32,710 nucleotides of DNA from the NCBI GenBank assembly GCA_016208235.1, contig JACQYN010000143.1, forward strand, positions 1-32,710, written 5' to 3'. Position numbers and translations under genes: made by a program. Of the stretch, positions 1 to 32,710 are shown in pieces. The notes beneath the pieces are model-generated. The model was not told the origin of the DNA, made no database searches, and saw only the letters and a program-made list of their open reading frames with translations. This DNA is from Deltaproteobacteria bacterium (lineage in GTDB: Bacteria > Desulfobacterota > Desulfobaccia > Desulfobaccales > 0-14-0-80-60-11). Position 1 is the first letter of the stretch. Each line of letters begins with the position of its first letter.

Positions 1-120
1 CTTACATGGAGGGGTCATGAAACTGTTATTATTATCGGCACCTCCGGGAAAAACATTAATCTTTAAATACAACCCTGCCCCAGATTCTCCTCATAGATGG
101 GAAAATCATAATCCCCATAG

Positions 121-213
121 CTACTTGGGGGTTATCTCCTGCAATTTGGCATCCAATACCCGGCGGATTGCCTGGTGCAATTCTGCGGCAGTAATGGGCT
201 TCAGTAAATAATC
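121..213 (-). pseudogene. C-terminal fragment of a response-regulator receiver domain, cut by the IS
   Basis: Reading leftward from the IS edge, an open frame starts with DYLLKPI, runs through TAAELHQAIRRVLDAK and stops at a TAG (121-123). DYLLKP followed by an amphipathic helix with an IRRVL core is the typical end of a CheY-like receiver domain: the conserved Lys-Pro after beta5, then helix alpha5. Nothing follows the receiver, so the intact gene probably encoded a stand-alone receiver or a protein with the receiver last. The N-terminal part, with the phospho-accepting Asp, should lie beyond the right end of the IS, but no receiver sequence is readable there. The gene is therefore a remnant, and sequence was lost or moved when the IS inserted. 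Family assignment is good; function is dead. Confidence 0.72.
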
Positions 214-219
214 TTTTTG

Positions 220-240
220 GGGGTATGCACTTCACTCCCG
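220..240 (+). repeat. IS terminal inverted repeat, left
   Basis: GGGGTATGCACTTCACTCCC is read inward from the left end and pairs with 1198-1218. Two mismatches interrupt the 21-bp match. Confidence 0.85.
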
Positions 241-246
241 CATATA

Positions 247-1170
247 CTAAATATTGTGTTTGACTCCGCCAACAATTTTACTGGCAGTAACCGGTTCAAT
301 GGCAACCGCCTGTTGAACCAAGCGGTAAAATAGTTTTCCTCGGGAACGTGAGGTTCTTCGATTGAACCTGAAGGTAAATTCATCCAGGTAGTAATCAAGA
401 TGCGATGTTTGTACAGCCCCTTGGTGAGTTCCAAGAAGCCAGCGTTTCAGCAGAGAAATGACTCGATTGGCCAACGGCAAAAGGTTCTCTCCTATGGACG
501 CATCCTGGCGGATCACCTCATGAGTATATCCGAGCCGATCCAAGCTGCGATACCCGGCCCAGTCATCGGTGCGAACTATACTGCCCGGCAACACCATTTC
601 TTGCACTGCTTCGCCCAAGCTCTTTCCAGAGGCATCGGGGATGCGACGAAGACGAATGCGGCCAATCCGGTCTCCATCCTCTTGGGCTGCAACGAGCACC
701 AAAACTTTGCCAGCGGCCCCCCGGCCCCGCTTACCCGGCTTGCTTCCGCCAATATAGGTTTCATCAACTTCTACAGCGCCACCGAGGCTATCCCGGCCGG
801 GGCGGACCATGGCGCAACGCAACTTATGCAACCAGGTCCAAGAGGTACGATAGCTTCCCAGCCCCAGCACACGCTGAAGCCCCAATGCACTAACCCCAGG
901 CTTTTGATTGGTTATGTACCACATCGCTTGAAACCAAAGCTTCAGCGGTTTTCTGGTATCTTGAAAAATGGTCCTTGCTGTTATAGAGGTTTGAAGATCA
1001 CAAGCGGTGCACCTATACAAACCCCGGTTCATGGCCCAAAACCTCTCGTAACCACATCGAGGACACCGAAAACCTTCGGGCCATCTCATCCGGAAAAGAT
1101 AATCGATGCAGGCTTGCTCTGAAGCAAATTTTTCTTCAAATTCCTGCATGGTCCTGGGATATTCCTCCAT
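247..1170 (-). CDS. IS1595-family transposase
   Basis: The 307-aa protein has the two-part architecture of IS1595/ISXO2 transposases. An N-terminal zinc ribbon has Cys pairs at residues 36/39 (CPRCG) and 54/57 (CTACD). It is followed by a DDE-type catalytic core with VDETYIGG (Asp136), an RTDDW motif (Asp202/203) and Glu264 in YLDEFTFRFNRR. The string LLKRWLLGTHQGAV just before the last acidic residue is highly typical of the family. The frame is intact, all catalytic positions are present, and both IS ends are recognisable, so the element may still be mobile. It would excise and reinsert the surrounding IS through the terminal repeats. Confidence 0.93.
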   Translation of the reverse strand: MEEYPRTMQEFEEKFASEQACIDYLFRMRWPEGFRCPRCGYERFWAMNRGLYRCTACDLQTSITARTIFQDTRKPLKLWFQAMWYITNQKPGVSALGLQRVLGLGSYRTSWTWLHKLRCAMVRPGRDSLGGAVEVDETYIGGSKPGKRGRGAAGKVLVLVAAQEDGDRIGRIRLRRIPDASGKSLGEAVQEMVLPGSIVRTDDWAGYRSLDRLGYTHEVIRQDASIGENLLPLANRVISLLKRWLLGTHQGAVQTSHLDYYLDEFTFRFNRRTSRSRGKLFYRLVQQAVAIEPVTASKIVGGVKHNI

Positions 1171-1197
1171 GCGGGAGAATACTACATATTGGGGGCA

Positions 1198-1218
1198 CGA
1201 GAGTCAAGTGCATACCCC
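1198..1218 (-). repeat. IS terminal inverted repeat, right
   Basis: This is the reverse complement of the left terminal repeat, reading GGGGTATGCACTTGACTCTC inward. It lies 28 bp upstream of the transposase start codon. Confidence 0.85.
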
Positions 1219-1371
1219 TAATACCTTATTTAGATAATTTAGGAAATGCACGCGCGGATGCAAGCCGACACAGGGAGATAGCTCCTTGCGGGGCTTAAAT
1301 GGGGGAACCGTTGACTTTCCCGTCAGGTTTGGATAAGGTATGAGTGTTGATTAATACTTTACGTCTTCTGG

Positions 1372-2205
1372 GTGGAGAGGGAAGAGGGAGCCCCGGAAGG
1401 GGCGCATCCGGAAGATGAGGAAGCCGGCGCCCGGGCAGCCGCGGCAGGTCCCCCACCCTTAACCGAAGAAGAGGAGACCTTCCGGTTAAGGGAATCCGAA
1501 GAAGAACCTGAGCCGGCCATGGCCGCGGCCAAAGCCGCGTTGCCCAAACCCTCCATCCTCTTCACCTCGCCTGCCAAGCGCTTCCCCTGGCCCTGGATCA
1601 TTGGTATTGCTTCCTGCCTTTTGGGCGGTGTGCTGGTGGGCGCGGTGATCATGTGGTTCGGGGGGTATGGCTGGATGGCCAAGCACCTCAAGGTCAAGGG
1701 CCAGGCCCCGGCCCCCGCGGCCAAAGTTACCGAAACCTCCAAAGTGGAGATCGTGCCTCCGCCCCCCGCGCCCCCGGCGGCCCCCGGGGATTTGAAGGAC
1801 CTGGAGCTCTCCAACCAGGAGGAGCGTTACCGGGGGTTGGTGAACGCCAAAGGCGGGCAGCTCCTGTTGATCCAAGGCAAAGTGAAAAATTCCTCTTCGC
1901 AACCCCGGGGCCCTATTAAGATTAAGGCCATACTCACCGACCCCCAGCAGAAGGCCGTGAAAGAACGGGAATTCTATGCCGGGACCGTGGTTTTTGACGA
2001 TGAGCTGCAGACCCTGGATCCGGAGGAAATCAACCGCTGGCTGGATACCCCCGGAGGCCGGGCCCAGAAACAGATACTAGACCCGGGGGAGAGTCAGTCC
2101 TTCATGGTGGTGTTTTTTGGCGCCCCCCAGAAGCTGTCCGGATACGGCTACAAGATGCAGGTGGTAAAAGGAGCGGTGGCTTCCAGCCAATCTCGCCGGA
2201 AATGA
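1372..2205 (+). CDS. DUF3426-like membrane-anchored protein, probably 5'-truncated
   Basis: The protein starts with a Glu/Ala/Pro-rich acidic, presumably disordered region (residues 1-60). It has one transmembrane helix around residues 70-97 (WPWIIGIASCLLGGVLVGAV) and a Pro/Ala linker. A C-terminal domain (about 150-270) contains LLIQGKVKNSSSQPRGPIKIKAILTD and a closing hydrophobic strand, as in DUF3426 proteins. Those usually begin with an MJ0042-type zinc ribbon, which is missing. The frame is open only back to 1351, the first usable start is a GTG at 1372, and no ribosome-binding site precedes it. The IS and its scar lie just upstream, so I infer loss of the 5' end. The gene overlaps the next one by 4 bp (ATGA). 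Role unknown; it is probably an envelope protein with the DUF3426 domain in the periplasm. Confidence 0.7.
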   Translation: MEREEGAPEGAHPEDEEAGARAAAAGPPPLTEEEETFRLRESEEEPEPAMAAAKAALPKPSILFTSPAKRFPWPWIIGIASCLLGGVLVGAVIMWFGGYGWMAKHLKVKGQAPAPAAKVTETSKVEIVPPPPAPPAAPGDLKDLELSNQEERYRGLVNAKGGQLLLIQGKVKNSSSQPRGPIKIKAILTDPQQKAVKEREFYAGTVVFDDELQTLDPEEINRWLDTPGGRAQKQILDPGESQSFMVVFFGAPQKLSGYGYKMQVVKGAVASSQSRRK

Positions 2206-2834
2206 TTAAGCGTTTATTGCAGCGGTTCCGCCGGGACCGGGGCCTGCACCTGGCCACAGTGCGCATTGATTTTTTCCCTGCGGGAAAAGTCAAGCCTTCC
2301 ATCTTTTGGCACCGCAGCCAGGACCAGGAGACCGAAACCGTCCCCCTGGTGCTTTACCTCTATGCCCGCATCCTTTTTGAATTGGCGGAGCTGAACGATG
2401 TGCGGGTGGCCCGGGAATTAATGGGCTTTGTGACCCAGGTGTGTGAGCTGGTATTGGCCGCGGAAGGCCCGCCGAGCCGGATTCGCCTGCCCCTGGGTGA
2501 GTTGAACATCACGGGTGAGGCAGCCGACCCGCCGCAACGTTCTTACCGGGCCGAATTATACCAGTTTCAGGACGGCAATTTCCGCCTGGAATTTCAGGGC
2601 AGCATCGGTAAAGAGAGTTTTTACCTGCCCGGAGCCTTTCTGGTGCTCCTGCAATCCTGCCTGGACAACCTGGGAGATGACCCCTTGAACCTGCTGGCCC
2701 GGGGATTGACCAGGTTGCACGATTACTACCGTTATCGCCGGGATTTTTGGGAAAGCACGTCCCTCACCGCAGGTCCGGTGTTCGCGCTGGGCAAGGAAGA
2801 ACTGCGCCCGGATGCGGCCGCGCCGGAGGCTTGA
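2202..2834 (+). CDS. Hypothetical protein translationally coupled to the DUF3426 gene
   Basis: The 210-residue protein starts at an ATG that overlaps the previous stop, which implies coupled translation. No signal peptide or membrane helix is visible. The N-terminus is basic (MIKRLLQRFRRDRG). The middle has an amphipathic helical part (VLYLYARILFELAELND) and a beta-rich stretch (YRAELYQFQDGNFRLEFQG). The C-terminal third is helical. I do not recognise the family. Its coupling to the DUF3426 protein suggests a joint envelope-associated role, but this is context only. Codon use matches its neighbours, so it is a genuine gene. Confidence 0.72.
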   Translation: MIKRLLQRFRRDRGLHLATVRIDFFPAGKVKPSIFWHRSQDQETETVPLVLYLYARILFELAELNDVRVARELMGFVTQVCELVLAAEGPPSRIRLPLGELNITGEAADPPQRSYRAELYQFQDGNFRLEFQGSIGKESFYLPGAFLVLLQSCLDNLGDDPLNLLARGLTRLHDYYRYRRDFWESTSLTAGPVFALGKEELRPDAAAPEA

Positions 2835-2845
2835 GTTGGTAAGAA

Positions 2846-2954
2846 TTAACCACGGAGACACAAAGGACACATAGGTTCACAGAGAAAGAAAAAGATTTTG
2901 CCCTGGCAGCCAGGGCAAAATCTTTTCTCTGGGTCCTCTGTGTCTCTGTGGTTG
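2846..2954 (+). repeat. Long imperfect palindrome of the ACCACGGAGACAC type
   Basis: The outer arms ACCACGGAGACACAAAGGAC (left) and GTCCTCTGTGTCTCTGTGGT (right) are near-complementary. The inner core 2890-2906 pairs perfectly with 2910-2926 (17 bp, three-base loop). Palindromes beginning with this outer motif are widespread intergenic repeats in bacteria, especially Desulfobacterota and relatives. The rest of 2835-3270 holds no gene; it contains this palindrome, a triple hairpin and a heptad array. Confidence 0.85.
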
Positions 2955-3107
2955 ATGTCCAATAATCATTACTCAATCTTTTGATATCATATCGGCATGA
3001 GGACCCTGCTCCTTCGCCCGCACCCCCCACCCCAACCCGCATAAAGGTAGGTATTGCCATCGGTTCTAAGAACTTTCCGGTTTATTAATTGCAACCTTTG
3101 CCCAGAT

Positions 3108-3159
3108 GATTAGAATGCTAATCAGTTTGCTGGCGCCAGCAAACGGTGGGGATCCACCG
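3108..3159 (+). other. Three back-to-back hairpins upstream of the methyltransferase
   Basis: Three inverted repeats follow each other with almost no spacing. GATTAG/CTAATC (3108-3113 with 3118-3123) has a 4-nt loop. A perfect 20-bp palindrome with arm GTTTGCTGGC occupies 3125-3144. CGGTGG/CCACCG (3144-3149 with 3154-3159) has a GGAT loop. No T-tract follows, so this is not a simple terminator. It could be a transcript leader structure, a regulator-binding palindrome or a mobile repeat. Confidence 0.6.
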
Positions 3160-3226
3160 TGCTGTGCCTTTCTTCTCTTGTACCCAGGCTGGTATTTAAC
3201 TCATTGATAATTTATTGTAATTTTAA

Positions 3227-3247
3227 CGAAAACTGAAAACTGAAAAT
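3227..3247 (+). repeat. Heptad array, three units (CGAAAAC/TGAAAAC/TGAAAAT)
   Basis: Three consecutive 7-bp units end 23 bp before the methyltransferase start codon. The same 7-bp period recurs in other sequences at many other gaps in the window. Confidence 0.75.
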
Positions 3248-3270
3248 CATATTGAAGAAAGGAAAAAACT

Positions 3271-4433
3271 ATGCCTGCTCCTGGTGGCGATTTTCAAGAT
3301 TTAATGACCATGGCCCGGGGTTTCCAGGCCGCCAAGATGCTGATGGCGGCCGTGGACCTGGCGGTTTTTGATTTTTTGGAGGAGCCCCGGAGCGCGGTGG
3401 AGGCCGCGGCCTGGCTCAAGGCCAACGACCGGGCCACGGGCATCTTCCTGAACGGTCTGGCGGCCCTGGGATTGGTGGTAAAGGAAGTGGATTACTTCAA
3501 GAACAGCGAGCTCGCGTCCCGCTACCTGGTGCGGGGCAAAGACGACTATCGGGGCGAGATCATCAAGCACATGGAGCACACCTGGGAGCGGGGCTGGAAC
3601 GATCTCCAGCACACGGTGCAGTTGGGCCACCCCCGGGAGGCGGATCTGGAGAAATGGCTGGACGCCAAACCGGAGCGGGATGAAAAGGAGAGTTGGGCCA
3701 CCCCCGGGAGGCGGATCTGGAGAAATGGCTGGACGCCAAACCGGAGCGGGATGAAAAGGAGGTTCGAGCCTTTATCTGCGGCATGGACGCCATCGCCCGG
3801 GACCTGGCCCCCAAGGTGACCGCAGTCCTGGACCTCAAGAATGTCCAGCGGCTCCTGGACCTGGGAGGGGGCCCCGCCACCTACGCCATCGCCTTTGCCA
3901 AGGCCCACCCCCGGCTTCAGGCCACGGTCTTTGATCTGCCCCAGCCCATCAAGATCGCCCAGGAGCAGATCGCCAAACAGGGCTTGAGCGATCGTATCAA
4001 TACCCTGGCGGGGAACTTCCTCCAGGATGATATCGGTAAGGGCTATGATTTCATCTGGGTCTCCCAGATACTGCACAGCCATGATGAAGGGCAGAGCCAG
4101 GGGATTATCGGCAAGTGCGTCCAGGCCTTGAATCCTGGGGGCACGTTGGCCATCCATGACTTTTATCTCAATAAGGACGGGGCCAGCCCCCCGGGCCCGG
4201 CCATGTTCGGGGTGCACATGCTGGCGGTCACCCCCCGGGGCCGGGCCTACACCTGGGGCGAAGTGGCGGAATGGATGGCGGAGGCGGGCCTGACCGCCCC
4301 GGAGCACCTGTGCTATGATGAGGGGGATGCCAGCATTTTAGTGGCCCAAAAGAAATACCGCATTTCCCTGCTGAATCCTGGATATTCCGGCGGGGGCGAC
4401 CGGTTGCCAAACCAGTCGCCCTTGGCAATTTGA
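3271..4433 (+). pseudogene. SAM-dependent O-methyltransferase (Methyltransf_2 type), frameshifted by a tandem duplication
   Basis: The first half (3271 to about 3690) encodes a winged-helix dimerisation region (FQAAKMLMAAVDLAVFDFL, then LNGLAALGLVV). The second half, in another frame, encodes the catalytic domain: SAM-binding motif I LLDLGGGPATYAIAFAKAHP, an acidic strand end VFDLPQ, and IHDFYLNKDG near the C-terminus. The frame change is caused by a perfect 71-bp tandem duplication (3620-3690, 3691-3761). Deleting one copy restores a single 363-codon gene, a normal length for acetylserotonin-O-methyltransferase-like enzymes of bacterial secondary and tetrapyrrole metabolism. The substrate is unknown. 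A start at ATG 3271 follows AAGGAAA. The gene converges with htrA, leaving 2 bp. It is either a real mutation (reversible by slippage or recombination) or an assembly artefact. Confidence 0.85.
3620..3761 (+). repeat. Perfect 71-bp tandem duplication inside the methyltransferase gene
   Basis: Bases 3620-3690 and 3691-3761 are identical. Because 71 is not a multiple of three, the second copy shifts the frame; one or four copies would be in frame. There is no obvious short repeat at the junction beyond a shared AG. Confidence 0.95.
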
Positions 4434-4435
4434 GG

Positions 4436-5938
4436 TTAACCCTGCTGCTCCAGGGGTACGAAGAACTTGCCGTTATCCCTTTGCACCAGGAGCAATAGAT
4501 GGTCTTTATCCTTGGATCGGTCAATATTCTCAAGGACATCCTTAACTGAGCCAACTGGCTGGCGGTTGACCTCTAAAATGAGGTCTCCCCGCTGCATACC
4601 GGCCTCAGCCGCCCGGCTCCCCGGCTCTATTTCGGCGACCACCACCCCTTTTTCCTCCTTGAGGTGGAACCGCTGCGCAATTTGGGGATTTACGTCCCCG
4701 AGCTGCAGGCCCCACTTGCCAGCGGTCGGATGCACAGGCTTCTCACATACGGTCTTATCTCCAGGGAGCTGCCCCACTTTCATGGAGAGTTTCTGTTCTT
4801 GCCCATTGCGGAGAATGGTCACCGTTGCCTCTTGAGTCACCGGGGTGGCCGCGACCAGGGCGGGCAAATGGTGACTATCCTCCACCACCTTGCCGTTGTA
4901 AGCGATGATGACGTCACCGCGTTTGATTCCCCCCTTGTCAGCGGGGCCTCCGGAAACGACATCGGCCACCAGCGCACCCTTACGATCCCGAAGTTTAAAG
5001 GCCTTCGCCAGTTCCGGGGTGATGGACTGGATGTTGACGCCCAGGTAACCCCGGGTCACTTCGCCCGTGGAAATCAGTTGGGGAACCAGCGGCTTGGCCG
5101 TATTCACCGGAATGGCAAAGCCGATACCTTGGCCATTAGGTATGATGGCGGTGTTGATGCCCACCAACTCACCTTTCATGTTAATAAGGGGACCGCCGGA
5201 GTTCCCGGGGTTGATAGAGGCGTCAGTCTGAATGAAGTCATCGTAAGGTCCAGCCCCGATGACCCGCCCTTTGGCGCTGACGATTCCAGAGGTCACCGTG
5301 TTGTTCAAACCGAAAGGATTGCCGATGGCGACCACCCAATCGCCCACTTGCAGTTGATCGGAGTCCCCCATGGTGACCGCGGGAAAAGACTCTTTGGATT
5401 CAACCTTCAAAACCGCAAGATCCGTTTTGGGATCGCGTCCCACCACTCGGGCCTTGTACTCCTGTTGATTGGCAAAGGTGACGGTCACCTCTTTGGCGCC
5501 TTCGACCACATGATTGTTAGTCAGGATGTAGCCATCTTTACTGATGATCACCCCCGATCCCGCGCCCTGGGTTCTGCGGCTCTCAGGAGCCTGGGGCATT
5601 TCCTGAAAAAACCGCTTAAAAAGGTCTCCGAAGGGTCCATCGGGAATCTCCATTTCCGGCCGGTTGAAGGCCAACTTTTCAACCTTTACCACCTTGATGT
5701 TGACCACGGTCGGGCTCAGCTTTTCTGCGAGTTCAGAAAAAGAACCGGGCCTGGACGCGGGTGTGGCAATGGCCCCTTGAGGTGTGGCGATTTGATTTTG
5801 AGCCACCGCGGGGCGCGCCCAGTTCATGCTTGACGATACCATTAGGCCTATCGTCAAGCAGGAAATGGCTATGGTGGTGAGAGTCATTACCTTGAAATAT
5901 CTGGTATCCAGAAGTTGTTTCCATCTGCTGCTGAGCAT
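4436..5938 (-). CDS. htrA: Periplasmic Do-like serine protease/chaperone HtrA (DegP/DegQ/MucD type)
   Basis: The 500-aa protein degrades or refolds misfolded envelope proteins. Residues 17-37 form a signal peptide or anchor ending near AVAQ. The chymotrypsin-like domain carries the full triad: His143 in TNNHVV, Asp173 in KTDLAVL and Ser247 in GNSGGP. Two PDZ domains follow (about 296-385, with YLGVNIQ, and about 405-495). The length is typical. A strong AAAGGAGG site lies 8 bp before ATG. The gene sits downstream of a sensor kinase/regulator pair on the same strand, separated by about 160 bp that contain three 11-bp-phased GATTAA boxes, so induction by that regulator is likely. In E. coli the analogous pairing is CpxRA with degP. 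Exact DegP/DegQ orthology cannot be decided here. Confidence 0.95.
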   Translation of the reverse strand: MLSSRWKQLLDTRYFKVMTLTTIAISCLTIGLMVSSSMNWARPAVAQNQIATPQGAIATPASRPGSFSELAEKLSPTVVNIKVVKVEKLAFNRPEMEIPDGPFGDLFKRFFQEMPQAPESRRTQGAGSGVIISKDGYILTNNHVVEGAKEVTVTFANQQEYKARVVGRDPKTDLAVLKVESKESFPAVTMGDSDQLQVGDWVVAIGNPFGLNNTVTSGIVSAKGRVIGAGPYDDFIQTDASINPGNSGGPLINMKGELVGINTAIIPNGQGIGFAIPVNTAKPLVPQLISTGEVTRGYLGVNIQSITPELAKAFKLRDRKGALVADVVSGGPADKGGIKRGDVIIAYNGKVVEDSHHLPALVAATPVTQEATVTILRNGQEQKLSMKVGQLPGDKTVCEKPVHPTAGKWGLQLGDVNPQIAQRFHLKEEKGVVVAEIEPGSRAAEAGMQRGDLILEVNRQPVGSVKDVLENIDRSKDKDHLLLLVQRDNGKFFVPLEQQG

Positions 5939-6027
5939 CTTTGTCCTCCTTTGATGCTGTACGGGTTTTTAAGTCGTTCCTGCTCGTGACCGGCAACCCG
6001 ACAACTGGTATTCAAATAACCAGGCAA

Positions 6028-6055
6028 GATTAAAGGAAGATTAATCGAGGATTAA
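6028..6055 (-). promoter_or_regulatory. Three GATTAA boxes at exact 11-bp spacing (candidate OmpR/PhoB-family operator)
   Basis: GATTAA occurs at 6028, 6039 and 6050, each separated by 5 bp. Direct repeats of about 6 bp with an 11-bp period on one DNA face are the usual binding pattern of OmpR/PhoB winged-helix regulators. The boxes lie 90-117 bp upstream of the htrA start codon and just past the sensor kinase gene. The adjacent OmpR-type regulator is the obvious candidate to bind; this is inference. Confidence 0.6.
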
Positions 6056-6097
6056 GAAGTTCTAATCTTTGAAAAAAACTTGGGGAAAGGAGGAAAT

Positions 6098-7528
6098 TTA
6101 GGAAGAAGCAGAAATTGCGGTTTTGCAGTCCGCGGGCAGGGAAACCGTGAAGGTGCTGCCTTGGCCCGGGGTGCTTTCCACCTCAATCCTGCCCCCATGG
6201 GCCACGGCAATGGATTGGGCGATGCTCAGCCCCAGACCGGCCCCGCCACCGCTCTGGGACCTGGCTTCGGCAACCCGGTAAAAACGGTTGAAGATCTGCT
6301 TTTGCTCATCCTGGGTCAGACCCATCCCCGTATCCGAGATTCCCAAATGGGCAAATTTGCCGTCACAGCGAAGGGAGAGCGTGACCCTGCCGCCCGCCGG
6401 GGTGTACTTAATGGCGTTGTCGATCAGGTTCAGCAGCAGCCTCTTAAAGTGCTCCCGATCCCCCTGGATGGAAGCAGGCTCCATTGCCCCGTAATCAAGG
6501 CTTACCGCCTGGTTCTCCGCCAGCAGCCGCATCTGGGCGCCGACTTCTTCCAGGAGTTCATGCAACTCCAGGGGCTTCAGGTCCAGCCGTAATACCCCCC
6601 GGTCCGCCCGGGCCAACAACAGGAGACCTTCCACCAGAGAACTGATTCTATCAATCTCCTCGAGGCTACTATTGAGAACCCCTCGGTATTCCTCCGGACT
6701 TCGGGGCGAGCGCAGGGCCACTTCGATTTCGCCCTTCAGAATGGTGAGGGGCGTTTGCAGTTCATGGGCCGCGTCGGCGCTGAACTGGCGGGTCTGACGA
6801 AAGGAGTCATCCAGCCGGACAAGCATGTCGTTAAGCGTCTTCGCCAACCGGTCCAGTTCATCGCCGGTTCCCGTCTCCTGGAGGCGTCCCGCCAAGTACT
6901 CCCCACTGATCCTGCGAGCCGCCTGCGTCATTCTATCCACAGGTTTTAGGGCGCGCCTGGCAAAAACCCATCCACCCACGGTCGCCAACAACAGGCCGAG
7001 AGGCAGAACAGCCCCCATAATCAAGAGAAAGCGACGTCGTGTTTTGAAGACATTTTCCAGGGATATCCCTACTTGAACCAAATTGATCACTCGTCCCCCC
7101 TTAATTACCGGCATAGTCAGAACCCGGAAGGGATATGGGCCTGGGCTCTGTATGGTCTCAAAGGTGGATACCCCTCGCAAAGCATCCTTGAGGGCTTTGG
7201 GGCTGAGGGGGAGCTTACCGGCTGGGGAGCCGGGCCGGTTCAGATCAGGCCGGCCCTGCGTATCAAACAACTCCAAGGAAGGATTTAACGGCGAGAAGCC
7301 GAGGTAGTGGCGAAAAAGCTCATCCACGTCCCGGGGGAAGAAGGCGCTGCCCTGAGCCCGGGCCTGCCCCGCCGACACTTTGGCCACCGCCTCCAGAGCG
7401 GAGTCAATGTCATGGGAGAGACTGTAGGCTAAAAGACCATAGGCTGTGCTACCCAAGAACAGGAGGGTTACACTGAGAATGCCGGCGTACCAGAAAGTGA
7501 GCCGCGTCCCGATGGACCTGATGCGCAT
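6098..7528 (-). CDS. Membrane sensor histidine kinase (CusS-like heavy-metal sensor family)
   Basis: The 476-residue protein has transmembrane helix 1 at about 13-35, a periplasmic sensor of about 130 residues, and helix 2 at about 166-190. A HAMP domain starts at RRALKPVDRM. The HisKA domain has His255 in DAAHELQTPL. The ATPase domain has an N-box (Asn371 in LLLNLIDNAIKYTP), a G1 box DTGMG (399-403) and a G2 box GAGLGLSI. All catalytic elements are present. The N-terminus (RSIGTRLTFWYAGIL) is typical of the heavy-metal sensor kinases grouped with CusS. The start codon lies 3 bp after the regulator stop, so the two are co-translated. The signal is unknown; remnants of a metal-type RND pump nearby make metal or envelope stress a reasonable guess. 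Confidence 0.93.
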   Translation of the reverse strand: MRIRSIGTRLTFWYAGILSVTLLFLGSTAYGLLAYSLSHDIDSALEAVAKVSAGQARAQGSAFFPRDVDELFRHYLGFSPLNPSLELFDTQGRPDLNRPGSPAGKLPLSPKALKDALRGVSTFETIQSPGPYPFRVLTMPVIKGGRVINLVQVGISLENVFKTRRRFLLIMGAVLPLGLLLATVGGWVFARRALKPVDRMTQAARRISGEYLAGRLQETGTGDELDRLAKTLNDMLVRLDDSFRQTRQFSADAAHELQTPLTILKGEIEVALRSPRSPEEYRGVLNSSLEEIDRISSLVEGLLLLARADRGVLRLDLKPLELHELLEEVGAQMRLLAENQAVSLDYGAMEPASIQGDREHFKRLLLNLIDNAIKYTPAGGRVTLSLRCDGKFAHLGISDTGMGLTQDEQKQIFNRFYRVAEARSQSGGGAGLGLSIAQSIAVAHGGRIEVESTPGQGSTFTVSLPADCKTAISASS

Positions 7529-7531
7529 GGG

Positions 7532-8203
7532 TTACTCCTCTTGAATCACGTAACCTACGCCGCGCATCGTATGGATCAATTTCGGCTCCCGACCGGCGTC
7601 GATCTTTTTTCTCAAGTAGTTAACGTAAACGTCAATGATATTACTCATGGGATCGAAATCATAATCCCAGACATGTTCGGCGATCATGGTTCTGGTAAGC
7701 ACACGCCCGGGGTTCCGCATGAAGTAGTCAAGCAGGGCGAACTCCTTGGTGGAGAGGTCTATCCTCTCAGTTCCCCGGAATACAATCCGCCGCGCGGGAT
7801 CAAGGGTGAGGTCTGCCACCTGGATCAGCGGCGGCGCTGCTTCCACTCGCCGTCTGAGCAGGGCTCTAATCCTGGCCAGGAGTTCTTGAAAGGAAAAGGG
7901 CTTGGTCAGGTAGTCGTCCGCCCCGGTATCCAAACCGAGAACCTTATCTTCGATGGCCGCCCGCACGGTGAGGAGCAGAACGGGGGTTTTACCCTGGTTT
8001 TTGCGAAACTCCTGGAGAACTCTCAGCCCATCCATCTTCGGGAGATTGATATCCAGGATTATCAGGTCATGAACCCCCTCCAGGGCCATCAACAGGCCCT
8101 CACTGCCATCAAATGCCACATCTATGGCATGGCCCTCTTCCTCAAGCCCCTTCTTAATAAAGCCGGCAACCTTTTTCTCGTCTTCGACCACGAGAATGCG
8201 CAT
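7532..8203 (-). CDS. OmpR/CusR-type response regulator
   Basis: Its receiver domain (1-120) has the acidic pair EDE near the start, phospho-acceptor Asp in LIILDINLPKMDG (residue 51 from this start), Thr in LLLTVRA and Lys in YLTKPF. A winged-helix DNA-binding domain follows, with the helix pattern LSTKEFALLDYFMRNPGRVLTR and ending HTMRGVGYVIQEE. I place the start at ATG 8203, although a TTG directly before it is also in frame; AGGAAG lies upstream. The gene is followed by its kinase after 3 bp. Likely targets are its own operon and htrA, given the phased boxes at 6028-6055. The gap 8207-8421 upstream is AT-rich, holds no gene and presumably contains the promoter. Confidence 0.94.
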   Translation of the reverse strand: MRILVVEDEKKVAGFIKKGLEEEGHAIDVAFDGSEGLLMALEGVHDLIILDINLPKMDGLRVLQEFRKNQGKTPVLLLTVRAAIEDKVLGLDTGADDYLTKPFSFQELLARIRALLRRRVEAAPPLIQVADLTLDPARRIVFRGTERIDLSTKEFALLDYFMRNPGRVLTRTMIAEHVWDYDFDPMSNIIDVYVNYLRKKIDAGREPKLIHTMRGVGYVIQEE

Positions 8204-8421
8204 CAAATGAGCTTCCTGTGATAAGATTCAATGTCACCTGATCAACTTTTTGTAGTTGCTCTCCAGGTATTTTACCATTTTTTTAAAACGGGCATAATTC
8301 TGCTGGTATGGCGGAAGGTCTCCTGTTCTAAACTTCACAGGCCAATCGCTATAGCCCTATAAATATGCCTTGACGTGCGGTCGGTAAATGATTTCGAAAA
8401 ATTTTATTTAATCATTTATGA

Positions 8422-10857
8422 TCATCTATGGAATATTATTCCGGTGTGGTTTAGTATCCGGTAAAGCACCACTTTCAAGGGATCGGTGATCAGGAGTTCC
8501 AGCACCGCCAGGCCCCACACCAACCCCGCGAGTTGCCAACTGATGGGAGGTACCCACCAGCCGAAGACGGCGATGGCGGTGGCCAAAGCTCGACTTACAA
8601 CTCCGGACCAGACCATCAAGGCACTGGGTTTGAGGGACCAGAACATCCCCCGGGTGCGGCCCATGTAGATATATAAATAGCCGGAGACGGTGAATTTCAG
8701 GAAATTGAGGGTCTGGAGGGAGCCCTGTTCGAGGTGGAGGATTTCCAGGCCGATATAGAACAGTACGAAAGAAAAGATCACTCCCATGAGGCCCAAATAA
8801 GTGGCGACACTCATCACTACCCGCATGTCCCATCTTACCGGATCGTTGTCAGGCCGGACATTATCATAAGCAATGGAGAGGATGGGGATGTCGTTCAGGA
8901 GCACCTGCAAAATGACCATAATGGCGGTCACCGCGTAAAAATTGAAAATCACCAGGGACAGGGTGATGAAAAACAGCACTCGCAGGATGCCGCCGATACG
9001 ATAGATGGCGTAACTGTTCATGCGCTGAAAGATTTTGCGGGCCTCCCGGATGGCGTCGATGATCACCGAGAGCCCCGGTTGGGTCAGGACGATGGCAGCG
9101 GCGGATTTCGCCGCATCCGTGGCGCCGTCCACGGCAATCCCCACATCGGCTTTCTTTAAGGCCGGGGCGTCGTTGACCCCGTCACCGGTCATGCCCACAA
9201 TGTGCCCTCTGGCCTGCAATAATTCTACGATGTGGTACTTATGCTCCGGAAACACCTGGGCGAACCCCTCGGCTTCTTCCACCACGCGCTCGGCTATCCG
9301 GTCGGGCTTGTCCAAAAAGGCGTCCACCAGTTGGATATTCGTCCCCAGGTGCACCTCCCGGGCGATCTCCTGGGCAATAGCCACATGGTCGCCCGTGACC
9401 ATTTTTACCTGGACGCCCAAGTCCTGGGCGGTTTTGATGGTAGCCGCCGAATCTTCCCACGGGGGATCATAGAGGGCGATAAGACCCACGTATTGCCAGG
9501 GCCCCCGGGTATCCGCTCTGGCCACCCCCAGAGCGCGATATCCCTTGGTGGCACATTCCTCCACCAGCCGGTCGACTTCCTTGGCGACGGGGGCACTCTC
9601 TTCCAGCAGGGCCAGGATTACTTGCGGCGCCCCCTTGGTCACCCGGAAGGAGTGGCCGTCTTTAGCCTCCACCAAGGCTTCCGTGCGCTTGGATACGGGG
9701 TCAAAAGGCTTGAATGCCTGGATTGAGTAGTCCTGTGGGGAACCGGCCGCGGCCATTTCCTGGTCTTTTTTGATGATCGCCACATCTATGGAGTCGTTGT
9801 CTTCTTTCCTTGAGGCCAATGTCCCGAACCGCAGCACGTCCGGTTCGCTGAAACCGCCGAAGGGTTTCACCTCCCCGACAGTGAGGGCATTCTGGGTGAT
9901 GGTGCCGGTCTTATCGCAGCACAAGACATCCATGCCCGCCAGTTCGTCGATGACCGCCATCTTGCGAGCGATGGCCCCCCGGGCGGCCAGGACCCCGGCG
10001 CCCACCGCCAGGGTGACCGACAGTACCGCCGGCAGGGTCGCAGGCACCGCCGCCACGATCAAGACCAGGGCATACTGTAAGGTGTGCAAAATATTCTGGT
10101 GCCGGTACAGGGACACTAAAAAAATGATCAGCACCATGCCCAGACCCACGAGCATCAAGTAATCGCCGATCTTGAGGAGGGCCTTTTGAAAGTGGCTCTT
10201 GGTACGGGCCTCATCCACCAGCTTAGCGGTTTGGCCAAAATAGGTATTCATGCCGGTATTGATCACCAGGGCGTCCATTTCTCCCTGGCGCACAATGGAG
10301 CCGGAATAGGCCACCTCTCCCGGGGGCTTTTCCACGGGGAGCGATTCGCCGGTCAACGTGGATTGGTCGATGAGCAGGTAATCGCCGGATAACAATTGCA
10401 GGTCGGCAGGGACGATATCCCCCAGGCGCACCCGGACCAGATCGCCCGGCACCAGTTCCCGGGCGGCCACTTCCAGCCATTGACCGTCTCGCCGCACTCT
10501 GGCGCTCAGAGCCAGTTTTTGTTTCAGCAAGTCAATGGCATGGTCCGCTTTTTGCCTCTGCCAGAAGCCGACGCCGGCGTTGAGCAGGAGCATGGCCAGG
10601 ATAATATAAAAGTCATCCCAGCGATGAATAACCGCGGCGATAACTGCCGCGACCTCGATCATCACGGGGATGGGCCCCCAGAAGAACCCCAGGAACTTCA
10701 GGATGGGATGGCTTTTCTTTTCGGCAATTTCATTAAAACCGTACTGCTTGAGACGTTCCTGCGCTTCCGGCGTCGACAACCCCGCCTCCGGGACAGCGGG
10801 GGCTGTAGGCTCCTTCAGGGTCTTATTTTTTATCTTTTCTTGCTTTCTTTCCCTCAT
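8422..10857 (-). CDS. Plasma-membrane-type P-type H+-ATPase (P3A)
   Basis: The 811-aa P-type ATPase has a cation-ATPase N-terminal segment (LSTPEAQERLKQYGFNEI) and an actuator motif TGES (169-172). Its M4 motif is VPATLP (about 271-276). The phosphorylation site is Asp315 in CCDKTGTIT, and the hinge motif is TGDGVNDAPALKKADVGIAV. The M4 sequence, the short N-terminus and the lack of a heavy-metal CPC motif place it with PMA-type proton pumps, known in fungi, plants, archaea and some bacteria, rather than with metal or Ca2+ pumps. It would export protons at the cost of ATP and generate membrane potential or resist acid. It ends 215 bp upstream of the regulator gene on the same strand. Ion specificity is inferred from family features. 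Confidence 0.9.
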   Translation of the reverse strand: MRERKQEKIKNKTLKEPTAPAVPEAGLSTPEAQERLKQYGFNEIAEKKSHPILKFLGFFWGPIPVMIEVAAVIAAVIHRWDDFYIILAMLLLNAGVGFWQRQKADHAIDLLKQKLALSARVRRDGQWLEVAARELVPGDLVRVRLGDIVPADLQLLSGDYLLIDQSTLTGESLPVEKPPGEVAYSGSIVRQGEMDALVINTGMNTYFGQTAKLVDEARTKSHFQKALLKIGDYLMLVGLGMVLIIFLVSLYRHQNILHTLQYALVLIVAAVPATLPAVLSVTLAVGAGVLAARGAIARKMAVIDELAGMDVLCCDKTGTITQNALTVGEVKPFGGFSEPDVLRFGTLASRKEDNDSIDVAIIKKDQEMAAAGSPQDYSIQAFKPFDPVSKRTEALVEAKDGHSFRVTKGAPQVILALLEESAPVAKEVDRLVEECATKGYRALGVARADTRGPWQYVGLIALYDPPWEDSAATIKTAQDLGVQVKMVTGDHVAIAQEIAREVHLGTNIQLVDAFLDKPDRIAERVVEEAEGFAQVFPEHKYHIVELLQARGHIVGMTGDGVNDAPALKKADVGIAVDGATDAAKSAAAIVLTQPGLSVIIDAIREARKIFQRMNSYAIYRIGGILRVLFFITLSLVIFNFYAVTAIMVILQVLLNDIPILSIAYDNVRPDNDPVRWDMRVVMSVATYLGLMGVIFSFVLFYIGLEILHLEQGSLQTLNFLKFTVSGYLYIYMGRTRGMFWSLKPSALMVWSGVVSRALATAIAVFGWWVPPISWQLAGLVWGLAVLELLITDPLKVVLYRILNHTGIIFHR

Positions 10858-11007
10858 AGCTACGGCCTGTTGGGTTTGTTATTAAGCGCATCGGAACATG
10901 CTCCCCCACCTTAAATCCCTCACCCTTACGTATTGTCGTTTACCTTTAAAATCATTTCCCTAAAAATGGTGCCTTTCATCATGCTGGCATTCATAGAACC
11001 AAACGCC

Positions 11008-11700
11008 TTATTTGAGCCCCAACAAGGGTGCCAGCACAATCCCGGTGAAGTCCTGGAGGAAGTGCATCACCATGGGCGCCACCAGGCTTTTCCGCCAAAG
11101 GTATATGACTGCGAACACCAATCCCATGGTCCCCACCGTGACCACCCCGGAGGTTCCTTCATAGCCGTGCCCGAGAGAAAAGATCACGCCCGATAACGCT
11201 GCCGCCCAAGGGGGACTTAAGTTAACGCCCCGGAAGCGCAGCAGCAAGTAGCCGCGAAAGATGGTTTCTTCCACGATCGCCACCAATACGACCAGAAAGA
11301 AGGCCAGCAGCAATTCCGCCCGGCCCCTGGCCTCCAGGAACGAAGGCATCGGCGTCGCCGGGGCGGATAGCCCCGCGGCTTGCAGCGCGTGGTCAAGTAA
11401 GCCGGCTGCAAAGAACATGGGCAGGAACAAGGCGATTCCCAGGGCAACATCTTTCCAGCCGTTCTTGAAGTTCCAGCCCAACTGCTCCAAAGGCTCGCCA
11501 TTGCGCCAGATAAAAAATAGAATCAGGCTGACCAGGGCCAGGTCCCGCAGAATGACCGAAAATGCCGTAAACACAAAGCCCAGGCTTCCCTGGCGGATTA
11601 CGAAGAAGGAAAGGACCATGGAGGGAACAATCAGAAACAAGAAAACGGAAACTTCCAGGAGTTGTTCCTTTTGACTTTTCGGGGTTGTATTAATCAGCAT
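11008..11700 (-). CDS. CPBP-family intramembrane metalloprotease (CAAX/Abi type)
   Basis: The 230-aa polytopic membrane protein carries the CPBP glutamic-type protease signature. EETIFRGYLL supplies Glu144/Glu145 and the following Arg. A second conserved motif has His178 (SLGHGYEG) and a third His213 (VMHFLQDF). Roughly six to seven hydrophobic helices are visible. The family cleaves membrane or prenylated proteins, and some members are bacteriocin-immunity or stress factors; the bacterial substrate is generally unknown. GAGGT lies before the ATG. The gene begins 42 bp after the remnant of an RND pump and is followed by the H+-ATPase after 150 bp, all on one strand, so it may once have been the last gene of the efflux operon. 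Confidence 0.88.
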   Translation of the reverse strand: MLINTTPKSQKEQLLEVSVFLFLIVPSMVLSFFVIRQGSLGFVFTAFSVILRDLALVSLILFFIWRNGEPLEQLGWNFKNGWKDVALGIALFLPMFFAAGLLDHALQAAGLSAPATPMPSFLEARGRAELLLAFFLVVLVAIVEETIFRGYLLLRFRGVNLSPPWAAALSGVIFSLGHGYEGTSGVVTVGTMGLVFAVIYLWRKSLVAPMVMHFLQDFTGIVLAPLLGLK

Positions 11701-11742
11701 GGCGCTTACCTCATTAGGATTGGTTTATCTGCCGCAGATGCC

Positions 11743-11889
11743 CTATCCAAAGAATATGCGAGAGACCGCTTTAAGCCGAAATTTCCTGGTCGCGAGTCTC
11801 AACCCGGCCAAATCAAAGGGCAAAAGTGGCAGCACCAGAAGATTCAGGATGGTTGAAGTCGCTATTTCCCCGAGCACGACAATGGCCAA
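11743..11889 (-). pseudogene. C-terminal remnant of a CusA/CzcA-type RND efflux pump
   Basis: An open frame of about 48 codons reads LAIVVLGEIATSTILNLLVL then PLLPFDLAGLRLATRKF and stops at TAG (11743-11745). The pattern LAIVVLG-x2-TST-x-LNLLVLP is the signature of the final transmembrane helix of heavy-metal-efflux RND proteins. The roughly 1000 residues that should come before it are missing; instead the frame abuts the N-terminal part of a TolC-like gene. It is a deletion remnant with no start codon of its own. Identification of the fragment is firm; substrate (metal ion) is family knowledge. Confidence 0.78.
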
Positions 11890-12236
11890 GGGTGGGTGAC
11901 ATATTCAGGGGTAAACCTGGCAATCGGGTTGGGGCGCTGCCCGGCGGCGGTGATTATACTGGCTTCAGCCACCTGCCATCTGGCCCGGGCCACATCCAGA
12001 CGGGGTGATAATACAGCGCCGCCAGGGTAAGCATGGGAAAATCCCAGGAACGGGGGGGCCAGGAGGTAAGCTCCCCGGTTGAGGTTATTTTCCAAAAATT
12101 CTTTAAGCCTTAGGTCATCCAGCTTGCGGCTTTCCAGGGCAGTGGCGGTTTTCACCGGCGATAGCGATTGCGGGTGAAATTTGGCACACCCGGCCATCAA
12201 GATAATAACTATCAATCCCAGCGCCGTTTTGCTCAG
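11890..12236 (-). pseudogene. N-terminal remnant of a TolC-family outer-membrane efflux lipoprotein, with two frameshifts
   Basis: The product begins SKTALGLIVIILMAGCAKFH, a lipoprotein signal with lipobox LMAGC. It continues LDDLRLKEFLENNLN, then in a second frame TSWPPRSWDFPMLTLAALYY, then back in the first frame LDVARARWQVAEA and ITAAGQRPNPIARFTPEYV. These are classic N-terminal blocks of CusC/TolC-like metal efflux factors. One extra G near 12070 and one missing base near 12000 offset each other. The natural start seems to be CTG at 12236 (perhaps a mutated ATG) 6 bp after GGAGGG. The sequence then joins directly to the RND C-terminus. The adaptor protein and most of both partners are gone. 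Confidence 0.78.
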
Positions 12237-12522
12237 ATTTTTCCCTCCACAAGTAAGGTAAGGACTGATTTTTCCTTTTTCAACCGCAGGGTGCGGACTA
12301 ACGGATGAACCGTTGAGGCGGGAATGGACAACCGGCTCAGCACACTGCTCGCCCATTTGGGCAGGGTAACGTTTTTGGCCGGCTGCAGCTTGAAGAACTC
12401 CTGACCGCCGAAACCTTTGGTGGCAAGGGGTTTGCCGGAGGCCTCGGGGGCTGAGCATGCCGCCGGAGCTCAAGGATACCTTGTGGGGACTCCGCCGGCG
12501 GCCTGGGCGCCATCCTGAATAA
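12237..12522. other. Gene-free stretch between efflux and integrase remnants
   Basis: No convincing coding sequence is visible. Long open frames exist on the minus strand, but their composition looks random and one begins as a shadow of the tRNA. A small perfect hairpin (AACGG/CCGTT, 12300-12314) and an imperfect GC-rich palindrome around 12459-12503 are the only structures seen. It is probably decayed accessory DNA plus the old efflux promoter. Confidence 0.5.
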
Positions 12523-12840
12523 GTCTTTATTAACCCAAAGACCGAGAAATCCTTCACTCAGCGCCGCCGGCTGATCCAGGGTATTTGCCGCCGAGCCGGG
12601 GTGAGGATCTTCGGCTTTCACGCCATTCGGCACATGGGCGCGGACTGGTTGATGAATCACGGAGAGGACCTGCGCACCATCTCCTTCTACCTGCGTCACA
12701 AGTCCCTGGCCACCACGGAAAAATATTTGCGCCGCCGTCCGGATGAGGGCCTGAAAAGGGCTGCTCGAACCCTCCAAAATAAGAAACCGCTCACAAATCC
12801 GCTCATGCAAATGAGCAGTGAAAGCGGCTCCCAAGATTAA
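12523..12840 (+). pseudogene. C-terminal remnant of a tyrosine recombinase (phage-type integrase)
   Basis: The frame is open from 12523 (after a TAA) and reads [20 protein letters not shown], then [18 protein letters not shown]. It ends [15 protein letters not shown] plus a tail to TAA at 12838-12840. The HAIRH box supplies the catalytic His-x-x-Arg, LRHKS supplies the second His, and TTEKYL contains the catalytic Tyr. The N-terminal arm-binding and core domains and the first catalytic Arg are absent, so it cannot be active. It ends 14 bp from the 3' end of tRNA-Ala, the classical place for an integrase gene of an element inserted at a tRNA. Confidence 0.85.
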
Positions 12841-12854
12841 CTTATTGAAATCCT

Positions 12855-12930
12855 TGGTGGAGATGAGGGGATTTGAACCCCTGACCTCCTGCATGCGAAG
12901 CAGGCGCTCTTCCGGCTGAGCTACATCCCC
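12855..12930 (-). tRNA. tRNA-Ala (anticodon CGC), CCA encoded
   Basis: The complementary strand folds as a complete cloverleaf. The acceptor GGGGATG pairs with CATCTCC, the D-arm begins AGCTC, the anticodon stem CCTGC/GCAGG encloses loop TTCGCAT (anticodon CGC), and the T-arm is AGGGG-TTCAAAT-CCCCT. The third acceptor pair is G:U, the alanine identity element. The 3' CCA is genomically encoded. The 3' end faces the integrase remnant. Confidence 0.95.
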
Positions 12931-13006
12931 ACGCACCTTAAATTATGGCTGCTTCCCCGGAGATGTCAAGCATAATTGGGCTGACGACTCTTTGGGAAGG
13001 CCGTTC

Positions 13007-13267
13007 TTCGAAAAGTTCAAAGTTCAAGGTTCAAGGTTCAAAGTTTAGACCGCGACACCCGAAAGCTTTTCATAATTTATGGGTGGGCCGAGGCTCATTG
13101 GCGACTATGTGGTCTATCCCCTTGTATCTCTAATTTTCCTGGGATATTAATAACCGGAGCAGTCATCAACGGGCCTTCGGCTCATCTGTAAATATGAAAA
13201 AGCTCCCGGGAGTCTTACGGGCCAAACTTTGAACTTTGAACTTTGAACCTTGAACTTTGAACTTTTC
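13007..13267 (+). repeat. Inverted pair of heptad arrays (AAGTTCA type) enclosing about 180 bp
   Basis: Five 7-bp units AAGTTCA/AGGTTCA/AAGTTTA (13013-13047) are mirrored by five units TGAACTT/TGAACCT on the other side (13230-13264), both flanked by CGAAAAG-type ends. The enclosed sequence also shows weak inverted symmetry (AGCTTTTCATAATTTA against TAAATATGAAAAAGCT). Apart from this structure the 396-bp gap 12931-13326 holds no gene or promoter that I can identify. Confidence 0.8.
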
Positions 13268-13326
13268 GGGGGAGACGGGGTGGAGCCCCCGGCCCTCTCT
13301 CTCACTCGAATCATCAGGAGGCCGTT

Positions 13327-14280
13327 ATGGCGGCAGAGTGGCAGATTGTCGCATTTCCGGTGATCTTGCCGTGGCGGGAGGAATTTTGGACCCTTCCTCT
13401 TTATTTCCCCGATCTAAAAGTGGGGGTGGCGCCGGGCTGGCCCGGCAAGTTGCCTTACCAGGGCCTGCCCCTGCCGCCGGAAGCGGAAGTTTCGGTCCGG
13501 GATCTCAAGGGTTTCCAACCGGGGGAGTTACACCAATGGCAAGCATTTAAGGAGTACCGGCAGGCCCAGGAAGAACGGGAGGAGGACCTGATTCAGGCCA
13601 TCCGCCGGTATGGAGCCGCCCCGGCCTCTGAGCCCCCGTCTCCCCTGGACGCCTGGCGTCTGGCCTGGCAATTGGAGAAGATGATGGCGGACCAGGAGGC
13701 CCGGCTGGTCAGTGTGGACCGGGGCCAGGAGTGGTTGGCGGAAATTCTGGCGCCGGAGCCCTGGGAAGAACGGCCGCAATTGGGGCCGGTACCGGGGATC
13801 GGCGAAATGGTGGACCCGGAGCTGGCAAAGCTGCGCTACCATCTCTGGCAGCGGATCATGACGCCTTATTTACAGGACCATTGGACTCCTCTGCTCCTGG
13901 GCCGCACGGCCCGCCCCATCTTCCTCACTTTGAGGGGATGGCCGCAGTGGACCGGCCTGCGTGCCGTGCAAGCGCCTCTGCCGGGGTGCCGGAGCGAAGA
14001 GGAGTGGGCCAGGGTAATGGATGACGCCAAGCTGGGGGAACACCTGGCTAAATTCAGGGAGCTGTTGTCCGCGGCTCTCACCAGCGCGGCAGACTCCCAA
14101 GAATTGCCGGCCGTATCCCAGAAACTTCAGGATTTTGTGGAAAAATTCCTGGCGCCCAACTGGCCCCTTTCCCCCCTCTGGAATTGGACCCTGGAAATTT
14201 GGGGGCCGGACCCGGATTGGGAAGAGGCGATGCCGGTTCTCTGTTGGGCCGGGGCCGGAGCCGGAGTGCTGCCGGGGTAG
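13327..14280 (+). CDS. Hypothetical protein, 317 aa
   Basis: AGGAGG stands 5 bp before the ATG and codon use matches the neighbours, so the gene is real. The soluble protein is rich in Trp, Pro and Glu and has no signal peptide or membrane helix. The N-terminus has a beta-strand-like start (EWQIVAFPVILPW). A Glu/Arg-rich helix lies near residues 75-95 (YRQAQEEREEDLIQAIRRYG). The C-terminal half is helical with several Trp (LWNWTLEIWGPDPDWEEAM). I do not recognise the family. It stands alone on the plus strand, opposite the GTPase gene that converges on it, so context gives little help. Confidence 0.72.
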   Translation: MAAEWQIVAFPVILPWREEFWTLPLYFPDLKVGVAPGWPGKLPYQGLPLPPEAEVSVRDLKGFQPGELHQWQAFKEYRQAQEEREEDLIQAIRRYGAAPASEPPSPLDAWRLAWQLEKMMADQEARLVSVDRGQEWLAEILAPEPWEERPQLGPVPGIGEMVDPELAKLRYHLWQRIMTPYLQDHWTPLLLGRTARPIFLTLRGWPQWTGLRAVQAPLPGCRSEEEWARVMDDAKLGEHLAKFRELLSAALTSAADSQELPAVSQKLQDFVEKFLAPNWPLSPLWNWTLEIWGPDPDWEEAMPVLCWAGAGAGVLPG

Positions 14281-14355
14281 GGATACATTATGAGAATGAC
14301 AGAAAAAGCCCCTTTTGCAGAGGTCTTAAGTTAGTATGATTTTTTCAATTTTTAA

Positions 14356-14383
14356 CCGAAAACCGAAAACTGAAAACTGAAAA
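14356..14383 (+). repeat. Heptad array, four units (CCGAAAA/CTGAAAA)
   Basis: Four consecutive 7-bp units are followed by CCG. The array lies immediately beyond the stop codon of the minus-strand GTPase gene, between two convergent genes. Confidence 0.75.
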
Positions 14384-14388
14384 CCGTT

Positions 14389-15372
14389 TTAAAGATGCAG
14401 TTCCACCACGTCCCCTTCCTGGAGCACATAATCCCGCTGCACCCGTTGGCCCTCAAAGGTCTCCCGCCCCCAGACCCGGGCGAACTTGAATTTCCGGGCA
14501 ATATCCTGATGAATCCGCTGGGCCAACTCAAAAACGGTGGTGCCCGCGGGGATGACAAAGGGAGCCGTGAAATTGGCGGCCTTGCCCGGGGCCCGGGTAT
14601 AGACCCGGACCAGGTCCAGGAGCTGAAAGAGCGCGGCCCGCAAGGGCGAAAGCCCCCGGTTCTCCCGGGCGGAGGCCGGCAAGGCGTGCAGATTTTCCCG
14701 CAGAACTTCCAGATAAAACTCCAGCTCCTCGGGATCGGGGAGCTGGTCGCTTTGGTGAAAAATAATCAAACTGGGCTTGGTGTTGAGACCGGCGGCCCCG
14801 GGAGCCGCTTCCTTCTTCCTGGGAGCCAACTGGAAAGAAGCCAGAATCTTTTCTATTGCCTGGAGTTGCTCCAGGGGGTCCGCGGGCGGGGCCAGGATCA
14901 GGGCCCAGGCGTCGGCCCGGCGCAGGAGGTCCGGAAACCAGGGGTCGAGATAGTCGTCCCCCAGGGGCGGGGTATCCAGGAGCTGGACCTGGACGTTTTC
15001 AAAGCGCATCATTCCCGCCAGGGGGGTCCGGGTGCTGTAAGGAAAATCGGCAATCAGAGGTTGGGCTTTGGTGAGCGCGGCCAGGAGGGAGGACTTGCCG
15101 GTGTTGGGAGGACCGATGAGGGCCACCTGGCCCACCCCCTCCTTGTCCACCAGAAAGGCGGGGGTGCGGCGGCCAGGACCTTGGCGGCCCCGGCCCTGGT
15201 CTTTAAGTTGGGAGATGCGCCGCCTTAAGTCCGCCTTGAGCTTATCAGTGCCCTTATGCTTGGGCATGATGGCCAGCATCTCCTCCAGATAACGGAGCTT
15301 TTCGCTGGCAGACCGGGCCTCCCGATAGCGTTTTTCCACCTCAAAATACTGGGGCGGAAGGTTGGCCGGCAT
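14389..15372 (-). CDS. DRG/Obg-like GTPase with TGS domain
   Basis: The 327-aa protein starts with a helical coiled segment (residues 8-60, YFEVEKRYREARSASEKLRY). A G domain carries G1 GPPNTGKSS (87-95), an STRTP switch-I threonine, and G3 DTPPL (133-137). A C-terminal TGS domain follows (about 262-327, VFELAQRIHQDIARKFKFAR to GDVVELHL). This is the layout of DRG-type translation-associated GTPases, common in archaea and eukaryotes and present in some bacteria. The G4 motif is degenerate: HQSD (206-209) instead of NKxD, so guanine specificity may be relaxed. An RNA- or ribosome-related role is likely from the TGS domain. It lies downstream of rpoZ on the same strand with a 176-bp gap that holds no gene. 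Confidence 0.85.
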   Translation of the reverse strand: MPANLPPQYFEVEKRYREARSASEKLRYLEEMLAIMPKHKGTDKLKADLRRRISQLKDQGRGRQGPGRRTPAFLVDKEGVGQVALIGPPNTGKSSLLAALTKAQPLIADFPYSTRTPLAGMMRFENVQVQLLDTPPLGDDYLDPWFPDLLRRADAWALILAPPADPLEQLQAIEKILASFQLAPRKKEAAPGAAGLNTKPSLIIFHQSDQLPDPEELEFYLEVLRENLHALPASARENRGLSPLRAALFQLLDLVRVYTRAPGKAANFTAPFVIPAGTTVFELAQRIHQDIARKFKFARVWGRETFEGQRVQRDYVLQEGDVVELHL

Positions 15373-15548
15373 CTCTCTCCCGGAGACTTATTAGGGCTGT
15401 TGGAAAGTTCTTTTTTTAAGGGAAGTGGCCAGGGGCCGCCACCGGCTGGAAAGCCAGGGGCGCAGGACCCGCCCTCCCCTTTGGGGCAAATTGGCAGAAT
15501 TCTCCTTAAGAGTTGGAAGGTCCCCTAAATGCTGGTTGGGGAAGTCTC

Positions 15549-15767
15549 TTATTCCTCCAGTTTTTCAGGGAGGCCCGGCAGGGGACCCGCGGGTACAATC
15601 CTGCCTGCGGCAATCTCCCGCAGGGCCATGACAATCTCCTTGTTGTCGCCTTTGACCATGACCGGCGCGCCCCGGTAAAACTGGCGCACCCGCTTGGCCG
15701 CCAGGTGCACCAGGCCGAACCGGGTGGGCACCTGCCGCAAACAGTCTTCAATAGTAACCCGGGCCAC
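15549..15767 (-). CDS. rpoZ: RNA polymerase omega subunit
   Basis: The 72-residue protein begins MARVTIEDCLRQVPTRFGLV and continues with LAAKRVRQF, the conserved core of omega, then KEIVMALREIAAGRI. The length is normal for the family. Omega binds the beta' subunit and helps RNA polymerase assembly, and in many bacteria forms part of a ppGpp site. GGAGGTG sits 6 bp before the ATG. A small GC hairpin (CCGCC/GGCGG) lies in the leader. The TGS GTPase follows on the same strand. Confidence 0.92.
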   Translation of the reverse strand: MARVTIEDCLRQVPTRFGLVHLAAKRVRQFYRGAPVMVKGDNKEIVMALREIAAGRIVPAGPLPGLPEKLEE

Positions 15768-15843
15768 GGATTACACCTCCAGGACCGCCTGAGAAAGGGC
15801 GGTGGCAATTTTATCAGCCTGTTTCCAGGGGCCTAACCCCGGC

Positions 15844-16098
15844 TTACCCCGGCTTGCGAGGGGACAAGCGATCCTCTAATTCCGCCAGGATCTGGGCCAC
15901 CTGTACTGCTAGGTTAACACATTTGTTCCCATCCATGCAAGCGTCCGCGTCTTTCTTGTCCAGGTAGGCGCCGAGTTCCTGATCCTCTTTACTGAGCTTA
16001 AGCGCAAAGCGGTTGCCCGCCTCATCAAAGCTGAGGTTGAGGTTGATCCCCTTGGCCGCGATTTCAGAATGAAGAGAAGGGGGGGTGTTGGTTTTAAA
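15844..16098 (-). pseudogene. Small conserved-looking ORF without a start codon
   Basis: An open frame reads EIAAKGINLNLSFDEAGN, then RFALKLSKEDQELGAYLD, CMDGNKC and VNLAVQVAQILAELEDRL before TAA (15844-15846). Codon use and the amphipathic pattern look like a real protein, but no ATG, GTG or TTG precedes it in frame back to the upstream TAA near 16099. A run of seven G on the plus strand (16079-16085) lies just upstream, where a one-base slip would connect it to an ATG-started frame (ATG ending at 16124, no clear ribosome site). Either a frameshift separated it from its start or an unusual codon is used. Two Cys six residues apart could bind metal. Function unknown. Confidence 0.45.
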
Positions 16099-16235
16099 TT
16101 AAGGACAGGCCGGGGGAGATGCAAGTGGGGACGATTTGGATTAGGCCAGGGAAATGGGATTATGTCTGGAAGAGGTGGAGACCTTAAATCTCTATCCTAA
16201 CTTTACAACCCGATGAATTAATTGATTCTTTTTTA

Positions 16236-16263
16236 CTGAAAACTGAAAACTAAAAACTGAAAA
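16236..16263 (+). repeat. Heptad array, four units (CTGAAAA/CTAAAAA)
   Basis: Four 7-bp units followed by CCG overlap the 3' end of the ubiquitin-like gene and supply its last codons and stop. Confidence 0.75.
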
Positions 16264-16534
16264 CCGACCCCTTCTCCCCGGCCAGGCGCACGAATTCCAG
16301 TTGATCCCCTGCTTTAAGGACGTACGACGCGGCCACGTCCCGGCCGTTGACCAGGGCCAGGGCCCGGGGGTCGATGTTCAGGGGTTCTTTCAAGGCCTGG
16401 CGCACCTCGCCCACGGATTTGCCGGCAATGGCCGCGTCCAGGTGGTGCACCCCGTAGCTGACCTTCACCTGGCCGGAAGGAGCCCGGCCAGGCTGCTTGA
16501 GTCGTGACAGGTCTTTTAATTGTGCAGCACTCAT
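16250..16534 (-). CDS. Ubiquitin-like beta-grasp protein (Prok_Ub / PRTRC-C or MoaD/ThiS-like)
   Basis: The protein has 94 residues. After a 20-residue charged leader (LKDLSRLKQPGRAP), the beta-grasp pattern follows: strand VKVSYGVHHL, helix SVGEVRQAL, LALVNGRDVAASYVLKAGDQ and LEFVRLAGEKG. The VNGrdV...GDqLEF..aG ending is shared by sulfur carriers and by the ubiquitin-like PRTRC system protein C, which typically ends GxKG. Here GEKG is followed by five extra residues encoded by a heptad repeat. It lacks a terminal Gly-Gly, so thiocarboxylate carrier function is doubtful. It is the last gene of a minus-strand run (thioesterase, 251-aa unknown, Cys4 protein). Fold call is solid; role is inferred. 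Confidence 0.68.
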   Translation of the reverse strand: MSAAQLKDLSRLKQPGRAPSGQVKVSYGVHHLDAAIAGKSVGEVRQALKEPLNIDPRALALVNGRDVAASYVLKAGDQLEFVRLAGEKGSVFSF

Positions 16535-16586
16535 GTAACTCCGTTAAATCAAATTTCCTTTAAGGGATTGATGATCCTCATTTTTT

Positions 16587-16614
16587 ACGAAAAACGCAAA
16601 ACGCAAAACGAAAA
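16587..16614 (+). repeat. Heptad array, four units (ACGAAAA/ACGCAAA)
   Basis: Four 7-bp units end with ACCG, between the ubiquitin-like gene and the Cys4 mini-protein. The architecture is the same as the arrays at 14356 and 16236 although the unit differs. Confidence 0.75.
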
Positions 16615-16620
16615 ACCGCA

Positions 16621-16800
16621 CTATCGGGAGTCGGGCCCAGGGCAGACGGGTTTGGGAACCTCGCCCCCGCCCCGCCGGGCCAGCAGTTCTTTAAATTCTT
16701 CCGGCGAATAGATGTGGCCGCACCCCGGGCAGCGGGTTTCCACGCCCGCTCAAGTGGGGTGGAGGATGATTTTCGCCTGATGGCAGTAGACGCATTCCAT
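16621..16800 (-). CDS. Cys4 zinc-ribbon mini-protein with an in-frame TGA at codon 17
   Basis: The 60-codon frame reads MECVYCHQAKIILHPT, TGA, AGVETRCPGCGHIYSPEEF and on to EVPKPVCPGP. The pairs C3/C6 and C24/C27 make a canonical four-Cys zinc ribbon, which spans the TGA. The ATG lies 5 bp past the stop of the 251-aa gene, so translation is probably coupled. The TGA could be a nonsense mutation (for example from TGG or TGC), a sequencing error, or a selenocysteine codon. A short hairpin GCGGG/CCCGC begins right after the TGA, and an outer CACCCC/GGGGTG pairing encloses it, but this is not a clear bacterial SECIS. Function is unknown; perhaps a nucleic-acid or protein-binding ribbon. Confidence 0.55.
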
Positions 16801-16805
16801 AATTT

Positions 16806-17561
16806 TCACAGATACCGGGACAGCCGGGGCAACGCCGGGTCCACCTGGCGGCACTCCCGCAGCAGGGCGTTCAGGTAGAGCCAGGCAAAGCTAATGAGCA
16901 GCTCCGGGGCATACTTCCGGGCCCCGTGGTCGTCAAAGGCTATCTGCAACTCCCCGGAGGACACCTGGAGACGGTAGAGCAGGTCCCCCAACAGCGGCCA
17001 GACGATCTCCCAACCGTCTGGGGTGGCCTGATAAACGCCGGAATCCAGACGCCTTACAGCCACCTCCACCACCTCCGGGGAGGCCATCAGCAGCAAATCC
17101 CGCCGGGGCCCCAGGGAGACGTTTTCCAGGGGGCCGGACAGGGCCGCGGCAAAGTCTCGGAAAGGCAGCCACTTCTTCCCCGGTCCGGCTGCTTCCAGGG
17201 GGAAAGAGCCCCGGCCATAGCGGGCGACGATGGCCAAGTAATCCCAGGCAAAGACGTACGCGTCCTCGGTGGGCACGATCAGGCTCTTCCGGGCGTAAAA
17301 GACGCGCAGGTCCGCGCCGTGGTCCCCGTCATAATCAAAAAGGAGGTAGAGCTCCAGGGGCCGGAAAGGCTTTACACGCAAAACCCACTTAATGCTGGCG
17401 TAGGGGCGGCCCTCCAGGACCTCTCCCCCCAGGAGACGGGCCAGCAGGCCGGGGTCCAGAGAGCGCAGGCCCTCCAGGTCCTGGCGGTATTTCTTCCGGG
17501 CGTATTGGCGGATTTGGGCCTCCCAGCCCCAGCCCGTCTCAAACTGGCCCAGGGACACCAA
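16806..17561 (-). CDS. Hypothetical protein, 251 aa, in the UBL gene run
   Basis: This is a soluble alpha/beta protein with no signal or membrane segment. Notable stretches are FRPLELYLLFDYDGDHGADL, VPTEDAYVFAWDYLAIVARY, KKWLPFRDF and a Leu-rich helical C-terminus (PELLISFAWLYLNALLRE). I do not recognise the family; a weak resemblance to DUF3786-type sequences is possible but unsupported. The start is uncertain. A TTG at 17561 has no ribosome site, while the frame extends to a CTG at 17600 that overlaps the thioesterase stop and follows GGAGG, suggesting coupling and up to 13 extra residues. It is followed after 5 bp by the Cys4 protein, then by the ubiquitin-like gene. Confidence 0.7.
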   Translation of the reverse strand: MVSLGQFETGWGWEAQIRQYARKKYRQDLEGLRSLDPGLLARLLGGEVLEGRPYASIKWVLRVKPFRPLELYLLFDYDGDHGADLRVFYARKSLIVPTEDAYVFAWDYLAIVARYGRGSFPLEAAGPGKKWLPFRDFAAALSGPLENVSLGPRRDLLLMASPEVVEVAVRRLDSGVYQATPDGWEIVWPLLGDLLYRLQVSSGELQIAFDDHGARKYAPELLISFAWLYLNALLRECRQVDPALPRLSRYL

Positions 17562-17596
17562 GTCGTAAGGAAAATCAAGGGAAGCCGCCGGCTTGC

Positions 17597-17986
17597 TCAG
17601 CTCTTTTTCGCCTCCACCCGCTGATTGAATTTCTCTGCATTAATTATAAACCGCTCGTGCACCGCCTCGCCAATCTTTTCCTTTTCGTCAAAACCCTCGA
17701 CCTTGAAGGTGACCTTCCGTCCCTCCACCTGGGTGACTTCGGTGACCGCCCGGACCTCCATCCCCAGAGGCGTGGGAGCCGTGTGCTTCAGATTCATGGA
17801 GATGCCCACGGACTGCTCCCCGGGGCCCAGATGGGGAGCCATCAGACCTGCACTGGTCCCCTCGAACAGCCCCCCCAAGAACGGGGTGCCGAAGACATCG
17901 GGGACCCCATGGAAAAACTTCTGAGCCGAATGCTCCGGACCGGTCTTTAACCGCGTTTCATTCTTCATCCCCACTGTGATCGCCAT
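17597..17986 (-). CDS. Hot-dog fold thioesterase (FlK-like)
   Basis: The 129-residue single-domain hot-dog protein has VPDVFGTPFLGGLFEGTSAG, with the Glu/Thr region corresponding to the active site of fluoroacetyl-CoA thioesterase-type proteins. The diagnostic LKHTAPTPLG supplies the His followed by APTPxG. The C-terminal strands EGRKVTFKVEGFDEKEKIGE and HERFIIN complete the fold. Family members hydrolyse short acyl-CoA thioesters, probably in the cytoplasm; the substrate here is unknown. An AGGAGG-type site (TCAAGGAGGACCC) precedes the ATG. It heads a tight minus-strand run that continues with the 251-aa protein. Confidence 0.85.
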   Translation of the reverse strand: MAITVGMKNETRLKTGPEHSAQKFFHGVPDVFGTPFLGGLFEGTSAGLMAPHLGPGEQSVGISMNLKHTAPTPLGMEVRAVTEVTQVEGRKVTFKVEGFDEKEKIGEAVHERFIINAEKFNQRVEAKKS

Positions 17987-18033
17987 TGGGTCCTCCTTGA
18001 GTTGAGTTGGTGGTGGGAGAGGGGGCCGGATTT

Positions 18034-18090
18034 TCAGTAATCAGTAATCAGTGATCAGTTGTCTTTTCTGACTACTGATAACTGATTACT
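18034..18090 (+). repeat. Inverted heptad arrays (TCAGTAA against CTGATTA), hairpin
   Basis: Four units TCAGTAA/TCAGTGA/TCAGTTG are followed by three inverted units CTGACTA/CTGATAA/CTGATTA with only a 6-nt spacer, so the transcript can form a long imperfect hairpin. It lies between the flavodoxin and thioesterase genes and may act as a weak terminator or mRNA stabiliser. Confidence 0.75.
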
Positions 18091-18119
18091 ATCCTCGGCC
18101 CTCCCCCCACAAATCTTCT

Positions 18120-18725
18120 TCAAACCGCCAAAGGGTCCATTTTGATGGCGGACAAGACCTCGCCTTGGGCCAGGCGTTGGCCCAGGGCAGTGGCGGCGGT
18201 TAGTTCTTCGGTTCGGCTGAGAATCGCGCCTTTTTCGTCCACCCCTCGCACCAGGATTTCCGCGGCGTAGCGGACGTTGATGGCGTCGAAAAAGTATTTG
18301 GCCACCAGGCGGGCGCCCACGAAGACCAGGCGGCCCTTGGTGGCCCCGGCGCACAGGAGCACGCCCTGGCGGTCGCCTCCGGGAAAGTCCTGTTTCAGGA
18401 CGTAGCGCCGGGACCACAGGGCCTGGGTGCGGTCGATCATGGCCTTGGCCTGGGCGGAAACGCTGTAGAAAAAAATGGGGGAGGCCAGGGCTACCACGTC
18501 GGCCTCCAGGAGTTTGTCGTAAAGAGGGAGCATGTCGTCTTTAATGGGGCAGGTGCCGTCTTTGAAACAGTGATAAATTTCCATGCATGGGGAAATCTTA
18601 AGTTCCCGGAGGGAGACCTTCTCCACCACTGCGCCCCCCTGGGCCGCGCCCTGGAGGAAGGCGTCCAGCAGGACTTCCGAGTTGCCGCCCCGGCGGGGGC
18701 TGCCCCAGATGCCTAAAACCTTCAT
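18120..18725 (-). CDS. Flavodoxin-fold NADPH-dependent FMN reductase / iron-sulfur flavoprotein-like
   Basis: The 201-aa protein begins VLGIWGSPRRGGNSEVLL, the FMN phosphate-binding loop of the NADPH-dependent FMN reductase and iron-sulfur flavoprotein family. The ISF cluster motif is usually CX2CX2CX5C. Here Cys47, Cys53 and Cys59 occupy the expected positions, but the second Cys is Ile50, so a 4Fe-4S cluster would lack one ligand. VVALASPIFFYSVSAQAKAM is the conserved flavin-binding and dimer region. It probably is a cytoplasmic electron-transfer or quinone/FMN reductase. It is a single gene with a gap of 133 bp to the thioesterase. Confidence 0.82.
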   Translation of the reverse strand: MKVLGIWGSPRRGGNSEVLLDAFLQGAAQGGAVVEKVSLRELKISPCMEIYHCFKDGTCPIKDDMLPLYDKLLEADVVALASPIFFYSVSAQAKAMIDRTQALWSRRYVLKQDFPGGDRQGVLLCAGATKGRLVFVGARLVAKYFFDAINVRYAAEILVRGVDEKGAILSRTEELTAATALGQRLAQGEVLSAIKMDPLAV

Positions 18726-18966
18726 GATTGTCTCCTGGGCGCACCGATGCCGCGGCTGGCCGGCCCCCGGCTGGGTGAGGATTGTTACCGATTATTAAGA
18801 CTTATATACATAGGGAATTTTGGGGCAATGTCAAGTCAGATAATCACCTTGAAGGGTTAGCAAATTTCCTGGGAAGGAAATCAAATTGTTGCGGGGGCTG
18901 GAATTTGATATATTCGATGAATAAATTTGAAGCAGCTTTTACTTTAAATCGGTAAGGAGATCTATA

Positions 18967-19473
18967 ATGCCTAGCAAATTCAAGCGCGGTTTCCGCCATA
19001 TTTTTCAGGGGCTGGTTCTGGTGGCCTGCATTTTGGCTTTTGCCGCGGGCTCTTTGGCCGCCAACAAAGCCGCGCCCGACTTTTCTCTGCCGGACATCCT
19101 CCAGGGCAAGAATTACAGTCTGAGCCAGTATAAGGGCAAGGTGGTGATGATCAACTTCTTCACCTTTTTCTGCATGCCCTGCCGGGAAGAGATGCCGGAT
19201 TTGAACAACATCTACAAGGAAATGCAGGGTAAGGGCCTGCAAGTCCTGGGAATCGGCCTCAGTTCCGATCCCGTGCAGCTCCGCTTTCTGGTCAAGCAAA
19301 TCGGGTTGACCTACCCGGTGCTGGCGGGCAACGACAAGGTGAGCAAGGACTACGGGAATGTTGAGGTGGTGCCCACCACCTTCATTATCGACAAACAGGG
19401 GAATATCGCCCATAAGATCCTGGGGACCCGCAAAAAAGAAGAGTTCGTCAAGATGATTCAGGCGTTGCTCTAG
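18967..19473 (+). CDS. TlpA/ResA-like secreted or membrane-anchored thioredoxin
   Basis: A hydrophobic N-terminal segment (about 12-32, GLVLVACILAFAAGSLA) serves as signal or anchor. A redoxin domain follows with APDFSLPDILQGKNYSLSQY, active site CMPC (Cys69/Cys72) and a cis-Pro loop VVPTTFIID. The 168-aa length fits ResA/TlpA-type proteins that reduce disulfides outside the cytoplasm, for instance in cytochrome c maturation. The purine-rich AAGGAGA lies 7 bp ahead of the ATG. The gene is monocistronic; a long palindrome downstream could terminate it. Confidence 0.9.
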   Translation: MPSKFKRGFRHIFQGLVLVACILAFAAGSLAANKAAPDFSLPDILQGKNYSLSQYKGKVVMINFFTFFCMPCREEMPDLNNIYKEMQGKGLQVLGIGLSSDPVQLRFLVKQIGLTYPVLAGNDKVSKDYGNVEVVPTTFIIDKQGNIAHKILGTRKKEEFVKMIQALL

Positions 19474-19535
19474 TGGGGGCTTCATAATTTGGATGATTTA
19501 CATTTAATGGGGATGGCCGAGGAAATGGGAGGTAT

Positions 19536-19620
19536 TTCCCCCCTTTTCTAAAGGGGGGTCAGGGGGGATTTTAAGCAACCCGTTGAAAATCCCCCTAAAT
19601 CCCCCTTTAAAAAAGGGGGA
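19536..19620 (+). repeat. Long palindrome of the CCCCCTTT...AAAGGGGG / AAATCCCCC type
   Basis: The arm TCCCCCCTTTTCTAAAGGGG (left, continuing to GGGGGATTTT) is matched by AAAATCCCCCTAAATCCCCC ... AAAAAAGGGGGA on the right with a 15-nt spacer. It lies 63 bp after the thioredoxin gene. This sequence class is common in bacterial intergenic DNA. The rest of the 296-bp gap to the AAA gene shows nothing else. Confidence 0.85.
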
Positions 19621-19769
19621 CTTAAAATCCGCTATCCGGATGCCTCCCCAAATATTTACCCCATAATCTATGAAGAATGACCCTGGATAGGAAAGGCAGC
19701 ATCGCCCTGCGGGTTGCCAAGAGTTGGGGGGCTGTTAATGGCCCCCCGGGACACGAGTGAGGTATAAAT

Positions 19770-21515
19770 ATGGGGCCCGAGATTAAATTGCCGGAGTGGG
19801 CCCAGGAATTAGAGGAACATCTCCAGGCCGGGGAGTCGGCATTGTTCATTCTCCATGGCCAGGTGTTCGATTACGTCCGGGTGAACGGCGATTACCTGCC
19901 TTGCCGCTCCTTTCTGGGGGACTGGCTGGGTGAGGAGCGCCATGTAGTGTTTTACAATTTAGGTCTAGGCCTGGAATTCGGAGACGCCCAGGGTGAACAA
20001 CTCTTCCGCCAGGCCCTGGCGCCGCCCCAGGCGGAAGACGACGAAGAAGAAGACGTCTCCCGGGTCCGGGCCCGGGCCCTGAAAGCCCTGGGTCAGCGGC
20101 CCGCTCCCGAACCGTTACCTCAAAGTCCCCGGGAAGTGCTGCAACTGGCGGAGCGGGTGATGACCGCCTGCTGTCAGTTCCCGGGCCCCACCAAGCCCCT
20201 GGCCTTCATCCTGGAGTACGCCGAAACCATTGTCCCGGCCCTGGAGTTGGGGTCCATGACCGAGCCGGACCGGGCCTCCCTGGTGACTCTGCTGCGATGG
20301 GCCCGCCACCGGGACCTCATCGATGCCGGGCACGTGGTGGTGCTCACCACCGGCAATCTGGCGGATTTAAATCCCATGCTGCTGCTGAGCCGCTACGGGG
20401 CCCAGATCATCGACGTCCCGGCTCCGGAGCTGGAGGACCGGGTCGCGTTCATCGAGCATCTCCTGGCCCGGGGCAAATATAATCTGGCCCTGACCGCCAA
20501 AGAGCTGGCCAACCTGGCCGCGGGCCTGAGCCTGCGCGTGGTGGGCCAACTCCTGCGCCAGGGACGCCGACAACCCTTAACCATGGACCTGGTACGCCGC
20601 AAAAAGAAGGAATTGCTGCGCCAGGAGCTGGTGGGTCTCATCGAAGTCATCGAACCCCGCTACGGCCTCGCGGATATCGGCGGGCTGGACCCCATCAAAG
20701 ATTATTTCGCCCAGATCGTCAAGGCCATCCAGGCCGGGGAAGACAAACTGGTGCCACGGGGCATCACCATGATGGGACCGCCGGGCGTGGGTAAAACCGC
20801 GCTGGCCGAGGCCCTGGCCCGGGATTGCGGCTTCAATTTCATCAAGCTCCTTAACCCCCGCACCAAGTGGGTGGGGGAATCGGAGCGCAATTTCTTCAAG
20901 GCCCTCCAGACCCTGCGCTCCTTAACTCCGGTGGTAGTGGTGGAGGACGAGGCCGACCAGAGCGAACACGGCCGGGACGAATACTCCGGGGATACCGGGG
21001 TGAGCAACCGCCTGCGCCAGATGCGCTTCGAGTTCGTGGGGGACCCCGCCATCCAGGGTAAAGTCCTGTGGATCAGGATCACCAACCGCCCGGACCGCCT
21101 GGATAAGGCGGATCTCCGCTCCGGGCGCTCCTCTGAGCGCATTCCCTTCTTCATGCCGGATTTCACGGAGAAGGTCCACATCCTGGAGGTGGTGGCCCGG
21201 CGCAGCAACATTCCCTGCGACCCCCAGGATTTTCCCGAGGTAGTGCGCCACCTGGAGGCGCGCCACCCTGAGGTGATCACCGGCGGGGACCTGGAGGAGA
21301 TCGTTTTCCGGGCCTACCGCCTGGCCCGCATCCAGGGCCGGGAGAAGGTGAAGCTGGACGATTTCCGGGCGGTCATCGACGACTTCCTGCCGCCCCACCA
21401 GATGGAAGTGCTGCGGCAGATGGAACGCCTGGCCCTGAACCAGTGCTCCTCCCGGCGTTTCATCCCGGAGCGGGTCTGGTCCTGGGCCGCGCGGCGGGAG
21501 GAGGCGGAGGGGTGA
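19770..21515 (+). CDS. Ycf46-like AAA+ ATPase, 581 aa
   Basis: Two AAA-like halves are visible. The N-terminal half is degenerate: it has a Walker-B-like LAFILEYAETI and a sensor-like VVVLTTGNLADL but no P-loop. The C-terminal half is complete: Walker A GPPGVGKT (336-343), a WVGESERNFFKAL pore/second-region motif, Walker B VVVVEDEAD (388-396), sensor 1 TNRPDRLD (Asn439) and arginine residues in SGRSSER (451-457). This layout resembles Ycf46 and CDC48-type remodelling ATPases. An acidic linker (EDDEEED, about 89-95) joins strands of the first half. It probably remodels proteins or complexes using ATP. It precedes an E2-like protein on the same strand by about 200 bp; partnership is inferred from position only. 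Confidence 0.85.
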   Translation: MGPEIKLPEWAQELEEHLQAGESALFILHGQVFDYVRVNGDYLPCRSFLGDWLGEERHVVFYNLGLGLEFGDAQGEQLFRQALAPPQAEDDEEEDVSRVRARALKALGQRPAPEPLPQSPREVLQLAERVMTACCQFPGPTKPLAFILEYAETIVPALELGSMTEPDRASLVTLLRWARHRDLIDAGHVVVLTTGNLADLNPMLLLSRYGAQIIDVPAPELEDRVAFIEHLLARGKYNLALTAKELANLAAGLSLRVVGQLLRQGRRQPLTMDLVRRKKKELLRQELVGLIEVIEPRYGLADIGGLDPIKDYFAQIVKAIQAGEDKLVPRGITMMGPPGVGKTALAEALARDCGFNFIKLLNPRTKWVGESERNFFKALQTLRSLTPVVVVEDEADQSEHGRDEYSGDTGVSNRLRQMRFEFVGDPAIQGKVLWIRITNRPDRLDKADLRSGRSSERIPFFMPDFTEKVHILEVVARRSNIPCDPQDFPEVVRHLEARHPEVITGGDLEEIVFRAYRLARIQGREKVKLDDFRAVIDDFLPPHQMEVLRQMERLALNQCSSRRFIPERVWSWAARREEAEG

Positions 21516-21662
21516 AGATTTTGTAGGGGGAGGGGCCAGGGACCCGAGGCTTTTGCATTCCCCCACATCCCCCTCCCAACCCGCATATTTCTTGTGGGGC
21601 GGGCGCTGCCCGCCATGTTTGACTGGTAGCAGAGGCTTTCCAGCCTGTGCCGGCGTAAGCTT

Positions 21663-21787
21663 TCCCCCTCACCCTACCCTCTCCCCCAGGGGGGAGAGGG
21701 AAAAAGGGAAGAACCACCCGCATTGTTCTTGAAAGGATTTTCTCCCTCTCCCCCCTGGGGGGGAGAGGGCTGGGGTGAGGGGGGGAA
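21663..21787 (+). repeat. Inverted pair of CCCTCACCCTACCCTCTCCC palindromes
   Basis: The left arm (21663-21705) and right arm (21738-21787) are inverted copies, and each contains an internal CCCTCTCCCCC/GGGGGGAGAGGG hairpin. The type is a well-known widespread bacterial intergenic repeat. Its right arm is read through by the 5' end of the following gene. Confidence 0.85.
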
Positions 21788-22589
21788 ATGTGGAGCGGCT
21801 GAAATTAGCGAGAAGATTATCTTTACGGGCCAGGAGGCTCAACTCCTGGAGGAAAGCGGCGATCAGGGTGCCCGGGTGGCCCGGCGGGCCCCCATCGACT
21901 CCCTGCTGCGCTATGTGACCGGGGTGATGCCGGCGCCGCTGCCGGTCCTGCCCCCGGGCACCAGGTGGTTGGCGGCCAGGAAAGACCTGCTCTTCCTGGT
22001 GGTGGAGCACCTCCCCCAATGCCGCAGCCTCCGGGGGAGTTGGGGGAAAAAGGGCGCGGACGACTATCGCACCTACCGCCTGGCCTTCCCCTACATCCTT
22101 TATCTTCTCAGCTTTTACCGGGGCGATCTCCAGGAAATGAAGATGTTTTATCGGGTGAGCCCCCTTACCTCCCTGGGGGACCCCTTATACCACACCAATC
22201 TCCCCAACGTCCGGGGAGAGCCCGGCCATTACGGCTCCCAAAGGGTCTGCCTGCGCTACCGCCCGGAGATGCTGGAAGGCGTGCCCCTGGTGGAAGCGGT
22301 GCCAACGCTGATCGACTTTTTCTGGAGCACCGGTTTCAACCAGGACATCGCCGGCAGCGCGTTCGAGCGGGCCCAGGGCCTGGACCCGCGCGTCGCCAGC
22401 TTTGACTCCTGGGAAGCCGCCACTCAACAAGACCCCCTGTTCCCCCTGCAAATTAATTGGGAGCGGGCCGAGCAGACCATTCCCGGCCTCTGGCTGGAGT
22501 GCCTGAAGCTCCACGGGGACACGGACCAGCCCCTGGCCAGCGCCGAAGAACTGGCGGATATCCTCTATCGGTTGCCGGTGGGGTATTGA
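21723..22589 (+). CDS. Prokaryotic E2-like protein (PRTRC-B / Prok-E2_D resemblance)
   Basis: Conserved blocks match the order seen in PRTRC system protein B. A helix SLLRYVTGVMP leads into a Trp-containing strand RWLAARKDLLFLVV. FPYILYLLSFYRGDLQEMKM is then followed by LYHTNLPNV, QRVCLRYR (Cys176 counted from the TTG start) and LIDFFWSTGFNQDI. PRTRC-B is described as an E2/UBC-superfamily member that acts beside ubiquitin-like and E1-like proteins. Here a ubiquitin-like gene lies 5.2 kb away, with no E1 or JAB peptidase visible. The reading frame begins inside the preceding palindrome (TTG 21723 or 21729), so the first 25 residues are repeat-derived and the true start may have been lost. Family call moderate. 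Confidence 0.55.
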   Translation: MFLKGFSPSPPWGGEGWGEGGKCGAAEISEKIIFTGQEAQLLEESGDQGARVARRAPIDSLLRYVTGVMPAPLPVLPPGTRWLAARKDLLFLVVEHLPQCRSLRGSWGKKGADDYRTYRLAFPYILYLLSFYRGDLQEMKMFYRVSPLTSLGDPLYHTNLPNVRGEPGHYGSQRVCLRYRPEMLEGVPLVEAVPTLIDFFWSTGFNQDIAGSAFERAQGLDPRVASFDSWEAATQQDPLFPLQINWERAEQTIPGLWLECLKLHGDTDQPLASAEELADILYRLPVGY

Positions 22590-22632
22590 TCCTCGTTTCT
22601 TAGTAGTCCCACCCTCCAAACCAACCTTCGAA

Positions 22633-22660
22633 AAGTTCCAGGTTCCAGGTTCCAGGTTCA
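22633..22660 (+). repeat. Heptad array, four units (AAGTTCC/AGGTTCC)
   Basis: Four 7-bp units are preceded by TTCGAA, the same class as the pair around 13 kb. They lie directly before the palindrome at 22671. Confidence 0.75.
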
Positions 22661-22670
22661 AAGACTTTAT

Positions 22671-22732
22671 TGGTGCGGGAAACGCACCCTGCATTTTCTA
22701 CGGTTTTCCCGTAGGGTGCGTTTCACGCACCA
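22671..22732 (+). repeat. TGGTGCGTGAAACGCACC-type inverted repeat
   Basis: The 22-bp arms 22671-22692 and 22711-22732 are complementary with two mismatches around an 18-nt spacer. The sequence class is widespread in bacterial intergenic regions. In the 412-bp gap 22590-23001 the only other items are the heptad array and a promoter-like sequence. Confidence 0.85.
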
Positions 22733-22856
22733 CTTATAGGGGGACCCGCGGTAGCCGGAATTATGAATTTCTATCTTGGACCGGAAGGTGCAGCGGGCAC
22801 GGAGGCCCGCCCCACCTGACCATGGGCCACTCGCCAACCCTACGCCGCCCGGCTTC

Positions 22857-22884
22857 TTGACACGCCCCGCAAGTGCCTTATTTT
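22857..22884 (+). promoter_or_regulatory. Candidate sigma-70 promoter for the RibA-RibD operon
   Basis: A perfect -35 TTGACA is followed after 16 bp by TATTTT. It lies about 118 bp upstream of the start codon of the GTP cyclohydrolase fusion. No FMN riboswitch core is visible in the leader, although riboflavin genes are often preceded by one. Confidence 0.4.
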
Positions 22885-23001
22885 TATGAATACAGCGGTT
22901 GACAACGATCCGGGATAATTTGGCTTGTGCCTCATGGAGCCGCTTTTTAATCCACCAGCGCCAAATTCCCTTATCCGCTTTAGGGCCAAGGAGCCCCGCT
23001 C

Positions 23002-24366
23002 ATGCCTCCTGATGAATGCACGCTGACCAGCGCCGCCTCGGCCCGTATTCCCAGCGCGGAAAGTGAATTTCAGCTTTTTTTCTACGCCGGCGACCGGGAT
23101 GACAAAGAGCACCTGGCCCTGATCAAGGGAGAGGTGGCCGGTAAAGAGGACGTCCTGGTGCGGGTCCACTCCGAGTGTTTCACCGGGGACGTGCTGGGTT
23201 CCCGGCGTTGCGATTGCGGGGCGCAGTTGCAGGCGGCCTTAAAGCTCATTGCCGACGCGGGCTCCGGCGTGCTTATCTATCTTCGCCAGGAGGGCCGGGG
23301 CATCGGGTTGCTGGATAAGCTGACGGCCTATAATCTCCAGGACCAGGGCTATGACACCGTGGACGCCAACCTGCTCCTGGGGCATCAGGCGGATGAGCGG
23401 GACTACACGGTGGCCGCCCAGATCTTGAAGGATTTGGGGGTCCGCTCCATCAAGCTCCTTACCAATAATCCCCACAAACTGGACAGTCTCCAGGAACTGG
23501 GCATCGAGGTAAGCGCCCACATCCCTTTGCAAACCGGGGTCTGCCCGGAAGACGCCGGTTACTTGCGCACCAAGGCCCGGCGGATGAAGCACCTCCTGGT
23601 GTTGGATGAGCTGCCCAATGGTTCCCCCTGCTATCAGCCCCTAAAGCTGGGGATCATGGAACAGATCAACACTCCATTGGGTGAAGCCGCCGCGCACCGG
23701 CAGCGTCTGGGCCGCCCCTTTGTCACCCTCAGCTACGCCCAGAGCCTGGACGGCAGCATCGCCGCCCGGTCCGGCCGCCCCCTGGCCCTCAGTGGTTCCC
23801 AGTCCATGGCCCTCACCCACGGCCTCCGGGCCGCGCACGACGCCATCCTGGTGGGCATCGGCACCCTGCTGGCGGACAACCCCCGCCTCAACGTGCGGCT
23901 GGTGGAGGGGAAAGACCCCCAGCCCATCGTGGTGGACAGCCGCCTGCGGTTTCCCCCTTATGCCAACCTGCTTAGGAATTGTCGGGCGCCCTGGATCGCC
24001 ACCAACGCCGATGCGGACCCGGAACGGCAGGCGGCCCTGGAGAAGATCGGCGCCCGGGTGCTGCGCCTCCCCGCGGCGGTCAACGGCTGGGTGGACCTGG
24101 CGGCCCTGCTACGCCACCTGGGAGAAATGGGCCTCAACAGCCTGATGGTGGAAGGCGGCGCCCAGATCATCACCAGTTTCCTGGCCGCCCGGCTGGTGGA
24201 CCAGGTGGTCCTGACCATCGCCCCCATGCTAGTGGGAGGTTTAAGGGTCATGGATTATCTGGGCCAGAGCCAGGTGAACTGCTTCCCCCGGCTGCGCCAA
24301 GTCAGCTACCAGCGCCTGGGGGAAGATTTGGTGCTCCGGGGCGAACCCCACTGGGAAAGTTCATGA
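23002..24366 (+). CDS. GTP cyclohydrolase II (RibA) fused to a RibD-type reductase domain
   Basis: Residues 1 to about 205 are RibA: the zinc-site motif CFTGDVLGSRRCDC (Cys59, Cys70, Cys72), LRQEGRGIGLLDK and the closing TGVCPEDAGYLRTKARRM. Residues about 232-447 are the RibD C-terminal reductase: FVTLSYAQSLDGSIA, LRAAHDAILVGIGTLLADNP, VEGGAQIITSFL and GLRVMDYL. RibA opens GTP to a diaminopyrimidine; the reductase converts its ribosyl side chain to ribityl. The RibD deaminase domain is absent, so this fusion would skip deamination or reduce before it, as in archaea and fungi. AAGGAG precedes the ATG. The stop overlaps the next start (ATGA). Residues and fold are clear; whether it serves riboflavin or another product is open. 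Confidence 0.9.
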   Translation: MPPDECTLTSAASARIPSAESEFQLFFYAGDRDDKEHLALIKGEVAGKEDVLVRVHSECFTGDVLGSRRCDCGAQLQAALKLIADAGSGVLIYLRQEGRGIGLLDKLTAYNLQDQGYDTVDANLLLGHQADERDYTVAAQILKDLGVRSIKLLTNNPHKLDSLQELGIEVSAHIPLQTGVCPEDAGYLRTKARRMKHLLVLDELPNGSPCYQPLKLGIMEQINTPLGEAAAHRQRLGRPFVTLSYAQSLDGSIAARSGRPLALSGSQSMALTHGLRAAHDAILVGIGTLLADNPRLNVRLVEGKDPQPIVVDSRLRFPPYANLLRNCRAPWIATNADADPERQAALEKIGARVLRLPAAVNGWVDLAALLRHLGEMGLNSLMVEGGAQIITSFLAARLVDQVVLTIAPMLVGGLRVMDYLGQSQVNCFPRLRQVSYQRLGEDLVLRGEPHWESS

Positions 24367-25385
24367 TCCGGCAATCCCTCTTTTTCATGGGGCCCCGTAA
24401 GGTGGAGGTCCGGGAAGAGCCCCTGGCCCCTCCCGGCCCGGGCCAGGTGCTGGTGCAGACCCTGATTTCCGCCATCAGCCCGGGGACCGAATTGCTGATC
24501 TACCGGGGCCAGGCTCCCGGCGACCTGGCCGTGGATGAAACCATCCCCGCGCTGGCCGGGCGCTTCGACTTTCCCCTGAAGTACGGCTACTCCGCTATTG
24601 GCCGGGTCCTGGCTCTGGGGGAGGGTGTCCCGGAGGAATGGCGGGGCCGGCTGGTTTTCGCGTTCCACCCCCACGAGAGCCATTTCCTGGCCAACCTGGA
24701 AGAGCTGCTCCTACCGCCGCCCCAACTGACTCCTGATGCCGCGGTTTTTTTCCCCAACATGGAGACCGCGGTCACCTTGGTGATGGACGGCCGGCCCCAA
24801 CTGGGGGAGCAGGTCGCGGTTTTCGGCCAGGGGGTGGTGGGGTTGCTCCTCACCGGGCTGCTGGCCAGGCTGCCCTTGGCCAGCCTGGTGACCCTGGACC
24901 TCCACGCCAGCCGTCGGGATTTATCCACCGCAGGGGGCGCGCATCTCAGCCTTGACCCCACGTCCCCCGGGGCCCTGACGCAGTTGCTGGACGGGTTGAG
25001 CGAGGGTTTCTACCGGGGCGCGGACCTGTGCTACGAGGTCTCCGGCAACCCTCAAGCCCTGGAGCAGGCCATCGCCGCCACCGGCTTCCACGGCCGGGTG
25101 GTTATCGGCTCCTGGTACGGCCTGAAAAAAGCGGACCTTAACCTGGGCGGCAGGTTCCACCGCAGCCGCATGCGCCTGATCAGCAGCCAGGTAAGCACCG
25201 TGGCTCCGGAACTGAGCGGGCGCTGGAGCAAATTCCGGCGTTATCTCCTGGCCTGGCGGATGCTCGAAGAAATTGACCCTACTCCCCTAATCACTCACCG
25301 CTTCCCTCTAACCCAGGCGGCCCAGGCTTATGAATTGCTGGATCAGAACCCCGCAGAGGCCCTGCAGGTGATCTTGACTTATTGA
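24363..25385 (+). CDS. Zinc-type alcohol dehydrogenase-like oxidoreductase (MDR family)
   Basis: The 340-aa protein begins LFFMGPRKVEVREEPL, like MDR dehydrogenases. It shows SAISPGTELLIYRGQ, KYGYSAIGRVLALG and the nucleotide fold VAVFGQGVVGLLLTGLLA. The usual catalytic-zinc Cys and His residues are not seen; the SxGTE start resembles BchC-like and related zinc-free members. Start ATG 24363 overlaps the stop of the RibA fusion, indicating one operon. It probably performs an NAD(P)H-dependent reduction or oxidation of a cyclic intermediate. An upstream in-frame extension inside the previous gene is a shadow and was ignored. The substrate is unknown; the pterin-type neighbour suggests a pathway redox step. 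Confidence 0.85.
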   Translation: MIRQSLFFMGPRKVEVREEPLAPPGPGQVLVQTLISAISPGTELLIYRGQAPGDLAVDETIPALAGRFDFPLKYGYSAIGRVLALGEGVPEEWRGRLVFAFHPHESHFLANLEELLLPPPQLTPDAAVFFPNMETAVTLVMDGRPQLGEQVAVFGQGVVGLLLTGLLARLPLASLVTLDLHASRRDLSTAGGAHLSLDPTSPGALTQLLDGLSEGFYRGADLCYEVSGNPQALEQAIAATGFHGRVVIGSWYGLKKADLNLGGRFHRSRMRLISSQVSTVAPELSGRWSKFRRYLLAWRMLEEIDPTPLITHRFPLTQAAQAYELLDQNPAEALQVILTY

Positions 25386-25453
25386 ACGGGGTGGGGGGAA
25401 GGGTCAGGCTACAGCTGTCAGCTTAAATAGAATTGAAGGCATTTTGCTGTCTT

Positions 25454-25495
25454 TGAAAGCTGAAAGCTGAAAGCTGAAAGCTGATCGCTGACAGC
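25454..25495 (+). repeat. Heptad array, six units (TGAAAGC x4, TGATCGC, TGACAGC)
   Basis: Six consecutive 7-bp units are mirrored in part by AGCTGTCAGC about 30 bp upstream (25412-25421), so a hairpin is possible. They lie in the 186-bp gap before the PTPS gene, which holds nothing else that is recognisable. Confidence 0.75.
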
Positions 25496-25571
25496 TATCT
25501 CTCAGCACTGTCCCTTAAAGCCTTTCGCAGCTATACTTAAAAAATTTTGTTAGAAACATAAGGAATCCCTC

Positions 25572-25949
25572 ATGTACACCGTGGCGGTGGAAAGAAGTTT
25601 TGTAGCCCAGCATTTCCTCTTCGGCGGGGACTGGGGACCGGAAAATTTGCTGCATTCCCACCCTTACCGGGTGGAGGTCCAGCTCCAGGGCGCCGCCCTG
25701 GATGGACACGGCTACCTGGTGGACATCGTGGACATTGACTTCCATCTGGACGAGATAGTAGGCTACTTCCGGGACCGGACCCTGAACGAGTTGGCGGAAT
25801 TCGCGGGGCTGAACCCCAGCATCGAGCATTTCGCCCGCATCATTTGCGGGATGCTGCGGCAGCGCCTGAACGCTCCTAATTTGCAAGCCATCCGCGTCAA
25901 AATCTGGGAAACCGACATCGCCTGGGCCTCATACCGCGAGGAATTTTAG
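25572..25949 (+). CDS. 6-pyruvoyl-tetrahydropterin synthase homologue with Glu at the catalytic Cys site (PTPS-III-like)
   Basis: The protein is 125 residues long. The zinc-binding histidines are present: His14 in FVAQHFLFG and His28/His30 in LLHSHPYRVEV. QueD and PTPS enzymes have CxxxHGH, but here the Cys is Glu24 (ENLLHSH), as in PTPS-III enzymes that convert dihydroneopterin triphosphate to 6-hydroxymethyl-dihydropterin. DFHLDEIV and NPSIEHFARII complete the family pattern; the LDHxxLN motif is altered (RDRTLNEL). It converts a pterin triphosphate-type substrate; the exact reaction is inferred. Its stop overlaps the glycosyltransferase start by one base, so the two are coupled. Confidence 0.82.
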   Translation: MYTVAVERSFVAQHFLFGGDWGPENLLHSHPYRVEVQLQGAALDGHGYLVDIVDIDFHLDEIVGYFRDRTLNELAEFAGLNPSIEHFARIICGMLRQRLNAPNLQAIRVKIWETDIAWASYREEF

Positions 25950-27028
25950 TGAAGATCGGCCTTATCATTTACGGCAGCCTGGAGACCATTTCCGGGGGTT
26001 TTCTGTATGACCGCCTGCTGGTGAAGCATCTCCGGAGCCGGGGCGACCGGGTGGAGGTTGTGTCTCTGCCCTGGCCCCCCTATGGCCGGGGCCTCCTGGA
26101 CAATTTTTCCCCCGCGTTCAGACAGCGTCTGGAGGGGTTGGATTGCGAGGTGCTGCTTCAGGATGAACTTATTCATCCCTCCTTTTTCCGGCTCAACCGG
26201 TGGTTGCGACGGAAATTGAAGTGTCCCATTATCGCCATCGTCCACCACCTGCGGGCCAGCGAAGCGCACCCCCCATGGCCCAAACGCCTGTATCGCTGGG
26301 TGGAGGGGCGTTATCTCCACGCGGTGGACGGCCTTATCTGCGTCAGCCGGGCCACCAAGGGGGACGTGGAAAAATTGGCGGGAAACGGCCTGCCCCTGGT
26401 GGTGGCCCCTCCGGGCGGGGATCGTCTACCCCGGTCCGTTTCCCAGAAGCAGATCGCGGCCCGGACTCTGGCCCCCGGTCCTTTGGAAATTATCTTTATC
26501 GCTAATCTCATCCCCCGGAAGGAATTGCACACCCTGCTGACGGCCCTGGCAGCCCTCCCCCGGGCCGGATGGCGGTTGACGGTGGCGGGGAGCCTGACCA
26601 TGGATGCCCCTTATGTGGAGGCCATCCGCCGCCAGGTGGAGCACGCGGGCTTGACGCCCCGGGTGGACCTGCTGGGGACCCTAGGCAGCAATGACCTGGC
26701 CGCGCTCCTGGCCCGGAGCCACCTGCTGGCCGTGCCTTCTTCCTACGAGGGGTTCGGCATCGTTTACCTGGAAGGGATGGGCTTCGGACTGCCGGCCATC
26801 GCCTCCTCCGCCGGGGGGGCCAAGGAGATTATCACCCACGGTCTGGATGGCTTTCTGGTGGAGCCGGGGGATACCGCGGCCCTGGCCCGGCACTTGGGAG
26901 ACCTCCTGACGGATCGGGGCCTGCTTTTACGGATGAGCCTGGCCGCGCAGGCCAACTTCGCCCGCCGCCCCACCTGGGAAGAGAGCCTGAGCTCGATCCA
27001 TGGCTTTTTGCACAATTTTAAGGCTTAG
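25949..27028 (+). CDS. GT4-family glycosyltransferase
   Basis: The 359-aa GT-B protein starts at GTG (25949), overlapping the previous stop. The N-terminal domain has GLIIYGSLETISGGFLYDRL, a donor/acceptor loop with Gly-Gly. The C-terminal domain has the donor-binding LEIIFIANLIPRKELHTLL and the family EX7E motif EGFGIVYLE, followed by GMGFGLPAIASSAGGAKEII. It transfers a sugar from a nucleotide-sugar to an acceptor. Direct coupling to a PTPS gene suggests a pterin or similar small molecule as acceptor (pterin glycosides are known in cyanobacteria and Chlorobium), but a lipid or polysaccharide acceptor cannot be excluded. A GGGGGC/GCCCCC hairpin lies just after it. Confidence 0.9.
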   Translation: MKIGLIIYGSLETISGGFLYDRLLVKHLRSRGDRVEVVSLPWPPYGRGLLDNFSPAFRQRLEGLDCEVLLQDELIHPSFFRLNRWLRRKLKCPIIAIVHHLRASEAHPPWPKRLYRWVEGRYLHAVDGLICVSRATKGDVEKLAGNGLPLVVAPPGGDRLPRSVSQKQIAARTLAPGPLEIIFIANLIPRKELHTLLTALAALPRAGWRLTVAGSLTMDAPYVEAIRRQVEHAGLTPRVDLLGTLGSNDLAALLARSHLLAVPSSYEGFGIVYLEGMGFGLPAIASSAGGAKEIITHGLDGFLVEPGDTAALARHLGDLLTDRGLLLRMSLAAQANFARRPTWEESLSSIHGFLHNFKA

Positions 27029-27098
27029 TACCTGATTTCATGAATAGGGGGCCTTTGCTGCCGCCCCCCTCACCCCAACCCTTTATAATCCCGTCACC

Positions 27099-28037
27099 AT
27101 GCACACCGCGATTATCGCCCAAGGGATCAGCAAGTCTTTTCGCACCGGAGTTTTCGGGCCCCGGAAGCAGGTGCTCCACGAAGTGAACCTCGAGGTGGCA
27201 TCCGGGTCCATCTTTGGCATCTTAGGGCCAAACGGCGCGGGCAAGACCACCTTTATTTCCATCCTGGCTACTCTGCTCCGCCCGGATACCGGCCAGGCCC
27301 GGGTGCTAGGTTTGGACGTGGTGAAGGACGCGGCCCGTCTCCGGGAGCGGGTCAACCTGGCGGCCAGCGGCGCACACTTTCTCTGGTGCCTGACGGTGGA
27401 GGAAAACTTAAGGTTCTACGGCCGGATCTACGGATTGGGGGGCCGGGCTCTGGCCGCCAAGGTGGGGGAGTTGCTGGACTTATTTGACCTTCAGCCCCAC
27501 CGGCGGGTGACTTTTGAGCGCCTGTCCACCGGTCTCAAACAGCGCCTGGCGTTGGCCAAGGCCCTGATCAACACCCCGGAGCTCCTCTTTCTGGATGAGC
27601 CCACCACCGGCTTGGACCCGGAGATGGCCCAACATAGCCGGGAGGAAATTCTGCGGCTGAACCGGGAGACGGGTTTGACCATCCTACTCACCACTCATAA
27701 TCTGCGGGAGGCGGAGATGTTGTGCGGGGAGGTGGCCTTTCTGAAGGAAGGGCGCATCCTGGCCCGGGGCGCCATTCCGGAACTCCAGGAGCGCCTGGGG
27801 CTGGGGGACCGCCTGAGCCTGTTCTTCCAGGATGGCCCCGGGACCCTGGATTATGGCGGTCTGCCGGGAGTGTTGGCCTTTCATATACAGGATAACCGGG
27901 TGGACTTGAGGGTGGACCGGGTGGAGCAGCGCCTGGCCGCCATCCTGGAAGCAATCTCCCAAACCCGGAGCCGGGTAATCCAGGTGCAGCTTAAAGAAGT
28001 GGACCTGGCTGAGATCTATCATGAGATTACCCACTGA
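27099..28037 (+). CDS. ABC transporter ATP-binding protein (ABC-2 exporter, DrrA/NodI-like)
   Basis: The 312-aa ATPase has Walker A GPNGAGKT (43-50) and, where the Q-loop would be, ASGAHFLWCLTVEENLRF (no Gln visible, as in the DrrA-like subfamily). The signature is LSTGLKQRLALAKAL, a variant of LSGGQ. Walker B LLFLDEPTTGLDP and the H-loop LTTHNLREAE follow. The extra C-terminal domain is typical of polysaccharide or drug exporters. The following permease overlaps by 17 bp, so the pair forms one exporter. It is 70 bp after the glycosyltransferase, so glycoside export is a reasonable inference. Confidence 0.93.
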   Translation: MHTAIIAQGISKSFRTGVFGPRKQVLHEVNLEVASGSIFGILGPNGAGKTTFISILATLLRPDTGQARVLGLDVVKDAARLRERVNLAASGAHFLWCLTVEENLRFYGRIYGLGGRALAAKVGELLDLFDLQPHRRVTFERLSTGLKQRLALAKALINTPELLFLDEPTTGLDPEMAQHSREEILRLNRETGLTILLTTHNLREAEMLCGEVAFLKEGRILARGAIPELQERLGLGDRLSLFFQDGPGTLDYGGLPGVLAFHIQDNRVDLRVDRVEQRLAAILEAISQTRSRVIQVQLKEVDLAEIYHEITH

Positions 28038-28815
28038 TTTTTATAAGATCTGGGCCTTCTCAGTCCGCAGCGCCCTGGTGAACCGGCGCAACGTCTTCGC
28101 CGTTTTCGAGATGCTCTTCTGGCCCGGGGTGGCCATCTTCTCCGTGGGGCTGCTGACCCGATTTCTGAAACTGGATGCGGAGACCGTGACCTTTATCCTC
28201 ATCGGCGCGGTGAGCATGAACACCATCCAGATCGCGCAGTTGGACCTCTCTTACGCCCTCCTTTATTCCGTCTGGGCCAAGAGCCTGAAGCACGAATTTA
28301 TGGCCCCCGTGCGGCTGACCCATATCCTGGTGGGCGCCGGTCTGGTGGGCCTGGTCCGGGGCTTTCTGGTCTTTGTGGTCATGGGCTTATTGAGCATGTG
28401 GCTCTTTGATATGGACCTGAGCCGGCCCGGGACCGGAGGCTTGATTATTTTTATGGCCGGGATGTTTCTGAATGCGGCCATCATCGGCGCTTCCGTGCTG
28501 GCCCTGGTGCTGCGCTTCGGGCAGCGGGCCGAGGTCGCGGCCTGGGCCTTCTCTTACCTGATGCTCCTTTTGTGCGGTCTCTACTATCCAGTGAGCGTTC
28601 TGCCCCCGGGGGTCCGGGAAGTGGCCCAAATCATCCCGCTGACCTATTTTTTGGAATATTTCCGCCACTTTTACGGCTTCCCCCTCAACTACCCCCATCC
28701 CTTGCTTTACGGCTTTTCCCTAACCGTGATATATTTGGCTTTCTGTTACGCCTTAGTGCATTACACCTTGAACTCGGCGTTGCAGCGGGGCACGCTGCTG
28801 CGGCTGTCGGAGTAA
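28021..28815 (+). CDS. ABC-2 type permease
   Basis: The 264-residue integral membrane protein has about six hydrophobic helices, for example PGVAIFSVGLLTRFL, LVGLVRGFLVFVVMG and MLLLCGLYYPVSVLPPGVRE. The last block, YYPVSVLPPGVREVAQIIPL, is a conserved pattern of ABC-2 permeases. The start codon lies within the end of the ATPase gene (17-bp overlap), so the two are co-translated. It forms the pore of an exporter for an amphiphilic or glycosylated product; the actual cargo is unknown. A heptad-repeat palindrome follows. Confidence 0.92.
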   Translation: MRLPTDFYKIWAFSVRSALVNRRNVFAVFEMLFWPGVAIFSVGLLTRFLKLDAETVTFILIGAVSMNTIQIAQLDLSYALLYSVWAKSLKHEFMAPVRLTHILVGAGLVGLVRGFLVFVVMGLLSMWLFDMDLSRPGTGGLIIFMAGMFLNAAIIGASVLALVLRFGQRAEVAAWAFSYLMLLLCGLYYPVSVLPPGVREVAQIIPLTYFLEYFRHFYGFPLNYPHPLLYGFSLTVIYLAFCYALVHYTLNSALQRGTLLRLSE

Positions 28816-28848
28816 GGAGAGAGAATGTGGGGGGAGGGGTAGGAAAAA

Positions 28849-28936
28849 AGTAAGCAGTAAGCAGTGAGCAGCGAGCAGGAAAGGCTCTGGTTTAGATTCC
28901 ACTGCTCACTGCTTACAGTTCACTGCTCACTATTTA
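28849..28936 (+). repeat. Inverted heptad arrays (AGTAAGC against CTGCTTA)
   Basis: Four units AGTAAGC/AGTGAGC/AGCGAGC (28849-28876) face five inverted units CTGCTCA/CTGCTTA/CTATTTA (28902-28936) with about a 25-bp spacer, between the permease and murI genes. Confidence 0.75.
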
Positions 28937-28981
28937 CCGGCCCCTGGCCCCCTCCCTCAAATTACCCTCACCGAGAGGAAA

Positions 28982-29785
28982 ATGATCGGCGTCTTTGACT
29001 CGGGTTTCGGCGGGCTGGTGGTGCTCCGGGAGTTTTTACAGGCCCTCCCCCAGTATGATTATCTTTACCTGGGGGACAATGCCCGCATTCCCTACGGCAC
29101 CCGCTCCGATAAAGTGGTGGTCCGCTTCACCGCCCAGGCGGTGGATTACCTGTTCCGCCAGGGCTGCCGCCTCATCATCCTGGCCTGCCACACGGCCTCC
29201 GCCAAGGCCCTGCGCACCATCCAACAGATATACCTGCCGGTCCATTATCCGGAGCGGCGAGTTTTGGGGGTGGTGATCCCCACCGTGGAAGAGGCCCTGG
29301 CCCGGAGCCCGGGCAAACGCATCGGTGTCATGGCTACCGAAGGCACCGTGTCTTCGCTGTCCTTTGATTTAGAGCTGAAGAAATTGGATCCCAAGGTGGA
29401 AGTGGTGCAGCAGGCCTGCCCCTTGCTGGTGCCCCTCATCGAATCCGGGGAGCAGGAATGGGAAGGCACGGCCATGATCCTCAAGCGCTATCTGGCGCCC
29501 CTTAAAGCGGCCCGGGTGGACACCCTGATCCTGGGCTGCACCCATTACTCCATTTTAAAGGAGCAGATCCGGGCCCTCATGGGGGACAACCTGGAGCTGA
29601 TCTGCTCCGGCCAGGTGACCGCGGCCAAGCTGGCGGATTATCTGCAAAGACACCCGGAGATGGAGATCCGCCTCAACCGGGGCGGCAGCCGCCGCTACCT
29701 CACCACCGACCTCACCCCCAGGTTCCAGCAACTGGCCAGCCTCTTCATGGGCCAGTCCCTCACCCCGGAAGTGGTGGAACTGTAG
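28982..29785 (+). CDS. murI: Glutamate racemase
   Basis: The 267-aa protein begins MIGVFDSGFGGLVVLREF, typical of MurI, with LGDNARIPYG shortly after. The two catalytic cysteines are in ACHTASAKALR (Cys69) and LGCTHYSIL (Cys186). Most family members have ACNTAS, so His70 is an unusual substitution next to the catalytic Cys. It interconverts L- and D-glutamate for peptidoglycan synthesis. GAGAGGAAA precedes the ATG. It is a single gene; its stop codon is embedded in a strong hairpin. Confidence 0.92.
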   Translation: MIGVFDSGFGGLVVLREFLQALPQYDYLYLGDNARIPYGTRSDKVVVRFTAQAVDYLFRQGCRLIILACHTASAKALRTIQQIYLPVHYPERRVLGVVIPTVEEALARSPGKRIGVMATEGTVSSLSFDLELKKLDPKVEVVQQACPLLVPLIESGEQEWEGTAMILKRYLAPLKAARVDTLILGCTHYSILKEQIRALMGDNLELICSGQVTAAKLADYLQRHPEMEIRLNRGGSRRYLTTDLTPRFQQLASLFMGQSLTPEVVEL

Positions 29786-29810
29786 GGGCGAACACAAGGT
29801 TCGCCCCTAC
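29782..29810 (+). terminator. Strong hairpin overlapping the murI stop codon
   Basis: The 12-bp perfect stem GTAGGGGCGAAC / GTTCGCCCCTAC has a 5-nt loop. It begins at the TAG. No T-run follows, so it may be a repetitive element that works as a partial terminator between convergent genes; the sequence type is common in bacterial genomes. Confidence 0.6.
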
Positions 29811-29842
29811 GGGGAAAATGCATGTTTGATGATGAATTGGTA

Positions 29843-31351
29843 TCAACCCACAGGCGCCAACACTTCAGCCTTTTGGTAATGCAGGCCGATATCCCGCCTT
29901 AATGCCAACCGGTTTCCCTGTTCGTTCTCCCGGGGGATCACCCGGATTTTTCCCTGGTCAAAGGTGTTCAAAAGCCGGAGGCGCAGGCTCTCCACCGTCT
30001 GGCCCCGCTTCTGACCGGACTTGACCGTGGCGTTGGCCACCAAATAGGCCACCCGGGAGCCGTCGGATTTGAAGACCCCCTCCTCCGTGCAATCCATTGC
30101 CGAAGGGATCACCGTAATCTTCTTTTTGTCGAAATAATCGAAGTCCATCTCCAGGGCCTCCCCTTTGGTCAGGGACCAGGGGTAGCCCTTCTGCTGCTTG
30201 GGGCCGCCGGGGCCGGTGACCAGGGCCAGGCACAGGGAGATTTGGTCGGCCCGTACTTCCGGGGCGACTTCCTGGAGGCGGCCCTCTTTCATGGCCTGGA
30301 GCAGGGCCCCCAGGTTGCGCAGCCTTTTGACGATGGGCTGGAACTCCGGCTCCCCGGGACGGATATTGATTTCGCAGACCCGCACGGCCCGGGGCCGGAA
30401 GTCGGAAGAAAAGGAGACGAAGCAGCCGGGATAAAGTACGCAGGGGCGCAGGAGGCCCTTCTCCTCCATGCTTTTGATCAGGGGCCGGGCAATAGTTTCT
30501 TCCGCCAGGGCCATTAAGGCCGGGGATTCCAGCGGGTGGGGGGAGATGGACCCCATGCCCCCGGTGATGGGGTTGTCGATGCCCGGCGGCCCCTCAAACC
30601 TCTCCGGGTAGTCCATGGCTGTGGGAAGAAGCCGGTAATTCCCTTGTTTATCCACAAAAATCGTAAAACTGATTTCCACTCCGGACATGCGGGCTTCGAT
30701 GAGCAGGGGCCAGGGGTTTTTCTTACCGCATAATTGACTGTAAGACTCTTTATAATCCTTCAGCAAGTCATCATAGACGTCCCGGATTTCCCAGGTGTTC
30801 AAAATGATCCGGGCCCCTTTGCCCCCGGCGCTGTAAGGGAATTTCAGCACCGCGCCGCCGTATTCATGGAGATAATCCAGGCAGACCCCCAGCACCGCCC
30901 GGTAGTCCCGAGCGTCCACCTCGGCCCAGGCCGGGGCCACAGGAATGCCGGCATTTTTGCACAAGCGCTTGCACGCGATTTTGTCGGCCTCCAGGAACGC
31001 CCCCTTCCGGTCCAGACCGATGATCCGGTCGCCAAACCCGGCTTCCTCCAGTCGGTCCACCAGGCCCTCAAAGATCAGGGCCTCGGGCATGATCAAGGCC
31101 AGGTCCAAAGTATTTTGTCGAAAAGCTTCGGTCAGGGCTGCGGCGTAGGCCTCCAGATTATTGTCAGACACCGGGATAAATCCCACCGGCCACTGCATCT
31201 TCCGGGCAAACGGGGGCATGGCCGGAGTGCCCCGGACCACCAGGCCCTGGTAGTCGCCGGGGTAGAGCTCGCTGGTGGCCCGGGATGTCTCCAACGCGGC
31301 CAGGAAGCTTCTGCCGTCCGTGCCGATGAAGCCGATTTTCACCTTATCCAT
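29843..31351 (-). CDS. ATP-grasp phosphoribosylamine-glycine ligase (PurD-like), long variant
   Basis: The 502-aa ATP-grasp protein starts VKIGFIGTDGRSFLAAL. Visible blocks are ADKIACKRLCKNAGIPVAPA (ATP-grasp entry), GGAVLKFPYSAGGKGARI (nucleotide loop), DNPITGGMGSISPHPL (PurD-type GGMG) and VCEINIRPGEPEFQP. It catalyses, or descends from, the ligation of glycine to phosphoribosylamine in purine synthesis. PurD is normally about 420-430 aa; this is longer and its N-terminal domain is divergent, so it may be a paralogue with another substrate. It is a single minus-strand gene, divergent from the Mg channel gene. The 207-bp gap between them is AT-rich and holds the promoters. Confidence 0.78.
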   Translation of the reverse strand: MDKVKIGFIGTDGRSFLAALETSRATSELYPGDYQGLVVRGTPAMPPFARKMQWPVGFIPVSDNNLEAYAAALTEAFRQNTLDLALIMPEALIFEGLVDRLEEAGFGDRIIGLDRKGAFLEADKIACKRLCKNAGIPVAPAWAEVDARDYRAVLGVCLDYLHEYGGAVLKFPYSAGGKGARIILNTWEIRDVYDDLLKDYKESYSQLCGKKNPWPLLIEARMSGVEISFTIFVDKQGNYRLLPTAMDYPERFEGPPGIDNPITGGMGSISPHPLESPALMALAEETIARPLIKSMEEKGLLRPCVLYPGCFVSFSSDFRPRAVRVCEINIRPGEPEFQPIVKRLRNLGALLQAMKEGRLQEVAPEVRADQISLCLALVTGPGGPKQQKGYPWSLTKGEALEMDFDYFDKKKITVIPSAMDCTEEGVFKSDGSRVAYLVANATVKSGQKRGQTVESLRLRLLNTFDQGKIRVIPRENEQGNRLALRRDIGLHYQKAEVLAPVG

Positions 31352-31558
31352 GTTTCTTCCTTTTTTGGTCCCGGTTCTGGCAAATTTGTCTCCTTATAGC
31401 AACAAGGTTGCCGCAAATCCATTAAAATCACCGCCGCGTCTGGAAGCCGGAGAAATACTGAGAGAATATGACCTTGACCTTCCAGATTTTTGCTGCGCTC
31501 AACCTAACATTGAATTATTAATCATAATTAACCGGGACGCGGAACTCAAGGAGGGAGG

Positions 31559-32557
31559 ATGGAAGAGAAAAATTCTTTACTAAACCAGGCTTATCCCACC
31601 GAGTCCGCGGGCCGGGTCATGACCGTCCACGTCCCCGTGGCCACGCCTGAGGCCACCATTGCCGACATCGAAAGGATGCTCTTGAAGAGGGCCAAGGAAT
31701 TCGAGTCAATCCAGTATGTTTACCTGGTGAACCAGGCCGGCCGGTTGGTGGGGGTCATTTCCATCAAGGAGGTGTTTCAACAGCAAAAATCGCTTCCCGT
31801 CGCCCGATTCATGGTTACCGACCTGGTCACCGTCCGGCCCCACACCGACCAGGAGCGCGTTGTCCACTTGGCCCTGGCCCATAACCTGAAAGCCGTGCCG
31901 GTGGTGGATAAAAACGGGGGTTTTCTGGGCGCGGTGCTGAGCGACACCTTGCTGCAGACCCTCTACCGGGAAGTGAGCGAAGATATGCTGCGCCTCGCGG
32001 GCATCAAGCGCTCGGAGGCCATGTTTGATAACGTTCTAAAAATCCCACTCAGCAGATCCCTGGAGCACCGCCTCCCCTGGCTGCTGCTGGGCCTGCTGGG
32101 GGGCCTCCTGGCCGCGGGCATCATCAGCCGGTTCGAGCAAACCCTGGCCCAAAACCTGGTGCTGGCGGCCTTCATCCCCCTCATGGTCTATATGGCCGAC
32201 GCAGTGGGCACGCAGATGGAAGCCTTTATCATCCGGGACCTGGCGGTGAACCCGGGCCTTAATTTCCTTGCTTACCTCCTCAGGCACCTCCTGGTCACCC
32301 TACTCATCGGACTTATTACCAGCGCCCTGCTGGTGGCCATCTCCTGGTTTCTTTATGGCAGTGTCAAAATCGGCCTGGTCCTGGGATTGTCCCTCTTTTT
32401 TGCCATTACCTCCTCAGTGCTCACCGGGCTCTGCATCCCCTATATGTTTGGCCGGCTGCGCCTGGACCCGGCTAACGCCAGCGGCCCGGTAGCCACTATT
32501 GCCCAGGACCTCTTGAGCGTAACCATCTTTTTCCTGATCGCCTCCTGGCTGCTGTGA
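31559..32557 (+). CDS. MgtE-family Mg2+ (divalent cation) channel, CBS domains plus membrane domain
   Basis: The 332-aa protein has two CBS domains (about 15-75 with YLVNQAGRLVGVISIKEVF, and 80-140 with VVDKNGGFLGAVLSDTLLQT) that sense Mg2+ and nucleotides. Five hydrophobic helices follow, starting PWLLLGLLGGLLAAGII and with YMADAVGTQMEAFIIRD near the pore. The end ASGPVATIAQDLLSVTIFFL is diagnostic of MgtE. The usual N-terminal superhelical N domain is missing, as in shorter family members. AAGGAGGGAGG immediately precedes the ATG. It lies in the inner membrane. Confidence 0.9.
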   Translation: MEEKNSLLNQAYPTESAGRVMTVHVPVATPEATIADIERMLLKRAKEFESIQYVYLVNQAGRLVGVISIKEVFQQQKSLPVARFMVTDLVTVRPHTDQERVVHLALAHNLKAVPVVDKNGGFLGAVLSDTLLQTLYREVSEDMLRLAGIKRSEAMFDNVLKIPLSRSLEHRLPWLLLGLLGGLLAAGIISRFEQTLAQNLVLAAFIPLMVYMADAVGTQMEAFIIRDLAVNPGLNFLAYLLRHLLVTLLIGLITSALLVAISWFLYGSVKIGLVLGLSLFFAITSSVLTGLCIPYMFGRLRLDPANASGPVATIAQDLLSVTIFFLIASWLL

Positions 32558-32570
32558 GCGTAGAGAAAAA

Positions 32571-32710
32571 ATGTCCCTCTCCCTGGAACTGACCATCTTC
32601 AGCAAGCTCTTCGCGGCGGTGGCCGAGGAGATGGGGATCGTCCTGCGCAAAAGCGCGTTTTCCCCCAATATCAAGGAGCGCCGGGATTATTCCTGCGCCC
32701 TGTGCACCGC
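32571..32710 (+). CDS. Hydantoinase B / oxoprolinase family protein, 5' end only
   Basis: A frame begins at ATG 32571, 13 bp after the channel stop, and reads SLSLELTIFSKLFAAVAEEM, GIVLRKSAFSPNIKERRDYS then CALCTA to the window edge. This is the conserved start of N-methylhydantoinase B (EMG.vLr.tAfSpnIkER.DfScAl). The family hydrolyses cyclic imides with ATP together with an A subunit. The gene continues beyond the window. Confidence 0.88.
   Translation, partial: MSLSLELTIFSKLFAAVAEEMGIVLRKSAFSPNIKERRDYSCALCT

Follow-up and report, generated by a model that had tools for sequence, protein, structure and literature searches.

Genes of the locus

The window, by which is meant the whole 32,710-nucleotide stretch of DNA that was analysed, is contig C105 of a genome (G000) of 3.08 Mb in 272 contigs, the named relatives of which are MAGs labelled Desulfobaccales, Desulfobacca, Syntrophobacterales or Deltaproteobacteria. 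The initial annotation had proposed a possible partial ubiquitin-like system in this region, and the open reading frames that it named were confirmed to be present. The distribution of the genes was followed in 29 genomes of the host order and in a wider sample of 297 genomes of the phylum. The features of the locus are as follows.

16250..16534, minus strand: Ubl, a ubiquitin-like beta-grasp protein of 94 aa (Pfam ThiS/TGS, fold matches, C-terminal end; 12 of 29 genomes)
16621..16800, minus strand: selenoprotein mini-gene of 59 codons, C..C(10)U(7)C..CG, just upstream of the Ubl gene (conserved TGA; relative of NF041197)
16717..16733, minus strand: candidate SECIS apical stem-loop, with a 5-bp stem and a 7-nt loop with an invariant GG (consensus stem in 22 homologues)
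16750..16752, minus strand: in-frame TGA read as selenocysteine, kept in 26 of 29 genomes
16806..17594, minus strand: conserved protein of 251-262 aa, adjoining the selenoprotein gene throughout the order (29 of 29 genomes; approximate start 17561-17594)
17597-17986, minus strand: FlK-type hotdog thioesterase (Pfam)
18120-18725, minus strand: NADPH-dependent FMN reductase-like protein (Pfam)
19770..21515, plus strand: AAA ATPase of 581 aa, with the AAA domain at residues 333-460 (Pfam AAA, E 5e-22)
21804..22589, plus strand: PRTRC-B-like E2 (Prok-E2 family D), motif LPNV...VC, ATT start (hhalign; 13 of 29 genomes)

The Ubl, the E2-like protein and the AAA ATPase

The 94-aa protein is a ThiS/TGS-type ubiquitin-like (beta-grasp) protein, in agreement with its original description as a beta-grasp or ubiquitin homologue. 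Its match to Pfam ThiS (E 1.8e-4, 22.4 bits) lies just below the cut-off of 22.5. The AlphaFold model, which is of low confidence (pLDDT 53), has the element order strand-strand-helix-strand-strand, and nearly all of the solved structures closest to it, with TM mostly 0.5-0.65, are beta-grasp domains (TGS, SUMO, NEDD8, ubiquitin and others). Comparison of the Ubl profile with PDB sequences gave no match, and no Ubl was found elsewhere in the 297 genomes of the phylum.

The C-terminus of the Ubl is precursor-like. The conserved domain ends in QLEFVRLAGEKG (Gly89) and is followed in the window protein by the unconserved tail SVFSF. All 11 aligned sequences, one of which had its tail shortened before alignment, are identical over this end and then continue into unrelated tails, none of them stopping at the glycine; in the reading frames these tails are from 1 to about 45 residues long. 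Invariance up to LAGEKG followed by an unconserved tail is as expected of a precursor that is trimmed to its C-terminal Gly, and trimming by a JAB peptidase would account for the constant end and the variable tails alike. PRTRC-C proteins likewise end in G-x-KG, some with tails. The suggestion of a PRTRC-C-like protein fits the beta-grasp fold and the G-x-KG end; at the level of sequence, profile-profile comparison found no significant similarity to PRTRC-C, and hmmsearch with the PRTRC-C model did no better than shuffles.

The E2-like protein is, on profile evidence, a divergent relative of PRTRC protein B, the E2 of the PRTRC cassette, as had been supposed. Comparison of the family with 23 PRTRC-B proteins by hhalign gave an E of 1e-5, which is a single-comparison E-value, over 141 columns, with a score of 42, which none of 80 shuffles reached (highest 26). 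The LPNV...VC of the family aligns onto the conserved NV...C of PRTRC-B, placing catalytic Cys on Cys (Cys150 of alignment A2). The deeper PRTRC-B profile used here includes ten Bacillota PRTRC-B proteins, reached via a Paenibacillus plasmid whose JAB resembles that of G000. With the smaller PRTRC-B alignment the similarity was not significant, hmmsearch with the PRTRC-B model was no better than shuffles, and there was no NCBIfam match. The AlphaFold model (pLDDT 60) was too poor for a fold match, and Foldseek gave nothing usable with it. No significant relatives on plasmids were found by tblastn, none were found in other lineages of a public genome collection, where all 12 matches are the same kin, and none elsewhere in the 297 genomes of the phylum.

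The conserved part of the E2 protein starts at 21804 with ATT, at which position relatives have ATC, ATA or ATT (all 12 of the homologues read). Two homologues have an in-frame stop one or two codons upstream of this start, so that no usual start codon is available to them before the conserved sequence; translation probably does not begin at the TTG at 21723.

The AAA ATPase is identified by its Pfam AAA match, and its proposed link to the E2-like gene is upheld by their common genome distribution, full-length orthologues of the ATPase being limited to the 12 genomes that carry the module described below. The gap between the AAA and E2 genes holds variable cargo in relatives, including DUF559-like nucleases, a methylase and toxin-antitoxin-like genes. 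An E1 or JAB gene hidden in this gap was considered and rejected, the gap containing unrelated variable cargo with neither gene seen. Kinship of the ATPase with the one adjoining PRTRC-B on a Deinococcus plasmid was likewise rejected, as the two have nothing in common beyond the P-loop. So was an anti-phage identity, the PADLOC matches being confined to a generic AAA (IetA) and weak hits on E1/BilD.

E1 and JAB genes at a second locus

It had been stated that neither an E1 nor a JAB peptidase is visible. This is correct for the window itself, but both are present in the same genome. When ThiF and Prok-JAB were compared with the 29 genomes, the two genes turned up side by side at a second locus, contig C150 of G000.

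G000:C150, 5055-5717: JAB peptidase, PRTRC-A relative
G000:C150, from 6020 to the contig end: E1, a short divergent ThiF protein of about 223 aa, PRTRC-ThiF relative

The two genes are adjacent in G000, G002, G003, G012, G013, G014, G016, G017 and G018, and in G015 across a contig break. They are on separate contigs in G011, and in G004 the E1 alone was recovered, close to a contig end. In profile-profile comparisons (hhalign) with proteins from 8-12 plasmids, the JAB matched PRTRC-A with an E of 4e-15 and the E1 matched PRTRC-ThiF with an E of 4e-17, these E-values being for single comparisons, and no column shuffle came near. The sole NCBIfam match of the JAB is PRTRC_A (E 4e-10, 39.5 bits against a curated cut-off of 101.8), and its JAMM motif GTIHSHAAVEAFHSERD (HSH...SERD) is intact. 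The best NCBIfam match of the G000 E1 is PRTRC_ThiF (43.6 bits against a curated cut-off of 144.75), and for the G016 E1 MoeB slightly outscores PRTRC_ThiF. Four of the five parts are homologues of the E1, E2, JAB and AAA families, and the fifth has beta-grasp character.

The genomes with E1 and JAB are those with Ubl, E2 and full-length AAA: the five genes occur in the same 12-13 of the 29 genomes of the order (Ubl in 12, E2 in 13), the co-occurrence that had been sought. The exception is G001 (73 % complete), in which E2 alone was seen, without the AAA gene on its 12.8-kb contig. In a tree of the 29 genomes from three conserved neighbours (581 columns), the clade that contains the module genomes (support 99/96) has five genera, and the module genomes fall in four of them. 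The remaining one, g8 (G019, 98 % complete; G020, 93 %), is nested within the module clade and is without all five genes. The tree needs two changes, and a single change suffices in none of the bootstrap trees. Read most simply, the module was gained once and then lost jointly from separate loci; two gains take an equal number of steps. Since all carriers belong to one clade, no more than one or two events underlie the co-distribution. The carriers are bacteria of sediment and groundwater.

With Ubl, AAA ATPase and E2 in the window and JAB and E1 on another contig, the genes probably constitute a dispersed, chromosomal, PRTRC-like module for ubiquitin-like conjugation and deconjugation with its own AAA ATPase. 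The same degree of confidence applies to the module being complete, distantly related to the plasmid-borne PRTRC cassette, and located at two or more loci in one family of Desulfobacterota. In such a module, the JAB metallopeptidase would cut the variable tail of the Ubl, exposing Gly89, which the ThiF-type E1, going by its family, would adenylate. The PRTRC-B-like E2 would then take up the Ubl on its Cys and hand it to a putative target protein. The modification could be undone by the JAB, and the AAA ATPase may unfold or remodel the modified proteins.

That the set is instead a remnant of Ubl, AAA and E2 without E1 and JAB, or a group of unrelated genes that are nearby by chance, is very improbable. 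The window does lack E1 and JAB, and what lies between AAA and E2 in relatives is unrelated cargo. Against this, the two missing genes are at the second locus of the same genomes, and the five genes are present and absent jointly. The reduced variant envisaged at the outset is therefore not borne out: with E1 and JAB together on C150, the system is dispersed rather than reduced. Nor is a chance mix, as the gene neighbourhood of the window is kept in at least ten related genomes in addition to the co-distribution. A sulfur-carrier relay is a more serious alternative, although on balance an unlikely one. Here the Ubl would be a ThiS/MoaD-like carrier that, once trimmed by the JAB and thiocarboxylated via the E1, supplies sulfur (or selenium) to a pathway for a cofactor, a metabolite or tRNA; the E2-like protein would serve as acceptor or scaffold rather than for conjugation. 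The best Pfam match of the Ubl is ThiS, the E1 scores near MoeB and ThiF, and there are redox genes among the neighbours, all of which favour a relay. However, a PRTRC-B-like E2 with a conserved Cys and a dedicated AAA ATPase have the same distribution as the Ubl, which has a single Gly in LAGEKG and not the GG in which ThiS and MoaD end.

The proposed PRTRC-like conjugation module shares with the PRTRC cassette (NCBIfam TIGR03735 A, TIGR03736 ThiF, TIGR03737 B, and protein C) a Ubl, a PRTRC-A-like JAB, a PRTRC-ThiF-like E1, a PRTRC-B-like E2, and a G-x-KG Ubl end with a variable tail. Unlike the cassette, it is chromosomal, spread over at least two loci and equipped with a dedicated AAA ATPase; neither ParB nor proteins E/F were seen among the flanking genes scanned, the scores are far under the curated cut-offs, and the Ubl is not detectably PRTRC-C by sequence. 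By curated cut-offs or cassette layout it is not a PRTRC member, although it is likely to work like one. We know of no function for PRTRC-type Ubl systems. PRTRC-C-like genes are on 228 plasmid records, and a chromosomal version, maintained by four genera and apparently lost jointly, indicates that E1, E2, Ubl, JAB and AAA belong together outside one operon and provides a stable setting for a target search. Likewise, Ubl systems that seem incomplete on one contig can be complete genome-wide. By its make-up, the PRTRC cassette is apparently row 6d of Iyer et al. (2006), comprising Ubl, JAB, E1, E2 and a helical protein (PMC1779556). Bil operons (BilABCD) also encode Ubl, E2, JAB-type DUB and E1 in four genes, with two Ubl domains in BilA and a two-domain E1, BilD (PMC11354881), whereas the present system has a single Ubl and a 223-aa E1, and its PADLOC BilD match is weak (E 2.5e-6). 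Within the same order, an AAA-JAB-E1 cluster (L107, on G026:C173) has an AAA protein 33 % identical over 309 residues to that of the window, adjoining one fused E1-JAB protein, in which a ThiF domain is combined with a HSHP motif of JAB-like type; unlike in the window system, no PRTRC-B-like E2 was seen there.

The selenoprotein gene and its neighbours

The gene initially described as encoding a Cys4 mini-protein of the Ubl system is real, but it is a selenoprotein gene and is also found in genomes without the Ubl module. Because of the in-frame TGA at 16750-16752, the mini-protein is not one plain open reading frame. It is divergently related to a selenoprotein family that is already known, NF041197, the dual CXXC motif small (seleno)protein OS_HP3, which is a listed selenoprotein (PMC13188914); at 23.6 bits against the curated cut-off of 40, it is a relative and not a member by the NCBI rule. 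Both have two CxxC pairs with Sec between them and are from the same phylum. The mini-protein differs in having PTU for RTU and another C-terminus, in being paired with the conserved 251-aa protein, and in having the Ubl behind it in one clade.

It is extremely improbable that the TGA is a nonsense mutation or an ordinary stop. Some of the evidence is on the side of a stop: the best fold of the window RNA is a hairpin other than the proposed SECIS, covariation of the SECIS stem is weak, and no full-scoring tRNA-Sec was found in the TGA-bearing MAGs G012, G013 and G026. Yet the codon is TGA in 26 of the 29 genomes of the order, TGC (Cys) in G019 and never TAA or TAG (no copy was seen downstream in G021, and the contig ends in G020). 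Among 16 TGA-bearing copies, pN/pS after the TGA is 0.37 in frame and >1 in the other two frames, indicating purifying selection on the downstream part. G000 has a tRNA-Sec of 78 bits, and the relatives are in a known selenoprotein family. The candidate SECIS stem begins about 20 nt after the UGA, a distance within the 16-37 nt reported for bacterial SECIS elements (PMC13188914). Read as a selenoprotein gene, the UGA mini-gene widens the known family; standard annotation would cut it in half, and annotation halting at UGA hides such genes.

The 251-aa protein had no match elsewhere in the phylum sample. It was tried as a second E2 and rejected, since its sequence (16806-17561) has no similarity to PRTRC-B (hhalign E 0.49, with 70 of 100 shuffles as good). 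The thioesterase and FMN reductase-like genes keep their order where a genome has no Ubl module, and are old neighbours of the 251-aa and selenoprotein genes. The latter two are themselves neighbours throughout the order, also where the module is absent. This pair therefore predates the module here, and its genes are operon neighbours rather than proven parts of the Ubl system. The Ubl gene is directly behind the selenoprotein gene, with a 4-nt overlap in one match pair of G011, which suggests one operon, and expression of the Ubl may go together with that of a gene set linked to redox or selenium. A functional role of the selenoprotein and the 251-aa protein within the Ubl system of this clade is decidedly unlikely, as is a version of this in which the Sec zinc-ribbon-like protein would be a redox-sensitive adaptor (E3-like) or the main target; if true, a ubiquitin-like pathway would be wired to selenium or redox state. 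Remoter TGA-bearing relatives of the mini-protein are present in other families of the phylum.

Start of the E2 gene and the AAA-E2 gap

The gene of the PRTRC-B-like E2 protein has an apparent ATT start codon (window 21804-21806), and its homologues carry ATC, ATT or ATA at this position; in two homologues a stop codon precedes it by one or two codons. Conservation of a rare start codon suggests that translation of E2 is low or controlled by initiation factors.

The gap between the AAA ATPase gene and the E2 gene holds cargo that differs from relative to relative, comprising DUF559-like nucleases, a DNA methylase and toxin-antitoxin-like genes, and in this it resembles an insertion hot spot. 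The gap was located in these relatives:

L033:11186-12650
L036:7000-8260
L037:7060-8540
L038:5400-7000

Related genes in G026 and on plasmids

G026, a genome of the same taxonomic order without the PRTRC-like module, encodes an AAA ATPase related to that of the window (C173, L107:1077-6345). Upstream of it are a protein in which a ThiF domain occurs together with a JAB-like HSHP motif, and a DUF2997-like small protein; this cluster is possibly another ubiquitin-like system.

Large Paenibacillaceae plasmids carry full-length relatives of the window's AAA ATPase (about 28% identity, with coverage reaching 96%), and no E1, JAB or E2 was recognised adjoining them in these four stretches:

L205:6986-8608
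L206:6992-8569
L207
L208

A Paenibacillus rhizovicinus plasmid (L209:5537-8624) has an unannotated triple of PRTRC-B-like, PRTRC-A-like and ThiF genes, and similar triples are present on many Bacillota plasmids.

Selenoprotein mini-gene and TGS-domain GTPase

The sole Cys form of the selenoprotein mini-protein found lies downstream of the 251-aa gene in G019 (L190), a genome whose genus has no Ubl module. As this is one case only, the two may coincide by chance.

Within the window's gene cluster, a TGS-domain GTPase (14389-15372) is close to rpoZ. The TGS-domain GTPase also occurs close to NF041197-type selenoprotein genes in L088 and L090, which belong to other families of the phylum.
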